A stretch of 64,000 nucleotides of DNA. Origin: Acetomicrobium hydrogeniformans. Lineage in GTDB: Bacteria > Synergistota > Synergistia > Synergistales > JAFGMB01. Within the stretch, counting starts at the first letter, position 1. Every line of letters starts with the position of its first letter. The position numbers were made by a program, and so were the translations under genes. The stretch is taken from contig JAENYO010000002.1 of NCBI GenBank assembly GCA_016841745.1, positions 248,001 through 312,000 of the forward strand. Reading direction: 5' to 3'. Below are positions 1-64,000 of the stretch, piece by piece. The notes under the pieces were generated by a model that did not search any database, was not told the origin of the DNA, and saw only the letters and a list, made by a program, of their open reading frames with translations.

Positions 1-150
1 TCCAGAATAAAATTTTAGCAGACGTTTCCATTTCTGTGACAAATGGTTACAATATAGTATATCGAGTTAACTGTTTAAAGTCATTCGATAGTCTGGCGAA
101 GTTTCACATTCGAGAGGTAAAGAACTATCCATATTATAGGGGGGATAATC
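1..150. other. Intergenic leader of first gene
   Basis: No gene is recognised here. The stretch is AT-rich and ends in a G-rich ribosome-binding region at 139-145, just before the TTG start at 151. It probably holds the promoter of the acid phosphatase gene, but no convincing -35/-10 pair was identified. Confidence 0.5.
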
Positions 151-975
151 TTGAAGAAAAGAATTTTATTGAAAAGACCGGGTGTTCTGGTTTGCGCGGT
201 TATGCTGCTTACACTGATATCTACACCTGTCCTGGCGCAGGAATATACCGCAAAGGACCTGAACGAACAGTTGGTGATGGGTACTCTATGGTACCAGCGC
301 TCAGCGGAGATGAGGGCTCTGTCATACCAGGCCTTTAACATGGCCAGGTTGGTTTTCGATCTTGATCTGCAGAAGGGGCCGTCTTCAAAAACCAGGGCTG
401 TGGCGGTTGACATTGACGAAACCGTTCTTGACAATAGTCCCTACGAGGCAGGTCTGGTGGGGATGGATTACGGATATCCCAAAGGCTGGGATCAATGGAT
501 CTATGCGGCCCGGGCAGAAGCACTTCCAGGAGCAGTTGAATTTCTTCGCTATGTCCGGGAAAAGGGAGGAGATGTATATTACATCTCCAACAGGAAGGAC
601 AAATTTCACGATGCCACCGTCAGAAACCTCAAGAAGCTTGGTTTCCCCCAGGTTGATGAGGATCACCTTCTCCTTAGAACATCTACATCTGACAAGGCTC
701 CCAGGAGGAACAGGGTTACCTCGAATCACAACATAATCATACTTATGGGTGATAACCTTAACGATTTTGACAACATTTTCAGGGGAAAGGCCATGAATGT
801 CAGAATGGCAGCGGTAGAGCTGATGAAAGAACACTTCGGATCGAAATTCATAGTCCTTCCCAATCCCATGTATGGTGACTGGGAAGGTGCAGCCTATAGT
901 TACAACTGGGGACTTAACGATAAGGAAAAGAGCGATACCAGGAAAAAAGCTCTTATAACCTGGAACCTGCCATAA
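151..975 (+). CDS. Secreted acid phosphatase / 5'-nucleotidase, lipoprotein e(P4) family
   Basis: Class C (HAD subfamily IIIB) acid phosphatase of 274 aa. The family dephosphorylates nucleotides and other phosphomonoesters outside the cytoplasm. Visible HAD motifs are the DIDET nucleophile loop (D87, D89), SNR at 146-148, K182 and GDNLNDF at 200-206. The N-terminus is a signal peptide with a hydrophobic stretch at about 10-28 and VLAQ near the cleavage site. It lacks the lipobox cysteine of classical e(P4), so the protein is probably soluble in the periplasm. The TTG start at 151 follows a G-rich ribosome-binding site. The nucleoside importer operon follows directly, so it plausibly releases nucleosides for uptake (inference). 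Confidence 0.85.
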   Translation: MKKRILLKRPGVLVCAVMLLTLISTPVLAQEYTAKDLNEQLVMGTLWYQRSAEMRALSYQAFNMARLVFDLDLQKGPSSKTRAVAVDIDETVLDNSPYEAGLVGMDYGYPKGWDQWIYAARAEALPGAVEFLRYVREKGGDVYYISNRKDKFHDATVRNLKKLGFPQVDEDHLLLRTSTSDKAPRRNRVTSNHNIIILMGDNLNDFDNIFRGKAMNVRMAAVELMKEHFGSKFIVLPNPMYGDWEGAAYSYNWGLNDKEKSDTRKKALITWNLP

Positions 976-986
976 TGTTTTTCATC

Positions 987-1013
987 AGGGCCGAAGGAAC
1001 TTCCTTCGGCCCT
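987..1013 (+). terminator. Stem-loop after the acid phosphatase gene
   Basis: Near-perfect inverted repeat, with arms at 987-999 and 1001-1013 built around GGCCGAAGG/CCTTCGGCC. It lies 11 bases after the stop codon. No strong T-tract follows, so termination is likely but not certain. Confidence 0.6.
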
Positions 1014-1147
1014 GCCTATCTCTCGCTTCAATTGATCCCTATGGATTAAACAATAAGAGTGAACTTTATTTGAGTAAATGTTATGATTAATTCAAGTAGA
1101 TAATTACAGAACTGATTTATACCTTTAGAAAGAAGGAGGTTTTTCAG

Positions 1148-2146
1148 TTGATCAGAAAGACAGGAGTTCTGCTGTTAGCGGTAATGCTGTTAGCCCCATT
1201 TGCAGGTCCAGCATTTGCCAAGGATATGAAGGCGGCCATGGTAACGGATGTCGGGGGCATAAATGACCAGTCATTCAACCAGTCAGCCTGGGCCGGGATG
1301 GAGAGAGTCCGGGATGAACTCGGAATTGAAGTGGTCTACATGGAGTCAAACCAGGAAGCGGATTATGCTCCCAACCTGGAGACCCTTTATGATCAGGAAA
1401 ATGACCTGATCTGGGGAATCGGTTTCATGATGGGAGATAAGGTCCGGGAAGCAGCAGAGATCAATCCGGAACAGAAATATGCCTGTATAGACATGTTCTA
1501 TCAGGATCCTCCGAAGAACCTTGTCGGGGTTAACTTCAAGGAACAGGAATGTGCCTTCCTTGTAGGATACATTGCAGGGAAGATGTCTAAGGTTAACAAG
1601 GTGGGGTTTGTGGGTGGAATGGATTTCGATGTTATCCATCGCTTCCACTACGGATTCATGGCTGGAGTTAAAACAGCCAATCCGGAGTGTGAGGTCCTTG
1701 TCCAGTATGCAGGAGCCTTTGATGATGTCACCAAGGGAAAGTCCATTGCTAACCAGATGTATCAGAAAGGTGCCGATATCGTTTTCCATGCAGCCGGATT
1801 TACCGGTACCGGCGTCATTGAAGCGGCAAAGGAAAATAACAGATATGCCATTGGTGTGGATATGGATCAGAATTTCCTGGCGCCGGATAATGTCATAACC
1901 TCTGCTGTCAAGAGAGTCGATAATGGTATTTTTAACGTGACCAGAGACCTCAAGGAAGGCAAATTTGCTGGCGGGGGAAATGTTGTTTACGGGCTTGCCG
2001 AGGGTGGAGTTGATATTGCTCCTACCTCTGACAAGCATGTTCCAAAGGCTATACTGGATGAAGTGGCCCTTCTGAAGAAGGATGTAATTTCCGGAAAAGT
2101 CAAGGTTCCAGCGAATAAGACGGAGTATGAAGAGGTTTTTAAGTAG
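1148..2146 (+). CDS. BMP family nucleoside ABC transporter, substrate-binding protein
   Basis: Periplasmic binding protein of the BMP/PnrA family (332 aa, normal length), which captures nucleosides for an ABC importer. Family signs are the N-terminal segment MVTDVGGINDQSFNQSAW, the DQEND region and the FHAAGFTGTGVIEAA segment, where ligand-contacting residues of the family lie. The signal peptide ends near PAFA at about residue 24. There is no lipobox cysteine, unlike many BMP lipoproteins, which fits a diderm periplasm. TTG start at 1148 with a strong AGAAGGAGGT site at 1131-1140. First gene of the unit continuing through the ATPase, two permeases, phosphorylase and aldolase. Confidence 0.9.
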   Translation: MIRKTGVLLLAVMLLAPFAGPAFAKDMKAAMVTDVGGINDQSFNQSAWAGMERVRDELGIEVVYMESNQEADYAPNLETLYDQENDLIWGIGFMMGDKVREAAEINPEQKYACIDMFYQDPPKNLVGVNFKEQECAFLVGYIAGKMSKVNKVGFVGGMDFDVIHRFHYGFMAGVKTANPECEVLVQYAGAFDDVTKGKSIANQMYQKGADIVFHAAGFTGTGVIEAAKENNRYAIGVDMDQNFLAPDNVITSAVKRVDNGIFNVTRDLKEGKFAGGGNVVYGLAEGGVDIAPTSDKHVPKAILDEVALLKKDVISGKVKVPANKTEYEEVFK

Positions 2147-2164
2147 AAAATAGCATGTAATAAC

Positions 2165-2208
2165 AAGAGGGACAGTTCAATTCAGGCAGAACTGTCCCTC
2201 TTTACATT
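2165..2208 (+). terminator. Stem-loop between binding-protein and ATPase genes
   Basis: Perfect 14-bp stem (2165-2178 with 2189-2202), a 10-base loop and a short T-rich tail. It lies inside an otherwise continuous operon. It probably acts as a partial terminator or mRNA stabiliser so that the binding protein is made in excess over the membrane components, a common arrangement in ABC importer operons. Confidence 0.75.
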
Positions 2209-2230
2209 TTTGGAGTGGGGGGGTACTCCC

Positions 2231-3769
2231 TTGGCTGATGTTGATTTTACTCATACAACCGTTGAAATGCGGGGCATCGTCAAGAAGTTTGGAAGCCTTG
2301 TGGCCAATGACCACATAGATCTTACTGTACATAAAGGCGAGGTCCATGCCCTTCTTGGAGAGAACGGTGCCGGCAAGACGACACTGATGAACGTCCTTTA
2401 CGGACTTTATCAGCCTAACAGCGGAGAGATCTTTATCAAGGGCGATAAGGTAGAGGTCACAAATCCGAATATAGCCATTTCCCGTGGAATAGGCATGGTC
2501 CATCAGCATTTCATGCTTATCCCTCCCTTTACTGTGACTCAGAACATCATACTGGGAAAGGAAACTTCGGGCCCCTTCGGTGTCCTCGATATTCAGAAAG
2601 CAGCCGAGGAAGTCAAAGCCATTTCCGAACAATATGATTTGTATGTAGATCCGGATCAGAAGATCGAGGATATTTCTGTCGGGATGCAGCAGAGAGTGGA
2701 GATCCTTAAAGCCCTTTACCGGAATGCAGATATTCTTATTCTCGATGAGCCCACTGCAGTTCTGACACCCCAGGAAATAAGGGAGTTCATAACCATCATT
2801 CGCAATTTAACCTTCCAGGGGAAAACGGTTATCCTTATCACCCATAAACTCAGGGAGATCAAACAGGCCGCTGATTACTGCACCATTATCAGGAGGGGGA
2901 AAAGGATCGATACTGTGGAAGTTGAGAAGACCACAGAGCAGGAACTTGCTTCCATGATGGTGGGCCGTTCTGTAAGTTTCTATGTAAAAAAAGAAGCCCG
3001 TATCCCTGGAGAAGCTATCCTGCAGGTAAAAGATCTCGTGGTGAGGGATAACAGAAACCTTAAGGCTGTTGACGGGCTTTCCCTGGAGGTAAGAAAGGGT
3101 GAGATCCTTGGATTGGCAGGGGTGGACGGTAACGGGCAGAAAGAACTGGTGGAAGCCCTCACCGGGCTCCGCAGGGTGGAATCAGGGGGTATCTTCGTCC
3201 ATGAGAGAGATGTCACTAACAGGGATCCAAGGGACATAATCGATAGTAAGGTCTGCACCATCCCCGAAGACAGACAGAAAAGGGGATTGGTGAGTGATTT
3301 TACCGTGGAGGAAAATATTATCCTCGAAAACTTTGACAGAAAACCCTTCTCCAGTAGAGGGGTTCTTAATTTTCAGGCTATACGGGATTACGCAGGGAAA
3401 TTGATAGATACCTTCCAGATAAGTCCGCCTGATGGAACTGTCAGGGCCGGGACCCTTTCCGGAGGTAACCAGCAGAAAGTAATAATAGCCAGGGAAGTTT
3501 CCAATGATCCGGATCTTCTCATAGCATCCCAGCCGACCCGTGGTCTTGATGTTGGTGCCATAGAGTATGTTCACAGTTCGCTGGTGGCCCAGAGGGATAA
3601 AGATAAGGCCGTTTTACTGGTTTCGCTGGAACTGGATGAAATAATGGACCTTTCAGACAGGATAGCTGTTATCTATGAAGGTAAGATAGTGGGGATAGTA
3701 AATGCAGTTGATGCGGATGAAAATACCCTTGGACTGATGATGGCAGGCGGAGGTCAGGAAAATGGGTAA
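2231..3769 (+). CDS. Nucleoside/simple-sugar ABC transporter, tandem ATPase (RbsA/NupA type)
   Basis: Duplicated ATP-binding subunit of about 512 aa that powers nucleoside import. The first half has Walker A GENGAGKTT (about 43-51), the degenerate signature ISVGMQQR and Walker B ILILDEPTAVLTP. The second half has a degenerate Walker A, GVDGNGQKE, an intact LSGGNQQK signature and a Walker B lacking the usual acidic pair, LLIASQPTRGLD. This asymmetry is normal for the family. I chose TTG 2231, behind a purine-rich G tract; an in-frame TTG at 2210 would place the start next to the preceding stem-loop. Its 3' end overlaps the permease gene by 8 bases. Confidence 0.9.
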   Translation: MADVDFTHTTVEMRGIVKKFGSLVANDHIDLTVHKGEVHALLGENGAGKTTLMNVLYGLYQPNSGEIFIKGDKVEVTNPNIAISRGIGMVHQHFMLIPPFTVTQNIILGKETSGPFGVLDIQKAAEEVKAISEQYDLYVDPDQKIEDISVGMQQRVEILKALYRNADILILDEPTAVLTPQEIREFITIIRNLTFQGKTVILITHKLREIKQAADYCTIIRRGKRIDTVEVEKTTEQELASMMVGRSVSFYVKKEARIPGEAILQVKDLVVRDNRNLKAVDGLSLEVRKGEILGLAGVDGNGQKELVEALTGLRRVESGGIFVHERDVTNRDPRDIIDSKVCTIPEDRQKRGLVSDFTVEENIILENFDRKPFSSRGVLNFQAIRDYAGKLIDTFQISPPDGTVRAGTLSGGNQQKVIIAREVSNDPDLLIASQPTRGLDVGAIEYVHSSLVAQRDKDKAVLLVSLELDEIMDLSDRIAVIYEGKIVGIVNAVDADENTLGLMMAGGGQENG

Positions 3770-4886
3770 ATTCATAAAACGCCTGTTCAGCGGAACCATA
3801 GGGGTTACCATCTTTTCCATAGTAATAGCCTTTATCATGGGTGGTGCCATCCTTCTTCTGGCAGGGTACAACCCTGTCCAGGTTTACATGGTAATGATAG
3901 AGGGTGTTTTCGGAAAACCCAAGAACATGGCCTGGTCGGTCATAAAGGCCACACCCCTTATCATCACGGGACTTTCGGTAGCTTTTGCCTTTCGAACGGG
4001 GTTATTTAACATCGGTGCTGAGGGTCAGTTCATCGTGGGTTCTACTGTAGCTGCGCTTTTTGGATATTACCTTCATCTGCCGCCCCTTATTCACATCCCC
4101 CTTGTTTTCGTAGGTGGTGCTTTCGCAGGTGGATGCTGGGGGTCCATAGCTGGTTACCTGAAGGCCCGGTTCGGGATACATGAAGTTATTTCCACAATAA
4201 TGCTTAACTGGATAGCCCTTTACGGCCACAACTATGTTGTAGGGATGCCCGGTTTTGCACGAAGGACGAACATTTCCTGTGATATCCAGGATTCAGCGTG
4301 TATAACACTTTTTAAAAACTGGAAGTTTTCCGAAGTTGGAAGGACCTGGTTTGGAGCACATCCAATTTTGAGGGATATCTTCAAGACTCCTCTTAATTCA
4401 GGTTTCCTGGTGGCAGTTCTTCTCGTTATCCTTGTCTGGTATATCCTTAACAGGACCACCCTGGGATATCGGTTGCGGGCAGTGGGTTTCAATAAGGATG
4501 CGGCAGAGTTCGGCGGTATAAATGTAAAAAAGAGCATAGTCCTTTCCATGTTCATTGCAGGGATGCTTGGAGGTGCTGCGGGTGCTCTCCAGGTAATGGG
4601 AGTGGCCAGAAATATTTCGACCCTTGCGGCAATGGAGGGATACGGCTTCGACGGCATAGCCATTGCCCTCATCGGAAACAATTCAGCCTTCGGATGTCTT
4701 TTTGCCGGACTGCTCTTCGGAGCTCTTAAATTCGGAGGGGCCAGGATCCAGTCTCCCCCTGTCAGGGCCCCCATGGAAATAATCAACATAATGATAGGAA
4801 CAATTGTATTTTTTATTGCCATTCCCAGGCTTATCAGAATGATCATAAGATGGCGAGAGAAGAGGAAAGGTGATGGCGATGCTTAA
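3762..4886 (+). CDS. Nucleoside ABC transporter permease 1 (NupB/YufP-like)
   Basis: Inner-membrane permease of the BPD_transp_2 family (374 aa) with about eight to ten hydrophobic segments. The conserved TGLSVAFAFRTGLFNIGAEGQF segment lies at about 67-88, and an EAA-like loop, LRAVGFNKDAAEFGGI, in the second half contacts the ATPase. It starts at ATG 3762 inside the end of the ATPase gene and overlaps the next permease gene, so the three are translationally coupled. It forms the transmembrane channel with the following gene product. Confidence 0.88.
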   Translation: MGKFIKRLFSGTIGVTIFSIVIAFIMGGAILLLAGYNPVQVYMVMIEGVFGKPKNMAWSVIKATPLIITGLSVAFAFRTGLFNIGAEGQFIVGSTVAALFGYYLHLPPLIHIPLVFVGGAFAGGCWGSIAGYLKARFGIHEVISTIMLNWIALYGHNYVVGMPGFARRTNISCDIQDSACITLFKNWKFSEVGRTWFGAHPILRDIFKTPLNSGFLVAVLLVILVWYILNRTTLGYRLRAVGFNKDAAEFGGINVKKSIVLSMFIAGMLGGAAGALQVMGVARNISTLAAMEGYGFDGIAIALIGNNSAFGCLFAGLLFGALKFGGARIQSPPVRAPMEIINIMIGTIVFFIAIPRLIRMIIRWREKRKGDGDA

Positions 4887-5811
4887 TTCCCTCGGTTTTA
4901 TCCTTGGAACCACCCTTATGTATGCTACGCCGCTCCTTTTTACTTCCCTTGGCGGGGTTATGTCGGAAAATTCCGGTGTTGTGAACATTGGCCTTGAAGG
5001 CATGATGACCTTCGGTGCTTTTGCAGCGGCAACAGTAGGCTATTTTTCCGGCAATCCCTGGCTTGGATTCCTGGCTGGGGGTCTTGCCTCAGGATTCCTC
5101 GGATTTCTCCATGCTCTGGCATGTGTTACCTTTGCAGCAAACCAGGTTGTTTCGGGGATAGCCATAAACTTCCTTGGTCCGGGTCTGGCCCTTTTCCTGA
5201 GCCGCAAATTCTTTGATGGCGCTACCATGACCTATAACCTTCCCATAGAGATGAAGATGCCGAAGTATTTCAATAACATGCTTCCTGAGGGGACTTTTGT
5301 CAGGCAGGTTCTTAACCAGGATATTTCAGTATTTATGGCCTTTACCCTCGTTCTCCTTATCTGGTTCCTTCTCTACAGGACTAAGCTGGGGCTACGTATA
5401 AGAGCAGTGGGAGAACATCCAAAGGCGGCAGATACGCTGGGAGTGAATGTTTCCAGGATCCGATATCTCTGTGTTATTCTCTCTGGAGTCTTTGCAGGTT
5501 TTGGGGGAGCTTCCATGAGCCTGGCGGTGGCTTCCAATTTTTTCCAGACCCTCATCTCCGGCCAGGGTTTTATTGCCCTTGCTGCCATGATCTTCGGTAA
5601 ATGGAAGCCTCATGGTGCAATGGTTGCCTGCCTTATTTTCGGCTGTGCCCAGGCTATGACCATATTTATCGGTGGAACAGGTCTCAGGGTCCCACAGGAG
5701 TTCCTTTCCATGGCTCCCTATATTCTAACCCTGGTTATTCTTATGGGATTTGTGGGAAGAGCCGTCGCACCTGCTTCAGATGGTATTCCCTATATCAAGG
5801 ATGAAAGCTGA
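4879..5811 (+). CDS. Nucleoside ABC transporter permease 2 (NupC/YufQ-like)
   Basis: Second inner-membrane permease, about 310 aa, of the same family. Visible are the SENSGVVNIGLEGMMTFGAF motif near the N-terminus and the cytoplasmic loop LRIRAVGEHPKAADTLGV. ATG 4879 is preferred because the GAGGAAAGG site at 4862-4870 lies 8 bases upstream; ATG 4873 and GTG 4870 are in frame but too close to that site. It overlaps the end of the previous permease by 8 bases. Substrate is inferred as nucleoside from the BMP binding protein upstream and the phosphorylase downstream. Confidence 0.88.
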   Translation: MLNSLGFILGTTLMYATPLLFTSLGGVMSENSGVVNIGLEGMMTFGAFAAATVGYFSGNPWLGFLAGGLASGFLGFLHALACVTFAANQVVSGIAINFLGPGLALFLSRKFFDGATMTYNLPIEMKMPKYFNNMLPEGTFVRQVLNQDISVFMAFTLVLLIWFLLYRTKLGLRIRAVGEHPKAADTLGVNVSRIRYLCVILSGVFAGFGGASMSLAVASNFFQTLISGQGFIALAAMIFGKWKPHGAMVACLIFGCAQAMTIFIGGTGLRVPQEFLSMAPYILTLVILMGFVGRAVAPASDGIPYIKDES

Positions 5812-5822
5812 GGTTTCCGGTT

Positions 5823-7151
5823 ATGAGAATGTATGACGTCATAATGAAAAAGAGAGAGGGTGGAGAACTCTCCAGAGAGGAAATAAATTTCTTTATCCAG
5901 GGTTATACAAAGGGAGATATACCAGATTACCAGGTCTCTGCCCTGATGATGGCCATTTACTTCAGGGGGATGAACAAAAGGGAAACAGCTGACCTCACCA
6001 TGGCCATGGTAAACAGCGGCCAGGTTATGGAGCTTGCCTCTATAGACGGTAAAAAGGTTGATAAGCACAGCACTGGAGGAGTAGGGGACAAGACATCCCT
6101 CGTCCTGGCAGCAATGGTGGCTGCAGCAGGAGTACCGGTGGCAAAAATGTCCGGCCGCGGTCTTGGTCATACGGGCGGCACAATAGATAAGCTTGAATCT
6201 TTCCCCGGTTTTACTGTGACCATGACTCCTGAAAAATTTCTTGATAATGTAAGGGAACATGGAATAGCAATTGGCGGACAGACCTCCGATCTTGCTCCGG
6301 CGGACAAAAAACTCTATGCACTCAGGGATGTTACCGCAACAGTAGATAATCTTTCCTTAATAGCCAGCAGCATAATGAGCAAAAAGATCGCAGGAGGAGC
6401 CGATGCAATTGTCCTTGATGTCAAGACCGGAAGCGGAGCCTTTATGAAGGAGCTGGATAGTTCCTTTGCCCTTGCCCGGGAGATGGTTGATATAGGTTGT
6501 AACGTGGGTAGGGAAACCGTGGCTGTGGTGACAGATATGGACCAGCCCCTGGGTTTTGCGATTGGCAATATACTTGAAGTCAGGGAAGCCATTGAGACGC
6601 TGCGGGGAAATGGTCCTTCTGATCTTACCCGGCTTTGTATGACCCTTGGTTCGCACATGCTGGTCCTCGGAGGACTTACTTCGAAGATAGATGAAGCATG
6701 GTCTGTACTGGAGGAGATCATATCTTCCGGAAAGGGGCTTGCAAAACTCAAAGAATTTGTAAAGGCCCAGGGAGGAGAGCCAGCTCCAGTGGATGATCCT
6801 TCCCTTTTCCCGAGTGCCCGTTTAATAAAAGATCTTCCAGCAGTAACGTCAGGTTACGTTAAACGGATCAGGGCAGATCTCATAGGAAAAGCTTCCCTGA
6901 TCCTCGGAGCTGGAAGAGAAACAAAGGAGAGTAGCATAGATCTGATGGTTGGTATGGTTCTGCACAAAAAGATCGGAGACCATGTAACGAAAAATGAATG
7001 TCTTGCAACGGTCTATGCCAATGATGAAAAAAGAATGAAAGAAACTTTGCCCATTATCCGGGAGGCATTTTGTATCGTTCCGGAAAAAGTAGATCCTGAT
7101 ATTCTGATCAAGGGAATAGTGGATAAGAATTCGGAAGAAAGATTCCAGTAA
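5823..7151 (+). CDS. deoA: Pyrimidine-nucleoside (thymidine) phosphorylase
   Basis: Cytoplasmic phosphorylase of 442 aa that splits pyrimidine (deoxy)nucleosides with phosphate to base plus (deoxy)ribose-1-phosphate. The family fingerprint KHSTGGVGDKTSLVLAAM lies at about 80-97, followed by SGRGLGHTGGTIDKLE. The C-terminal domain has the usual swivelling alpha/beta layout. Length fits the bacterial family. Whether it is strictly thymidine-specific (DeoA) or broad (Pdp) cannot be read from sequence. It lies 11 bases after the permease gene and 16 bases before deoC, so imported nucleosides would feed straight into it. Confidence 0.9.
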   Translation: MRMYDVIMKKREGGELSREEINFFIQGYTKGDIPDYQVSALMMAIYFRGMNKRETADLTMAMVNSGQVMELASIDGKKVDKHSTGGVGDKTSLVLAAMVAAAGVPVAKMSGRGLGHTGGTIDKLESFPGFTVTMTPEKFLDNVREHGIAIGGQTSDLAPADKKLYALRDVTATVDNLSLIASSIMSKKIAGGADAIVLDVKTGSGAFMKELDSSFALAREMVDIGCNVGRETVAVVTDMDQPLGFAIGNILEVREAIETLRGNGPSDLTRLCMTLGSHMLVLGGLTSKIDEAWSVLEEIISSGKGLAKLKEFVKAQGGEPAPVDDPSLFPSARLIKDLPAVTSGYVKRIRADLIGKASLILGAGRETKESSIDLMVGMVLHKKIGDHVTKNECLATVYANDEKRMKETLPIIREAFCIVPEKVDPDILIKGIVDKNSEERFQ

Positions 7152-7167
7152 AAGGAGCAGATAAGCC

Positions 7168-7821
7168 ATGAAGATCAATCAGTATATCGATCATACCCTT
7201 CTAAAGCCGGATGCAACTGAGGAACAGGTAAAGAAACTCTGTCTGGAGGCCAGGGAATATAAATTTGCTTCGGTATGTGTTAACCCCTGCCATACGGAGC
7301 TGGTCAAGGAAGAGCTCAAGGGTTCTGGTGTCAGAACATGTATTGTCGTCGGATTTCCCCTGGGTGCCAATATGTCGGAAGTTAAGGCTTTTGAAGCTAT
7401 GAAAGCTATAGAGAAGGGCGCATCCGAGATCGATATGGTAATGAATATCGGTGCTCTCAAGGAGGGAAATCTCAGACTTGTCAGGAAGGATGTAAGATCA
7501 CTGGTTCAAACAGTTGGCGAGTGGGCTACCGTCAAAGTGATCATAGAATGCTGTCTTCTGACCGATGATGAAAAGAAAAAAGCGTGTGAGATAGCTGTGG
7601 AATCAGGGGCTCATTATGTGAAGACATCCACAGGTTTCAGTTCCGGCGGTGCTACATTGGAAGATGTAAGGCTTATGAAAGAAACCGTTGGAGATAAAGC
7701 AAAGATAAAGGCTGCCGGAGGCATTAGGACCCTCAGTCAGGCACTTGCCATGATAGAAGCAGGTGCGGACAGGATAGGAGCAAGTGCCGGAGTTTCCATT
7801 ATGAAAGAATCCAGCCAGTAG
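7168..7821 (+). CDS. deoC: Deoxyribose-phosphate aldolase
   Basis: Class I aldolase (217 aa) that cleaves 2-deoxyribose-5-phosphate to acetaldehyde and glyceraldehyde-3-phosphate. The Schiff-base lysine is K152 in [14 protein letters not shown], with the partner lysine K181 in IKAAGGIRT and the conserved D89 in EIDMV. Strong AAAGGAG ribosome-binding site and ATG start. Last gene of the nucleoside operon. No phosphopentomutase gene is nearby, although the pathway needs one between DeoA and DeoC, so that gene must lie elsewhere. Confidence 0.93.
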
Positions 7822-7854
7822 TTCCTGCCACAGCCATTGCTAATAGTAACGTGC

Positions 7855-7889
7855 AAAGATCGGGAAGATTGCCTTTCCGATCTTTTTTT
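7855..7889 (+). terminator. Rho-independent terminator of the nucleoside operon
   Basis: GATCGG-type stem (about 7856-7865 with 7875-7884, one wobble pair) followed by a run of seven T residues ending at 7889. Confidence 0.85.
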
Positions 7890-7992
7890 ACGTAAAAATA
7901 CGTACCCCCGAATCGTATTTTATGCAGAAGGAAAATATTGTAAAAAGGATTACAGTATGGTCAGTAAGTTTATAACCGGGAGGTAATGAGAG

Positions 7993-8445
7993 ATGAAGAG
8001 ATATATAGTAGCGATTGCTCTGGTAGCTTTAGTGCTTGCCGCGGGCGCAGCATTTGCCCATGGGTACATGTGGAATAAAGGTCACGGCGAAAACAGCTGT
8101 CCAGGAGGCGGGTCCCTTCCATTTATGGGGCAGGGAGGTCCCGGAATGTATGGTCCCCAGAGAGATGAGGATCATCACATGAGGCCAGAAGGACATTGGC
8201 GTGGATCTTCCAATCGTGGAAGAGGATGGAATAATTCAAGGTTTCCCAGGGAAATAAGTGATAAAATGACTGAAATACAGAAACTCCAACTGGATATGAG
8301 AAGGGAAATGCTGGAAGAAAAGCCTGACATTGACCTTCTAAGGGAACTTCACGGAAAAATGCAGAAAATTCGAAATGAGATGGCTGACTGGCATTTCAAT
8401 CAATATCTTGAAAGCCTAAACAAGGCTGAAACCGCCCAACAGTAA
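7993..8445 (+). CDS. Small periplasmic protein, Spy/CpxP-like (heavy-metal resistance type)
   Basis: 150-aa exported protein. The signal peptide ends near AAFA at residue 22. The middle is rich in Gly, His, Met and Pro (including a HH near residue 55). The C-terminal half is helical and charged, with MTEIQKLQLDMRREMLEEK followed by a second helix with MQKIRNEM. This layout resembles the LTXXQ-type helices of the Spy/CpxP/ZraP superfamily, which act as periplasmic chaperones or metal-binding stress proteins. The match rests on layout and composition, not on a firm motif. Monocistronic, with its own AGGTAATGAG region and terminator. Confidence 0.55.
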   Translation: MKRYIVAIALVALVLAAGAAFAHGYMWNKGHGENSCPGGGSLPFMGQGGPGMYGPQRDEDHHMRPEGHWRGSSNRGRGWNNSRFPREISDKMTEIQKLQLDMRREMLEEKPDIDLLRELHGKMQKIRNEMADWHFNQYLESLNKAETAQQ

Positions 8446-8466
8446 AAACACAGTTGTTTTATACTT

Positions 8467-8496
8467 AAACCCGGATCCTTTCGGTTCCGGGTTTTT
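8467..8496 (+). terminator. Rho-independent terminator after Spy-like gene
   Basis: Nine-bp stem AAACCCGGA/TCCGGGTTT (8467-8475 with 8486-8494), with the T run forming the end of the stem and tail. Confidence 0.85.
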
Positions 8497-8607
8497 AAAG
8501 TTGTCCCTGTAAGGTATGAGGTATTTGCATGCTGTTGTTTACAAACATGCTAACCATGATAAGCTCTCTGGAACTTTGTAAAATAATCAGCATATAAGGA
8601 TCTTCTG

Positions 8608-8699
8608 AGCATGCCATACAATGGCATGCTTGCACCTCAATAGATGGGTCCCACCCCTTTCAGCGGGATGGGGCCCCCATTTTATTTTTTACTTTTGCG
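8608..8699 (+). other. Two inverted repeats upstream of the DMT permease gene
   Basis: A perfect 10-bp inverted repeat with a 3-base loop (8608-8617 with 8621-8630, core AGCATGCCAT) is followed at 8644-8680 by an imperfect GGG/CCC-rich hairpin and a T-rich stretch to 8699. The second looks like a terminator or attenuator just before the ribosome-binding site at 8697-8703. No known riboswitch core was recognised. Confidence 0.45.
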
Positions 8700-8712
8700 G
8701 GGGAATTTTGTT

Positions 8713-9636
8713 ATGGACCAGAAGGGCAGTTTTTCTTATGTAGATCTTGTGCTTGTTGTTAACGGTTTTATCTGGGGTATTAACCCTCCTATAATGAAGA
8801 TGGGTCTTCAGTATTTTCCTCCGAGTACCTATAACATGGTCCGCCTGTTCTTTGCCCTTCTTCTTTCCTTGTTCCTTGTATGGAAATACAATACAGGGAA
8901 AAAAGTTGAACCTCAGGATAGAAAGAAACTTCTCATAATAGGTTTTCTTGGATTTACCATTTTTCAGGTATGTTTTGCCTACGGAGTAAAGATGACCACC
9001 GCGGGAAACGCTTCTCTGATCCTCAGCCTGGTTCCAATAAGTGTGGCGGCCATAAGCTGGTTTAAAATGGGTGAAAGAATCCGTCCTGCCACTCTCCTGG
9101 GTATTTTGTTTTCAGTGGTGGGAGTTGCATTTATCGTAGCCGGTTCAGGCAATGGGATCAGCCTGAAAAGCAGGGACTTTCTTGGGGTGATCCTTATAAT
9201 TGGCGCCCAGATATCCTTCGCTTTTTACATGGTCTATTCCAGGCCCCTTCTTCAGAAATATTCCCTTCACCAGGTAACTGCATGGATCATCAGTTCAGCA
9301 TGTGTTATTTTTCTTGGCCTTTCGTATAAAGAACTTATCCATCTTGACTGGTCATCCATCCCTCTTTCTGCCTGGGCCAGCGCCCTCTACTCGGGAACCT
9401 TCGCACTTTGTGTCGGAAACATTATCTGGAGCTGGGGTATAAAGAGACTTGGAAGTACCAGGACAGCTATCTATAACAATCTTCCCCCTGTTTTTTCGAT
9501 CCTTACAGGCTGTTTCTTCCTTGGAGAACCCTTTGGTCTGCAGCAGACTGCAGGTGCACTGCTTATTTTTACAGGCCTTTATGCCAGCCGCCTGAAACTT
9601 GAATGGAATAAAACTTTATTGAAAAGAGAGCAGTAA
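8713..9636 (+). CDS. EamA/DMT-superfamily permease
   Basis: Drug/metabolite transporter of about 307 aa with ten predicted membrane helices in two EamA repeats. The first repeat begins VLVVNGFIWGINPPIMKMGL; the second begins near GVILIIGAQISFAFYMVYSRP. The ATG at 8713 is preferred to an earlier in-frame start at 8644, because it follows GCGGGGGAA and begins with the usual short cytoplasmic tail. Family members export amino acids, metabolites or drugs; the substrate cannot be told. It precedes an N-acyl-D-amino-acid deacylase gene, but with a 150-base gap, so cotranscription is uncertain. Confidence 0.8.
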   Translation: MDQKGSFSYVDLVLVVNGFIWGINPPIMKMGLQYFPPSTYNMVRLFFALLLSLFLVWKYNTGKKVEPQDRKKLLIIGFLGFTIFQVCFAYGVKMTTAGNASLILSLVPISVAAISWFKMGERIRPATLLGILFSVVGVAFIVAGSGNGISLKSRDFLGVILIIGAQISFAFYMVYSRPLLQKYSLHQVTAWIISSACVIFLGLSYKELIHLDWSSIPLSAWASALYSGTFALCVGNIIWSWGIKRLGSTRTAIYNNLPPVFSILTGCFFLGEPFGLQQTAGALLIFTGLYASRLKLEWNKTLLKREQ

Positions 9637-9787
9637 AATCCCTTTCAGGCACCTTTTTTCTATCTTGTCATCCAGCAGATTCCCTGGCGATTGACAGTAA
9701 CCATTACTCCCTATAGTCTTGGAGTGATATCTGATTTTATCAATTTTCAGGTCCCTGATCTCGGCCGTCATTGAAGGGAGACAATCC

Positions 9788-11392
9788 ATGCGTAGATCTT
9801 TCCTGTTCGATACCGTCATAAAAAATGCCAGAATAGTGGATGGTGCCTGTACACCCTGGTTTTACGGAGATCTGGGAATACAGAACGGCAGAATAGCCTT
9901 TGTAGGAAATTTAAGGGATTACCGGACTGTTGAAACCATTAATGCCCATGGCAGGATCCTTTCCCCTGGTTTTATTGATATACATACCCACTGCGATTTC
10001 AGTTTTTTTTCAGATCCATGCCTTCTCTCCAAAGTTCTTCAGGGAGTGACCACGATCGCCATAGGACAGTGCGGCATAAGCCCCGCACCCATATTCCCGG
10101 ACAAGATCCCTCTCCTTGACAGTTATTCGGGTTTTATCCAGGGAGGAACTGATCCTCTCTGGTCATGGAGAACCTTTGGGGAATGGCTTTCCACCCTTGA
10201 GTCGTTACGGCCTGGTGTTAACGTTTTTTCCTTTGTCGGCCATGGAACTATAAGGCTTAATGTAATGGGTTTCGAAAACCGGACCCCTTCTGATGCAGAG
10301 TTACATGAGATGAAGGCCCTGCTTCGCCATTCCATGGAAGAAGGTGCCTTTGGAATGAGCAGCGGGCTGATCTATCCCCCCGGGGTCTATACAACCCCGG
10401 AAGAGCTTATGGAAGTGGCGACTCCCCTGAAGGATTACAGGGGACTTTACCTTTCCCATATTAGAAACGAATCCTCTGGAATACTTGATTCAGTAGCCGA
10501 AACGATAAAATTGTCCGAGCATGTAAAGATCCCGGTCCAGATACACCATTTGAAGGTTTGTGGCAGGTCTAACTGGGGATTGGTGGACAAAGCTCTTGAT
10601 ATGATTGAGGATGCCCGCGGCCGAGGTCTTGATATCACTGCCGATATGTATCCATACATTGCTACAAGTACCACCCTGAGGGCCATTCTTCCTCCCTGGG
10701 TTCAGGCGGATGGAATTGACGGCATTGTACGCTTACTGGAAAACGCAGACAACAGGGATAAAATAGTGCAGGAGATCCTTTCGGGTGGACAAGTGGAAAG
10801 CATCATTCGTAACTGCAATGGGCCCGAGAATATCCTAATCCTTGATACTCCCCGGACTCCCTGGATTGAAGGAAAAACACTGCGGGAAGCATCGAAAATA
10901 ATGGGGCTCAGGCCTGTAGAAACTGCCCTTGAGATAATTTCAAGAAACAGAGGAAGTGATACCTGTTGTTTCTTTGAACTGTGTGAAAAGGACGTGGTTT
11001 CGGTCCTTTCCCATCCCCTTACCATGATAGGTTCCGATTCAGTAACTTCGACTCCAGGGGCGAAATGCCATCCTCGGACCAATGGTACCTTCTCCCGGAT
11101 TCTGAGTAAATATGTACAAGAAGATAAACTTCTATCCCTGGAGGATGCTGTCTGGAAAATGTCCGGTTTCCCGGCCACAAGGGCAGGACTATTTACCAAG
11201 GGCTTTATCAAGGAAGGTATGGATGCCGACCTCATACTGTTTGATCCGGAGTCTATAAAGGACAATGCCGATTTTGCCCACCCCGAAAATTATTCTGAAG
11301 GAATAGACGAGATGTTTATTAATGGCAGAAGGGTTATCAGAGAAGGAGTTCCCACAGAAGTAAGGGCAGGGAAGGTTCTCCGTAGACAATAG
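9788..11392 (+). CDS. N-acyl-D-amino-acid deacylase (D-aminoacylase), amidohydrolase
   Basis: Metal-dependent amidohydrolase (534 aa) predicted to release D-amino acids from N-acyl-D-amino acids. The metal motif HTHCD occurs at about 70-74. GQCGISPAP carries the conserved cysteine that serves as a metal ligand in D-aminoacylases (usually GNCG; here GQCG). HHLK and DMYPYIA segments follow, and near the C-terminus there is an amidohydrolase-type GMDADLILFDPESI strand. ATG start with GAAGGGAGA upstream. The enzyme fits an organism living on amino acids and peptidoglycan or racemised protein debris. Exact acyl and side-chain preference is unknown. Confidence 0.85.
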   Translation: MRRSFLFDTVIKNARIVDGACTPWFYGDLGIQNGRIAFVGNLRDYRTVETINAHGRILSPGFIDIHTHCDFSFFSDPCLLSKVLQGVTTIAIGQCGISPAPIFPDKIPLLDSYSGFIQGGTDPLWSWRTFGEWLSTLESLRPGVNVFSFVGHGTIRLNVMGFENRTPSDAELHEMKALLRHSMEEGAFGMSSGLIYPPGVYTTPEELMEVATPLKDYRGLYLSHIRNESSGILDSVAETIKLSEHVKIPVQIHHLKVCGRSNWGLVDKALDMIEDARGRGLDITADMYPYIATSTTLRAILPPWVQADGIDGIVRLLENADNRDKIVQEILSGGQVESIIRNCNGPENILILDTPRTPWIEGKTLREASKIMGLRPVETALEIISRNRGSDTCCFFELCEKDVVSVLSHPLTMIGSDSVTSTPGAKCHPRTNGTFSRILSKYVQEDKLLSLEDAVWKMSGFPATRAGLFTKGFIKEGMDADLILFDPESIKDNADFAHPENYSEGIDEMFINGRRVIREGVPTEVRAGKVLRRQ

Positions 11393-11426
11393 GTCTTGCT
11401 TCCTGTTTTTCATTTATAAGACGTGC

Positions 11427-11454
11427 TTGACGAAAATCGAATTATCGCTACACT
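11427..11454 (+). promoter_or_regulatory. Sigma-70-type promoter of the B12 uptake operon
   Basis: TTGACG at 11427-11432 and TACACT at 11449-11454 with 16-bp spacing, placing the start of transcription near 11461, just before the cobalamin riboswitch. Confidence 0.65.
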
Positions 11455-11469
11455 GAACATTGATCTTTC

Positions 11470-11660
11470 TGAAATTTTGAAAATTCAGGAATGATCCAAT
11501 CGAATATTTTATGGTAGCAGGATAAGGAAGCCGGTGAAAATCCGGCACAGCCCCGCTACGGTAAGGATGACAAAGCGCTCAAATTGCCACTGGGAAGAAA
11601 CCTGGGAAGGCGAGTGTGGAGGATGAATCCGAGTCCGGATACTTATCTGTTAACGTGCAA
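11470..11660 (+). promoter_or_regulatory. Cobalamin (B12) riboswitch
   Basis: The conserved core is clear. GGAAGCCGGTGAAAATCCGG starts at 11526 and is followed by CACAGCCCCGCTACGGTAA. The 3' B12-box region GAGTCCGGATACTTATCTG follows near 11631-11649. These are the landmark segments of the class. It sits between a promoter at 11427 and a terminator at 11703, upstream of a TonB receptor. So adenosylcobalamin is expected to switch the uptake operon off by transcription termination. The 5' boundary is approximate. Confidence 0.93.
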
Positions 11661-11702
11661 GAAACTTTTCACGAGGGTTGGAAAGTGCTTTTTTGTTACT
11701 TG

Positions 11703-11735
11703 AAAGGCAGACCCGGTGAGGTCTGCCTTTTCTTT
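11703..11735 (+). terminator. Regulated terminator of the cobalamin riboswitch
   Basis: Perfect 11-bp stem (11703-11713 with 11720-11730, core GGCAGACC/GGTCTGCC) with a 6-base loop and a T-rich tail. It is placed between aptamer and coding region, as expected for the expression platform. Confidence 0.88.
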
Positions 11736-11797
11736 ATTCAGGTAGCATCAATAGCCCTTCCTGTTTGTAATTTTCTTATTTCCAAGGAGGAGTGAAT

Positions 11798-13669
11798 GTG
11801 TTGAGAAAGTTTTTGTTCGGCATCCTGATGATTTCCATAGTTACAGGAACAGGAAGTGTTTCTTCAGTTCTGGCAGAGGAAGTAGTTACTGTTGAAAAGG
11901 AAGTGGTTACCGGCTCGAGGATATATACAGATCTTGCCGAAATTCCCACAGCGACATATGTCATCGACAGGGACACCATTGAAAAGAGCGGGGCATCCAG
12001 ATTAAGTGAACTCCTTTCGCAGGTTCCCGGTGTTTCTACCAGAAGCCGTGCTGGAAACACACAGGGAGAATTCATAGAGATGCGTGGATTAACAACGGAA
12101 ATGCTTATCCTCGTTGATGGGATCCCCTATTACAGGACAAGCCACGTGGCTGGTGCAGCTGCGGTTGATCTCAGGTCTCTCCCGATAGAGAACATTGAAC
12201 GTATCGAAGTTGTAAAGGGAGCGGGATCATCTGTTTACGGGTCGATGGCTGCTGCTGGTGTAATAAATATAGTTACAAGAAAATCCGACCAGACCCAGGC
12301 CAGTGTAATTACAGAAGGGGGAAGTAATGACTGGAAAAGGGGTTCTCTGCAGGTTTCAATAGCTGGCGAGAAGTTTAATGCCAATGTCTGGTATTCCCAT
12401 AAGGAAGAGGGGGAATCTCCTCTGCTTTCCTATTCTGGTGCAGCTGGTGAATTTGAAAACAAAAATCTTGGCTATGAAAATGACTCAGGAGGTTTTTCTC
12501 TAAATAGCGGTCCCTGGGATCTTTCTGCCGCATGGGGTAGTTATTCTTCAGAATGGACTTATGGTAACGATCCCGAAGAACAGGAGAATGACTTCTCCCG
12601 TTACATCCTTAAATACCAGGACGGCTGCAACCGGTTCCTTTTCTATCTTGATGATCAGGAACAGGATATCTTTCAGTACGGAAGCTGGACCAATGTGGAT
12701 GATCAGGCCTGGGGAGCGGAATATTCCCGTAATACCTTCTGGAAAGAAGCGTTGATATCCTGGGGGATAGCCTACAGGAACGAGGAAATGACCTACGACC
12801 TTGATGCATGGTTTATAAACTATGACAGATCAAGAACTAATTACGCACCCTTCGTGGAAGTATCAATTCCTGTTGGAGATCTGGTCATGGACCTTGGCCT
12901 CAGATACGAGAACTGGGATCAGAACGATGCAGATGATTATGAAGAGCTGATACCGCACATCTCTTTCAGTTATCAGACCACCGCCGGAAGCCTCTGGTAT
13001 CTCTCGGCAGGCCGTTTTTTCGCCATGCCGAGTCTATATGAACTTTCCTATTTCGACAACTGGATCGCAACGGAGCCTAATTTATCTCTCGAACCTGAAG
13101 ACGGCTGGAGTTACGAAATGGGATGCAAGGGAAGGAATGAAAAGGGCAGCTGGAATGTGGGACTTTTTTACCTTGAAATGGATAACAAGATAGATATTCT
13201 TCCGGATTACTCCCAATACGTTAACCTTGCAGAGTTCAGGTCCTGGGGAATAGAATCATCGAGGAACTGGAAGATCTCTCCTCTCTGGGAGTTTGCCCTT
13301 GGCCTCACATGGATGGAGGCAGAAGAAAAGGAAACTTCTGAAAGTTCCTGGCTGAAAGGCGGTACTCCAGAGTGGGATTTAAATGCGGCCCTGGCTTATA
13401 AGAAAGGACCATTCTCCGGGAAACTGCAGTTGAATTATCTGGGAGACAGGGAAGACGAAAGGGAAGGGATAGGATACCTTTCCCAGGAAGATGTTGTTAC
13501 GGTGGATGCATTGCTGCAATGGGAGACAGATGCCGGTACCTTCATCCTTTCGGGCTACAACATCCTGGATGAGGAGTATTACCTGCAGGATTATACCAGT
13601 TGGGGGACTACCACCCGGTATTACGGCCAGGAAGCAAGATATTATGTTACCTGGAAATATAAATTCTGA
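11798..13669 (+). CDS. btuB: TonB-dependent outer-membrane cobalamin receptor (BtuB-like)
   Basis: Outer-membrane receptor (about 623 aa). It has a signal peptide (to about VLAE), a TonB-box-like EEVVTVEKEVVTGSR, a plug domain with RDTIEKSGASRLSELLSQVPGV and IERIEVVKGAGSSVYGS, and a beta-barrel ending in a C-terminal aromatic, YYVTWKYKF. GTG 11798 is preferred because it lies 7 bases after AAGGAGG (11784-11790); GTG 11792 is too close. The cobalamin riboswitch upstream and the B12-type ABC genes downstream give the substrate. Uptake needs TonB/ExbBD, which are encoded just downstream on the other strand. Confidence 0.9.
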   Translation: MLRKFLFGILMISIVTGTGSVSSVLAEEVVTVEKEVVTGSRIYTDLAEIPTATYVIDRDTIEKSGASRLSELLSQVPGVSTRSRAGNTQGEFIEMRGLTTEMLILVDGIPYYRTSHVAGAAAVDLRSLPIENIERIEVVKGAGSSVYGSMAAAGVINIVTRKSDQTQASVITEGGSNDWKRGSLQVSIAGEKFNANVWYSHKEEGESPLLSYSGAAGEFENKNLGYENDSGGFSLNSGPWDLSAAWGSYSSEWTYGNDPEEQENDFSRYILKYQDGCNRFLFYLDDQEQDIFQYGSWTNVDDQAWGAEYSRNTFWKEALISWGIAYRNEEMTYDLDAWFINYDRSRTNYAPFVEVSIPVGDLVMDLGLRYENWDQNDADDYEELIPHISFSYQTTAGSLWYLSAGRFFAMPSLYELSYFDNWIATEPNLSLEPEDGWSYEMGCKGRNEKGSWNVGLFYLEMDNKIDILPDYSQYVNLAEFRSWGIESSRNWKISPLWEFALGLTWMEAEEKETSESSWLKGGTPEWDLNAALAYKKGPFSGKLQLNYLGDREDEREGIGYLSQEDVVTVDALLQWETDAGTFILSGYNILDEEYYLQDYTSWGTTTRYYGQEARYYVTWKYKF

Positions 13670-13720
13670 AATTAAGGTGCAAAGAACTTAAAGAGCCTTT
13701 TCCGAAAGGAATGTCATTTT

Positions 13721-14845
13721 TTGAAAGCCATTAAAAAGCATCTGATCCTTAATGTCCTGGTTCTTGTCTGCCTGTTTTTAACTATTGACAGTCCGGCCCT
13801 TTCTCTGGAGGGCCGGCTCTCCATTGACCATGCACTGGGCTTTGATGTGGAATATCACGAAGGTTACATTATTCTTACTGCTTACGAACCATGGCCGGCC
13901 GCCACGGAGGCGATCCAGTATGTACTGCTGGAAAGGGGAAAGACTCCTCCTGATGGTTTCAGGAAAGAAAATATCATAGAAATACCTCTTCAAAGCTGCG
14001 TTTCCACCACTACTGTCAACCTTGTCTTTATGAAAGAACTGGGTGTTCTTGCTACGCTTATCGGTCAGGGTGGTAAAAGATATGTCTACGCCCCGTCTCC
14101 CTCCGTGGAAGAGCTTCCTGAGATCGGTTCCGGGGCCGATCTTGACCTGGAAAAGCTGCTCGAGCTCTCTCCCGAGGTGATCTTTGCCTATTCCTATTCT
14201 TCTTCGGAGAGAGATGTTCTGCACCAGTTGCAGAGAATGGGCCTTAAAGTGGTCCTTATGAGTGAGTATCTTGAAAATTCTCCCCTCGGAAGAGCAGAGT
14301 GGATAAAGTTCCTTTCATTCTTCTTTGATAAAACTTCCGAAGCAGAAAAGATCTTCCATAGAGTAAGTCAAAGATATAATGAACTTGTTTCTATGGGGAG
14401 ATCTATGGATAAAAAACCTGTTGTCTTCTCAAATCTGGCTTATAACGGAGTCTGGTATGTGCCTGGAGGCGGCAACTGGGTAGCACAGCTTTTCAGAGAT
14501 GCTGGAGGGGATTATCCATGGTCTGGCGACCCTTCAGAAGGGAGCCTTGCCCTGGATCTTGAAACGGTTCTTATGAATGCTTCAAATGCAGATGTATGGC
14601 TGAATCCTGGAGGATGTGAAACCCTGGAGGAACTCAAGGGAGTGGATGACAGGTACGGGTTGTTCAGGCCCTTCAGGATCGGAGAAATATACAATCATAA
14701 TAAAAGAGTGGATTCTGGAGGCGGAAATGACTATCACCAGCGGGGAGTATTGCATCCAGAGGAAATACTGGAGGATCTGCTCGCGATTCTGCATCCCCAA
14801 CTCTTTCCCGAACATAAATTGATGTATTATAAAAAGCTGGATTAA
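13721..14845 (+). CDS. btuF: Periplasmic cobalamin-binding protein (BtuF/FecB family)
   Basis: Class III periplasmic binding protein (374 aa) that hands corrinoid from the periplasm to the BtuCD-type permease. A signal peptide occupies about 1-27. The two lobes contain the family segments LLELSPEVIFAYSYSSSERDVLHQLQRMGLKVV and, in the C-lobe, GGNWVAQLFRDAGGDYPW followed by ADVWLNPGG. TTG start at 13721 with GAAAGGA 10 bases upstream. A nearby ATG at 13711 is out of frame and closes after seven codons. The substrate follows from the riboswitch and receptor of the same operon. Confidence 0.85.
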   Translation: MKAIKKHLILNVLVLVCLFLTIDSPALSLEGRLSIDHALGFDVEYHEGYIILTAYEPWPAATEAIQYVLLERGKTPPDGFRKENIIEIPLQSCVSTTTVNLVFMKELGVLATLIGQGGKRYVYAPSPSVEELPEIGSGADLDLEKLLELSPEVIFAYSYSSSERDVLHQLQRMGLKVVLMSEYLENSPLGRAEWIKFLSFFFDKTSEAEKIFHRVSQRYNELVSMGRSMDKKPVVFSNLAYNGVWYVPGGGNWVAQLFRDAGGDYPWSGDPSEGSLALDLETVLMNASNADVWLNPGGCETLEELKGVDDRYGLFRPFRIGEIYNHNKRVDSGGGNDYHQRGVLHPEEILEDLLAILHPQLFPEHKLMYYKKLD

Positions 14846-14871
14846 CAGTATTTTTAGAAAGGTCAGGCCAA

Positions 14872-15945
14872 ATGGCTCAGGATAATATCAGTATGTCTAG
14901 TGCAAAAAAAAATAGAAGAATGAAATTCCTTTTCACTGGATTTAGCATTGTCATGCTTTTTCTGTTTATTCTGGGGCTTTCTCATGGATCAGTAAGAATA
15001 CCATCAAAAGAAGTTTTTATTATACTTACAGGTGGAGGAAGGAATAACCCTGTCTGGACTGACATAGTTCTTAACCTGAGGCTTCCCCGGATCCTCGCAG
15101 CTATGCTGGCCGGGAGTGCTCTGGGCATTGGAGGTCTGCTCATGCAGACCCTTTTCCTTAATCCCCTTGCCGGCCCATTTGTCCTTGGAATAAATGCCGG
15201 CGCTAGTCTGGGTGTAGCCCTGGTTATACTCCTTTCGGGAATAGCAGGATTCAGTTCTTTTCTTTCAGGTCTTGGCCTTCTGGCTGAGATGGGCATGGTT
15301 ATCTCTGCCACTATAGGCTCAGCTCTGGTGATCATGTTCGTATTAGTCCTGGCAAGAAAAATAGCCAGCAAAACAGTCCTGCTCCTTATAGGGATTATGT
15401 TAGGTTATGCTGTAAGCGCCCTTGTAAGTGTCCTTATTCACTTCAGCATGGCGGAAAGGGTACAGTCATTTCTTGCGTGGACCTTTGGAAGTTTTTCCAC
15501 TGTTTCATGGAAGGAATTGAAGGTCATGATCCCCATTGTTGCAATTTCCCTGGCACTGACCTTTCCGTTGGGAAAGGATCTCAATGTATTGCTTATGGGT
15601 GAAACTTATGCTTCAAGCATGGGAGTGGCTGTCAGAAAAGTGAAGTATTCAATCATCCTTTTAACAGCCCTTCTGGCTGCTACTGTTACTGCATTCTGCG
15701 GTCCCGTGGCATTCCTCGGAATAGCAGTCCCCCATCTTGGCAGAAACATAGCCCGGACCGGCGACCATAGAGTTCTTATCCCTATGTGCATTCTCCTTGG
15801 GTCGATAGTGGCTCTCCTGTCAGACCTGATAGCCCATTTACCCGGTCAGGGAGTAGTCCTTCCCCTTAATGCCGTGACCTCCCTCATTGGTGCTCCAGTT
15901 GTGATATGGGTTATAACAAGGTACCAGCATGTGGGAAGGTCCTGA
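14872..15945 (+). CDS. btuC: Cobalamin ABC transporter permease (BtuC/FecCD family)
   Basis: Inner-membrane permease of 357 aa with about ten helices. Family segments include LRLPRILAAMLAGSALGIGGLLMQTLFLNPLAGPF, the typical first conserved stretch, and GPVAFLGIAVPHLGRNIARTGDHR, the loop that contacts the ATPase. ATG 14872 with AGAAAGG upstream. It lies 26 bases after the binding-protein gene and just before the ATPase gene, so all are one operon under the B12 riboswitch. Confidence 0.92.
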   Translation: MAQDNISMSSAKKNRRMKFLFTGFSIVMLFLFILGLSHGSVRIPSKEVFIILTGGGRNNPVWTDIVLNLRLPRILAAMLAGSALGIGGLLMQTLFLNPLAGPFVLGINAGASLGVALVILLSGIAGFSSFLSGLGLLAEMGMVISATIGSALVIMFVLVLARKIASKTVLLLIGIMLGYAVSALVSVLIHFSMAERVQSFLAWTFGSFSTVSWKELKVMIPIVAISLALTFPLGKDLNVLLMGETYASSMGVAVRKVKYSIILLTALLAATVTAFCGPVAFLGIAVPHLGRNIARTGDHRVLIPMCILLGSIVALLSDLIAHLPGQGVVLPLNAVTSLIGAPVVIWVITRYQHVGRS

Positions 15946-15946
15946 C

Positions 15947-16981
15947 ATGAAAAAAGAGCTGCTTCTCAGAACAGAAGATCTGAACATCGGTTATAAAAAA
16001 GGATCGAAGGCACAGATGATCATTGCCACCGGCCTGAAACTTGAGATTTTCAGGGGAGAGCTTGTATGTCTCGTAGGACCTAATGGAGTGGGGAAGTCCA
16101 CCCTTCTCCGGACCCTTGCCGGCCTGCATGTTCCCCTCGGCGGAAGAGTGATCCTGAAGGAAAGGGATATCAGTTCCATATCATCTCTCGAAATGGCCAG
16201 GATACAGGGACTTGTCCTTACTGAAAAAATAGAAATGGAAGGATTCAACGTTTTCGACATGATCGCTCTTGGCCGATTCTCTCACACTGACTGGAAGGGC
16301 TCCCTCACAGGAAAAGATCACCGGATAATTGCAGAGTCCCTTCAGTTGGTTCGGGGAGAGCACCTTGCGGAAAGAAAGATCAATGAATTAAGCGACGGGG
16401 AGCGCCAGAAAGTTATGATAGCCCGTGCCCTTGCCCAGGAGCCTGAATTGATCCTTCTGGATGAACCTACTTCCTTTCTCGACCTTTTGAGAAAGGTGGA
16501 GGTTGTACGTATCATGAGGGAACTGGCCCGGAAACAGAATAAGGCCGTGGTTATGGCTTTGCACGATATCCCCCTTGCACTCCAGTACGCCGATAGACTG
16601 TGGCTTTTTGAACCGTCAGGAACTATCCGGGATGGAGCACCGGAGGATCTGGTTTTATCAGGAAAGATCGTAGAGATCTTTTCTTCAGATCCATTGATCT
16701 TTGATCCGGTAACGGGAAGTTACCCCTTCTATGGAGATCAGAATAAACAGATCGTCCTTAAAGGGGCTGGCCTTACTGGATTATGGACAAGAAAAGCTCT
16801 GGAAAAAGAAGGATATTCTGTAACTGAGGAAGATCTTTCCGGGGTCCCCTTACTGGAAATAAGCAATAGAGGTAATTCCCGGCAATGGCATCTTTCACAG
16901 GGGTCCAGGAATCAGAGCTATTCCTGCATTTATGACATGCTCAGGGGGCTCAGAAATATAGTTACTGATCTTCAAGCCTGA
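15947..16981 (+). CDS. btuD: Cobalamin ABC transporter ATPase (BtuD/FecE-like) with C-terminal extension
   Basis: ATP-binding subunit with Walker A GPNGVGKST at about 39-47, a signature LSDGERQKVMIARA (D where G is usual), Walker B ILLDEPTSFLD and the switch histidine in ALHD. The ABC domain ends near residue 255. About 85 further residues (VLKGAGLTGLWTRKALEKEG onward) form an extension not found in ordinary BtuD and not recognised. ATG 15947 follows GGGAAGGT; an in-frame ATG at 15929 would overlap the permease gene. The 3' end overlaps the convergent tonB gene by 20 bases. Confidence 0.85.
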   Translation: MKKELLLRTEDLNIGYKKGSKAQMIIATGLKLEIFRGELVCLVGPNGVGKSTLLRTLAGLHVPLGGRVILKERDISSISSLEMARIQGLVLTEKIEMEGFNVFDMIALGRFSHTDWKGSLTGKDHRIIAESLQLVRGEHLAERKINELSDGERQKVMIARALAQEPELILLDEPTSFLDLLRKVEVVRIMRELARKQNKAVVMALHDIPLALQYADRLWLFEPSGTIRDGAPEDLVLSGKIVEIFSSDPLIFDPVTGSYPFYGDQNKQIVLKGAGLTGLWTRKALEKEGYSVTEEDLSGVPLLEISNRGNSRQWHLSQGSRNQSYSCIYDMLRGLRNIVTDLQA

Positions 16982-17744
16982 AGATAACGGGTATTCTTAC
17001 TTTCGCCTTTGATGGATAATTGAAAGTCCATTTCCTGACGGCGTCGACTGCCGAGCTATCCAGTCTTGGATAGCTGCTGGAGCTCTCAACTGTCACCTCA
17101 ACTACCTGTCCCTTTTCGATCTCAAGAAGTAAAACAACCTCTCCTTCTTCCTTTCTTAACCTTGATGCTCGAGGATAGGAAGGTTTTACCCTCCTTATCA
17201 CTCCCGCTTTTTCTGCATCCAGGACCAGGGGCAGGATCAGTTTTTCCTGTTTCTTATCATGGCTGCCCAAAGACTCGGTAATTTCCCCCTGAATTTTATT
17301 TTCCGGAACTTTTGCCTTGGAATCAAAGCTTTCAGCAGGGATTTTCCTGACTTGAGAATTTGCCGGAGAAAGATCTTCAGGCTGTTCCTTCTGTTGCTCC
17401 TGTTCAGGTTTCTGAGGAACTTTTTCTTTTACCGGTTCCTGTTTGTTAATGGGCTTTTTCAAGGGAGGAACGGTGTTAATATCCTTGTATGTGTCAACTG
17501 TTTTTGTTTCTGGAACTGGTTCCAGGTTTACTGCGGTGTCAAAAAAGTCCTTTTTCGACATCTGATAGGCTTGTGCGGGTAGGGAAACTGACAGAGTCCT
17601 GGAGTTCTGAAGGTTTACCAGCGCTATAGTTGTGGACTTCCCGCCAGTGGGCTCCGGTTTGGAAAAAGAATGCAGGCCTAAAAAGTAGAGTACTGTTGCA
17701 TGAAGCAGGATACTTATCAGAAGAGCAAGCACTATTCTTTTCAA
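16962..17744 (-). CDS. tonB: TonB energy-transducing protein
   Basis: 260-aa TonB. It has an N-terminal membrane anchor (about 4-22, with SxxxH-like SILLHATVLYF), a long Pro/Lys/Glu-rich periplasm-spanning region (about 95-145) and a C-terminal TonB domain with PSYPRASRLRKEEGEVVLLL and VRKWTFNYPSK. It couples the inner-membrane proton gradient to the outer-membrane receptor. TTG start overlapping the exbD stop (TTGA). It is convergent with, and overlaps, the B12 ABC operon, which supports a shared function with the btuB-like receptor. Confidence 0.88.
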   Translation of the reverse strand: MKRIVLALLISILLHATVLYFLGLHSFSKPEPTGGKSTTIALVNLQNSRTLSVSLPAQAYQMSKKDFFDTAVNLEPVPETKTVDTYKDINTVPPLKKPINKQEPVKEKVPQKPEQEQQKEQPEDLSPANSQVRKIPAESFDSKAKVPENKIQGEITESLGSHDKKQEKLILPLVLDAEKAGVIRRVKPSYPRASRLRKEEGEVVLLLEIEKGQVVEVTVESSSSYPRLDSSAVDAVRKWTFNYPSKAKVRIPVIFRLEDQ

Positions 17745-18133
17745 GGTGATGTGTTACCTCCCAGGGCCAGGCTGACCTTATCTACACCTCTTGCCCTGAT
17801 ATCGTCAAGAAGAGAAGCAATGGTTCCATAGGGGGTTTTATTGTCTCCTGCGATGAGGATATCTTTATTATTTCTGCTTGATTCTTCAGCCAGAGATAAA
17901 GCTTCTTCACGTGTCATTGGGGCGTTTTCAAAGGCAAAATTACCTTCAGGGTCAACAGAGATCACTACAGGAGAACCTGTAATTGATGTTCCTTTTCCCG
18001 AAGGGAGGTCTATCACAAGCTGGCTTCGAACAAAAGAAGTGGTGACAACAAAAAATATTATAAGAATGAAGAGGACATCTATAAGAGGGGTGAGTTCGAT
18101 ATCAGGAAAAGCTCTCCTTCGTGAGCTTCTCAT
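17741..18133 (-). CDS. exbD: ExbD/TolR family biopolymer transport protein
   Basis: 130 aa, normal for ExbD. A short cytoplasmic N-terminus (MRSSRRRAFPDIELTPLIDV) precedes one membrane helix carrying the proton-relevant aspartate (LTPLIDVLFILIIFFVV). The periplasmic domain follows. It forms the proton-driven motor with ExbB and TonB. Overlaps exbB by 4 bases (ATGA) and tonB by 4. Confidence 0.92.
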   Translation of the reverse strand: MRSSRRRAFPDIELTPLIDVLFILIIFFVVTTSFVRSQLVIDLPSGKGTSITGSPVVISVDPEGNFAFENAPMTREEALSLAEESSRNNKDILIAGDNKTPYGTIASLLDDIRARGVDKVSLALGGNTSP

Positions 18134-18780
18134 TTTCCTGCTGCCTCTATGGCAGGATCTGTTTCTGACTGTAGATGTCCGGATCTCAGAATATGTTCCC
18201 TGAGCAGAAAGTCTGTACCGCGATTGAGGGTTTCTTCCTGATTATCCACCTTTGAGCTGAGAAACGTATAACACAGTATAACGGGGACAGCAACGGAAAG
18301 ACCTGCAACGGTAGTAAAAAGGGCTTTCCAGATCCCTCCCGCCAGGGCTACCATTGGAGCTTCCGAGGCTCCCGTAAGCTTTTTGAATATTTCTATCATG
18401 CCCAGAACTGTTCCAAGAAGACCCAGAAGGGGAGTTACCCTGGCTATTGTAGCAAGGAGGTTGAGTCCCTTTTCCCATCGAAAGATCTCTCTTCGTACTT
18501 CCTGTTCCAAAAGCATTTTCATTGCCTCATGATCTACTTTCCAGTGGGTGATCCCAGCCCTGAAAAGTCTGTGAAGGGAAGTGGTCCCCCCATTAACTAT
18601 ATGTGTGGCCTGTTCTGCATCGTTGTTATAGATGGCCTCACATAGATTGAGTTCGATCTTTTCCGGATTTACGGTTGCTTTTGTAAAGAAAAAAAGCCTC
18701 TCCAGAACTATGGTTGCAGCAAGTACTGAGAGAAAGGCTATTATCCACATAATAGGACCGCCAGTATGCATTATCTCCAA
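18130..18780 (-). CDS. exbB: ExbB/TolQ/MotA family proton channel protein
   Basis: 216 aa with three membrane helices: about 9-29, then in LLATIARVTPLLGLLGTVLGMIEIF, then in ALFTTVAGLSVAVPVILCYTFL. These two conserved segments define the MotA/TolQ/ExbB family. First gene of the exbB-exbD-tonB operon. Start taken as TTG 18780 behind GAGGTGAGATAA; ATG 18771 is a possible alternative. Confidence 0.9.
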   Translation of the reverse strand: MEIMHTGGPIMWIIAFLSVLAATIVLERLFFFTKATVNPEKIELNLCEAIYNNDAEQATHIVNGGTTSLHRLFRAGITHWKVDHEAMKMLLEQEVRREIFRWEKGLNLLATIARVTPLLGLLGTVLGMIEIFKKLTGASEAPMVALAGGIWKALFTTVAGLSVAVPVILCYTFLSSKVDNQEETLNRGTDFLLREHILRSGHLQSETDPAIEAAGK

Positions 18781-18811
18781 TTATCTCACCTCAAGATCTG
18801 CCTTCTGTTCT

Positions 18812-18854
18812 TATAGAAGGGCTTTTCATAGTTTATTTGTAAAGCCCTTCTATA
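18812..18854 (-). other. Long stem-loop upstream of exbB
   Basis: Perfect 14-bp inverted repeat (18812-18825 with 18841-18854, core GAAGGGCTTT) with a 15-base loop, 32 bases upstream of the exbB start. No U-tract follows on the minus strand, so it is more likely a leader structure or protein-binding element than a simple terminator. A second GC-rich hairpin lies at about 18918-18938. The rest of 18781-19011 holds nothing else recognised. Confidence 0.45.
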
Positions 18855-18983
18855 TCAAGCCATTCATGAAAAGCCCAGGTTGTCTTGTATGGTTTCCCAT
18901 TCGCTGTTCTGCCTGTCTCCGCACCTGGGGAACAGGTGGAGTAGCCATCTTTGATGAGATCAGCGTAGAGAACGAGTAAAAAT

Positions 18984-19012
18984 GATCCTTCCCACAAGAT
19001 GCTGGAAGGATC
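18984..19012 (-). terminator. Terminator of the threonine deaminase-lysO operon
   Basis: Nine-bp perfect stem GATCCTTCC/GGAAGGATC (18984-18992 with 19004-19012). On the minus strand it is followed by a TTTTT run, directly after the lysO stop codon. Confidence 0.8.
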
Positions 19013-19614
19013 TAGAAAAGTTTATAACAGAGTGGAACCAACACTGGCATGGCTACTGTAATAAGTACTCCGGAAACAAAGGCGGCTATGGCCATCTGTT
19101 TCCCGGTACTTTTGATGATAAAGGGAAGTGCTGTATCCATTGCGGTTGCTCCGGCAATACCTATTGCACCGTTCTTTCCGAAGACAGCCACGAAAAGAGG
19201 CATGGCAGTCATCACCAGGAGTTCCCTGAGTAAATTGGAAATAAAAGCTATTGTTGCAGCCTCCGGGCCGGCAAGCTGTTTGAGCATAATTGTAGTAAGA
19301 CTATAATAGCCGCTACCAACAGATGCGGCAGCAGAAACTCCAGGAGGTAGTCCCACCAGAATACCAGTAATTATTCCTCCCATAAGACTTCCGATGACTG
19401 AAACTATTGGAATGAGAAAGGCTTTGTGTCCCATGTTGCGAATATTGGCCCATAGTTTCTGATCTTTTCCCATGTCCATTCCTATAACAAAACAGAGCAG
19501 GATCACAAATCCTTTTATCAGGCTGTTTGTCGTATCCAGTAACTCTCCAGGTACTATACCGGAAATGCCAATTACGACTCCTGTGATTAACAGTATAAAC
19601 GGTGTAATGGACAT
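19012..19614 (-). CDS. lysO: LysO-type amino-acid exporter, C-terminal part (DUF340)
   Basis: 200-aa membrane protein with six or seven hydrophobic helices, matching the C-terminal part of LysO/YbjE lysine exporters (family knowledge; usual full length about 300 aa). Typical stretches are IGMDMGKDQ, GYYSLTTIMLKQ and the region FISNLLRELL followed by GATAMDTALPFI. Start ATG 19614, a few bases after the stop of the N-terminal part, in the +1 frame relative to it. The two halves together give about 288 aa, that is, one full LysO. It probably exports lysine or a similar amino acid across the inner membrane. Confidence 0.8.
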   Translation of the reverse strand: MSITPFILLITGVVIGISGIVPGELLDTTNSLIKGFVILLCFVIGMDMGKDQKLWANIRNMGHKAFLIPIVSVIGSLMGGIITGILVGLPPGVSAAASVGSGYYSLTTIMLKQLAGPEAATIAFISNLLRELLVMTAMPLFVAVFGKNGAIGIAGATAMDTALPFIIKSTGKQMAIAAFVSGVLITVAMPVLVPLCYKLF

Positions 19615-19618
19615 ATTA

Positions 19619-19885
19619 TTACCCTTTTTTCAAGATAAGGAGGCATAAAGTTCCGCTTCCCGCAATAGTACCCATGGAAAGTAAAACAGCTTTAAACCCA
19701 ATAATACCAATATTAGAAAGAACTCCTCGGTATGTACCTACTTCCAGTCCTACAAAGAGAAGAAGTCCATATATGACAAACATCAGGATTCTGTCCAGGT
19801 ATACAGTTATGGTTACTGGAAGTTTTCCAGACCGTCCCAGGGTGATCCCAAGAAGGAGAAAAGCTATGAAAATTAATATATCCAA
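19619..19885 (-). CDS. LysO-type exporter, N-terminal part
   Basis: 88-aa protein with three helices (MDILIFIAFLLLGITLGR, then ILMFVIYGLLLFVGLEVG, then GFKAVLLSMGTIAGSGTL), matching the N-terminal part of LysO. TTG 19885 is preferred because it follows AAGAGAGG by 8 bases and avoids overlap with the deaminase gene; a longer reading to 19933 exists. It ends in K-K-G-stop at an A6 run. Removing one A would fuse it in frame with the next gene. Split LysO genes are known in anaerobes, so this may be natural. Confidence 0.72.
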   Translation of the reverse strand: MDILIFIAFLLLGITLGRSGKLPVTITVYLDRILMFVIYGLLLFVGLEVGTYRGVLSNIGIIGFKAVLLSMGTIAGSGTLCLLILKKG

Positions 19886-19904
19886 AACAGAAACCTCTCT
19901 TTTC

Positions 19905-20864
19905 TTATGGGTTTTCTGAAATAAAGCTGGCAAGATCCCTCAGGGCAATATTTCCTCCACTAAGGACGGCTACAGTTTTCCTGCCCATGGGAGCAACCTT
20001 ATGGGCAAGGAGGGCAGCTACTGTAACTGCTCCCGATGGCTCGACAAGGAGTTTGCATCTTTCCAGAAGCAGCATCATGGCGGCTCTTATTTCTTCCTCT
20101 GAAACTAGCAGTATATCATGTACATATTTCCGGACTAGGGGAAAGGTGTTGGTTCCGGGTATGGTTGTCTTCAGACCATCTGCTATAGAGACGATATTTT
20201 GAAGTTCACGCCTTTGTCCACTTCTGATCGATAGATACATGCTGTTGCTCTGTTCGGGTTCTACTCCAATGATTTTGATATCAGGCCTGGTTTCCTTTAT
20301 AGCCACTGCAATTCCCGATATCAAACCACCTCCGCCTATGGGAACCAGAACCTGTTCCACCTGGGGCATATCTTCCAGTATCTCCAGGCCTATTGTCCCC
20401 TGGCCTGCCATAACAAGAGGGTCATTGAAAGGATGAATGAAGGTCAGGCCCTTTTCCCTACAGACTTCTTCTGCTCTGTCTATACGTTCCATTGAACTGG
20501 TCCCGTGGAAGATAATTTCGGCGCCATATCCTTGGACTGCATCAACTTTTGCTGCAGAAGCATTTTTCGGCATGACCACAGTTGCCGGGTAACCGGAAAT
20601 GGCACCTGCAAGGGCCACAGCCTGTCCATGGTTACCGCTTGATGCAGTGATAATTCCCCTTTTCCCTTTGGGGGGTTCCAGGCTAAGGACAACATTAAGG
20701 GCTCCCCTTATCTTGAAGGCTCCTGTCTTCTGAAAGTTCTCTGGTTTCAGAAAAATCTTGTTTTTACATATATGGCTGAAAGTTTTCGAACCTATTAAGG
20801 GAGTCCTGTGCACCATGCCCCTGATCCGTTCCTGAGCTTGTTTTATGTGTGTGATATTTATCAT
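19905..20864 (-). CDS. Threonine ammonia-lyase (catabolic type, no ACT domain)
   Basis: PLP enzyme of 319 aa of fold type II. The PLP lysine lies in KPENFQKTGAFKIRGALN (FKIRGA), the serine/asparagine loop is SSGNHGQA, and the phosphate-binding glycine loop is PIGGGGLISG. It deaminates threonine (and perhaps serine) to 2-oxobutyrate, a fermentation entry point. No C-terminal ACT regulatory domain, unlike biosynthetic IlvA. ATG 20864 with GGAGGT at 20869-20874. First gene after the GEMM-I riboswitch; serine racemase or dehydratase activity cannot be ruled out. Confidence 0.83.
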   Translation of the reverse strand: MINITHIKQAQERIRGMVHRTPLIGSKTFSHICKNKIFLKPENFQKTGAFKIRGALNVVLSLEPPKGKRGIITASSGNHGQAVALAGAISGYPATVVMPKNASAAKVDAVQGYGAEIIFHGTSSMERIDRAEEVCREKGLTFIHPFNDPLVMAGQGTIGLEILEDMPQVEQVLVPIGGGGLISGIAVAIKETRPDIKIIGVEPEQSNSMYLSIRSGQRRELQNIVSIADGLKTTIPGTNTFPLVRKYVHDILLVSEEEIRAAMMLLLERCKLLVEPSGAVTVAALLAHKVAPMGRKTVAVLSGGNIALRDLASFISENP

Positions 20865-21059
20865 TTTTACCTCCACCATCAGAAAACATTTGAGCCTAAT
20901 CATAAAGGCTTTCTCTTTCATGGTAAAGGTGGTTTTTATGGAAGGGATCCATGATTAAAAAACACGATCTTATTATAAGACTGCCTTGAAGACAGGTGTG
21001 AAATTTCTCCCTGAAAGGGGATAAAAGAGAATATGGGGGGGTAAAAGGCATAAAAAAAG

Positions 21060-21206
21060 CCTTTAAAGGTAGCCCGGCTGGCCTGACTGACAATCTACTA
21101 ATCCCAAACAGGTCTTACTCTCGTAAAACCTCCTAGCCGTAAATCCGTTTTAGTCCCGTGGCTTTGCGTCGCCGTCTTTTGGCGGTTCTGCCCTTTACTT
21201 TAAAGG
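21060..21206 (-). promoter_or_regulatory. GEMM-I riboswitch (cyclic-di-GMP-I type)
   Basis: Read on the minus strand, the landmarks of the class appear in order: GGGCAGAACC at 21193-21184, a small hairpin, GACGCAAAGCC at 21170-21160 followed by ACGGGACTAAA, and CTAGGAGGTTTTACGAG at 21136-21120. GCAAAGCC-GG-CTAA is the diagnostic core. The first transcribed bases (CCTTTAAAG, 21206-21198) can pair over 9 bp with CTTTAAAGG at 21068-21060, which directly precedes a U7 run (21058-21052). So the platform probably controls termination. Downstream gene: threonine deaminase. A cGAMP-sensing variant cannot be excluded. Confidence 0.8.
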
Positions 21207-21213
21207 TAAACTG

Positions 21214-21242
21214 ATTATACGCATATCATGATAGAATGGCAA
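21214..21242 (-). promoter_or_regulatory. Strong sigma-70-type promoter before the GEMM riboswitch
   Basis: On the minus strand TTGCCA (21242-21237), a 17-bp spacer and a perfect TATAAT (21219-21214). The predicted start is near 21207, exactly where the riboswitch begins. Confidence 0.8.
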
Positions 21243-21398
21243 ACTGATAAATTGTGGATAACCCATAATAAGGAGAAATAATCTCCTTTTTTCTTAATTT
21301 GCTCTCGTAAAAATAATATTGCTGACATTTAGATGCAAGACCAGGGATTCTGGAGGCTGAAAAAGTTCCCATGAACTCAGGTTGGTGTCAATTACTGA

Positions 21399-22574
21399 TC
21401 AGATGAAACTTATGGAGACTTTTTTCAGGTACTTTTCCTCCAGGATCCTGGATATATTCTTTATGATATTTCTCCTGATCTCAATTTCTTCGGGGAGTGT
21501 AGGGTCCTGGTGTGCTTCGTTTATCCTGCTGCCTACGACGAAGTCGATAATATCGCTTTCCAGAAACATGTTTGCCAATCTTGATGCGGAACCAGTTTGT
21601 TTGCAATTATCTTTTCCTTCAAGGATTCCCAATGTCCTGGTAAGGGTTATTATTCCTTCGGTAACAAGATCTATTCCTTCCATGTAAGAAAGAGGGGGTA
21701 ATCCGGATCTTGCGGTTTTCAGATCTGTCTTGATAGTCCTTCCAAGCTCGCGGGAAATTATCTGGGCTGTTGTTCCGCCGCAGATTATTTTCCATCCTTC
21801 AGATTCCTGGAGTATGCGCGCATATTTTCGGTCATCTTCTTTTTTAAAGGGCGGTCCTGTCAGGAGAGTCAGTTTTCTTGGATGACGGAAGTATAGAACA
21901 GCACATGTCATGTCATCTCCGGCGCTGGAATGTCTTTCTTTGGCCAGGGCTTCATTGAGTATGGATCTTGATAGTTCTCTGGCCGATATATCAGTTTTTT
22001 TACCTACTGTCTTAAGAATAAAATCTCTGCATCCTTCCAGTTTCCAGCCCAGGGGAGTAGCCCAGTTACCCATTCCAGACTGGGTTATGCCGTCAGAAAG
22101 GACGATAATCCGGTCATCTGGGAGGGTGTTGAATTCACTTACAGTAATGGAGCGGTCCTTCCATTTGGCCGATGCGAGGACCTTTCCCGAAATCTTGAGT
22201 ATTGCGTTATTTCTCACCAGGAGGAAAGGGGGGTTGTCCATCTCGATTATTTTTGTTCTACCGTCAAGGATGCTGTCCACGATTGTAAAAGTTGCGTAGC
22301 TGATCTTTCTTACCTGACAGACAGGAAGAGCATCCATCATAACTTCGGCGGAGTGGAGTATTTCCATGTTGTTGGCGATAAAGTTCAAGGCCATGGTGGC
22401 TGTCATGGAGGAAAGTATATTGGCCTTAACTCCGCTGCCCAGACCGTCAGAAAGTACTGATATTGTCCTTTCCGAATCCTTGATCTTTTTCGAGAGGAAA
22501 CAGTCTCCGCATATATTTTCACCATTTTTCATTTTCTGGGCAAAATCAATTTCCAGGAAAAGGTTGTTCTCCAT
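21399..22574 (-). CDS. SpoIIE-type PP2C-like serine phosphatase next to the sensory hydrogenase
   Basis: 391-aa protein whose N-terminal 230 residues form a SpoIIE/PP2C domain: GENICGD near the start (metal-binding Asp), VLSDGLGSGVKAN, DRIIVLSDGITQSG and AGDDMTCAVLYF supply the acidic residues of the binuclear metal site. The C-terminal 160 residues are not recognised; ESEGWKIICGGTTAQIISRELG resembles the domain often attached to phosphatases in hydrogenase operons. Its start overlaps the stop of the hydrogenase-like gene (TAATG). Likely role is dephosphorylation of a signalling protein in response to the hydrogenase sensor (inference). Confidence 0.82.
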   Translation of the reverse strand: MENNLFLEIDFAQKMKNGENICGDCFLSKKIKDSERTISVLSDGLGSGVKANILSSMTATMALNFIANNMEILHSAEVMMDALPVCQVRKISYATFTIVDSILDGRTKIIEMDNPPFLLVRNNAILKISGKVLASAKWKDRSITVSEFNTLPDDRIIVLSDGITQSGMGNWATPLGWKLEGCRDFILKTVGKKTDISARELSRSILNEALAKERHSSAGDDMTCAVLYFRHPRKLTLLTGPPFKKEDDRKYARILQESEGWKIICGGTTAQIISRELGRTIKTDLKTARSGLPPLSYMEGIDLVTEGIITLTRTLGILEGKDNCKQTGSASRLANMFLESDIIDFVVGSRINEAHQDPTLPEEIEIRRNIIKNISRILEEKYLKKVSISFI

Positions 22575-24322
22575 TATTCTTCAGGAACTCCTTCGCTGGT
22601 TTCAGGGGTACCTTCATCGCTGTAGCCTTCTGCTATAGAGCGGAGAAGAATCTCAGTTTCCGCCATGTGTTCACCCAGCCTGCAGGCTATCTCCTGAACG
22701 GTGGAAAGGTTTTTCTGAATCACTTCGTTTGCACGCTGGGCGATCTTGTCCCTTCGCAGTTCTCTTCTTGTCACATCCAGAATGACGGCACCCACGATCT
22801 CATGGGGTTCAATGGAAAAGAGCACTATTTCAAAGAGCTTTTCTTCGTATCTGTAATGGTTAAGCCGAATATCTCTGTTTGTCTGGAGAACCTTCTTGAA
22901 CAGATCTGAAAAAGGGATTATCCGGGGAAGACTTGCTCCCTTAAGCCCTGGGCTGATCCTGTAAATTGAGAGAGTTTCATCCCCGAATAGTTCTGCGAAG
23001 CGCTGATTGCATTCCACTATCTTCATTTCATGGTCAACGATCACAACCCCTGAAGGCATTCTGCTCATAAGGGCATTTGATTTTTTCTGTGCCTTTTGCC
23101 GCATGAACGAAACGCACATTTCAGGTTCAGTCATACCCATTACCATTGCTTCGGCAAAAGCTCTGCATGTATCGTAGCCGCACCCTCCGCAGTTTAGCTC
23201 ATCTTTCTTGTCTTTTTTACCCAGTTTTAAAAGGGCGTTCCTGATCTGTTCCTCACCTGCACCTTCTTTTTTTATACATTTTGTCCGGAAGGTTTCTTTA
23301 AGTGGGATATCGGGTCTGGGTGTAGGCTTGATCCCCGGTTTTATGGTCCTTTTTTCTAATTCCATTCGTCTGGAAAGGAGCGGCGCATCAGAATCTGCGC
23401 AGGGACCGTTAATACAGCCTCCGGGACAGGCAGAACATTCTACAAATATTGTTCCTGCTGAAAGATCTTCCGGATCGATATTTTCCAGTGCTTCCTTGAC
23501 ATGATCAATTCCGGAAAGGGTGACGAAGCTTACTTTTTGAAAAGTGTCGTAAGCTTTTACAGTTTCTATTAATCCCCCTTCCATAGAATAGAGGCCACCG
23601 TCCCTTGATTTTTCAGGAACAAAGGAATAATCGTCAACTACCTTGTTTTTTTGAAGAGTTATCCTCGTATCTTCAAGCCATCTCTTGAGGTCCCTGAAGG
23701 TTAAGGCGGCGTAGAGAAGGTCCGGATATTTTTCAGCCTCTATTTTTGAGGCGATGCAGGGTCCAAAATGAACGATCCTTGCTTTTTCACCATAATGTTT
23801 TTTCATAAGTTTGCAGTGGGTCAGCAGGGGGGAGAGGAGCGGAGTTATAGAAGGAACCAGTTCATGGTTGTATTTTCCAATATACTCAACAACACTTGGA
23901 CATGCCGAGGAGATCCAAAGGTGCGGCGTTCTATCTTTAAGGAGTTGTGCTAGCCCGGCAGAAACCTGTTCTGCCCCAAGGGTTGTTTCGCTTACCCCTT
24001 TAAATCCCAGATCGATCAGGGCTTTGACCATAATAGAAGCATCTATTCTGGGAAATTCATTTACCCACGAGGGAGCAAGTGAAACATAGATCGATCTGTT
24101 AGTAACGGCTAAAAGTTCTTTAACGGGCTCGAGGTCATCCCTGATAGTTTTAACGTGGGCAGGACAGACCTCAAAGCATTTTCCGCAGACTATGCACAGC
24201 CCGGGAATTATCTTTGCTCTTCCATCCTCAACTCCTATGGCTTTTACCGGGCAATGGCGGACACATTTACAGCAATCCTGGCAGTCGTGGTCCAATGTGT
24301 AGATAGGATACCTGTTAAGCAT
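22574..24322 (-). CDS. hydS: Sensory [FeFe]-hydrogenase-like protein with PAS domain (HydS / group C type)
   Basis: 582 aa. Domains in order: a 2x[4Fe-4S] ferredoxin (C14, C17, C20, C24; C43, C46, C49, C53); an H-cluster domain with L1 SSACP (A140, C141), L2 FGPCIASK (C189) and L3 VECSACPGGC (C299, C303); a further Fe-S motif GGCGYDTCRAFAEA; a PAS domain (SGVVIVDHEMKIVECNQRFAELFG); and a C-terminal coiled segment. All four H-cluster cysteines are kept. The proton-relay cysteine just before the L1 ligand is alanine, as reported for group C sensory enzymes. It probably senses H2 or redox state and signals to the adjacent phosphatase. Confidence 0.88.
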   Translation of the reverse strand: MLNRYPIYTLDHDCQDCCKCVRHCPVKAIGVEDGRAKIIPGLCIVCGKCFEVCPAHVKTIRDDLEPVKELLAVTNRSIYVSLAPSWVNEFPRIDASIMVKALIDLGFKGVSETTLGAEQVSAGLAQLLKDRTPHLWISSACPSVVEYIGKYNHELVPSITPLLSPLLTHCKLMKKHYGEKARIVHFGPCIASKIEAEKYPDLLYAALTFRDLKRWLEDTRITLQKNKVVDDYSFVPEKSRDGGLYSMEGGLIETVKAYDTFQKVSFVTLSGIDHVKEALENIDPEDLSAGTIFVECSACPGGCINGPCADSDAPLLSRRMELEKRTIKPGIKPTPRPDIPLKETFRTKCIKKEGAGEEQIRNALLKLGKKDKKDELNCGGCGYDTCRAFAEAMVMGMTEPEMCVSFMRQKAQKKSNALMSRMPSGVVIVDHEMKIVECNQRFAELFGDETLSIYRISPGLKGASLPRIIPFSDLFKKVLQTNRDIRLNHYRYEEKLFEIVLFSIEPHEIVGAVILDVTRRELRRDKIAQRANEVIQKNLSTVQEIACRLGEHMAETEILLRSIAEGYSDEGTPETSEGVPEE

Positions 24323-24581
24323 CTTCTTTCATCTCCGGAATGGAGAGTTCCCTCTCCAGGATCTTTTCAACATCAGAAGAGCAGACTTTGTGGAATATCT
24401 TTCCATTAATGATAATGTTGGGTCCCTGAGTGCACTCTTCCTCACAGAGAGTTCCCTTGACAATAACTTTATCCTTAATTTGTTTTCGAAAAAGATATTG
24501 TTCAATGATCTCCAGATTTCGACCATTTCCCCTGGCTAAGCAGGAGCTACCCATGCAGATAACTATAGTATTCTTTCCCAT
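24315..24581 (-). CDS. Thioredoxin-like [2Fe-2S] ferredoxin (NuoE/HydC-like)
   Basis: 88 aa. The cysteine pattern C9-x4-C14 and, later, C-x3-C (GTLCEEECTQGP) matches the thioredoxin-fold [2Fe-2S] domain of NuoE and hydrogenase small subunits. It overlaps the following hydS-type gene by 8 bases, so the two are tightly coupled. It probably passes electrons to or from the sensory hydrogenase. ATG 24581 with TAAGGGA upstream. Confidence 0.85.
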   Translation of the reverse strand: MGKNTIVICMGSSCLARGNGRNLEIIEQYLFRKQIKDKVIVKGTLCEEECTQGPNIIINGKIFHKVCSSDVEKILERELSIPEMKEDA

Positions 24582-24666
24582 AAATCCCTTACCATCCGGT
24601 CATAGATCCTGTTCCTGAGAACCAGTGTCGAGTCGTAAAAATGAAAAAAGAGCATTTCAGTTGGAG

Positions 24667-24696
24667 AGTGTACTTTATATAGAATATAGAAGTCAA
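24667..24696 (-). promoter_or_regulatory. Candidate promoter of the sensory hydrogenase operon
   Basis: On the minus strand TTGACT (24696-24691), an 18-bp spacer and TACACT (24672-24667), about 85 bases upstream of the ferredoxin start. Good -35, weaker -10. Confidence 0.45.
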
Positions 24697-24803
24697 GAAG
24701 GGCATCCCATATTCGTGGTTATACAAATTTAGAACATTCCCTCCTCCCTCTCTGCCATAGCATAAAGCCTATCAAAAGTATTGAAAATAATAATCACCAA
24801 CTA

Positions 24804-24833
24804 TTGATAATTAACTATTGCTAACATTATAAT
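24804..24833 (+). promoter_or_regulatory. Promoter of the DsrE-like gene
   Basis: TTGATA (24804-24809), an 18-bp spacer and TATAAT (24828-24833), in an AT-rich stretch with a repeated AACTATTG element. Confidence 0.65.
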
Positions 24834-24884
24834 TCAGGAAAGGAAATTTGTTAGGAATATATCTATCAGGGGAGGAAGATGTTC

Positions 24885-25232
24885 ATGTCAGGACAGAAAA
24901 AAGAACTCCTTGTTATCTGGACAAGTAAAGACATTGATGTAGCAATGAATATGGTGTTTATGTATGCTAAAAATTCAAAACTCAAACAATGGTGGGATGA
25001 TGTTTTTCTTCTTATATGGGGACCTTCTGCTTTTGCTATGGCAAATGATACTGAACTTCAGGAATATCTGAAGGATTTGCAGGCCGTCGGCGTAAAGGTC
25101 CTGGCATGCCGAAAATGTGCTGAAAATTATGGAGTTGTTGAAAAACTGGAAAAGCTGGAAATAGATGTTTTTTATGCAGGCCAGTTCCTTTCAGAGTGGA
25201 TACAGGAAGATAAAAAAGTTATAACCTTCTAG
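24885..25232 (+). CDS. DsrE/DsrF-like family protein
   Basis: 115-aa cytoplasmic protein. Features are LLVIWTSKDIDVAMNMVFMYAKNSK at the N-terminus, a FLLIWGPSA strand, LKDLQAVGVKVLACRKCAENYGV with a conserved-looking cysteine pair (C-R-K-C), and a closing DVFYAGQFLSEWI. This pattern is typical of DsrE/DsrF-like small proteins, which act in sulfur transfer or bind small ligands; members outside sulfur-oxidation loci have no fixed role. ATG 24885 lies 9 bases after GGAGG; ATG 24879 is possible. Monocistronic, between its own promoter and terminator. Confidence 0.7.
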   Translation: MSGQKKELLVIWTSKDIDVAMNMVFMYAKNSKLKQWWDDVFLLIWGPSAFAMANDTELQEYLKDLQAVGVKVLACRKCAENYGVVEKLEKLEIDVFYAGQFLSEWIQEDKKVITF

Positions 25233-25260
25233 ACTGTTTAAGGATCCATGTCATTGTTTA

Positions 25261-25305
25261 TGAAAAGGTGGTTCCCGTAGTTCGGGAACCACCTTTTCTA
25301 TTTTT
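25261..25305 (+). terminator. Rho-independent terminator after DsrE-like gene
   Basis: Perfect 16-bp stem (25261-25276 with 25282-25297, core GGTGGTTCCCG) with a 5-base loop and a TTTTT tail. Confidence 0.9.
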
Positions 25306-25787
25306 CAATGTAAAACTTTGTGCAGTTCTTTGCCAATTAAATCGTGCTTCCTGGATACTGTTAAGTTCAGGATCTCTGGAAAAGAAATAGATAGTCTTAC
25401 CTGGAGGGTTTCTTCTCAAGTTCCAGATCAGGGCCAAAGTTCATGTGGTAAAACATGACCAGGACGATGATATGAAAAAAGCTTACAACAGAAAATCTTT
25501 TTCCTTGTAATTCTCTGGTAAAATAGGTGCCAGGATAACATTCCTTTTCTCTTGTAATAATCCATCTCATTCACTCACTCACTATTAAAACTAACAGAGG
25601 AATATTTCCATTTATCTCCAGCTATATCAAGGGTTTGATATCCTTCAAGGTTCTGAAAAAGTTGAATTGAAAATGAAAAGAATGCATTGTAACGGTAAAA
25701 GGTTTTTTCATTAACATTTTCTGAAGAGTAACATTATGAAGGGTCGTCAATCGGGCTTCCTCATTAAGCAGAGACTGAAAGATTTGG
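25306..25787. other. Gene-poor stretch before the acyltransferase gene
   Basis: About 480 bases with no gene I can support. It contains a short TCACTCACTCACT tract near 25569-25581 and AT-rich DNA. An open frame on the minus strand at 25622-25888 has no recognisable protein signature. Confidence 0.5.
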
Positions 25788-26504
25788 ATGGTGTGCAACA
25801 TGAAGAATTCTTCCGTCAAGTGGTGGGGAAATATATGGAATACAAAAATGGATAATTTATCTTGCAGGGAAATGAGAGTAAGAATCAAGGGGTGGTCTTT
25901 CTCCCATTTATTGCGTTTGCAAAGCCGGACCTGGCAGGTTCATATTGAAGGTCAAGAGCGCCTGAACCGATTATATGCTGACAAGAAGCGATTTTTGTTT
26001 TGTTTCTGGCATGGGAAATACGTGCAGATATTTCCTCTGCTGGAAGGTTACGAGGTATGTGTTATAACCAACCGGTCAGAGCGGGGGAATGTTATCGCTG
26101 AAGTCAGCCTAAATCTGGGTTATCAGAGCACCCAGATTCCGGACCAGCCACGCCGTGGATCTCTTGACCTTATGAAAAAAGAATTGATCGCGGCTCAGGC
26201 GGGAGGAGTAGCTGTCGATGGACCGTTGGGTCCACGTCACCGTGTGAAAAGCGGTGTGATAAGAATTGCTTCAGCAGCAGGATTTGATCTTTTACCGATT
26301 TCGGTGGGTAGTCGAAGGAAAATAGTGTTTCAAAAACGATGGGACCGGATGGAGATTCCCCTGCTCTTCACAAAGGTCTGTCTGGTCATTGGTGAGACCA
26401 TCAAAATACCGCCCGAACTTCGTTCCGCACAGCTTCGAGATCTGACTGACAATCTTGCAGAAACCATTTTAAAGCTGGACAAGAAGGCCGAAAACATGGT
26501 TTGA
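25788..26504 (+). CDS. Lysophospholipid acyltransferase-like protein (DUF374)
   Basis: 238 aa resembling the DUF374 branch of the LPLAT acyltransferases. The FWHGKYVQIFPLL segment at about 68-80 is equivalent to the family FWHGR motif that supplies the catalytic histidine. AVDGPLGPRHRVKSGVIRIASAAG at about 145-168 corresponds to the DGPRGPR...KPG segment. These enzymes acylate lipid or lipid A-like acceptors at the inner membrane. The start is uncertain: ATG 25788 has only a weak upstream site. It lies about 260 bases before a glycosyltransferase fusion gene, and both may serve glycolipid synthesis (inference). Confidence 0.75.
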   Translation: MVCNMKNSSVKWWGNIWNTKMDNLSCREMRVRIKGWSFSHLLRLQSRTWQVHIEGQERLNRLYADKKRFLFCFWHGKYVQIFPLLEGYEVCVITNRSERGNVIAEVSLNLGYQSTQIPDQPRRGSLDLMKKELIAAQAGGVAVDGPLGPRHRVKSGVIRIASAAGFDLLPISVGSRRKIVFQKRWDRMEIPLLFTKVCLVIGETIKIPPELRSAQLRDLTDNLAETILKLDKKAENMV

Positions 26505-26767
26505 AAGAAGGGGACAAAAAAGAATACATTGGGATTGCGGATCGATGATGAAATTGTTTCCTGAAACTTCTCGCAAACGTCCCGGTGTAGGCCTCGCTAT
26601 GCCTTGTATTGACGACTTTTTTTTGCTCCTGCTGTTTCCTCGATGATTTTACAATTGGACATAGATCTACTGGTTTTGTCCTGGAGATTTTTCACGATAG
26701 ATATGGGGAGTGATCGGCATTGCCATTATCCAAAGGGAAATCTTCGCCGTAAAAAGGTGGTCCGACA

Positions 26768-28978
26768 ATGAACCGTAAAAAGAAACTAAAACTGCTTCTG
26801 GCCTGTATTGTGCTGCTTATGGTTACTCTTGTCGGCTATAAGGTCTATCTATTTGTTTATGAAGCAGATTACGAGGCGCTCAATGCCGACAATATCGATC
26901 AGATCGCATTGCGCCTCCATGATAAAGACACATTCAGCTTTGCTGTTCTAGGCAATGTTGAGAATTCCATGAAAATTTTCGAGAAGCGTTTTGTTCCCCT
27001 GATCCAGGACAAGGGTGCCGATTTTATGGTATCTGTTGGAAACGCCGTCTCCGACGGCGATGAAAGCAAATATAGATTGCTTCACCGTGGATTTCAAAAA
27101 CTTGGGATCCCATACGTGCTGGCCATCGGCCAAAATGAGGTTAATGATTTTGGTACCATTAAATTCTACCGGCATTTCGGGCCACTTTTCTTTTCCTTTC
27201 ATCTCCCGAATTCATATTTCATCTTCCTTGATTCAACTGGACAAACATCGTGGAAATGGCAGGAAAGATGGCTGAAAGATGAATTGGAGCTGGCCAGGAT
27301 GTATCCATATCGATTTGTGGTCTTAAACCACTGTCTCTCCCCATTACCTGGTTTTGACCCGGATGACGCCAAATATATCCTGGATGAAAACCGCAGTCTG
27401 TTTTTGCATGAGTTGTTTTCCCGGAACCAGGTTACGGCCGTTTTTTCGGGCGGTTATCCTGGTTACCATGAAACCGTATTACAGGGAGTCGCGTATATCG
27501 TATCGGGTGGCGGAGGCGGATTGCTTCTGGGTCAGACGAAAGAGCCTTACCAGTTTGTAAGAGTCGTTGTAGGACAGGATCAGGTAACATATGAAAATAT
27601 GGCTATCTCCCACCGGCTGGGTCCTTTTCTCTATAAACTGGAAACGCTGAAGCTTTTTCTGCACTCATTTTTCTATATGAGTCTTTTTAACTTTCTTGTT
27701 ACTCTTAGTATCATCAGTCTCTTTGCACTGAGGCTGTATTCTCTGCTAATTCGTCAGGAGCATTTTTACCGCGACTTCAGCATAGATGAAAAGGCGCTTT
27801 CCAAAGAGCCGCTGCGCGTGGCCATGTTTACGAATAATTATCTTCCCTTTATGGGAGGAGTACCCATTTCCATCGACCGGCTCTATCGAGGGCTTGTTGG
27901 CACCGGTACAAAGGTGAAACTCTTTGCCCCCCTGTATCCGCAACAGTGCCCCGCGACCCAGGATGATAGAGTCTTCCGATGCCCTGTTCTTTTTTATACG
28001 CGCAGGGAAAACTTCCCGATTTCCAATATTTTTTCCCGAAAGATCGAAGCAGAGTTCAAAACCTTTGACTGTGACCTGGTCCATGTCCACCATCCTTTCT
28101 GGCTTGGCAAGAAAGGGATGCAGCTTGCCAGGAAACGAGGCATACCGGTGGTTTTCACCTACCACACCAGGCTGGAACGCTATACGCACTACATCCCTCT
28201 GCCGGGTACGATTCTAAAAAACCTGACTGCCCATTTTCTGATCAAGCACTTCGCCAACAAGTGCGATGCCATTATCACACCCACAGCCTCCACAGAGGAA
28301 TACCTGCGAAACCTCGGTGTCAGCGCCCTGATCGAAACGATTCCAACCGGTATAAGGATGGAGGATTATAAACGATGGGCTCCCCATCAGGTTAAGGCTC
28401 TGCGAAGTCGATATGCCGCCCCGCAAGATCGACTTCTGATAAGCGTTTCACGAATGGCACAGGAAAAAAATGTTGACTTTATGATCGATGGGTTGGCTAA
28501 AGTTAAAAATAGAACTCACATACCTTTTAAATGCCTCCTGATAGGAGATGGACCGGAGAAAGAGCGACTTGAGAAAAAAGTTGCCGAGCTTGGTATGGAT
28601 GACTGGATTGTTTTTACCGGATATATGGCTCCGCACGAAGTTGCCCTGTGTTACCTTGCTGCCGATCTTTTCGTTTTTGCCTCGACTTCCGAAACCCAGG
28701 GAATGGTTCTGCTGGAAGCAATGGCCGGGGGATGTCCCGTTGTGGCGGTTCGCGCCAGCGGGGTCTACGACGTGGTGAAAGATGGGTACAATGGATTCAA
28801 GGTTGCCGAAAGCACCGATAACTGGGCAGATGCGGTAGCAAGTCTTTTAGAGGATGACAAACAGCGATCGGGAATGTCTGAGAATAGCCAGATATTTGCC
28901 AGGGATTACTCCATGAAAAAAACCACAGCAAAGATTTCAAGACTTTATCGGCGGGTAATAATCCTCGGTCAACCATAA
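26768..28978 (+). CDS. Transmembrane fusion: degenerate metallophosphoesterase domain + GT4 glycosyltransferase
   Basis: 736 aa. A lysine-rich N-terminus and TM1 (about 9-30) precede a calcineurin-like fold (about 55-285), TM2 (about 300-327) and a GT4 domain (about 348-730). By the positive-inside rule the first domain is periplasmic and the second cytoplasmic. Most metal ligands of the phosphoesterase are replaced: GNVEN for GD-x-H (N63), VGNAVS for GD (N92), GQNE for GNHE (122-123), GGYPG for GHxH (228-232); only H188 remains. The GT4 part looks active, with a GG loop near 363 and the E-x7-E motif in SETQGMVLLEAM. It resembles lipid hexosyltransferases. RBS AAAAAGGTGG. Confidence 0.8.
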   Translation: MNRKKKLKLLLACIVLLMVTLVGYKVYLFVYEADYEALNADNIDQIALRLHDKDTFSFAVLGNVENSMKIFEKRFVPLIQDKGADFMVSVGNAVSDGDESKYRLLHRGFQKLGIPYVLAIGQNEVNDFGTIKFYRHFGPLFFSFHLPNSYFIFLDSTGQTSWKWQERWLKDELELARMYPYRFVVLNHCLSPLPGFDPDDAKYILDENRSLFLHELFSRNQVTAVFSGGYPGYHETVLQGVAYIVSGGGGGLLLGQTKEPYQFVRVVVGQDQVTYENMAISHRLGPFLYKLETLKLFLHSFFYMSLFNFLVTLSIISLFALRLYSLLIRQEHFYRDFSIDEKALSKEPLRVAMFTNNYLPFMGGVPISIDRLYRGLVGTGTKVKLFAPLYPQQCPATQDDRVFRCPVLFYTRRENFPISNIFSRKIEAEFKTFDCDLVHVHHPFWLGKKGMQLARKRGIPVVFTYHTRLERYTHYIPLPGTILKNLTAHFLIKHFANKCDAIITPTASTEEYLRNLGVSALIETIPTGIRMEDYKRWAPHQVKALRSRYAAPQDRLLISVSRMAQEKNVDFMIDGLAKVKNRTHIPFKCLLIGDGPEKERLEKKVAELGMDDWIVFTGYMAPHEVALCYLAADLFVFASTSETQGMVLLEAMAGGCPVVAVRASGVYDVVKDGYNGFKVAESTDNWADAVASLLEDDKQRSGMSENSQIFARDYSMKKTTAKISRLYRRVIILGQP

Positions 28979-29199
28979 AATCCTTGATCGCCCGTGTGTG
29001 CTTTGGTTCTTATACAGACCCTGTCAGGCAGGATTTACACAGGATTACCCAGATCATGGACACCTTCGAAGTGGGGAGTCTGAAAGGGTAACAAACCCGT
29101 CATCTGCGAACCTGGTTCTGATAACATGTTCGCCAGGACTTCAGATCTGGTTACAGAACCTGCAGAGACCCTGTATTCCCCATACTTGTAAAGCCCTGT
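28979..29199. other. Noncoding stretch
   Basis: About 220 bases without a supported gene between the glycosyltransferase fusion and the convergent pseudouridine synthase. No clear terminator hairpin with a T tract was found for either gene. Confidence 0.4.
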
Positions 29200-29949
29200 T
29201 TAACCGATCAGATCTCTCTCCAGGTTTTTTCCCCACCCAAGTTCGGTTAGAAGCTTTATGAAGATACTGTCCAGGGGTGCTCGTATGGTTAGCCTTTCAT
29301 TATTCCATGGATGAATGAAATCAAGTTCTATTGCCGCAAGCAAGAGTCGGCAGCAGTCGAAATGTTCCCTGAAAAACCGGTTGTGTTCTCCTTTCCCGTA
29401 GTTGGTGTCACCTATAATGGGGTGAGAGATATGTTTCATGTGTCTTCTGATCTGTCTTCTTCTTCCCGTTCGGGGTGTGATCTCCACCAGACTGTAACGG
29501 GAAGTGGGGAACTTGTTTACCTGGTAAGGAAGTTCTACCTGGCTTAACCTCCGGTATTCAGTGACCGCAGACTTCAGTTCAAGATCCTCTTTTTTTCCGG
29601 GGTTGACCATGCCATCATAGATCTCCCTGAGGGGATGATCTATGACCCCCCTTTCTTCTGTATATCCACGAATTACAGCCAGATACTTTTTTTTGATCTG
29701 CCCGGTTCTGAAAAACTCACTTATTCTTCCTGCGCTGTCCTTTTCAAGTGCAAAGAGAAGGACCCCGCTTGTAGGCTTGTCCAGCCGGTGAAGGGGATAT
29801 ACGTAGCATCCCATCATATCTCTGACCATCTGGAGGGCGAACTTCGTTTCATGGATATCCAGACGGGTACGATGAACCAGTAGGCCTGCTGGTTTATTTA
29901 CTGCCACCATGTTTTGATCCTGGTAGAGGATCGGAAGAGTATCCTTCAT
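29200..29949 (-). CDS. RluA-family pseudouridine synthase (TruC-like)
   Basis: 249 aa. The catalytic aspartate sits in YPLHRLDKPTSGVLLFAL at about 55-72. Further family segments are KKYLAVIRG, TGRRRQIRRHMKHISHPIIGD and, near the N-terminus, VAVNKPAGLLVHRT. No S4 domain precedes the core, and the short length resembles TruC, which modifies U65 of tRNA; another RNA target is possible. ATG 29949 is chosen because AAAGGAG stands 9 bases upstream, although the frame is open to 30258. Confidence 0.87.
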   Translation of the reverse strand: MKDTLPILYQDQNMVAVNKPAGLLVHRTRLDIHETKFALQMVRDMMGCYVYPLHRLDKPTSGVLLFALEKDSAGRISEFFRTGQIKKKYLAVIRGYTEERGVIDHPLREIYDGMVNPGKKEDLELKSAVTEYRRLSQVELPYQVNKFPTSRYSLVEITPRTGRRRQIRRHMKHISHPIIGDTNYGKGEHNRFFREHFDCCRLLLAAIELDFIHPWNNERLTIRAPLDSIFIKLLTELGWGKNLERDLIG

Positions 29950-30182
29950 ATTTTGTTTCTCCTTTGGTTTTCTGGAGTAAATCATAACAGAGACCAGAAA
30001 GATTATCTGAAAGATCTGAACGGTGGATAGCTTCTTTGGCGATATTTCAGTGGGCTGAAAGTCCGCATAACCTTTCCCGCATTTCCAGGTGATGATTTTC
30101 CTGATCAAGCAGATAATAAACCCCTTTACTCCGGCAACGGTCTTTAACAGACATAAAAGTATTATGCCTCTCTCACGTTCAC

Positions 30183-30232
30183 AAACAATAAGCAGGACCG
30201 GGGCATTCATGCCCTGGCCCTGCTTATTGTTT
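30183..30232 (-). terminator. Long stem-loop downstream of hcp
   Basis: 24-bp inverted repeat (30183-30206 with 30209-30232) with two mismatches and a 2-base loop, ending in TTGTTT. It sits about 85 bases after the hcp stop codon and probably ends that transcript. It works equally well on either strand. The rest of 29950-30317 holds nothing recognised. Confidence 0.75.
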
Positions 30233-30317
30233 CCGTATTTACTTCTTCTCTTAGACAACAGTTACTATGTCGAAGTCTTCCTTGCCCGAAAAACATAGAG
30301 GGCATTGCCATTTTTCA

Positions 30318-31982
30318 CTATTTTCCGGCCATCATGGCTTCAATATCAGATTTTACATCGCCTATAGGCTTTATATCGAATTTCTCGACCAGAACCTTGA
30401 GAACATTTGGCGATACGAAGGCCGGCAGGGTCGGGCCGAGCCTGATTCCCTGAACTCCAAGGAACAGAAGGGCCAGGAGAACTGCTACGGCTTTCTGTTC
30501 GTACCAGGCTATGTCATAGGATATAGGCAGTTCGTTGATGTTATCGAGACCGAAGGCTTCCTTGAGTTTCAGGGCGATAACAGCAAGGGAGTAGGAGTCG
30601 TTGCACTGACCGGCATCCAGTATCCTTGGAATTCCGCCGATATCTCCAAGATCCAGTTTGTTATAGCGGTACTTGGCGCATCCGGCAGTCAGGATAACCG
30701 TATCAGAGGGCAGCTCCTTTGCCACTTCGGAATAGTAATCCCTGTCCCTGAATCGGCCGTCGCATCCTGCCATAACCACAAAACGTTTAATAGCTCCGGA
30801 TTTTACCGCTTCTACAACCTTGTCAGCAAGGGCGAGTACCTGGTTGTGGGCGAAGCCGCCTACAAGGGTTCCATTTTCAAGCTCCTTAGGAGAATCACAT
30901 TTTTTTGCAAGTTCTATTATTTTGGAGAAATCCTTGCTTCCGCCCTTTTCCCTCTCAGGAATATGGCAAGAACCCGGATAACCCGAGGCATTCGTCGTGA
31001 AGATCCTGTCAAGGTAGGAGTTACTGTTCTTGAGGGGAACAATACAGTTGGTTGTCATAAGGATGGGACCGTTGAAAGCCTCAAACTCCTCATTCTGATG
31101 CCACCAGGAGCCGCCATAATTTCCTACCAAGTGATCATATTTCTTAAATGCAGGGTAATAGTTTGCAGGAAGCATCTCGCCGTGGGTATACACGTCCACT
31201 CCCGTACCCTCGGTTTGTTTCAGCAGTTCTTCCATGTCCTTGAGATCATGGCCACTTATGAGAATGCCCGGGTTGCTTCTGACACCGAGATAAACTTCAG
31301 TTATTTCGGGATTGCCATAGGTTGTGGTATTAGCTTTATCGAGAAGGGCCATAGTGTTTACTGCCATCTCTCCGGATTTCATCACAAGGCCCACCATTTC
31401 ATCTACTGTCAGATCCTTTGTGGTAGAAGCAAGAGCCTCTGAAAGGAATCCATAAATTTCATCATTCTCAAAGCCGAGAATGGCAGCATGATCCGCATAG
31501 GCGGCTGTCCCCTTGAGGCCGATCACAAGCAGTTCGCGAAGAGAGCGTACATCCTCATTCAGTGTGGAGAGAACTCCTGCTTCCTTTGCTTTTTCTTCGA
31601 AGACTGCCACATCATCTGAGAACCATGTGGCAGAATCATGAAGATCTTCTTCGAGATCCTTGCCGTATTTTTTGCTATATGCAGAGAGTACTTTTTCCTT
31701 GAGCTGGTCTCTCTGGTTAAGGGTCTGTCTTATAAGTTTTACGAACCTGGGGTTGTCGAAGTTGGCATTGGTGATGGTGGCAAAAAGGCCTTCGGCAATG
31801 AAGAGCCCTGTGCCCTTAACCTGGACGTCCAGTTCTCTTGCCTTCTGATCCCAGACGGAGAGCCCTTTGAGGGTGAAGATTAGCAGATCCTGCAGATTCG
31901 CAGTCTTCTCCGTCTTTCCGCAAACGCCTTTCATAGTACATCCTTTATTTCCTGCTGTTTCCTGGCACTGATAACAAAACAT
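30318..31982 (-). CDS. hcp: Hybrid cluster protein (hydroxylamine reductase)
   Basis: 554 aa, normal for class III Hcp. The N-terminal cluster motif [22 protein letters not shown] supplies the cysteines of the cubane cluster (C3, C6, C15, C21). Downstream segments for the hybrid cluster include [60 protein letters not shown] and [10 protein letters not shown]. The protein handles nitric oxide or hydroxylamine stress in anaerobes. Directly follows the DUF2249/CMD gene by 2 bases; both lie opposite an HcpR-like regulator gene. Confidence 0.96.
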
Positions 31983-31984
31983 TT

Positions 31985-32701
31985 TTATACCTCCATTTTG
32001 GTTTTTCTATGAATAACCCCTACTGCGGGGTTGTTTTCGCCAAAGTTCTCCATGAGAACTCCAAGTATCTCTTCTCTGGCTTTTCCGCGTTCTTCCATAT
32101 CCTTGATCACCTGGTATGCGCCGAAAAGAGGTGAGGGCCCGATCTCGGAAGAAAAAGTTCCAATCCCCCCGTTCCACGCAAGAAGGGAGAAGAGCTCGTC
32201 CATTTCGGGAACGGTGAGACCTATGGAATATGCCTTGACCAGTTCCCGGGTTGCCTGCCGAAACCTTCCGGCTCCGACTCCGTTGGCGAGGGATAGAAGA
32301 AGTTTTGTCTTGAGGTCTATGGCAGGGTTTCCCTTTCCCCAGATTAGCTCCCAGAAGTTGACAGTGATATCGGCCAGGGTGTTGTCAACCTTTTTGAAGT
32401 TGACGATTGCCGTTGGTTTGAGAGGAAGATCTCCCGTGTTCTCGTAGGTACTTTCCCTTATTGCTTTTCGGAAAAAGTAAGCCCGGTATTCTCCTTCAGC
32501 ACCTTTTTCAGTGACATGTTCAAATCCGAGTTCCTTCATTGCTGAATAAAGGGGAATGGGTTCAAAACTTTGAACTATACATAAACCGCTGCCCATATCG
32601 ATCTGTCTTGCCTTCTTCAAGAGTCCGGGAAGAAAATTGCCCGTTCCTTTTCTTACATCAAGAATTTCAAAAGTGTCTTTCGTTTCTTTCCAGTCTTTCA
32701 A
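31985..32701 (-). CDS. DUF2249 + carboxymuconolactone-decarboxylase-like domain protein
   Basis: 238 aa. Residues 1-75 match the DUF2249/SirA-like fold ([11 protein letters not shown] near the start, [18 protein letters not shown]), often linked to nitrogen-oxide metabolism. Residues 100-220 match the AhpD/CMD alpha-helical fold ([16 protein letters not shown]), but no CxxC pair of AhpD peroxidases is present. TTG start with AAAAGGAGGAG upstream. It leads the hcp operon, so it is probably part of the nitrosative or redox stress response (inference from context). Confidence 0.7.
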
Positions 32702-32727
32702 AAAAACTCCTCCTTTTAAGAGCAGAA

Positions 32728-32798
32728 ATTATATTTTCTTTTTTCTTTCATTCATATATTCGCAGATTGCTGGTAATCTTTCCTTGACCTATGTCAAG
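32728..32798. promoter_or_regulatory. hcp promoter region with CRP/FNR-type operator
   Basis: A perfect palindrome CTTGAC-N4-GTCAAG at 32783-32798 lies between the divergent hcp operon and the CRP/FNR-family gene. A perfect TATAAT on the minus strand (32733-32728) with no good -35 suggests an activator-dependent hcp promoter. The palindrome would centre about 70 bases upstream of the predicted hcp start. It is the expected site for the adjacent regulator. Confidence 0.7.
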
Positions 32799-32832
32799 AA
32801 TGAAGGGATACTTTCTCAATTGGAGGAATAAT

Positions 32833-33516
32833 ATGGATGAGATAAAGGATTTTATTTCACAGATATCTTTTTTTGAGGGCCTTCAGGTCGAGGAAATAGA
32901 AGAGATCGCTTCCATAGCACGAAAAAAGAGCTTCTTAAGGGGAGAGACCCTCTTTCTCCAGGGTGATGACGGGAGCGGATTCTTTATTGTTGTCACAGGA
33001 AGGGTCAAGATATACAAGGAGTCTCTCGAAGGAAAGGAAGCTATCATCCACATCTGCGGTCCCATGGATCAGTTTGGCCAGGTTGCTGTTTATGCTGGAA
33101 GAACATTTCCGGCCAGTGCCCAGGCGATAGCTGATTCAACCCTCCTCTTTTTCCCCAGGTCCGAATTCAGGGATCTGATCCGAAGAAAACCGGATCTTGC
33201 CCTTTCCATGTTGTCTTCTCTTTCAATCAGAATACGACAGGTTACATCCCAGCTTGAAAGTCTTGCCCTTAAAGAGGTGCCAGGCAGGCTGGCCGCCTAC
33301 CTCATCTATCTGCAGGAGCAGCAGGGAGAGGAAAAAGCAGTTTTACTTAAGATATCCAGGGGAGAATTGGCAAGCCTCCTTGGATCTACACCTGAAACTC
33401 TCTCCCGTATAATGGCAAGGCTGGAGGAAGAAGGGTTTATCAGGGTCGAAAAACGTACCATTGCTATCCAGGATCCGGATGCACTGGAGCAGCTTGCTTC
33501 CCGGGGAAGGATGTAG
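32833..33516 (+). CDS. hcpR: CRP/FNR-family transcription regulator, HcpR-like
   Basis: 227 aa. N-terminal cyclic-nucleotide-binding-like sensor domain (about 1-125), a dimerisation helix (DLALSMLSSLSIRIRQVTSQLESLALKEVPGRLAAYL) and a C-terminal winged helix with LASLLGSTPETLSRIMARLEEEGFI as recognition helix. No FNR-type cysteine cluster is present at the N-terminus, which fits HcpR rather than FNR. ATG 32833 follows TGGAGGA. Divergent from the hcp operon with a palindrome in between; name rests on that context. Confidence 0.8.
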   Translation: MDEIKDFISQISFFEGLQVEEIEEIASIARKKSFLRGETLFLQGDDGSGFFIVVTGRVKIYKESLEGKEAIIHICGPMDQFGQVAVYAGRTFPASAQAIADSTLLFFPRSEFRDLIRRKPDLALSMLSSLSIRIRQVTSQLESLALKEVPGRLAAYLIYLQEQQGEEKAVLLKISRGELASLLGSTPETLSRIMARLEEEGFIRVEKRTIAIQDPDALEQLASRGRM

Positions 33517-33680
33517 CCGGACCTCTGATCTCCATGTCTGATAGAGACAGACTGTTAAAACAATTATTAAACCTTATTGTCCTGACATTCATATTGAAAA
33601 TATGTAAACAATAGAAATAAAATAGAAATAATATGAGGAGACTTTGGTATTTCTGATCTTGATAACAGGGGGATTTTTCG

Positions 33681-35204
33681 ATGATCTCAAAGAGTGGGTT
33701 AGGCTTCGATAACGAGAAGTATCTTAAGCAACAGACAGCGGCAATATATGAAAGGGTCAAAAAGTACGATAACAAACTTTATATCGAATTCGGCGGCAAA
33801 CTGATTTACGACTACCATGCCGCAAGGGTACTTCCAGGTTACGACCCTTCTGTAAAAATGTGGCTCCTCCAGGAGTTTAAGGATCAGGTGGAAGTAATAA
33901 TATGTGTTTATGCCGGAGATATCGAGAGTCGTAAAATGCGGGCCGACTTCGGTATAACCTATGATGCAGAGGTTCTTAAGCTTATCGACGATCTTACTGA
34001 AAGAGATATAAAGACTGCCGGTGTTGTAATTACCCGTTTTGACAGCCAGCCTTCCGCGGTCCAGTTCAAGAACAGGCTTAAACGCAGGGGTATAGTGGTC
34101 TATACACACCGGGCTTCCAAGGGCTATCCCATTGATGTTGATACCATAGTCAGTAAATCAGGGTATGGAGCCAATACCTATATCGAGACCGAAAGACCCA
34201 TTGTAGTAGTTACCGGTCCTGGGCCGGGAAGCGGCAAATTGGCTACCTGCCTTTCCCAGCTCTACCATGATCACCAGCAGGGGATCAGATCCGGTTACTC
34301 CAAGTTCGAGACTTTCCCCGTATGGAACCTTCCCCTCAAACATCCTGTAAATGTCGCATACGAGGCAGCAACTTCAGATCTTGGGGATGTGAACCTGATA
34401 GACCATTTCCACCTCGAGGCATACGATGAAAAAACAGTAAATTACAACAGGGATCTTGACGCCTTTCCCCTTTTGAGCCGAATACTCGCCAGGATAACTA
34501 ATGAACCATCGATGTATCGGTCTCCCACCGATATGGGAGTAAATAGAGTCGGTTTCGGGATCATAGATGATGAAGCCGTAAAAGAGGCATCCATCAAGGA
34601 GATCATCCGAAGGTTCTTCCGCTATTCCTGTGACTATGCAATGGGTAATGCAGAGAGGGAGACCGTTGAAAGGGTCGAACTCCTGATGGATGAACTGGGT
34701 ATAAAACCGGGAGATCGGGCTGTGGTTGATTTTGCAAGGAAAGCATCCCAGGCAGCAGAAAAAAAGGGCAAGGGCGTGGATGGAGCTTTCTGTGGAGCGG
34801 CCCTGGAGCTGAAAGATGGAACCATCGTGACGGGAAAGAATTTCCCCCTGCTGCATTCATCTTCCAGTGTGGTTCTTAACGCAGCCAAGGTGCTTGCAGG
34901 AATACCGGACCAGATAGATCTTCTTCCTCCCAACCTTATCCAGTCTCTGGGATATCTGAAAAAGGATGTCCTTAACGGTAAAAAGATAGGTTTGGACCTG
35001 GAGGAAACCCTCATCACCCTTGCCATAAGTTCTGCGAGTAACCCTGCTGCAGCTGCGGCCATGGAGAAACTAAAAGCTTTGCAGGGATGTGAAGCCCATC
35101 TTTCCCATATTCCCACGCCCGGTGATGAGGCAGGTTTTCGGAAACTTGGAGTGAATCTGACCAGTGATCCCCTGTTCTCTTCGAAGTGCCTTTTCGAGGA
35201 TTAA
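33681..35204 (+). CDS. DUF1846 family protein
   Basis: 507-aa cytoplasmic protein of the DUF1846 family, conserved in Firmicutes, Fusobacteria and other anaerobes, with no settled function. Visible are an N-terminal GFDNEKYL segment typical of the family, a glycine-rich loop VVTGPGPGSGKLATCLSQL at about 175-193 that resembles a nucleotide-binding loop, and VDGAFCGAALELKDG in the C-terminal third. No membrane segment. ATG 33681 with AGGGGGA upstream; stands alone between the hcp regulator and a terminator. Confidence 0.85.
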   Translation: MISKSGLGFDNEKYLKQQTAAIYERVKKYDNKLYIEFGGKLIYDYHAARVLPGYDPSVKMWLLQEFKDQVEVIICVYAGDIESRKMRADFGITYDAEVLKLIDDLTERDIKTAGVVITRFDSQPSAVQFKNRLKRRGIVVYTHRASKGYPIDVDTIVSKSGYGANTYIETERPIVVVTGPGPGSGKLATCLSQLYHDHQQGIRSGYSKFETFPVWNLPLKHPVNVAYEAATSDLGDVNLIDHFHLEAYDEKTVNYNRDLDAFPLLSRILARITNEPSMYRSPTDMGVNRVGFGIIDDEAVKEASIKEIIRRFFRYSCDYAMGNAERETVERVELLMDELGIKPGDRAVVDFARKASQAAEKKGKGVDGAFCGAALELKDGTIVTGKNFPLLHSSSSVVLNAAKVLAGIPDQIDLLPPNLIQSLGYLKKDVLNGKKIGLDLEETLITLAISSASNPAAAAAMEKLKALQGCEAHLSHIPTPGDEAGFRKLGVNLTSDPLFSSKCLFED

Positions 35205-35229
35205 TTGCATTTCCAGAATTTACATATCA

Positions 35230-35265
35230 GAACAGCCTGGTTCCGATCATGGAACCAGGCTGTTC
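35230..35265. terminator. Bidirectional terminator
   Basis: Perfect 15-bp stem (35230-35244 with 35251-35265, core CAGCCTGGTTCC) with a 6-base loop, placed between the convergent DUF1846 and racemase genes. Confidence 0.85.
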
Positions 35266-35289
35266 TCTTAACGGAAGAGTTTGTACTGT

Positions 35290-35982
35290 CTATCCTTGCA
35301 GGGCAAGTTCAACCGCCCTCCGGGCATGTATCTTTCCAGTATCGAAAACGGGAATATCAGATTCTCCATCTTTGACCACCAGGGGAAGTTCCGTGCATCC
35401 GAGAATAACCCCTTCGGCGCCCTTTACTGCCATTGTTGCGATTATCTCTTTGAATCTCTGTACGGAGTCCTCCATGATCTTTCCATAGGAAAGCTCATCT
35501 GCGATAACTCTCTGAACGAAGTTACGATCTTCTCTGGAAGGCTCCATCACTTCAAGTCCCTTTTCCACCAATGGTTTTTTATAGAAGTCCTGTTCCATAA
35601 CGAAGGATGATCCCAGCAGGGCAACCTTTCCCAGATTTTTCTCGAGGATATGATCGGCTGCTGCATCCGCAATGTGAAGGAGAGGGACATCTATTCCTCC
35701 CTGCACCTGGTCTGCAACTTTGTGCATGGCGTTGCAGCAGATAAGAATTATATCTGCCCCTGCAGTCTCAAGTTTTTGCGCATTTTCTGTCATTAGAAGT
35801 GTCAGTTCATCCCAGCAGTCAGTATAGAGCAGCCTGTCAATCTCGGAAAAATTCTCGGAATATATAATACACCTTGCAGAACTCAGGTCTCCCAGTTTTT
35901 CATTGATCCCTTCATTGATCTCCCTGTAGTACTCCAGAGTTGCTCCCCATGTCATTCCGCCAATAAGGCCTATTGTCTTCAT
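35290..35982 (-). CDS. Aspartate/glutamate racemase family protein
   Basis: 230 aa. PLP-independent racemase fold with the two catalytic cysteines in CNAMH (about residue 82) and GCTELPL (about 194). The opening IGLIGGMTWGATLEYY corresponds to the family GGMSWEST. It interconverts L- and D-aspartate or a related amino acid. The usual Thr of CNT is Ala here, a common variation. ATG with GGGGAGG upstream; single gene. Confidence 0.85.
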   Translation of the reverse strand: MKTIGLIGGMTWGATLEYYREINEGINEKLGDLSSARCIIYSENFSEIDRLLYTDCWDELTLLMTENAQKLETAGADIILICCNAMHKVADQVQGGIDVPLLHIADAAADHILEKNLGKVALLGSSFVMEQDFYKKPLVEKGLEVMEPSREDRNFVQRVIADELSYGKIMEDSVQRFKEIIATMAVKGAEGVILGCTELPLVVKDGESDIPVFDTGKIHARRAVELALQG

Positions 35983-36136
35983 TCTCCAATACCTCCCCTC
36001 GATCCTGCCTGACCCTGGCCATCATAGCAGAAGTTCAGAAAGGATAAAACATTCAGGCATATAGCGGGTATCTGGTAAAATGAACGAGATGTTACAGATA
36101 CAGAACTTTTTGAATTGGAGAATGGGGGGAAGTTTC

Positions 36137-37090
36137 TTGCTGGTATCTGAGATCAGTAGAATATGTATCCTTGGTGCTGGAACAATGGGGTCTGCAATTG
36201 CCCTTAATTTTGCAAGCAAGGGTTTTGAAGTTAATCTTTATGATATTTCAGATGAAGCCCTTGAAAGAGGCTATTCTTCCATAAAAAATTCTCTCCAGGT
36301 TCTGATAGATAACGATCTGGTGAAACAGGATGAAATTCCTGGAATTATGGACAGGATAAAGGGATGTACAACCCTTGAAGATGCTTCAGAGGAGGCCTTA
36401 TTTGTTATCGAATGTGCCCCTGAAAAACTGGAACTGAAGCAGAAACTTTTCAAGGATCTTGAGGAATATTTTCCTGATGATGCGATCTTTGCTTCCAATA
36501 CTTCAAGCCTGAGTCCTACAAAAATAGCGGCATTACTTTTTCATAAAGAGAGATTTACTGCGTCAAACTTCTGGAATCCCGCCCATCTTCTTCCCCTTGT
36601 TGAAATAATGCCTGGAGAGGAAACATCCATGGAAACGGTCCTGGCAGCAAGGGATCTAATGGTGCGGATAGATAAGAAACCGGTTGTCCTGACAAGGGAA
36701 ACGCCAGGATTTCTGGGCAATCGCCTTCAGTTTGCCCTGCTTAGGGAGGCCCTTTACCTTGTAGACTCGGGAATAGCGACTAAAGAAGATGTAGATGCTG
36801 CCGTAAAGTATGGTATAGGAAGAAGATTGGGCGATACCGGTCCCCTTGAAACAGCCGACCTTGGAGGGACCCACGTATTCTCGGCTATCTGCGACTCCCT
36901 TTTCAGCGATCTATGCAACTCGGATGAAGTGTCTTCTTCCCTGACCGAAGCCGTGAAAAATGGCCATCTTGGCTATACCACCGGCAAAGGGATTTACGAA
37001 TGGACCGAAGAGGAACTTGCCGCGGTCCAGCGTAACAGGCAGAGGACTCTTATAGACTGGCTCCGAAGGGATAAGGAACGGGAAGAATAG
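36137..37090 (+). CDS. 3-hydroxyacyl-CoA dehydrogenase family protein
   Basis: 317 aa. N-terminal Rossmann domain with ICILGAGTMGSAIALNFASKGFEV, ASNTSSLSPTKIA and NFWNPAHLLPLVEIMPG (catalytic His), then a C-terminal domain with ETPGFLGNRLQFALLREAL. It oxidises a 3-hydroxyacyl-CoA or a related hydroxy-acid with NAD. The C-terminal part resembles the lambda-crystallin/L-gulonate dehydrogenase branch as much as butyryl enzymes, so the substrate is open. TTG 36137 lies 6 bases after GGGGGA; an earlier ATG at 36080 lacks such a site. Forms a pair with the radical SAM gene 39 bases downstream. Confidence 0.8.
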   Translation: MLVSEISRICILGAGTMGSAIALNFASKGFEVNLYDISDEALERGYSSIKNSLQVLIDNDLVKQDEIPGIMDRIKGCTTLEDASEEALFVIECAPEKLELKQKLFKDLEEYFPDDAIFASNTSSLSPTKIAALLFHKERFTASNFWNPAHLLPLVEIMPGEETSMETVLAARDLMVRIDKKPVVLTRETPGFLGNRLQFALLREALYLVDSGIATKEDVDAAVKYGIGRRLGDTGPLETADLGGTHVFSAICDSLFSDLCNSDEVSSSLTEAVKNGHLGYTTGKGIYEWTEEELAAVQRNRQRTLIDWLRRDKEREE

Positions 37091-37129
37091 GTTTATCTGA
37101 ATAATTGAGGAGAAATAAAAACAACAGCA

Positions 37130-38401
37130 ATGGCTGATCTTTATCCTTACCTTAAAGAACTGGAAAATAAAAAGATACTCGGGATCAACCCTCCTGTTTT
37201 CGACTTTGCCTATTTCGACCTGTGGGCGAAACCCCTTGGATTGTTATATATTCTTCAATGGCTCAGAGACAGGGGAAACCAGGTGAAACTGATAGACTGC
37301 ATCTACGAAGCGAGGGACAGGGCAAAGACCTTCGGTCGTTATGCGCCCCGTCGGAGAAAGATGGAAAAACCTGCCCCTTATCGCGATATACCCAGGAATT
37401 ACTGGCATTTTGGCCTGAATGAAGAAGAGTTCATCTCAAGGCTTGAAGGACTGGAAAAGCCGGATGTCATCCTCCTGACCGCAACCATGACCTACTGGTA
37501 TGGAGGTGTTTTCTGGTGTATAGAGCATCTCAGAAGGGTATTCCCGGGAGTTCCCATTCTTCTGGGAGGTATCTATGCCCGTCTGTGTCCGGACCATGCC
37601 CTTCTTTCCGGAGCCGATCATGTGCAGACAGGACCCTTTCCCATTGAAGCCCCATATCCCGCCATGGATCTTTATAAGGATCCCGAATACGGAATAAGCA
37701 TTACTTCATGGGGCTGCCCCATGAGATGTGATTACTGTGCGTCGAATATCCTGTGTCCCACCTTTTCCCAGAGAGGGGTAGATGAGGTAGTAGGGGAGAT
37801 GGAATTCCAGCTTTTGTCAGGATCGATGACAGACATTGCCTTTTACGACGATGCCCTCCTGGTAAACAGGGATGAGCATTTTTATCCTATCTGCGAGCAG
37901 ATAGAAAAACGGTTTAGCCATATAAGGTTCCATACTCCTAACGGTCTCCATGTTCGTCGCCTGGATGAAAAGTGTTCAGAATATATCTACAGGACAGGGA
38001 TACGTACCATTAGGCTCAGCCTTGAGAGTGTGGATCCTGAAGTGCAGAAGGAGAGCTCTTCGAAGGTTTCCAGACATCAGTACCAGCGGGGTGTGGAGAA
38101 TCTCCTCAAGGCCGGTTACCATCATGAAGACCTTGAGACCTATGTATTAGCTGGTCTTCCTGGTCAGAGCGTTGAAGGCATTAAAGAAACCATAGCCTTT
38201 GTAAAGGATCTGGGGGCAAGGGTCAGGATAGCCCAGTTTTCGCCCATACCTGGAACTTCCCTGTATAACCAGGCCCTGAAAAAAGTTCCGGCACTGGCAG
38301 AAGAACCCCTGCTGCACAATAACACTGTGTACAGTTCCTGGGTTTCAAAGGAAATTCCTCCTGAAGAACTCCAGGATCTGAAAGACTTTTCCCGCCAGTA
38401 A
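37130..38401 (+). CDS. B12-binding-type radical SAM protein
   Basis: 423 aa. The N-terminal 170 residues form a B12-binding-like Rossmann domain (PLGLLYILQWLRDRGNQVKLID, VILLTATMTYWYGG, PILLGGIYARLCPDHAL) without an obvious D-x-H-x2-G base-off motif. The radical SAM domain begins at ISITSWGCPMRCDYCASN with the C-x3-C-x2-C cluster motif; DDALLV and RLSLESVD follow. Such proteins act on lipids, cofactors or secondary metabolites; no target can be assigned. Follows the hydroxyacyl-CoA dehydrogenase gene closely, probably in one unit. Confidence 0.8.
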   Translation: MADLYPYLKELENKKILGINPPVFDFAYFDLWAKPLGLLYILQWLRDRGNQVKLIDCIYEARDRAKTFGRYAPRRRKMEKPAPYRDIPRNYWHFGLNEEEFISRLEGLEKPDVILLTATMTYWYGGVFWCIEHLRRVFPGVPILLGGIYARLCPDHALLSGADHVQTGPFPIEAPYPAMDLYKDPEYGISITSWGCPMRCDYCASNILCPTFSQRGVDEVVGEMEFQLLSGSMTDIAFYDDALLVNRDEHFYPICEQIEKRFSHIRFHTPNGLHVRRLDEKCSEYIYRTGIRTIRLSLESVDPEVQKESSSKVSRHQYQRGVENLLKAGYHHEDLETYVLAGLPGQSVEGIKETIAFVKDLGARVRIAQFSPIPGTSLYNQALKKVPALAEEPLLHNNTVYSSWVSKEIPPEELQDLKDFSRQ

Positions 38402-38410
38402 ACTCTACAA

Positions 38411-38691
38411 CCGCTAAGACGCAAAGGAAACCTGTAATCTAGTTATTTTTCCGGTTTCCTGCTAACTCCAGGTTTAGCCTGTGTCGATCTGATCCTACGC
38501 AGATCAAAGTTTTAGAGAGGCACAAAAAACTTCGATTTTGTCCCATAAAAAAGATTAACCTGATAAACATGACAAAATTTGTCTTTGAATTTAGTTTTGT
38601 CTTCCCTCGTGCAAAATTGAGCCTGATTTTGCGCAGTAAACTTGTCCTGGTAAGGTTTGATGCTTTCCTTGCGGACTTTGCGTCTTCGCGG
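38411..38691. repeat. MITE-like noncoding element with terminal inverted repeats
   Basis: About 281 bases bounded by 16-base inverted ends, CCGCTAAGACGCAAAG (38411-38426) and CTTTGCGTCTTCGCGG (38676-38691), which match at 15 of 16 positions. No protein is encoded. End-like motifs CTTTGCGTACTTTG and CCTTAGCGGT recur at 51888-51910 and near 58525-58546, so this belongs to a dispersed family in this genome. Confidence 0.65.
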
Positions 38692-38722
38692 TAAAACAGC
38701 CTCTGGTCCTGTCTTTACAGGA

Positions 38723-39325
38723 TCACGAGAGATGCAATAGACTGAAGGCCGTATATACCAGCAGAAGACTGAGGGATATATTGATGTATTTCTTCAGTTT
38801 CGGGTCGCTTATCGTCCTTTTCAGGGCTGTTCCGCATAGAGCCCATAGGGTTACGGAACTGAAGCCTATAATGCCCAGAAGTAACGCCGACATTACAAGA
38901 GTTGCAGGCTGACCAGCAAGGGGGGTCAGAAAGGTAGTGTAAAGGGTGATGCCGTAAATTATAACCTTGACATTCACTACCTGGAGAAAAACTCCCTTTA
39001 TAAAACCCATCCTTGCTATATCATTATCACCGTCAAAGGCATAGCTGGATCTGAGGGTCCCGTAGGCCAGCCACATAATATAGCTGAAGCCGATCCAGCG
39101 AAGCCATTGGGATACTGAAGGCAGCAGTTTTATCATAAGGCTGGACATGGTCCCGCAGAGGAGCATCATCAGTATGAACCCTGAGGTAACTCCCAGCAGG
39201 TATGGCAGTGATCTGATGAAACCGAAGACAAGGCCCATGGATGCACTCGATACATTATTTGGTCCGGGAGTATATGAGGTCACCGCAACAAAGGTCAGAA
39301 GAGGAATAAGGTCAAGGGTTTCCAT
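38723..39325 (-). CDS. LysE/RhtB family amino-acid exporter
   Basis: 200 aa with about six helices. The N-terminal signature PLLTFVAVTSYTPGPNNVSSASMG (about 9-32) is diagnostic, with GFIKGVFLQVVNVKVIIYGITL as the second family segment. It exports an amino acid or derivative across the inner membrane. ATG 39325 behind CTGGAGGCAA. Substrate unknown; the window also carries LysO and two DMT exporters, consistent with peptide or amino-acid feeding. Confidence 0.85.
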   Translation of the reverse strand: METLDLIPLLTFVAVTSYTPGPNNVSSASMGLVFGFIRSLPYLLGVTSGFILMMLLCGTMSSLMIKLLPSVSQWLRWIGFSYIMWLAYGTLRSSYAFDGDNDIARMGFIKGVFLQVVNVKVIIYGITLYTTFLTPLAGQPATLVMSALLLGIIGFSSVTLWALCGTALKRTISDPKLKKYINISLSLLLVYTAFSLLHLS

Positions 39326-39434
39326 AAAGATTGCCTCCAGTATCGATTGGATTTAAGATTATTCCAATTCTACATTACTGATAGTCAAAAAGCACTTTAA
39401 TTATCTGGAATCGGTCCTGAAAAGAGGTTTTTAT

Positions 39435-39923
39435 ATGCAGGGAAAAGAGAAAGTCTACGAAGTCCTGAGGAACCTTGATATTGAGTATAAGGTGGTAACG
39501 CATCCCGCGGTATTTACCTCCACCGAGGCAGAGCAGTACAGAACCCTTTTTCAAGGGGCGAGATGTAAAAACCTTTTTCTGAGGAACGAAAAGGGTCATA
39601 CCCATTATCTGGTTATCATAGACCAGGCCAAAGCCATGAACCTCAAGGAGCTTGCTTTTGAATTGGGAGAAAAAAGGCTTGGATTCGCTTCTCCTGAAAG
39701 ACTGAAAAAACACCTGGGGCTGACACCTGGTTCTGTGTCTGTCTTTGGACTGATCAACAATACCGGTAAAAATGTGGTAGTTGTCATTGATGAGGACCTT
39801 CAAAAGGAAGAAAAGATAAACTTCCATCCCAATATCAATACCGAAACGCTGACTATTTTATACAGTGATCTGTTAAAATTTCTTCGCTGGACGGGAAACA
39901 GGGTTATAATTCAGGGACTCTAG
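39435..39923 (+). CDS. YbaK/ProX-type aminoacyl-tRNA editing protein
   Basis: 162 aa. Trans-editing domain that hydrolyses mischarged tRNA (Ala- or Cys-tRNA-Pro in known members). Seen are VVTHPAVFTSTEA at about 19-31, the conserved lysine in GARCKNLFLRN, and GLTPGSVSVFGLINN near 95-109 (the GxxPGxVxPFG-like loop). The length and sequence resemble ProX/PrdX proteins more than YbaK. ATG 39435 with AAAAGAGG upstream. Followed 31 bases later by a DMT permease gene. Confidence 0.85.
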   Translation: MQGKEKVYEVLRNLDIEYKVVTHPAVFTSTEAEQYRTLFQGARCKNLFLRNEKGHTHYLVIIDQAKAMNLKELAFELGEKRLGFASPERLKKHLGLTPGSVSVFGLINNTGKNVVVVIDEDLQKEEKINFHPNINTETLTILYSDLLKFLRWTGNRVIIQGL

Positions 39924-39954
39924 ATTTTTCAACCTTCCAGGGGAGGTATTATTT

Positions 39955-40869
39955 TTGTTAACAGGTACGGATAGAAAGGTAGTTCTTGCTGATCTTGCAA
40001 TGGTCTTCATCGCCCTTTTCTGGGGTTCCGGTTTCGGTGTCAGTAATATGCTCCTTCGGCAGATCAGCCCTCTCTGGCTGATATCCCTCAGGTTTATCTT
40101 CAGCGCCATACTCGTTGTAGTTGTATTCTGGCGTAGAGTTTTGCTACTGACCAGAAAAGACTTGGTCCTGGCTTCATTTGGAGGGCTCATCCTTGCTGGA
40201 GCCTTTATCGCCCACATTCTTGGTCTTAACATAACTACCCCTGGTAAACAGGGATTTATTCAAAGCACCAGTGTCATAATGGTTCCCATATTCTATGCCA
40301 TCATTTACCGGAAATCTCCGGGTCTGCTGAGTTTTCTTGGAGCTATCCTGACCACCCTGGGACTCCTTGTAATGGCCTTTACTCCAGGAATGACCTTTAA
40401 CCTTGGAGACGCCCTTTCCCTGGTTCTTGCCCTTTTTGTAGCCTTCAATGTTCTTTCCGTAGGCAATTTCAGCCGTCGAATGGACCCTTTGGGCTATGCC
40501 GTGGTTTCCTTTATCTCTTCTGCCGTCATAATCACTGCCTTTGCCATTATCTTTGAACCATTTCCACAGCTTGGCGGACTTGGTCTTTCCTTCTGGGCAA
40601 GCCTTGCCTACGTGATAGTGATGGTCACTGTTGTCCCTTTCCTGATCCAGCCCATGGCCCAGAGATATTCCCCGGATACCCACGCGGCCATCCTTCAGTC
40701 AACAGAATGTCTTTGGGGATATGCTATAGCTATTGCGATTGGAGAAGAGATGCTGAACTGGCAGGTATTGCTGGGAGGAATGATAATTTTCCTTGGTGTA
40801 ATGGTGACAGAATCAGAAATGTTCTTTAAAAAAAGGAACAATAAGGATGGGAAAAATATTTCTCAATAA
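39955..40869 (+). CDS. EamA/DMT-superfamily permease
   Basis: 304 aa, ten helices in two EamA repeats (VLADLAMVFIALFWGSGFGVSNMLLRQISPLW in the first; GDALSLVLALFVAFNVLSVGNFSRR opening the second). TTG 39955 follows AGGGGAGGT. Probable exporter or importer of a small metabolite; not close in sequence to the DMT permease at 8713. Probably cotranscribed with the editing protein upstream; a terminator-like hairpin follows. Confidence 0.82.
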   Translation: MLTGTDRKVVLADLAMVFIALFWGSGFGVSNMLLRQISPLWLISLRFIFSAILVVVVFWRRVLLLTRKDLVLASFGGLILAGAFIAHILGLNITTPGKQGFIQSTSVIMVPIFYAIIYRKSPGLLSFLGAILTTLGLLVMAFTPGMTFNLGDALSLVLALFVAFNVLSVGNFSRRMDPLGYAVVSFISSAVIITAFAIIFEPFPQLGGLGLSFWASLAYVIVMVTVVPFLIQPMAQRYSPDTHAAILQSTECLWGYAIAIAIGEEMLNWQVLLGGMIIFLGVMVTESEMFFKKRNNKDGKNISQ

Positions 40870-40900
40870 ACCTCTTATCGGGATAAGAGTATAGAAAATA

Positions 40901-40920
40901 GGCACCCACTGAGGGGTGCC
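40901..40920. terminator. Bidirectional stem-loop terminator
   Basis: GGCACCC (40901-40907) pairs with GGGTGCC (40914-40920) between convergent genes; a T-rich TTCATATTTT follows on the plus strand. Confidence 0.7.
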
Positions 40921-40952
40921 TTCATATTTTAAGCGCTATCAAATGGAAAGGA

Positions 40953-41522
40953 TCACATGGTCAGTTTTGTGTAACCCTCTGGAAGCTCGAAAGTATCATC
41001 GGAAATATTGCCTTTTTCTACATTTGAGTAGAGGATGGTGACCGTATCCTGGGGTGATTCTGAGTGTATTTTCAGGGGATAGTTGAGTTTCCTGGCCACC
41101 CACACAAGAGATTTCCCGAACTGGGGGTCATCGTATTCCACGGAATAGTTATCGCATTTGTAGCCCTCTATATCCTCCGTTCCCAGCTTTGTTACTTTGC
41201 CCATATCCTTGTATTTGTCCTCGATAGATTCCGACTCGGAAAGAGAAACCTGGTTATTGGCAAATTCCATGTACATCTGCTGTCCCGGTATTAGAACGTA
41301 CATCATGTTGCTGCTTCCGTTTACGATGGAAACCTGGGTTCCCATAGGAGTCAGGATCTCCTGGCGAAGGGAGTTCCCCTTCACGAAAACTTTTCCGGTC
41401 ATTTCACCCCCGGTAGCGCTCTGGATAAGCATATCTGCCTGAAACTCTGCTGCACCAGCGAAGGAAACAAAAAGCCCCAGAACCAGTAATGCAGCAGCAA
41501 CCCTTATTGATTTTCTAAACAT
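40953..41522 (-). CDS. Exported LolA-like / DUF4412-type protein
   Basis: 189 aa. The signal peptide ends near FAGA, giving a mature start of about AEFQADM. The mature part has the curved-sheet pattern of LolA/outer-membrane lipoprotein-sorting-like proteins (FQADMLIQSATGGEMTGKVFVKGNSLRQE, EDIEGYKCDNYSVEY, LVWVARKLNYPLKI). DUF4412-type proteins share it. Function unknown: a lipoprotein carrier or general envelope protein is possible. ATG 41522 with AGGAGGGG upstream; a longer frame to 41546 starts before that site. Confidence 0.65.
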   Translation of the reverse strand: MFRKSIRVAAALLVLGLFVSFAGAAEFQADMLIQSATGGEMTGKVFVKGNSLRQEILTPMGTQVSIVNGSSNMMYVLIPGQQMYMEFANNQVSLSESESIEDKYKDMGKVTKLGTEDIEGYKCDNYSVEYDDPQFGKSLVWVARKLNYPLKIHSESPQDTVTILYSNVEKGNISDDTFELPEGYTKLTM

Positions 41523-41726
41523 CTTCGGACCCCTCCTGTTCAACAACTGTTAGGATAATCATTATTCCAGATCCATTTTACTCTGATTCTTCCCAAATGA
41601 ACTTCTTGAATTGAAGATTTGATTCTCCAGGGAACCTCCATATATGAATAACCGGTTAGATCTATCTGGATTTTCAGGAAAAAATATTTTCAACTTTTCA
41701 CTGATACCTTGTATGAATTTGACATA

Positions 41727-42728
41727 TCAGTTAAGCAAATATTCGAGGATCCTTTTCTCCATTTCTTCTGTTGATGCAGTTCCACCGATGTCTCTTGTGA
41801 CATGTTTGTCTTCAATAATGGTTTTACTGACAGCTTGAATTATTACGTCAGACTTTTCTGTTTCTCCCAGGTGATTCAACATCATTGCTCCAGACAGAAT
41901 GGCCGCAGTCGGATTGGCTATATTTCCCCCGGCAATATCTGGAGCACTTCCATGAATTGCTTCAAAGATAGCCATATCTGCCCCTATATTTGCACCTGGG
42001 ACAAGGCCGAGTCCACCTACTAGGCCTGCGCATAGATCGGACAGTATATCACCATAAAGATTAGTAGTGACTATTACATCGAATTGAGAGGGATCACGAA
42101 CTATCTGCATGCACATATTGTCAATGATCATTTCTTTAAGAGAAATATTAGGATAACCTTTTGAAATTTCTCTAACACTATTCAGAAACAGTCCATCTGC
42201 CAGTTTTAGAATATTGGCTTTGTGGGCGACTGTGACCTGTGTTCTGTTGTTTTTACGGGCATAGTCAAAAGCAGCTTTTGCAATTCTTGCAGAAGCCTTT
42301 CTGGTAACTGTTTTTATTGCCTGAGCCTGTTCTTCGGACACGCTCTCTTCGATCCCACAATATAGACCTTCGGTGTTTTCTCTAAAGATTACCAGGTCAA
42401 CATTATCAAAAGGGGTACGGATTCCCCTTATTGATTTAACAGGTCTTACATTTGCAAAAAGATCATATCGTTTTCGAAGCATTACATTAATGCTTCTGAA
42501 TCCTTCGCCGATAGGAGTTGTTATTGGACCTTTAAGGGCTATCCTGTTGTTTTCAATGCTCTGAAAAACCTCCTCAGGAACAAGGATTCCTGTTTTTTCA
42601 TAGACATTTTTCCCGGCATTGACAATTTCCCAGTGAATTTCTATTCCAGTAGCTTCGATAACATTTTTTGCACTGTTTATTACCTCTGTGCCTATTCCAT
42701 CTCCGGGGATCAGAGTGATCGTATGCAT
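41727..42728 (-). CDS. NAD-dependent isocitrate dehydrogenase (IDH/IMDH family)
   Basis: 333 aa. Family motifs are ITLIPGDGIGTEV at the N-terminus, FRENTEGLYCGIE (about 114-126; the Tyr and Gly pattern fits isocitrate-type enzymes rather than LeuB), KANILKLADG and TNLYGDILSDLCAGLVGGLG. It converts isocitrate to 2-oxoglutarate. Third gene after citrate synthase and aconitase, only 15 bases after the aconitase gene, which settles isocitrate as the most likely substrate over homoisocitrate or isopropylmalate. Strong AGGAGGT site. Confidence 0.87.
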   Translation of the reverse strand: MHTITLIPGDGIGTEVINSAKNVIEATGIEIHWEIVNAGKNVYEKTGILVPEEVFQSIENNRIALKGPITTPIGEGFRSINVMLRKRYDLFANVRPVKSIRGIRTPFDNVDLVIFRENTEGLYCGIEESVSEEQAQAIKTVTRKASARIAKAAFDYARKNNRTQVTVAHKANILKLADGLFLNSVREISKGYPNISLKEMIIDNMCMQIVRDPSQFDVIVTTNLYGDILSDLCAGLVGGLGLVPGANIGADMAIFEAIHGSAPDIAGGNIANPTAAILSGAMMLNHLGETEKSDVIIQAVSKTIIEDKHVTRDIGGTASTEEMEKRILEYLLN

Positions 42729-42743
42729 GCATATACCTCCTAC

Positions 42744-44669
42744 CTATTCGGCTGTCTTTAAATAATTAAGATATCCTCCTGCTTTCAGCATTCTGATATC
42801 TCTGTCAGTTCCTTCAAAAACAAGTGTTACAGAGAAATTTCCGCTTTTGTGAAAAAGACATATTTCAGTTCCTTTTTCCAGAGAAGAGATGATATCTGGA
42901 ATTTCTATTTCATCCTCTTCCTGAAAAAGGTCATAATCCTCTTTGTTTTTAAAAAGCAGGGGAAGTATCCCGGAATTTATGAGGTTGGTTCGGTGTATTC
43001 GGGCAAAGGACTTCGTTATAATTCCTTTTACACCGAGATACAGAGGAACCAGTGCTGCATGTTCCCTGCTTGATCCCTGTCCGTAATTTTCACCGCCCAT
43101 CACAAATCCCCCATTGTGTTTCAGCGCTCTTTCCCGGAAATCTTGTGTAATGGTTCCAAAGCAGTGTTTGGAGAGTTCCGGTATATTAGACCTGAAGGGT
43201 AGAAGTTTTGCATTTGAGGGCATTATGTCATCAGTTGTGATATTGTTTCCGGCTTTCAACAATATAGTTCCGTTCAGGTTATTTTTTAAAGGAATATTAA
43301 CAGGAAAAGGTTTGATGTTAGACCCCATTACAACTTGAAGGCCATCTCTGTTTTTCGGAGGATAGATGAAGTAGTTTTCAGATGTCTCAAATTTTTCTGG
43401 AATAGGGATCTCAGGCATTAAACCGAATGATGACGGCACGGTTAAATAACCTGTAATAGCGGAAACAGCTGCGGTTTCCGGGCTTACAAGATAAACTTCA
43501 GCATTTTGCGTTCCGCATCTTCCCTTAAAATTTCTATTGAATGTCCTTAAGGAAACAGCACCGTTTTTTGGAGCTTGTCCCATACCAATACATGGTCCAC
43601 ATGCTGCTTCCAGTATCCTTGCTCCTGCAGTTATCAGATCCGCCAAAGCTCCATTGCTGGCCATCATTTTAAGAATGTTGCTTGATCCTGGCGAAATAAC
43701 AAGACTTACATCGCTGTGGACCCTTTGATCCCTCAAGATATGAGTAACTTTCATGAGATCCGTGTATGATGAGTTGGTACAGCTGCCTATGGCTACCTGA
43801 TCAATCTTGAGTCTTTTAAGGTTTGATATTTTCTCACCATTATCCGGGCTGTGAGGTAGTGCGACCATAGGTTTGATAGTACTGAGATCTAGTTGGATCT
43901 TTTTGTCATAACTGCAGTCTATGTCGGCATGAAGCGGGACAAAATCCCTCTCTCTACCCTGTCTGCAAAGAAAATCTCTCGTTACTTCGTCACTTGGAAA
44001 GATGGAAGTTGTTGCTCCAAGTTCCGCTCCCATATTCGTTATGGTAGATCTGTCAGTAACGGATAATTCTTTAATTCCTTCTCCGGAATATTCAATAACA
44101 TAACCTGTTCCACCTTTTACGGTAAGTTGCTTCAAAATGTACAGGATCACATCCTTGGCACTGACCCACTGGTCTAACCTTCCGGAGAGTTCTATATTCA
44201 GGACCCTTGGTGCTTTCATGTAGTAATATCCCTTTGCCATTCCCATCGCTACATCAAGGCCTCCAGAACCAATGCTTATCATTCCGAGCCCCCCACAGGT
44301 AGGAGTATGACTGTCGGAGCCGATCAATATCTCTCCTGGTTTTGCGAATCTTTCCAGATGGAGTTGATGACATATTCCATTTCCAGGTTTTGAAAAGATT
44401 ATTCCGTACTTTGCTGCGGCTGATCGGATAAATTCATGGTCATCGGCATTTTCAAATCCTGCCTGAAGTGTATTGTGGTCGATATAGGCTACAGACAGAT
44501 CTGTTTTTATGTCTTTTATTCCCATAGTTTCCAGCTGAAGATATACCATTGTGCCAGTAGAATCCTGTGTAAGAGTCTGATTAACTCTGACACCTATCTC
44601 TCTACCAGGTTCAAGAGTTCCAGATAACAATTTTTTCTCAAAAATTTTACAAGTCAGATTTTTCCCCAT
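42744..44669 (-). CDS. Aconitate hydratase (about 640-aa short type)
   Basis: About 641 aa, the short aconitase type found in Aquifex and many anaerobes. [4Fe-4S] cysteines lie in IGSCTNSSYTDL and in EAACGPCIGMGQAP. The GSDSHTPTCGGLG motif lies near 117-129. The C-terminal swivel domain has MGGENYGQGSSREHAAL with the catalytic-loop Ser and Arg. Isomerises citrate to isocitrate. ATG 44669 lies 9 bases after AGAGAGG; an in-frame ATG at 44678 is too close. Middle gene of the citrate operon. Confidence 0.92.
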   Translation of the reverse strand: MGKNLTCKIFEKKLLSGTLEPGREIGVRVNQTLTQDSTGTMVYLQLETMGIKDIKTDLSVAYIDHNTLQAGFENADDHEFIRSAAAKYGIIFSKPGNGICHQLHLERFAKPGEILIGSDSHTPTCGGLGMISIGSGGLDVAMGMAKGYYYMKAPRVLNIELSGRLDQWVSAKDVILYILKQLTVKGGTGYVIEYSGEGIKELSVTDRSTITNMGAELGATTSIFPSDEVTRDFLCRQGRERDFVPLHADIDCSYDKKIQLDLSTIKPMVALPHSPDNGEKISNLKRLKIDQVAIGSCTNSSYTDLMKVTHILRDQRVHSDVSLVISPGSSNILKMMASNGALADLITAGARILEAACGPCIGMGQAPKNGAVSLRTFNRNFKGRCGTQNAEVYLVSPETAAVSAITGYLTVPSSFGLMPEIPIPEKFETSENYFIYPPKNRDGLQVVMGSNIKPFPVNIPLKNNLNGTILLKAGNNITTDDIMPSNAKLLPFRSNIPELSKHCFGTITQDFRERALKHNGGFVMGGENYGQGSSREHAALVPLYLGVKGIITKSFARIHRTNLINSGILPLLFKNKEDYDLFQEEDEIEIPDIISSLEKGTEICLFHKSGNFSVTLVFEGTDRDIRMLKAGGYLNYLKTAE

Positions 44670-44690
44670 TATTGTCATTCCTCTCTTTGT

Positions 44691-46154
44691 TTAGCGTGCT
44701 TGGGGCAATTCAAAGGAATTGTGGCTCCTTTGTCCGTTGTTAAATTTTTCCCCTTTCTCCGCGGATATTCCCTTGATTTTCGTTTGCCTGGAGCCTTTCT
44801 GCCTTTCATTCATGGACATGTATCTATTATCAAGATTCACCGTTACGTAGGCCGGTCTCATTATTTTGGAATCACTGACGATCTGTTCGATCCGGTGGGC
44901 ACTCCAGCCAGCAATTCTTGCGGCGGCGAAAATGGGTGTATAAAGATCTACCGGAATGTTGAGCATTTCATAAACGAAGCCGGAGTAAAGATCTACATTG
45001 GCGGCGATAATAAAATCCGGACCTTTCGTCTCCCTGAATATCGCAATTGTGAGATCTTCTATATTTTGATAAAGGTTAAATTCGTGTTCTGCTCCTTTTT
45101 CTTGCGCCAGTTCCAGAGCCTTCTTCTTAAGTAGAACTGCCCGGGGATCCGATCTTGTATAAACAGCATGTCCCATTCCGTAGATAAGCCCCTTCCGGTT
45201 GAAAGCTTCCCTATGGAGAATCCTCAAAAGGTATTCTTTCAACTGCCCCTTATCTGACAGGTTAGAGACATTCTGCTTAATATCTTGGATCATCTCTTTA
45301 ACTTTTCTGTTGGCTCCTCCATGTTTCGATCCTTTGAGGGCTCCGACAGATGCTGCCATTGCAGAATATGTATCTGTGCCAGCAGATGAGACAACATGGG
45401 TTGTAAAGGCCGAATTGTTGCCTCCTCCGTGTTCTGCATGGATAACAAGGCACAGGTCCAGGGTCTCTGCTTCTATTTCAGTGTATTTATTGTCGGGTCT
45501 GATCATGTGAAGAATATTTCCAGCTGTTCCTGCTCCTTCCTTTGGTGCGTGGATGAACAGGCTTTTTTTGTCAAAATAATGTGCCTTTGCCTGGTAACCA
45601 TAAGATATGATGGTTGGGATCCTGGCTGTAAGTTCAATGCTTTGCCTTAAAAGATTCCTTACGCGTGTATCGTCCGGATTTTCATCATGAGAATAGAGAA
45701 CCAGGATACTCCTTTGTAGTTTGTTCATGATATTTTTACTGGGGATCTTGAGTATCATGTTCTCCGTATATCCCGAAGGAAGTTTCCTCAAGCTGTCAAG
45801 AAGCCCGTTGAACTCCTCCAGTTCCTCCTGTGAAGGAAGTTTTCCAAGCAAAAGAAGGTATACTGTTTCTTCAAAACCACGTCTTTTGTCTTTCTGAAAG
45901 CCATTTACTATCTGTTCGAGGTTGATCCCCCTGTAATAAAGCTTGCCGTGATCAGGGCTTTTTATCCCATCCTGCAGATCATATCCATGGACATAGCCCA
46001 CTTTAGTCATCCCAACCAGAACGCCGGTGCCATTGCTGTTCCTTAGCCCTCGCTTGATGTGATATCTGCTGTATGTTCCTGGGTTGATGAGATTGTTTTT
46101 TTCAGCTACTGTGGAAAGGTCATCGAGAAGCATATCTGTTTTTTTCTTATCCAA
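44691..46154 (-). CDS. gltA: Citrate synthase
   Basis: 487 aa. Condenses oxaloacetate and acetyl-CoA. Catalytic regions are LVIHAEHGGGNNSAF (first His), KGSKHGGANRKV (second His) and GMGHAVYTRSDPRA, with a C-terminal Asp-containing NVDLYSGFVYEML. It has a roughly 100-residue N-terminal extension relative to short bacterial enzymes, as in several anaerobes. TTG start with AGGAGG upstream. First gene of citrate synthase-aconitase-IDH, which together make 2-oxoglutarate for glutamate. Confidence 0.93.
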   Translation of the reverse strand: MDKKKTDMLLDDLSTVAEKNNLINPGTYSRYHIKRGLRNSNGTGVLVGMTKVGYVHGYDLQDGIKSPDHGKLYYRGINLEQIVNGFQKDKRRGFEETVYLLLLGKLPSQEELEEFNGLLDSLRKLPSGYTENMILKIPSKNIMNKLQRSILVLYSHDENPDDTRVRNLLRQSIELTARIPTIISYGYQAKAHYFDKKSLFIHAPKEGAGTAGNILHMIRPDNKYTEIEAETLDLCLVIHAEHGGGNNSAFTTHVVSSAGTDTYSAMAASVGALKGSKHGGANRKVKEMIQDIKQNVSNLSDKGQLKEYLLRILHREAFNRKGLIYGMGHAVYTRSDPRAVLLKKKALELAQEKGAEHEFNLYQNIEDLTIAIFRETKGPDFIIAANVDLYSGFVYEMLNIPVDLYTPIFAAARIAGWSAHRIEQIVSDSKIMRPAYVTVNLDNRYMSMNERQKGSRQTKIKGISAEKGEKFNNGQRSHNSFELPQAR

Positions 46155-46292
46155 TTAGATCAACCTCCTGTAATTGTTTCCTGGGATTTCTTTCCTATGA
46201 CCTTGCGTTTTACCTGGGGTTTCCCTTTTCCCAACCGTTCTTTGTTGGTTGTTCGAGATTGCCCATGTTTCGACATGGTCCGGACCTTTGTG

Positions 46293-46328
46293 ACGTACCA
46301 AATATACAATAAACATATATTGGTACGT
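46293..46328. promoter_or_regulatory. Inverted repeat (operator candidate) upstream of citrate synthase
   Basis: ACGTACCAAATAT at 46293-46305 and ATATTGGTACGT at 46317-46328 form an inverted pair separated by AT-rich DNA, about 140-175 bases upstream of gltA. The half-sites lie about two helical turns apart and overlap TATATT-like promoter elements on the minus strand. This looks like a repressor or activator site. The leader between 46155 and 46290 also has small hairpins (for example CATG-N6-CATG near 46263-46276). Confidence 0.5.
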
Positions 46329-46513
46329 ACAATATGTGAATATGGATAGTATCATCTTTTTCCAGATTGGTATAGTTGCCTTTTTTGTTTATTTTGTAAG
46401 GGTTAAACTAAATCATGGATATGAAATTAGAGGTTTTCAGCCTGCCTTTTGGTCTGTTTTGGCGTGCAGGGATACCGGATGGTTTGGTGCAAAACAGGGA
46501 GAAGGATAAATGG

Positions 46514-46554
46514 AAGGCAAAGGCCGGACTTGTTATCAGCCCGGCCTTTGCCTT
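46514..46554. terminator. Stem-loop terminator downstream of DUF364 gene
   Basis: Perfect 14-bp stem (46514-46527 with 46541-46554, core GGCAAAGGCCGG) with a 13-base loop, on the 3' side of the minus-strand DUF364 gene. 46329-46513 holds nothing else recognised. Confidence 0.75.
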
Positions 46555-46611
46555 AATGAAACATAACTCTTTATCCTGGTAGTGTTTATAGAGAGGTGGG
46601 TCTAAGCTAAT

Positions 46612-47364
46612 TTATTTTGCCTCGAAGCAGAGTCTTTTAAGACCGAGAAGCGAGGCTGCGCAAGCAATGGTAGTTCCATAAAAATAGATGGGTTTACTCC
46701 CTTTCCTGAAAGCATTCAGAACGCCATGCAGAGATCCATTTGCGATAGTTGACCCTGTAGCCATAGCCAGATCTACTTCTTCAACCATTTTATCAAGATC
46801 AGTTGCGCCATCTCCTATGGTTACAGAACCGCAGACGATCCTCCCGATATTTTCGGGATCAAGATCGATAACCCTGACGTATCCGCTGCCCAGGGTTTCG
46901 CAAAGAGCATTGGTTATGGCTGGCTGGTAGCCCACCATTCCTACAGTCAATCCGGAATAGCTTTCTTTGACATAGGCTGCAATCTTTCCGGCACATTGTT
47001 CCGGTTCTTCGTTTCTGCAATGAATGGTTCCTTGACATAGTCCAAGGGAATGTCCAACCGCGTTCAGTGAAGCAATGAATATGGCACTGTTTTTGCCGCC
47101 GTCCTGTTTCAGTGCCATTACATCTCCGACAGTTCCGTGCCATCTGAGGGGGTAGGAAGTGAAAGCCTGTCCCTTCGAACCCCTGAAATCTGCCTGAACG
47201 AGTTTTTCTTTTCCCTTCAAGAGCGGGAAATCCCGGAACGGGGTGGGGTCGCCTATGGCTTCCTGAATTCCAAGGGGCTCGAGATAGATCTCTTCCATAG
47301 GATCGAGGTCCCTTTCATGTATGAGTTTTCCAAATTTCTCTGCAAGAAGTTCCAAAGTCTGCAT
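46612..47364 (-). CDS. DUF364 family protein (putative heavy-metal-chelation domain)
   Basis: 250 aa. The C-terminal two thirds match the Rossmann-like DUF364 family: KIAAYVKESYSGLTVGMVGYQPAITNAL, VRVIDLDPENIG, MVEEVDLAMATGSTIANGSL and KPIYFYGTTIACAASLLGL. Proteins of this family are linked to metal or cofactor handling in anaerobes, but no reaction is established. ATG 47364 behind TGGAGGT. Single gene with terminator; the next gene upstream, a PP-loop protein, ends 50 bases away and may be cotranscribed. Confidence 0.8.
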   Translation of the reverse strand: MQTLELLAEKFGKLIHERDLDPMEEIYLEPLGIQEAIGDPTPFRDFPLLKGKEKLVQADFRGSKGQAFTSYPLRWHGTVGDVMALKQDGGKNSAIFIASLNAVGHSLGLCQGTIHCRNEEPEQCAGKIAAYVKESYSGLTVGMVGYQPAITNALCETLGSGYVRVIDLDPENIGRIVCGSVTIGDGATDLDKMVEEVDLAMATGSTIANGSLHGVLNAFRKGSKPIYFYGTTIACAASLLGLKRLCFEAK

Positions 47365-47414
47365 ATAGGCAATACCTCCATTAAAGAAGTCTGATCTCTG
47401 TCCATTATTTCACA

Positions 47415-48614
47415 TTAAATATCCCTGGTCATTTCAAGGAACCATGAGGAAAACTCTCTATATTGAAAGTCATCTCTATCTATTTTGGTCTCTATAAGTT
47501 GTCGAAAACTGTTCCAGTAAGGTTTCCGGTGTGGTGAGATTTCAAGTCCCGAAATTCTTTTTTTCAATTCTTCTGTATCAGAAGGCATCTGGAAACCCCA
47601 CTCAGAAGGATCTTCAGAGTTGAACATTAAAGCGAATATTCCTCTCAGACACTTTTCACAATATCCGCAATTATTTACAGCATTTCCTGACATTTCGTCA
47701 AGACAGATCCTGAGGAAAGGTTTTTCAAGATAGGAGTGTTCTCTGTAGAAGGATATTATCTCTGTGATCTTTTCTGTCCATATGAGGTCTGAACCGGTGT
47801 AATTCACAAGGATATCATTGACCTTGAGATTAGGCTCAAGAAAAAGATGGGATCCCCAGGCGTACTCTTTACGCTGAGTACCAACAGAGGATGAAAAAAG
47901 GATCTTGTCCCATCCGGAATATGCAGCCAGGGGGAAGGCTAGTCCCGCGAGTCCTATACCATGTTGAACCTTTCCATACCATGGTTTGAGCTGTGGGTAT
48001 TCCGCATGGATCCCTCCGCAGCGAAGAAGCCCGAAGGTGTTGGCGTAGACCTGTCTTGTCCTGAAATGAAAAATATCGGCAAAATCATTGACCTGTTTCC
48101 TTACAGTATCCCATGCATGATCATTATCCAGAGAGATATCGTGTCCTTTTATTGTAAGCAGTACGGTTTCTTCTGGTTCACACTGCAGGGCAGAATAGGT
48201 CGAATCAACTCCTCCAGAGAAAAACAGAACCTGTGAAGGGGACTGTCCTCTATGTCCTGGAATGCTGTTTTCTGTCAGGCCATAAGGGATAAGTTCCCCT
48301 TCCCATGGAATTTCCGGGTACATACTTCTGAAGCCGTCCCGGATCTTTTCTAGACTGCAGAAGAGGTCTTCATCCATGCTATCGATGCTGTAATTTCCAC
48401 CCAGGATCCAGAGAAGGGGAGCTACGTTCAGAAGAAATGGAGTTATTAGTGTGGAATGGTCCAATTCCCTGAGATCGATCTCTCCATCATATTCGACTGA
48501 AAAGGGAGCTCGTAAAAAGGATTCCAGAGGAGACCCTGGAAAAACTGTTACTTTGTGAGGGTCTACCTGTACTTTTGAAATAATATTCTTTTCAGTAATT
48601 GTTATGGCAGGCAA
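47415..48614 (-). CDS. PP-loop ATP-pyrophosphatase-type protein with Zn-ribbon (QueC-like, function unknown)
   Basis: 399 aa. The N-terminal 125 residues are not recognised. VLFFSGGVDSTYSALQC at about 128-144 is a PP-loop (SGGxDS), the AMP-forming site of QueC, TilS and asparagine-synthase-type enzymes. NNCGYCEKCLRG at about 316-327 is a Zn-binding cluster placed as in QueC. The rest does not follow QueC closely, so it probably adenylates another carboxyl or amide substrate. TTG start with AAAGGAA upstream. The adjacent genes (DUF364, MazG-like) do not name a pathway. Confidence 0.65.
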   Translation of the reverse strand: MPAITITEKNIISKVQVDPHKVTVFPGSPLESFLRAPFSVEYDGEIDLRELDHSTLITPFLLNVAPLLWILGGNYSIDSMDEDLFCSLEKIRDGFRSMYPEIPWEGELIPYGLTENSIPGHRGQSPSQVLFFSGGVDSTYSALQCEPEETVLLTIKGHDISLDNDHAWDTVRKQVNDFADIFHFRTRQVYANTFGLLRCGGIHAEYPQLKPWYGKVQHGIGLAGLAFPLAAYSGWDKILFSSSVGTQRKEYAWGSHLFLEPNLKVNDILVNYTGSDLIWTEKITEIISFYREHSYLEKPFLRICLDEMSGNAVNNCGYCEKCLRGIFALMFNSEDPSEWGFQMPSDTEELKKRISGLEISPHRKPYWNSFRQLIETKIDRDDFQYREFSSWFLEMTRDI

Positions 48615-48738
48615 TATTTCAGTTCCTTTCGGTTTATTTCAGGATTATGACAAAAGACATGGCATAATGGAGCTCCGGAAAAAAGTTACTGTTTTTTCCG
48701 GGACCACAGGGAACCCTTAGAGGCCAGTTTCAGCAAGT

Positions 48739-49065
48739 TTATTCCTCTTCAGTATCGGAGATACTTTGTAGCAGAAGCTTCTTACTGAAACTTCCACGTT
48801 GTTCCTTTTTTGTAAACCGTATCTCTTCCAGATCCTCCATGGTACAGCCATGATGTTCCACGAGAACATAAAGGATTTCCAGTACATCAGCCAGTTTTTC
48901 AAGGTCTTCGGAAGTCAGGTATTCCCTTACAACCTCGTCCAGTTTTTTATTCAGTTCCTCTTCGAATTCTGAAGGATGCAGAACTTGAACATTACACTTC
49001 TTGCCGGTTAACTCGATTATCTCAGGGATTTTATCTCGAATAAGCTTGTTATAGATCTTTTTCAA
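48739..49065 (-). CDS. MazG / PRA-PH-like nucleotide pyrophosphohydrolase
   Basis: 108 aa. All-alpha pyrophosphohydrolase with the typical opening YNKLIRDKIPEIIE and an acidic helix pair (EFEEELNKKLDEVVREYL, then EKLADVLEILYVLVEHHG) that supplies the Mg-binding Glu/Asp residues. These small proteins are annotated as phosphoribosyl-ATP pyrophosphohydrolase-like but usually act as house-cleaning enzymes. TTG start with GGGGAGG upstream. Confidence 0.78.
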   Translation of the reverse strand: MKKIYNKLIRDKIPEIIELTGKKCNVQVLHPSEFEEELNKKLDEVVREYLTSEDLEKLADVLEILYVLVEHHGCTMEDLEEIRFTKKEQRGSFSKKLLLQSISDTEEE

Positions 49066-49104
49066 TCTCTATGCCTCCCCGTATGGTATTGCCTTGAAGT
49101 TATT

Positions 49105-49311
49105 TTAATAGACCCTATAAGCCAATGTCGCTATTTTATGACACTTTACGCATTTGTGCATATCCTGAAAACTTTTAATGTATCCAGGACAGAGAAAACA
49201 TACTGCAGCAGGGTTGAAATAAGCCAGGGATTCTAAGGAATGATGCAGATCAGTCTTCCAAGTTTCATCATGGTTTAAAGATTCTGACGATAGAAGAGAA
49301 AGCAGTTGCAA
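49105..49311 (-). CDS. Possible small cysteine-rich protein
   Basis: 68-aa frame with two cysteine pairs, CFLC and CVKCH, 17 residues apart. This fits a zinc ribbon or, less likely, a single heme-binding CxxCH without signal peptide. TTG start with only a weak CAAGAG upstream. The cysteine spacing is the only support; the frame may be noise. Confidence 0.25.
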   Translation of the reverse strand: MQLLSLLSSESLNHDETWKTDLHHSLESLAYFNPAAVCFLCPGYIKSFQDMHKCVKCHKIATLAYRVY

Positions 49312-49389
49312 CTCTTGTCTTTATTGAAATGAAGGATTAATAATGTTAATCTTTGACTACCAACAACCTTGGGAGGAGGAATTTGATTT

Positions 49390-49845
49390 ATGAGACGCAA
49401 AGACAGGGAGATCACCGATATAAAAGAGATAGAGGCTATACTTGAAAAAGGTAAAGTATGTCACCTTGGCCTTAGCAATGATGATCAGCCCTATGTAGTT
49501 CCCATGAATTACGGTTACAGGGACGGGTATTTCTACCTTCATTCAGCCCTTGTGGGGCTGAAGGCCGATATGGCAAGGAAAAACCCGAAAGTCTGTTTCC
49601 AGATAGATACGGATGTGGAAATATTCTCCGATCCCGAAGCCTGCGAATGGGGCTGCAGGTATAAGAGCGTAATAGGAACGGGATTGCTGGAATTCCCCGA
49701 AGATCCGGAGCAGAAGGCGAAAGCTCTTAACATAATAATGGAGCACTATTCAGGAAAGACTTTCCAATTCCCGCCCCAGGCCCTTGCAAAGGTTCTTCTC
49801 TGGAAGGTGAAAGTGGATACATTGACAGGCAAGAAGTGCGAGTGA
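49390..49845 (+). CDS. Pyridoxamine-5'-phosphate-oxidase-like flavin-binding protein (NimA-like)
   Basis: 151 aa of the split-barrel FMN-binding family. Seen are MRRKDREITD near the start, GKVCHLGLSNDDQPYVVPMNYGY (about 21-43), YLHSALVGLKADMARKNPKVCFQ and CEWGCRYKSVIGTGLLEF, all typical of the 5-nitroimidazole-resistance/NimA-like subgroup. Such proteins bind FMN and reduce small molecules; the natural substrate is unknown. ATG 49390 behind GGGAGGAGG. Confidence 0.85.
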   Translation: MRRKDREITDIKEIEAILEKGKVCHLGLSNDDQPYVVPMNYGYRDGYFYLHSALVGLKADMARKNPKVCFQIDTDVEIFSDPEACEWGCRYKSVIGTGLLEFPEDPEQKAKALNIIMEHYSGKTFQFPPQALAKVLLWKVKVDTLTGKKCE

Positions 49846-49940
49846 GATACTTCCAAAGGTCTGTTATTTTAAAAGTTACTGAAATATCTTATGTCATCTG
49901 CTGATCCTTGAGAGTTGAGAATTCATTGGAGGAACAAATA

Positions 49941-50486
49941 TTGACCTTTCGCTGTCCCTTAACTTCTAAGCGTAAAAAAGCTTTTACTCTGGTAGAGCTG
50001 CTTATAACCATGATCATAATAGGCATCCTGGCCAGCGCTCTCCTTCTGGTGGCCGGAGGGGCAGAGGAAAGGGCTATGGCCAGCAGGATCCTTGGGGATG
50101 CCCGGACCATGAAGTCGGCAGCCCTGTTTTATAATTCAGATCATGATAGCTGGCCCATATGGGTGCTGTCCGGCCCTAATTACATCAACATGGTTTCAGG
50201 ACTTGCGGATGTATTGCCTTCAAAATACGTTGGTCAGATCCCTGTGCGTGACCAGTACTGGTTCGGAGTTGTTAACGATTCCACAGTTTCTTCCGGGGAC
50301 GTAAAAGCCGCGGTGGTTCTCTATGACAGTGGGCTTTCCTCCGGAGTCCGGCGAAGGATGGGGCTCATAGCAGAAGAAATGGGTATTTACGCCATGGATG
50401 ATCCAACTGCAAAAGATTTTTCCCTGGCTCATACCTATACCCCTTCCGACAGTAATATGATGTGGTTTATCACGGCCAGGCCGTAA
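49941..50486 (+). CDS. Type IV pilin-like (pseudopilin) protein
   Basis: 181 aa. A short basic leader (MTFRCPLTSKRKKA) is followed by the N-methylation helix FTLVELLITMIIIGILASALL with the conserved Glu five residues in. The residue before the cleavage site is Ala (A14), where prepilin peptidase substrates nearly always have Gly. The globular part resembles GspG-like pseudopilins. TTG 49941 follows TTGGAGG by 8 bases; an earlier in-frame TTG at 49908 lacks such a site. No other secretion or pilus genes are in the window. Confidence 0.75.
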   Translation: MTFRCPLTSKRKKAFTLVELLITMIIIGILASALLLVAGGAEERAMASRILGDARTMKSAALFYNSDHDSWPIWVLSGPNYINMVSGLADVLPSKYVGQIPVRDQYWFGVVNDSTVSSGDVKAAVVLYDSGLSSGVRRRMGLIAEEMGIYAMDDPTAKDFSLAHTYTPSDSNMMWFITARP

Positions 50487-50519
50487 AAATAGAGAGTATA
50501 AAAAGTTTTTCATTACAGA

Positions 50520-50546
50520 AGGCGGGGATAATTCCCCGCCTTTATT
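50520..50546 (+). terminator. Rho-independent terminator after pseudopilin gene
   Basis: GGCGGGGA/TCCCCGCC stem (50521-50528 with 50533-50540), 4-base loop, then TTTATTA. Confidence 0.8.
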
Positions 50547-50575
50547 ATGGCCTTTACTCGGCTTTCGAAATTATT

Positions 50576-51109
50576 TCAGCGTGAACCCTCGGTGAAACGG
50601 TAATTTCGAGGTTTAAGATATTTTGCCATCAGAATGGCCACCAGGGTCAGGAGGGGCAGGGATACCATGTATCGAATAACCGTAAAGGGGATTCCCAGGA
50701 AGGATATTTCGAAAAGCGTCATGGGGATTCTGCAGATAGCAGAGGCATTTATAAAAGTAAAAAGAATGTCCAGGGAAGCACCCTTTTTCTGAAGGATATA
50801 ACACAGGGGCAGAGTGACATACAATCCTCCAACCATGGTTCCAGCAAGAAGAAAGGCCCAGAAATATCCTTTGACGCCGGATTCTTCTCCAAGGTGTCTT
50901 TCTATCACTTCCCTTTTTACCCATACCTCGAAAAGACCGATCAGGATAAAGGCAGGTGGAAGAACCCCAGCCATTTCTTTAAGGAATGAAAGGAGGTTCA
51001 GACCGCTTCTCTGTCCCGGAGCAAAACCTGTAAAAATGGAAATGACGACAAAAAGAAGAAATCCTGCCAGAATTATGAGGGAATTACCTGCTTTCTTCGG
51101 GATATTCAT
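50576..51109 (-). CDS. YraQ/ArsP-type predicted permease, second half
   Basis: 177 aa with about five helices. It resembles half of COG0701 permeases: HLGEESGVKGYFWAFLLAGTM and LPLCYILQKKGASLDILFTFINASAICRIP. Known full-length relatives include the ArsP organoarsenical exporter. The ATG at 51109 overlaps the upstream stop (TAATG), so the two halves are made together and probably form one transporter. The substrate is unknown. Confidence 0.7.
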   Translation of the reverse strand: MNIPKKAGNSLIILAGFLLFVVISIFTGFAPGQRSGLNLLSFLKEMAGVLPPAFILIGLFEVWVKREVIERHLGEESGVKGYFWAFLLAGTMVGGLYVTLPLCYILQKKGASLDILFTFINASAICRIPMTLFEISFLGIPFTVIRYMVSLPLLTLVAILMAKYLKPRNYRFTEGSR

Positions 51110-51591
51110 TACAGTATCTCCCCGAAGGCCAGACCGATAGCCAGGGCAACCACAAGGGCTATGGCAAAGCTTGAGATGTTCCTGATCAGTGCTACCTTTG
51201 TGCCTAAAAAACTTTTCTCAAGAGGAAAACTTATAACGCCCACCATCATTAAAGTTGTTGTAAAGGCTGCCAGGACGGTGTAGGGAACACCCTTTTCCAG
51301 AAGGATCCCCGCAAGGGGAAATGCCACAAAACCCGGTATGGCGGTAATAGATCCTGTAAGAGATCCAACAGCTGTTCCGAACCAGAGCCCCTTTCCAGAG
51401 AGTACTGCGAGTATCGTTTTTTCAGAGATCAGTCCCAGGCTGAGAGATGCCAGGACGAGAACGGTAATGAACACAGGGCATATTCTGCTGAAGATATTCC
51501 ATGCCTTTTTCAGGGCCTGAAACGTTTTTTTCCTGTTACAGAAAAAGGAAATTATCAGCCCTGCAAGGGCGGCTATCCATAATGGGATCAT
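51109..51591 (-). CDS. YraQ/ArsP-type predicted permease, first half
   Basis: 160 aa with four or five helices. Family-like stretches are FCNRKKTFQALKKAWNIF and TAVGSLTGSITAIPGFVAFPLAGILLEKGVPYTVLAAFTTTLMMVG. ATG 51591 has AAGGTG about 10 bases upstream; GTG 51600 is too close. Coupled to the second half by a 1-base stop/start overlap. Each half looks like one repeat of the normally single-chain permease. Confidence 0.7.
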   Translation of the reverse strand: MIPLWIAALAGLIISFFCNRKKTFQALKKAWNIFSRICPVFITVLVLASLSLGLISEKTILAVLSGKGLWFGTAVGSLTGSITAIPGFVAFPLAGILLEKGVPYTVLAAFTTTLMMVGVISFPLEKSFLGTKVALIRNISSFAIALVVALAIGLAFGEIL

Positions 51592-51710
51592 TTCTATCAC
51601 ACCTTGCCAGAAAATGAATAGGGGTATCAGGTGTCAATTCTGTATTTTAACAGTTTACAACGATATGGTGGGTATCTCAAGGGGTGGCTGGAAATCCTGC
51701 TGTTAACAGT

Positions 51711-51741
51711 ATACATACGGTTAAAATCAAGGTCTGACCCC
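51711..51741 (+). repeat. 31-bp direct repeat, copy 1
   Basis: Begins ATACATACGG and ends AAGGTCTGACCCC; identical to copies at 58121, 60460 and 62062, all in the same orientation. The terminal GGTCTGACCCC recalls ends associated with TnpA-REP (Y1) elements in other genomes, from memory and unproven here. Confidence 0.9.
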
Positions 51742-51879
51742 ACTATTACTTCTGGCCTGGAGATTTTCCATGGCACAAAGCTCTGCTTTCGTGCCTCCCC
51801 AAAGCCCTGGTCTTAGCAGCATTGAGATCTGAGCGGATGTAATCAAGCATCATACAGAGCATATCAATATAGGGTTTAA

Positions 51880-52183
51880 TGTTTTCTTTGCGTACTTTGT
51901 GCCTTAGCGGTAAGAAAGATTTTAAGGGATTCCTCCGTGAACTTCCGTGTCCTCCGTGGTAAAAAAGGGTTTTAGGTTTAGCTTAACGGTTCTCGATCGT
52001 GAAAAATGGAGTCTCATTTTTCGCAGCATAACAAGAAGTGTTAAGGGCCGAAGGTCCGACCGTCCACGGTTTGTTTAATGCTGTAAGTCCGGCCAACCCG
52101 GCTTTAAGCTTTTTAGGAAGATCTTTGACGGAGGTTTTGGCGGATTTGCGGCCTTTGCGGTGAGATGTTTTTTGACTTTGACC
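51880..52183 (+). repeat. Dispersed noncoding repeat, copy A
   Basis: From 51927 to about 52155 it is nearly identical to 58299-58525. Shared landmarks are CTCCGTG motifs, GGTTCTCGATCGTGAAAAAT, GGGCCGAAGGTCCGACCGTC and GGAAGATCTTTGACGGAGG. The CTTTGCGTACTTTG/CCTTAGCGG module lies before it here and after it in copy B, so the elements are mosaic. No protein encoded. Confidence 0.85.
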
Positions 52184-52198
52184 TCTTTTCCTATTAAT

Positions 52199-52396
52199 TT
52201 ACTGCATGAACAGAACGTAGATCAGGCCATGGACCAGCCCGGAGAGGATGGCCCCAAGACCGCACCATTTATGTATCTTCAGAACCCTGGGTCCTTTCAT
52301 AAACCTGCGGAAAAAGGGTCCAAATAATCCTGTTGCCCCTGCTGTTAGCATGAGAATTACCGTTAATCTTCCCGACCAGGTAAAAAGCCCGAACAT
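52199..52396 (-). CDS. Small membrane protein with paired histidines
   Basis: 65 aa with two helices: about 8-27 (LTVILMLTAGATGLFGPFF) and 44-63 (CGLGAILSGLVHGLIYVLF). H41 and H56 in KIHKWCGLGAILSGLVHG resemble the spacing of heme ligands in small cytochrome b-type domains, but this is only a pattern. ATG 52396 with GGAGGGGGAA upstream. No neighbour explains it. Confidence 0.5.
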   Translation of the reverse strand: MFGLFTWSGRLTVILMLTAGATGLFGPFFRRFMKGPRVLKIHKWCGLGAILSGLVHGLIYVLFMQ

Positions 52397-52753
52397 AACT
52401 GTTCCCCCTCCAGTGTCCTGAAATCCACAAAGTCTTTAATATGATACCACGCGGAAGCTATGTTCCTCTAATATGTCCCCATTTCATGTGTTTAACATTT
52501 CTGTTATTATATAGCGATTCCCAAAATTGAAAACTGTGAATAGTTCGAACTATCTTCGAATGCAGGGTAGGGGAGATAGGTTTGGTGCTGACTTCTGTTA
52601 TCCGCACCTCCTGTATTTGTAAAGGGAGACTTTTCCTTCAGGGCTGATCCAGCCTCTTTATTGTTCAGGGTATTTATTGCGGCGTCTTTTGTCTTAACTA
52701 TTATGAAAACCAAAATAGAACAAACCTTATTCAATACAGAGAGGTGATCTAGG
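52397..52753. promoter_or_regulatory. Leader of the synthetase gene with a perfect palindrome
   Basis: About 357 bases without a supported gene. A perfect 14-base palindrome ATAGTTCGAACTAT (52540-52553) is a good candidate operator for the synthetase gene at 52754. No riboswitch recognised. Confidence 0.4.
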
Positions 52754-55273
52754 ATGACTGGGCATACTGAGGCCAGAGACCCCAATTTATGGGAAGCATT
52801 GTTATCCGCCAGGGATATTCCAGATGACAGAATAACCCTGATCTCAGAAGAGGGAAGAGAGAGTACTTTTTCTGAATTGGCGGACTATGTGAAGGGTGCT
52901 GGGGAAGACCTGCGCAAATGGGGTATTCTTAAAAAGGACAGGATCGCCCTTGTAACAGATAACGGTCCCCATGCTGTTACTGCATTCCTGACAGTGTTCA
53001 GTACATGTACCTGTTTTCCCCAGAATCCATCCTCTCAGCTGGATGAGTGTATCCGTTATATGGAGGAGAGCGGGATATCAGGAGTCCTTCACCAGGTAGA
53101 CCTCGAAACGAATTTCATGGAAGCTGCATGTCAGCTGCAAATTCCTGTCATCTATTTTTCCACGAAAGATGAATTCCCGGGCCTTATATCTATATCAGCT
53201 CCGCCCTTCATGAAAGGCCAGGGAGAAGGAAAACCCTCCGGAGCCGATATCGCTATTATCCTTCAGACCTCGGGAACCAGTTCCAGACCTAAAATAGTCC
53301 CTTTCTCCCACAAAAGGCTCATCGGAACGGCCCTTTCAATTGGTAGGTCCCTCGGTCTGACCGAACATGACAGGACTGTAAATGTAACGCCTCTTTTTCA
53401 TGGATACGGACTGAACACGGTGGTTCTTGCAACCCTTTTTTCGGGAGGGTCGGTAATATGCTGCCGGGAGTTCCCCTTTGAAAGATTTCGGGAAATCCTT
53501 GAAACGATGGCCCCAACCTGGTTTTCAGCAGTACCCACGGTCCTTCAATCCATCGCGGAAGATGTTTCAGGAAGAGAAATAAAGCACAAGCTGCGTTTTA
53601 TCAGATCAGGTTCCTCTGCCCTTGCATCTTCAGTGGCTGATCAGCTGGAAAAGTCCTTCCGTGTTCCCGTTGTTGAGGCGTATGCAACCACTGAAACTGT
53701 CCTTATAGCTAGTAACCCCGTTGATATAAAGGAGAGAAAGCGGGGTTCTGCGGGTATCCCGGCAGGTTGTGAAGTTGCAATTATGGATCATTCCGGGTCT
53801 TTTGTTTCTTCTCCCATGAGGGGCGAGATACTGGTCAAGGGACCTCTTGTAATGTCGGGATATGAAAACAGTCCCGAAGATAATGAAAAAGTGTTCATCC
53901 ATGACTGGTACAGGACTGGAGATGAAGGTTTCATGGATGAGGAAGGTTTCCTCTATATCACTGGACGGATCAAGGAAATGATCAATCGGGGAGGGGAAAA
54001 GGTTTCTCCTGGTGAAATAGATGAGGTTCTCCTGAGCCACCCGTCTGTAGTTCAGGCCGTTGCTTTCCCGGTCTCCCATCCAACTCTGGGGGAGGATGTG
54101 GCAGCGGCAGTGGTTCTGAGGGATGGATATACCCTGATTGAGTCTCAATTGAGAACCTTCGTGGCCGCAAAGCTGGCTCCTTTCAAGGTCCCATCCAGGA
54201 TCATTATTCTTCCAGAGATACCTAAGGGACCTACAGGAAAGTTCGTCCGCCGCAGCCTGGGCGAACTCATCCATTTTACTGAATCTGACAATCGGCCCAT
54301 TGAAACTGATAATGAAAAGCTGTTGGCGGCAATGTGGAAGGAAACACTTGGTGTGGATCCTCTGGGAGCTGAAGATGATTTCTTTGCCTCGGGAGGTAAC
54401 TCTCTTCTTGCAGCCCTTTTAGTTGTACGAATCCAGACTGCAACGGGAGTAGAGGTGCCACTGGCTCATATTTACATTGCAAGGACTCTTGCAATGATAG
54501 CAAAGGAACTAGAGAACCCCCCACCCCCTGAAATGAACAGAAATATGACTTTGATTAAACATGGGGATCCATCCAGCACCCTTTACTGTGTCTTTTCCGA
54601 GGAAGACGAAGTTTCTGTGAACTTTGGCGGGATAGCCTCAACCCTACAGGAAACTGTCAGGGTCACAGGTATTGAAAAACCGGATTCGGAATATTTTCAG
54701 ACTATTGAAGAGGAAGCTCTTTATGTTACAGAGCAGATTTTCCAGGAACAGCGGGAAGGGCCTTTCCATATTACCGGTTTCTGTTATGGGGGAATGATAG
54801 CCTTTGAAGTCGCTCAGATCCTTGAAGAAAGAGGCCATAAAGTATATTGCTGCCTGATAGATATTCCTTTCTATAAAAGCAGGCTCAGGTATTACATTGA
54901 ATACGGTGCCTATTTCTGCCTTGCAAGGTTTAAATGGTTATATTCCCGTGGGAATCAGAAATTGAAGAACAGGTTGAAAAAAAATGCAAGGAAGTTCCAC
55001 ATCAAAACATTCTGGTCAAAGCAAGGGCATTTCAGGGGCCATTGCATACAGATAGCAGGAAAATTTGCCCTCTCCAGCGATCTGTACAACGGACACTCTG
55101 AATATTTCATGCAGCATTTCGATCATATCGATAACGTCAGCATTGATAAGGACCATTTGCAGATCCTGAAAGGACCTGCCTCGGTGGAGATAGGCAAAGC
55201 CATAAGTCAATGGTTCTGCCAGGAAAAAGTGTCTACATGCAGAAGTGGAAATCTAACGGAGAGTCCTGATTAG
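52754..55273 (+). CDS. Stand-alone adenylation-carrier-thioesterase protein (NRPS-like A-T-TE)
   Basis: 839 aa. The adenylation domain (about 15-505) has ILQTSGTSSRPK (169-180), AYATTE (309-314), YRTGDEGF (386-393) and catalytic K496 in PTGKFVRR. The carrier domain (about 518-590) has ASGGNSLL with S550 for the phosphopantetheine arm. The thioesterase-like domain (about 600-830) has GFCYGG, putting a cysteine (C677) where the usual GxSxG serine stands, and a late His in KDHLQILKGP. No condensation domain. It would activate one carboxylic acid, load it on its own carrier and release or transfer it. The product is unknown. ATG 52754 with AGAGGTGA upstream. Confidence 0.82.
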   Translation: MTGHTEARDPNLWEALLSARDIPDDRITLISEEGRESTFSELADYVKGAGEDLRKWGILKKDRIALVTDNGPHAVTAFLTVFSTCTCFPQNPSSQLDECIRYMEESGISGVLHQVDLETNFMEAACQLQIPVIYFSTKDEFPGLISISAPPFMKGQGEGKPSGADIAIILQTSGTSSRPKIVPFSHKRLIGTALSIGRSLGLTEHDRTVNVTPLFHGYGLNTVVLATLFSGGSVICCREFPFERFREILETMAPTWFSAVPTVLQSIAEDVSGREIKHKLRFIRSGSSALASSVADQLEKSFRVPVVEAYATTETVLIASNPVDIKERKRGSAGIPAGCEVAIMDHSGSFVSSPMRGEILVKGPLVMSGYENSPEDNEKVFIHDWYRTGDEGFMDEEGFLYITGRIKEMINRGGEKVSPGEIDEVLLSHPSVVQAVAFPVSHPTLGEDVAAAVVLRDGYTLIESQLRTFVAAKLAPFKVPSRIIILPEIPKGPTGKFVRRSLGELIHFTESDNRPIETDNEKLLAAMWKETLGVDPLGAEDDFFASGGNSLLAALLVVRIQTATGVEVPLAHIYIARTLAMIAKELENPPPPEMNRNMTLIKHGDPSSTLYCVFSEEDEVSVNFGGIASTLQETVRVTGIEKPDSEYFQTIEEEALYVTEQIFQEQREGPFHITGFCYGGMIAFEVAQILEERGHKVYCCLIDIPFYKSRLRYYIEYGAYFCLARFKWLYSRGNQKLKNRLKKNARKFHIKTFWSKQGHFRGHCIQIAGKFALSSDLYNGHSEYFMQHFDHIDNVSIDKDHLQILKGPASVEIGKAISQWFCQEKVSTCRSGNLTESPD

Positions 55274-55382
55274 AGTACAGAGAATGACATGGTCCTGGAA
55301 GAAACCATATCAGTTCACGGCGGTTAATGAGACAGAGAGAGAATGAACAAATTCTAAAATATCCTGACAAAGGGGTGCCATC

Positions 55383-56828
55383 ATGCATTTTACTTCTTCT
55401 ATCTGGGTAGTAACGGCAGGTTATCTTGCAGTATCGTTATGTATAGGAACATGGGCTTCGAGTAGAGGCCAGTCCAGTTATGAACATTACACCATCGCCG
55501 ACAAAAAACTCCGTTACTGGCATATCATGTTCACCTTTTTTGCTACTTCATTCGGTGCTGGAAACATATTGGGAAATGCCGATAAGGCCTACAAGGTGGG
55601 GTTACCATGGATAGCCTACATCCTGGGAGCCCAGGGGTCCAAGATCCTTTTTGCCGTCTTTCTTGTGGGTTTTCTGGCACGTTACAGATACAAGAGCCTG
55701 GCAGAGTTTACCAATGAGATCATCGTAAAAGATAAAGTGACCAGGATTCTTTCGGCCCTGCTGCTATGTGGTCCATGTATTGCATGGACCGGAGCCCAGG
55801 CCATGGGTGTAGGACTGCTGTTCAAGTATTTTACAGGAGCTGATCCAACCCTGGTGGTTGTCGTTACTGCAATGGTCTTTATCCTGTATACGACCATCGG
55901 AGGGATCGAAGCGGTTGTCTGGACAGATCTCTTCCAGGGTGCGCTCATTTCTTTCCTCGCCTTATTCTATTATTATTTCGCTTTTAAGGCCATCAACTTC
56001 GATTTTGCTTTTCTTGCCCGGGAGCTTCAGGCCATAGACCCTGGACTCTGGGATCTCAGCAGGATCAGCGGGGTAAAAGTCCTCAACCTTTTCCTGACTG
56101 CGGCCATGGGTACGGTAGTTCTGCAGGTCTTCTGGCAGCGCTGTTTTGCCGCTCAAAAACCGGCTGAGGCAAGAAATGGAATGATCTTCACCGGTGTACT
56201 GGCCATGATCTTTGTCAGCTGTACGGCATTGGCCGGCATGATCGTCCGTGTACTTAACCCGGAACTTAACACGGGTGTAGGGGCATGGATGATGAAGGAA
56301 TTGCTGCCCCAGTGGGCAGCTCTCCTGATGTTCGTATTCCTCATAGCTGCTACCATGTCGACTGCAGATTCCAACCTGAATTCAGCAGCGGTCTGCATAA
56401 TAAATGATATAGTATTACCTTTCTGTCCGGAGCTACCCGATAAAACAAAGGTAAGGATGACTATGGCTGTAACAGTTTCAATAGGAATATGTGCAGTTCT
56501 GGGAACAATGTATTTCAAATATCTCATGGATTATGTCAACTTTGCCTATACTATAGCCGGAGGTACTTTATGTCCTCTCATCATAGTGGGCCTGTTATGG
56601 AGATGGGATAAAAATGCACCCTATTCGCACAGTAATTCCAGGATCACCCCCATGGCAGCAAAGATATCCCTTATAGCCGGTTCAGCCGTGGCTCTTCTTT
56701 TCTCCCTGGTACCGGAACTTAAATCTATTTTCGGGGGAGGGGTAATACCTGCAGGTATGGTAACAACAGCCCTTCTCTTTATAGTGTCTTCTTTTGCCCA
56801 AAAGCCTTCCGCCATCCAGGATGCATGA
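55383..56828 (+). CDS. Sodium:solute symporter (SSS family)
   Basis: 481 aa with about thirteen helices. Family signs are an N-terminal helix followed by YTIADKKLRYWHIMFTFFATSFGAGNILGNADKAYKVG and, near 320-335, FLIAATMSTADSNLNSAA, the sodium-site segment of SSS transporters. It imports a solute (amino acid, pantothenate or other) with Na+. ATG 55383 behind AAAGGGGTG. It follows the A-T-TE gene by 109 bases in the same orientation and could supply its substrate (inference). Confidence 0.87.
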   Translation: MHFTSSIWVVTAGYLAVSLCIGTWASSRGQSSYEHYTIADKKLRYWHIMFTFFATSFGAGNILGNADKAYKVGLPWIAYILGAQGSKILFAVFLVGFLARYRYKSLAEFTNEIIVKDKVTRILSALLLCGPCIAWTGAQAMGVGLLFKYFTGADPTLVVVVTAMVFILYTTIGGIEAVVWTDLFQGALISFLALFYYYFAFKAINFDFAFLARELQAIDPGLWDLSRISGVKVLNLFLTAAMGTVVLQVFWQRCFAAQKPAEARNGMIFTGVLAMIFVSCTALAGMIVRVLNPELNTGVGAWMMKELLPQWAALLMFVFLIAATMSTADSNLNSAAVCIINDIVLPFCPELPDKTKVRMTMAVTVSIGICAVLGTMYFKYLMDYVNFAYTIAGGTLCPLIIVGLLWRWDKNAPYSHSNSRITPMAAKISLIAGSAVALLFSLVPELKSIFGGGVIPAGMVTTALLFIVSSFAQKPSAIQDA

Positions 56829-56909
56829 CAGATATGATTTAAGATCCGTAAGTGGTAAAACTGGTAAAAAAAGCAGAAGACTTTACACCATAAATAAGCT
56901 TCATAAAAT

Positions 56910-56944
56910 TAAGGGGGTCTATATTCTGATAGTAGGCCCCCTTA
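56910..56944. terminator. Bidirectional stem-loop terminator
   Basis: TAAGGGGG(T)CTA (56910-56921) pairs with TAG-TAGGCCCCCTTA (56930-56944), between the convergent symporter and GT2 genes. Confidence 0.75.
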
Positions 56945-57009
56945 GTCGTTGTCTATTAATTTCAGGAGATGCAAAAGTAATATTCCTCTAATACCAGGGT
57001 GTTCTTCGC

Positions 57010-58005
57010 TCACGCTTCTTTGAGATAACGTGCAAGGAATATATCTGGCTTATGCAGCAGGAGATAACCCTTGAGCCAGGTTCCCGGCTTCATCTTGAAA
57101 CAGTAAAAGGATTGGCTCCTGCGGATGTGATCAAGATACTGCGGATCTGAAAGAGAATCCCGGAACGTCTCCTTTTCCCCGGATCGAAGGGCCAGTGCAA
57201 GGTCTTTTATGGCAGAGTGGGGTATCTTGTACTTATCAATTACGTCTATAAGGTTCCGGGAAGCATTGTTATCTTCAAAGAAGGAGAGGAGGGTGGAAAA
57301 CATTCCCAATTCGACTTTAGCCCTTGTACGAACAGCCCTTGGTTGTTTTGTCTGCTGTCCCTCCCATTGGACATAATGGAAAAGAACTTCATCCATACAG
57401 GTTACTTTCCCGGAGTGAAAGAGAGTAATGGCAGTAAATAACTGATCTTCCCCAAAATTCACACTTTCGTCAAAGCGTATGTTATTTTCCCTGAGAAGGC
57501 TGGCTCTGAGAAGGATCCGCGCCATCTGTATGGTCAGTTTATCCTTGATGAGGAATCTGTGCAGTAATTCCAATCCTGTTTTTTCCTTTGTGAATATAAG
57601 TTTGGATCTTTTGATGTTTCTGATGAACCTGTTATTCCCATCTACAATATCCAGACCGCAGAATACGGCGTCGCTTTGTTCACGGATTGCCCTATCATTA
57701 AGCTTGTAGAGATAATCAGTTTCAAAGCGGTCATCACAATCGCAGAAAATAACGAAGTCTCCCCTGGATAATTCGAAAGCTCTGTTCCTGGCAGCAGAAA
57801 CGCCTCTGTTTGCGTCTTCTGATATCAGTGTCCATTCCAGACCGTTGTTTCTTATAAAAGAAGACACGGTCTCTACGGTATTATCTTCAGAACCGTCGTC
57901 AACGATAATGAGCTCAAAATCCCTGAAGCTCTGTCGGGCAAAATCATTCAGGGTTCTTTCGATGAAAGAACCGGCATTGAAAGCAGGCATGAGTACACTT
58001 ATCAA
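57010..58005 (-). CDS. Family 2 glycosyltransferase
   Basis: 331 aa. GT-A fold with ISVLMPAFNAGSFIERTLNDF at the start, the nucleotide-binding IIVDDGSEDNTVE (about 34-46), NRGVSAARNRA, and the metal-binding FCDCDDRFE (about 91-99) in DxD position. A C-terminal portion of about 100 residues is not recognised. It transfers a sugar to an envelope polysaccharide or lipid. TTG start 58005 with GGAGAG upstream. No polysaccharide cluster surrounds it. Confidence 0.83.
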   Translation of the reverse strand: MISVLMPAFNAGSFIERTLNDFARQSFRDFELIIVDDGSEDNTVETVSSFIRNNGLEWTLISEDANRGVSAARNRAFELSRGDFVIFCDCDDRFETDYLYKLNDRAIREQSDAVFCGLDIVDGNNRFIRNIKRSKLIFTKEKTGLELLHRFLIKDKLTIQMARILLRASLLRENNIRFDESVNFGEDQLFTAITLFHSGKVTCMDEVLFHYVQWEGQQTKQPRAVRTRAKVELGMFSTLLSFFEDNNASRNLIDVIDKYKIPHSAIKDLALALRSGEKETFRDSLSDPQYLDHIRRSQSFYCFKMKPGTWLKGYLLLHKPDIFLARYLKEA

Positions 58006-58120
58006 GGAATTACACTCTCCAGATGAATAGATTTAAGTAAAACTTTCCTGTCAGGTGACATGATTGAAACTATAATTTTCCCACATATCTGCAGGTATGA
58101 ATAGTATTTTTCTTAATAGT

Positions 58121-58151
58121 ATACATACGGTTAAAATCAAGGTCTGACCCC
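58121..58151 (+). repeat. 31-bp direct repeat, copy 2
   Basis: Identical to copy 1, same orientation. The six-base flank just upstream (AATAGT versus AACAGT) is also nearly the same in copies 1 and 2. Confidence 0.9.
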
Positions 58152-58298
58152 CAATCCAGTGGTTCCTTATGCTTAGCGAAGGCCTGTCTCTATGATTTTC
58201 ATATAGGGTGTGCTTCAGCGCACCGATAGCGTCAACACACCCTCAGCGCTGACAGTCTGCCACTACTTGGGTCGATGGTTTTCTATGAAGGTTTATGC

Positions 58299-58571
58299 GG
58301 ATTCCTCCGTGAACCTCCGTGTCCTCTGTGGTGAAAAAGGGTTTTAGGTTTAGCTTAACGGTTCTCGATCGTGAAAAATGGAGTCTCATTTTTCGCAGCA
58401 TAACAAGAAGTGTTAAGGGCCGAAGGTCCGACCGTCCACGGTTTGTTTAATGCTGTAAGTCCGGCCAACCCGGCTTTAAGTTTTTTAGGAAGATCTTTGA
58501 CGGAGGTTTTGGCGGATTTTCTTTGCGTACTTTGCGCCTTAGCGGTGAGATATTTTTTGATTTTGACCTGG
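58299..58571 (+). repeat. Dispersed noncoding repeat, copy B
   Basis: Nearly identical to 51927-52155 over about 230 bases, then diverges into CTTTGCGTACTTTGCGCCTT and TTTTTGATTTTGACCTG, related to the tail of copy A. Located about 150 bases after 31-bp repeat copy 2, as copy A is about 185 bases after copy 1. Confidence 0.85.
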
Positions 58572-58675
58572 TTTTCCCTCCATATCTCTTACATCTGTTT
58601 GACAGTAACACTTTACCCGGATATTATGAAAATAAGTAAAACTATTTATAAAACATTCCAAAGGGAGGAAATATC

Positions 58676-59233
58676 ATGAAAAGTAAGACGCTCCTCAGAA
58701 CCCTGCTCATTGTCAGTTTCATCGCTGCGACCTTAATATTTTCACCTTCCTCCCGGGCCGAAGGCACACCTGCCCCATGCGACCTTTTCACCCGGGCAGA
58801 TGCACAAGCCCTTTTTGGTGAGGATGTCTCCGAAGGTGTCCTTCGCGATGCCATATCACCCGCAGGACAATCCTGCCGTTACTCCCTCCTGGATACTTTC
58901 GGCATCACCCTCAGGGTGGCAACTACCGAAGCAATTGCCGAGGAAGGCATCTACGATTCGGCAAAGGATGTTTTTGACCGTCAGGTGAAGGCGAGAAAGG
59001 CCAGCGAGAATGCCTCAAAAAAGTACAAGGAAGTCGAAGACCTGGGTGACGGAGCCTTCTGGGAAGGGACATCCCTTTGGGTGCTTAAAGGAGATGTGCT
59101 TCTGATCTTCAAAGTCAACGCGGTTCTTGAAGGTTCCTTCGAAAGCAGGGAGGCCCTTGACGATGCAAAGGAAGAACAGAACCTTGTATTCTCCTTGAAA
59201 GCCGCTGAAACTGTTCTGTCCCGGCTGGAGTGA
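58676..59233 (+). CDS. Exported protein of unknown function (DUF3558-like)
   Basis: 185 aa. The signal peptide ends near SSRA-E (about 27). The mature part begins APCDLFTRADAQALFGEDV, with QSCRYSLLDTFGITLRVAT and a central charged helix, then LGDGAFWEGTSLWVLKGDVLLIFKV. C-DL-T-A-A--LG followed by a C-x-Y pair resembles DUF3558-type secreted proteins; the two cysteines probably form a disulfide. ATG 58676 with AAAGGGAGGAAA upstream. Followed by an OmpA-like gene, perhaps in one operon. Confidence 0.6.
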   Translation: MKSKTLLRTLLIVSFIAATLIFSPSSRAEGTPAPCDLFTRADAQALFGEDVSEGVLRDAISPAGQSCRYSLLDTFGITLRVATTEAIAEEGIYDSAKDVFDRQVKARKASENASKKYKEVEDLGDGAFWEGTSLWVLKGDVLLIFKVNAVLEGSFESREALDDAKEEQNLVFSLKAAETVLSRLE

Positions 59234-59328
59234 ACATCCCTGATTATATAGCATGGAGGATCCATACCATATAGCCTTGGATCCTGCCCCGGGAATCCTT
59301 TGAGGGATTACAAAAAAGGAGGAATATC

Positions 59329-60399
59329 ATGGGAAGGTCTTTTACCGCCATCACGGTGATATTGGTGTTGATCCTGTTTTCACCCGTCCTTTCTGTCGCA
59401 GAGGTCCCCATGGCGGACTTGCAGGGCTCCCAGGACAGCCCTCTGCTGGGCCGTTACGAAGGCTCCATCATTGTTTCCTTCGAGCACAAGAACTTCAACG
59501 AATTTACTATGCCCCTCTCTGCCCTGGAACCAGTAAAGGAAAAGAGGGATCCACGTAACAATATCCTCTTCGAACCGAAAGAGAAGGAAACCCTTGAAGG
59601 GGAGTACTGGCGCCTGGTCTACCTGGTACCAGAAGGAGTTTCCCCTCTTGAGGTCCTGAGAAACTACCAGGAGGAGATCCAGACAAAAGGCGGAGAGATC
59701 CTTTATGAATGCAAGAGCGGGGAGTGCGGCGGAGCCCCTGAAAGGGGGAGCAGCGGCGGAGGCGGGGACATGAGCCTTGCCATGTATCTCCGGCCTGACG
59801 AAATGATAAAGGATGCCCATTTTTCACCCGGATCCTGCGCACAGAGGGAATGGATCTCCGACCAGCGATATACAGTGGGTGTTTTGAGCGACAGCGGTGC
59901 CCATGTTTCGGTGCTGACATACACCTTGAAAGCCGGACACTCCTGCAAAGACTTCGACGGGCGGACCATTGCCGCTGTGGACATTATTCAGCCTCAGAAA
60001 CGGGAACAGAAGATGGTTACCGTAAAAGCCGAAGAAATGGCCGGGGAGATCTCCGCCAAGGGAAGCATAGCCCTGTACGGCATATACTTCGATACCAGCA
60101 AGTGGGACATAAAACCTGAATCGAAACCCACCCTCGAAGAGATAGCCAGGCTTCTTGGTTGGAACCCCGAAATGAAACTGTTGGTAGTGGGCCATACTGA
60201 CAATTCCGGGACCTTTGAGTTCAATATGGACCTTTCACGGAAACGTGCGGACTCTGTAGTGAACGCACTGGTGAGCCGATATGGCATTAACAAAGACCGC
60301 CTGATGCCCGCTGGAGTTTCTTTCGCTTGTCCAGTGGCATCCAATAAGACAGAAGAAGGAAAGGCAAAGAACCGCCGGGTAGAATTGGTGGAGAACTGA
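59329..60399 (+). CDS. OmpA-family protein with N-terminal DUF4892-like domain
   Basis: 356 aa. A signal peptide (to about SVAE, residue 24) is followed by a domain of about 200 residues (YEGSIIVSFEHKNFNEFTMP; VYLVPEGVSPLEVLRNYQEEI-like) as in DUF4892 lipoprotein-type proteins. The C-terminal OmpA domain (about 250-356) has GIYFDTSKWDIKPESKPTLEEIA, VVGHTDNSG, DLSRKRADSV and KNRRVEL, the residues that bind peptidoglycan diaminopimelate. It probably links the outer membrane or a periplasmic complex to peptidoglycan. ATG 59329 with AAAGGAGG upstream. Confidence 0.8.
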   Translation: MGRSFTAITVILVLILFSPVLSVAEVPMADLQGSQDSPLLGRYEGSIIVSFEHKNFNEFTMPLSALEPVKEKRDPRNNILFEPKEKETLEGEYWRLVYLVPEGVSPLEVLRNYQEEIQTKGGEILYECKSGECGGAPERGSSGGGGDMSLAMYLRPDEMIKDAHFSPGSCAQREWISDQRYTVGVLSDSGAHVSVLTYTLKAGHSCKDFDGRTIAAVDIIQPQKREQKMVTVKAEEMAGEISAKGSIALYGIYFDTSKWDIKPESKPTLEEIARLLGWNPEMKLLVVGHTDNSGTFEFNMDLSRKRADSVVNALVSRYGINKDRLMPAGVSFACPVASNKTEEGKAKNRRVELVEN

Positions 60400-60459
60400 T
60401 AAAAGAGGCTCACTCCTTGTTAACGACCAACTTTTTCTTTCAAATAAATCAAAAATTGC

Positions 60460-60490
60460 ATACATACGGTTAAAATCAAGGTCTGACCCC
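60460..60490 (+). repeat. 31-bp direct repeat, copy 3
   Basis: Identical to the other copies and in the same orientation; 60 bases after the OmpA-like gene and 23 bases before the next start codon. Confidence 0.9.
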
Positions 60491-60513
60491 ATTGATTAAG
60501 GGGGGGTGTTAGT

Positions 60514-60960
60514 TTGGAAAATAAGGATATGCAGCAGGAAAGGCTTATGTTGATCCTTCAGGGTCTGCCTTCAATAAAGGATCTTGCCCTGTGGTTTAAG
60601 AAAAGCCATGAAAGGGAATACCTGGACTTTGTCCCCACAGATATATCCCAGGACTTCCTTTCATATGGAGGTTTTATGGGTTTTTATCTTGTTGCAGAAG
60701 GAGATCTGCTTTCCATTTACCTTCCCACAGTAACCTGGGATGGGCAGACTCCAGTTCCCTCCACAAGATTATGGAAGAAACTCGACCTTACAGAAATTAA
60801 TAACGACAATCTCAGGGAATTGCTGATAGAAGCCCTTCAGACAAGACTTAACGAATTCAAACCGTGTCAATATTGCGGAAGATATTTTCCCCCGGAGTAC
60901 AGGTATAATGAAGACGTTTGTCACGGCTGTGCTGAAGAGCACCCGGGAGTAGTGTATTAA
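60514..60960 (+). CDS. Hypothetical protein with C-terminal zinc ribbon
   Basis: 148 aa. The N-terminal two thirds are not recognised. The C-terminus has two cysteine pairs, KPCQYCGRYFPP and EDVCHGC, which should bind one zinc ion. TTG 60514 follows AAGGGGGGTG; ATG 60529 is an alternative. The ribosome-binding site lies just after 31-bp repeat copy 3, so the repeat sits in the 5' leader. Confidence 0.55.
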   Translation: MENKDMQQERLMLILQGLPSIKDLALWFKKSHEREYLDFVPTDISQDFLSYGGFMGFYLVAEGDLLSIYLPTVTWDGQTPVPSTRLWKKLDLTEINNDNLRELLIEALQTRLNEFKPCQYCGRYFPPEYRYNEDVCHGCAEEHPGVVY

Positions 60961-61035
60961 GAGGATTCCCTTAGATCCTGAGGCAACCGGGTATTGGCCA
61001 TCCAGAATCTTGATCAGAAAGCAGGAAACCAAAGA

Positions 61036-61248
61036 ATGGAAAAGATCAGTAAAGATAAACCTGGAAAGGGAAAAAGGTATCATTTGATTGGTTGGAGTTT
61101 ATTTGGAATAGGGATCATGTTTTTTATCGCATCACGATGGTTTGGCCAAAGTTCCTTGAAACTCATCGGCGGTTTAATCTTTTCTATGGCCTGTGCCGCT
61201 TTTCTTACCCCCATGCTCTGGCCAGACAAAAATACAGGTCATGAATAA
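61036..61248 (+). CDS. Small two-helix membrane protein, paralogue 1
   Basis: 70 aa. Charged N-terminus (MEKISKDKPGKGKRYHLIGW), then two hydrophobic helices (about 18-34 and 42-62) and an ending WPDKN. It is a paralogue of the protein at 62181; RYHL-GW, FFIAS, AC-AFL and WPDKN are shared. The similarity extends upstream of the start (CAGAAAGCAGGAAACCAAAG versus CAGAAAGTGGGAAATCAAAG), showing a recent duplication. Frame is open from 60994, but ATG 61036 aligns with the paralogue. Function unknown. Confidence 0.6.
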   Translation: MEKISKDKPGKGKRYHLIGWSLFGIGIMFFIASRWFGQSSLKLIGGLIFSMACAAFLTPMLWPDKNTGHE

Positions 61249-61343
61249 ACAGATGACCTGTAAGAAATAACTGAGATATTTCACTTTCCGGCCGAGCAGC
61301 AGGAGATAGCCAGCCTGAAGGGTGCGTAATTAGATCAAAAGAA

Positions 61344-61376
61344 GCAGGGGGCTACTGTATCAATGGTAGACCCCGG
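61344..61376 (-). terminator. Stem-loop after SRPBCC gene
   Basis: GGGG-CTAC (about 61347-61355) pairs with GTAG-A-CCCC (about 61365-61374), about 20 bases after the stop codon of the minus-strand gene, followed by a TTCTTTT tail on that strand. Confidence 0.6.
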
Positions 61377-61395
61377 TTGTTATTTCAAAGGTTTT

Positions 61396-61848
61396 TTAGC
61401 ACTTCGATTCAAAGTAACTGATAAGCAGGTTTTTCCATTCACCAATGAATTCTTCGTATTCAGATGAGGTAAACCCTTCAACAAATTTATTACCCTTTGG
61501 ACTCAAGCCTATATATTCGTAACTGACTGTTACCTGTGTCAGGTTTTCTTCAAGTCTGCTGCACTTAACTTCTATAATTCCTATTTTGTCTCCGGGCTCC
61601 ACCTTGTAAAACTGAACCAGATGGGATTCAGGCTCATATCTTTTTACCAGCCAGATAGCCTCAGTCGAGGCATGGTCATGGGTCTTCGTCAAAAAGATGT
61701 AGTCTTCATGTAGATCTTTTGAACCCATGATGTTTTCGTAATCCCAGCCAGGAACCCACAGTTTTTCCCCCTCTGCACTGAATAGAGGAAACAGTATTTC
61801 TATGGGGTGATCGATGGTGAAACCTTCGGTATGCTTGATCCTGCTCAT
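61396..61848 (-). CDS. SRPBCC (START-like) family protein
   Basis: 150 aa cytoplasmic protein with the helix-grip pattern: an initial strand (HTEGFTIDHPIEILFPLFSAEGEKLWVPGWDYENI), a set of strands (IWLVKRYEPESHLVQFYKVEPGDKIGIIEVKC, TQVTVSYEYIGLSPKGN) and a long C-terminal helix (EEFIGEWKNLLISYFES). Such proteins bind a hydrophobic ligand; function unknown. ATG 61848 behind AAGGAGG. Confidence 0.7.
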   Translation of the reverse strand: MSRIKHTEGFTIDHPIEILFPLFSAEGEKLWVPGWDYENIMGSKDLHEDYIFLTKTHDHASTEAIWLVKRYEPESHLVQFYKVEPGDKIGIIEVKCSRLEENLTQVTVSYEYIGLSPKGNKFVEGFTSSEYEEFIGEWKNLLISYFESKC

Positions 61849-62061
61849 GATTACCTCCTTGAGAAACTATTTATCCTCCCACTTATCTTAACTAGTCTAT
61901 TGCATGAAAATATCCGAATCTGGATTGGAAGTCAAGGTTTATGAAAAGAACAGCAGGCTCTGTGCTTTGGCCATGTCTGTCAGGCATTCCTTCCATGTAA
62001 AGCATAGATGAACAAGATCCCTGATGAGGTGGGGCGTAAATTTACATACTATTAATATTGA

Positions 62062-62092
62062 ATACATACGGTTAAAATCAAGGTCTGACCCC
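62062..62092 (+). repeat. 31-bp direct repeat, copy 4
   Basis: Identical to copies 1-3, same orientation, about 90 bases before the second small membrane protein gene. Confidence 0.9.
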
Positions 62093-62180
62093 ATTTGTTA
62101 TAATTGGTGTGATACCCTTGATATTGTGTAGCGGGTAAGTTGGATCCGGGATCTCGGTCAGAAAGTGGGAAATCAAAGAA

Positions 62181-62390
62181 ATGAAAGAAATCAGGAAAAA
62201 TAAAATAGGACAGGAAGTCAGATATCATCTCGTGGGTTGGTTGCTTTTTATTATATGTGCCATTTTCTTCATTGCCTCAAGTTTGCAGGATCATAATACT
62301 TTGATGTTCATAGGTAGTACAGTCTTTTTACTGGCCTGTGTCGCTTTTCTTATCCCGCTGATCTGGCCAGATAAAAACGTAGAGAATTAA
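62181..62390 (+). CDS. Small two-helix membrane protein, paralogue 2
   Basis: 69 aa, about half identical to the product of 61036 (RYHLVGW, FFIAS, ACVAFLIP, WPDKN). Two hydrophobic helices at about 18-34 and 41-61. ATG 62181, with upstream sequence also related to that of its paralogue. Function unknown. Confidence 0.6.
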   Translation: MKEIRKNKIGQEVRYHLVGWLLFIICAIFFIASSLQDHNTLMFIGSTVFLLACVAFLIPLIWPDKNVEN

Positions 62391-62479
62391 AAAATACAGG
62401 GTCTGTAAAAAAGAATCAGGATTTTATAAACATAACGTGGATTTACGTAGTAGCCAATAGAAATAAAAATAAGGAGGCA

Positions 62480-63157
62480 ATGCAATTGCAAAACAGTTTT
62501 TCCCGTAGGGTAAGGTCTTTCATAGTAACCCTTTTGGTCGTTTTTTCTGTGTGTATTTGTGGAGCAGCTTTTGCCGAGAATAAAGAATCCCCCCAAATAG
62601 ATTCTAATCTGCTTAATTTTCAGAATGGAGAAGGTCCGGTCCGATCTATAAATATCGCAGACTGTACAGATCCGGTCATGAGCGGCGATGTTCAGGTTGG
62701 TACAATATTCTGTGTCTGCCAGGGAGTGGCTTTCCGCGTGGCTCAGCTAATGGCGGAGAAGTGGTCGGACGGAGTCTTTCATGTTGACGATGTTCGAGTT
62801 GTCACCGGATGGAAGACTGAAGGACCTGAGGACCTTTTTATTCACAGACTGGAAATGTCTCCCGATGAAAAAAAGGGGTTCAGCTATGATAAAAAGGCCC
62901 AGGAAGTAACGGATCAGACCCTCGAAGATGCCTGGTACCAGGTGACTATCCTTTCTACCGGCCAGAAATATACCTTTTATGCTACCGAAAAGATCTATGG
63001 AACAGCTGATGATTCCGGCAAAACCATGCTCGATTACCGCAGAGAAGTAGAAGGTGGAGATCCAACCCATAAAGCTGAAATGAAAGCCATGCGAGCCAGT
63101 GCATCAAAGAGGCTTATAACACAACCCTTTGCGGCCGGGTCATTCACGATCAGGTAA
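62480..63157 (+). CDS. Exported protein of unknown function
   Basis: 225 aa. The signal peptide ends near GAAFA (about 32). The mature part includes a cluster of cysteines (IADCTDPV; GTIFCVCQGVAF) and a globular region with VVTGWKTEGPEDLFIHRLEMSPDEK and YQVTILSTGQKYTFYATEKI. No family recognised. ATG 62480 with AAGGAGG upstream; TTG 62486 is possible. The downstream OmpA-like fragment suggests that the two once formed an envelope operon. Confidence 0.6.
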   Translation: MQLQNSFSRRVRSFIVTLLVVFSVCICGAAFAENKESPQIDSNLLNFQNGEGPVRSINIADCTDPVMSGDVQVGTIFCVCQGVAFRVAQLMAEKWSDGVFHVDDVRVVTGWKTEGPEDLFIHRLEMSPDEKKGFSYDKKAQEVTDQTLEDAWYQVTILSTGQKYTFYATEKIYGTADDSGKTMLDYRREVEGGDPTHKAEMKAMRASASKRLITQPFAAGSFTIR

Positions 63158-63250
63158 GACATAAAGGAGTCATATGCTTTCTGCCGATTATTTCAGGCTG
63201 TTCTTCGGGACGGCCTTTTTGTATTTCCGGGATCTGCCTGGAAAAGTAGC

Positions 63251-63646
63251 ATGGGAAAAAAGAGTAGTATTAGAAAATATGTATTCAATTGCTTGAAAAC
63301 AAGCCCTGACCCCCAATGGTTCTACGGAATTCATTTTGATTTTCATTCAGATGTTATTAGGGATGAATCCAAGCCAACACTGGATAAGATAGTGGCCATG
63401 CTGCGCTCTGAAAAGGCCATGGAATTGATCATTGAAGGACACACTGATTCCGACGGCGAGGCCAAACATAATCAGGACCTGTCCCGAAGACGGGCAGATT
63501 CGGTTAAAACTTACCTGGTTGCAGCAGGTATTTCTTCTTCCCGGCTCTCGACAGAAGGTTTTGGGGAATCAAAACCAGTTGCCCCGAATACAACCTCTAT
63601 GGGCAAGGCTCAGAACCGTCGTGTGGAGTTGGTGGTTAAAGAATAA
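63251..63646 (+). pseudogene. OmpA-domain fragment without signal peptide
   Basis: 131 aa that are almost entirely an OmpA C-terminal domain: GIHFDFHSDVIRDESKPTLDKI, IEGHTDSDG, DLSRRRADSV and QNRRVEL. It closely resembles the C-terminus of the OmpA-like gene at 59329. No signal peptide is encoded. A good ribosome-binding site (AAAGGAG) and ATG at 63174 open a different frame that stops near 63296. Bases 63293-63313 resemble a decayed 31-bp repeat. It is probably the 3' remnant of a disrupted gene, though a small cytoplasmic product could still be made. Confidence 0.6.
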
Positions 63647-63666
63647 TAAAATAACATGTGGATAAA

Positions 63667-63710
63667 GTTATTCGGTTATCTATGAAAGATCTGATACATA
63701 ACTGAATAAC
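63667..63710 (+). terminator. Stem-loop after the OmpA fragment
   Basis: GTTATTCGGTTAT (63667-63679) pairs with ATAACTGAATAAC (63698-63710) with one wobble pair; no clear T-tract. Confidence 0.5.
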
Positions 63711-64000
63711 CACTCCAAAGGAAGGTTTTTGTCTCAGGAAAGAACAGAGCCGTTGCCAGGAACCTGCAGCGGCTTTCTAATGTTTGGGGTCTGGTTTTTC
63801 CCTTCCAGTGTTTCCACGTAGTTTATCTTATCTATTAACTGACCATTTACATGTCGTTCCTGTCTTGCAAGCATACCCCTGTAGTACTATCCAGTGCGGA
63901 GAGCATAATGACAGGGAGGTCTCCAAGTTCTTTGGGGTTGAACTTCCTTCTGCTAACCCACTTGTTCTTATGTGTTTTCTTTGTTTCCATACATCTTTTC
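63711..64000. other. Right edge, no supported gene
   Basis: About 290 bases with no recognisable gene. A second imperfect hairpin (AGCCG...CGGCT) lies at about 63748-63774. Confidence 0.5.

Follow-up and report, generated by a model that had tools for sequence, protein, structure and literature searches.

A gene of Acetomicrobium hydrogeniformans appears to encode, in a single chain, a calcineurin-like phosphoesterase domain without metal ligands at the outer side of the membrane and a glycosyltransferase at its inner side. This arrangement raises the question of what a former phosphoesterase may still do when it is tethered to a probable lipid-modifying enzyme. We analysed the locus within a 64,000-nucleotide stretch of genomic DNA (contig JAENYO010000002.1, positions 248,001 to 312,000), hereafter called the window, and compared it with related loci in other genomes. 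A search of the literature returned no description of such a fusion.

The ORF (26768-28978 of the window; all window features given here are on the + strand) is real and complete, and it codes for 736 residues, with the length and coordinates reported in the preliminary description of this DNA. The possibility of a spurious or broken gene was ruled out by the intact frame and by the selection that acts on it, and there are 11 other full-length homologues. From the N- to the C-terminus, the protein comprises a first membrane segment, TM1 (residues 4-33; 26777-26866), a predicted periplasmic calcineurin-like domain (residues 35-285; 26870-27622), a second membrane segment, TM2 (residues 300-329; 27665-27754), and a GT4 glycosyltransferase domain (residues 349-731; 27812-28960). 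Hydropathy analyses located both membrane segments on either side of the calcineurin-like domain in all six homologues tested, in agreement with the initial proposal. The Lys/Arg-rich N-terminus before TM1 and the basic residues after TM2 are consistent with a predicted topology in which the N-terminus and the glycosyltransferase are cytoplasmic and the phosphoesterase domain is outside. We place the latter outside because its intact relatives have signal peptides or TM anchors. LpxC is present in all eight genomes tested, so that these bacteria are expected to be diderms, with a periplasm and lipid A. AlphaFold2 models based on an alignment of the window protein, its L021 homologue and the L022 fragment had mean pLDDT values of 37 for the whole chain and 52 for the N-terminal part, both too poor for pocket analyses. 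A Foldseek search with the latter model, whose mean pLDDT of 52 is too poor for the outcome to carry meaning, yielded no match below 1e-3.

Including that of the window, we collected 12 fusion proteins, from two small phyla and one unplaced MAG, with 35-94% identity between the full-length homologues. They are found in 7 of the 188 genomes of the window's phylum, in 4 of the 12 genomes of a second phylum and in L021, a MAG deposited as Deltaproteobacteria (79% identity). Other families of the domain, sampled with ~200 genomes, yielded no further fusion. The window protein shares 75% identity with that of G295, from the other phylum, versus 41% with those of members of its own order. This high identity across phyla and the patchy presence of the gene suggest that the fusion may have spread by horizontal transfer, but in an AU test monophyly of the members of the window's phylum was not rejected (p 0.09).

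The outer domain of the window protein was overlooked by Pfam annotation, as no phosphoesterase match was obtained for this protein. In two relatives, PF00149 scored 14.7 and 14.1 bits, below the cut-off of 21.5. The calcineurin-like fold, which had been recognized from the sequence alone, was supported by two comparisons. An intact paralogue from the same genome (G000:C14:108849-109568) matches residues 35-275 of the window protein with an E-value of 1.5e-26, and an hhalign comparison of the fusion domain with eight intact relatives gave a probability of 100% and an E-value of 1.2e-42 over 261 columns. Among PDB entries, a profile built from both fusion and intact sequences matches GpdQ-type phosphohydrolases and purple acid phosphatases.

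By profile comparison, the same fold is shared by PF00149 relatives that are either exported (L023 8829-9650) or TM-anchored (L083 12720-13709), the TM-anchored ones having the same TM1-domain-TM2 plan as the fusion. The fusion domain differs from these proteins in that it lacks the metal site, falls under the Pfam threshold and is joined to a GT4 domain. Intact two-TM phosphoesterases devoid of glycosyltransferase thus occur among the relatives, and no glycosyltransferase is attached to any of the further large phosphoesterases that we encountered in distant genomes. Phylogenetic analysis placed the fusions in one group (support 100/100) and the TM-anchored intact phosphoesterases without glycosyltransferase in a separate one (support 99/99); the tree favours none of the intact types as the nearest to the fusions. 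The run GD/N-x-K-N-S is confined to TM-anchored proteins and most of the fusions, and it leads us to favour the TM-anchored type as the probable source of the fusion domain. G295 harbours an intact two-TM phosphoesterase with all ligands (L083:12720-13709), encoded on the strand opposite to the fusion gene, with two regulator genes between them.

The intact relatives display the motifs GD, GD, GNH(E/D), H and HxH. The histidine of the DxH motif is already missing from them (GDNK/GDTR), and its absence is therefore not part of the loss undergone by the fusions. A homologue search and a motif alignment of the whole chain, the check put forward in the preliminary description, showed the complete metal site to be absent from 12/12 fusions, with an altered GNH motif and no HxH. 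Two Asp residues of the intact relatives are replaced by Asn in all 12 (N63, codon 26954-26956; N92, codon 27041-27043), and in the window protein GNHE has become GQNE at positions 121-124 and HxH has become GxP at 229-231. The ligand losses first noted in the window protein hold for the whole group. The additional claim that H188 is the sole ligand kept has to be abandoned. In the alignment, the column of the catalytic His is occupied by the adjacent residue, N187, and residue 188 itself varies between H, R and D, with R or D in six fusions out of 12.

Could the outer domain still catalyse a reaction, either without metal or at a metal site that has been rebuilt? Its strong purifying selection (see below) and its conserved polar and aromatic residues, among them E124, H136, D155, T157, T160 and W162, would be compatible with an activity. 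However, both Asp residues are Asn throughout the fusions, no new invariant His, Cys or acidic residue is present at the motif positions, and residue 188 is H, R or D, making this explanation improbable.

We estimated selection by the Nei-Gojobori method on eight pairs of sequences. The dN/dS ratios are 0.08-0.25 for the phosphoesterase domain and 0.08-0.19 for the glycosyltransferase domain, and residues 286-345, which include TM2, represent the most constrained stretch of the chain (0.02-0.11). Conservation is still higher in the former active-site loops than elsewhere in the domain (p 0.005), an effect carried by loops 1, 2 and 6; of the six loops, two (3 and 4) are relaxed. A motif, FLDSTGxTSWxWQ (residues 153-165; 27224-27262), is nearly invariant in the pseudoenzyme clade only: the 9-mers that start at residues 153-157 have mean entropies of 0.26-0.35 in the fusions versus 1.07-1.46 in the intact relatives. 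Purifying selection as strong as that on the glycosyltransferase, together with this new conserved motif, argues that the outer domain is a maintained pseudoenzyme, not a relic. The loss of the metal site and the relaxation of two motif loops might be taken as signs of a fused phosphoesterase that is decaying and has no present role, but dN/dS is far below 1 in every pair, length and topology are constant over 35-41% identity and two phyla, and N63 and N92 are invariant. We consider such a decay very improbable.

The glycosyltransferase domain is intact, as had been surmised. Both Rossmann halves score above the cut-offs (PF13439, E 1.5e-30; PF00534, E 5e-38), and E642/E650 of the EX7E motif as well as R562/K567 are invariant in the six homologues aligned. 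For GT4 enzymes of this type, nucleotide sugars serve as cytoplasmic donors. Among the NCBIfam models, the closest is alpha-monoglucosyldiacylglycerol synthase (NF049988), with 185.5 bits, less than half of the 400-bit cut-off. The fusion has in common with this family and with other GT4 lipid glycosyltransferases the GT4 fold over the whole domain and the EX7E motif, but it differs from NF049988 by that low score and by its extra membrane and periplasmic part of 345 residues. The acceptor could be a polymer or an undecaprenyl lipid rather than diacylglycerol. We also identified GT4-only relatives of the fusion's transferase (L060:4244-5524 and L061:1800-3095), whose genes overlap a preceding glycosidase-like gene with a product devoid of Pfam match; L060 belongs to the window's own family.

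In the window, the fusion gene is preceded by a gene for a DUF374 (LpxJ-like) acyltransferase of 238 residues (25788-26504), the only DUF374 gene found in this genome. The interval between the two (26505-26767) is the scar of a deleted LPG_synthase_TM gene, with a 5' trace up to ~26560 and a 3' trace from 26677. By blastn, the two flanks of the deletion are 84% (up to 26560) and 83% (from 26677) identical to the L021 locus, with ~775 bp missing, and tblastn with the LPG_synthase_TM gene gave no match at 26505-26767. A terminator-like 16-bp stem (25262-25298), identified by a consensus match only, lies at the putative boundary between an upstream DsrE-like gene and the DUF374-fusion unit. In a sigma-70 scan, candidate promoters were no more numerous than in shuffled sequences.

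In most relatives, a flippase-like LPG_synthase_TM gene (PF03706, E-values down to 1e-36) directly precedes the fusion gene and overlaps it by 4-17 bases. It accompanies the fusion more constantly than DUF374 does, a link that the window could not reveal because the gene is lost there. It is found beside the fusion in G295, G392, G393 and the five g12 genomes, and it is partial in G394 and L021. The L021 gene lacks 24 conserved residues, and in G035 (L026) the gene is eroded to a 40-codon remnant. The window thus has no MprF-like flippase gene beside the transferase, only the deletion scar. The order DUF374, LPG_synthase_TM, fusion is found in G295, G392, G393, L021 and L022, and DUF374 adjoins the fusion directly in the window and in G035. 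In the L022 MAG, the frame of the fusion gene is broken (L022:3363-4286), which may be an assembly error, and the adjacent LPG_synthase_TM and DUF374 genes are intact. The link to DUF374 genes suggested by the window therefore holds in part: it extends to seven loci, in both phyla, but not to the five g12 genomes or to G394. The broader lipid context is supported, with DUF374 upstream and a flippase-like gene that is present in most relatives and lost in the window. On the same strand, G295 and G392 also have genes for a PAP2 protein, a DedA/PAP2/LssY_C protein, a response regulator and a histidine kinase. The loss of the flippase-like gene in the window and in G035 indicates that there is no strict requirement for the complete module. 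A second, more distant LPG_synthase_TM paralogue is present in 9 of the 10 genomes searched, including that of the window (C7:313612-314607), where it could stand in for the deleted gene.

DUF374 proteins correspond to the LpxJ family of late acyltransferases of lipid A (PMC6148475). The His/Asp pair and the W-D motif proposed for LpxJ are kept in the window protein, as H75, D144 and W185-D186, which align with those of intact DUF374 proteins. It differs from LpxJ in that it scores under the Pfam cut-off, and the Asp that aligns, in our alignment, with D86 of Rickettsia LpxJ (SxxDG), where it is needed, is replaced in the module proteins (SERG, SKRG, SVRG or TRKG). The module also resembles HexSDF-HexRK of Clostridioides difficile, a glycolipid operon next to a two-component system, whose HexF is an MprF-like flippase candidate (PMC10128005). 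Both combine a glycolipid synthase gene with an MprF-like flippase gene devoid of the lysyl-transfer domain, and a two-component system adjoins the fusion's module, as HexRK does, in G295 and G392 only. Unlike the fusion, HexS is annotated as a monogalactosyldiacylglycerol synthase, with no outer pseudoenzyme domain described (PMC10128005); HexD is a deacetylase, whereas the fusion's module encodes a DUF374 acyltransferase, and the flippase gene is lost from the window. MprF itself is a scramblase of broad specificity (PMC11980842).

Taken together, the GT4 model and the likenesses to LpxJ and MprF/HexF point to a pathway in which a glycolipid is made, acylated and moved outwards. From its family and context, the cytoplasmic GT4 domain would put a sugar on a membrane lipid, the LpxJ-like DUF374 enzyme would acylate the same product or its precursor, and the LPG_synthase_TM protein, by analogy with MprF and HexF, would carry the product to the periplasmic leaflet. 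Through part of the old cleft and the new aromatic motif, the metal-less domain might then bind either a ligand, for instance a lipid headgroup, or a partner, for instance the flippase, and the transferase would be coupled to this binding or tuned by it via TM2. We thus lean towards the view that the fusion is a glycolipid synthase of the inner membrane and that its outer pseudo-phosphoesterase, by binding a ligand or partner in the periplasm, couples or tunes the transferase. The anatomy of the protein and its lipid context are well supported. As for the sensing or scaffolding role that we infer for the outer domain, it fits the selection on that domain, the conservation retained in the old active-site loops and the strong constraint on TM2, without these amounting to proof.

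Possibly, although we have doubts about it, the outer domain is solely a scaffold or docking module, for instance for the LPG_synthase_TM protein or DUF374, with no small-molecule ligand. There is a precedent for this in Dpb2, which contains an inactivated calcineurin-like domain (PMC7308368). In such DNA polymerase B subunits, a non-catalytic phosphoesterase fold is retained as a module, as in the fusion, but those proteins are nuclear, and their partner and process are unrelated to those of the fusion. The position of the flippase-like gene directly upstream in most relatives and the fact that TM2 and the linker form the most conserved stretch also speak for docking. In contrast, a pure outer-surface scaffold would need neither the invariant N63 and N92 nor conserved loops 1, 2 and 6, and selection on the domain persists despite a damaged flippase gene in L021 and its loss in the window.

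Returning to the coupled glycolipid synthase, a more specific version, which we regard as rather unlikely, is that the periplasmic pseudo-phosphoesterase reads a lipid of the outer leaflet, or the scramblase, via its old cleft and feeds back on the GT4 domain of the same chain. If so, lipid synthesis on one face of the membrane would respond to the lipid on the opposite face. Little is known about how bacteria adjust lipid production at the inner face to the lipid at the outer face. This single chain, which pairs an outer pseudoenzyme with a probable lipid glycosyltransferase on the inner side and has a flippase-like neighbour in most relatives, offers a compact test case. The existence of intact TM-anchored versions without glycosyltransferase, in one instance in the same neighbourhood, opens the change from enzyme to pseudoenzyme to direct study.
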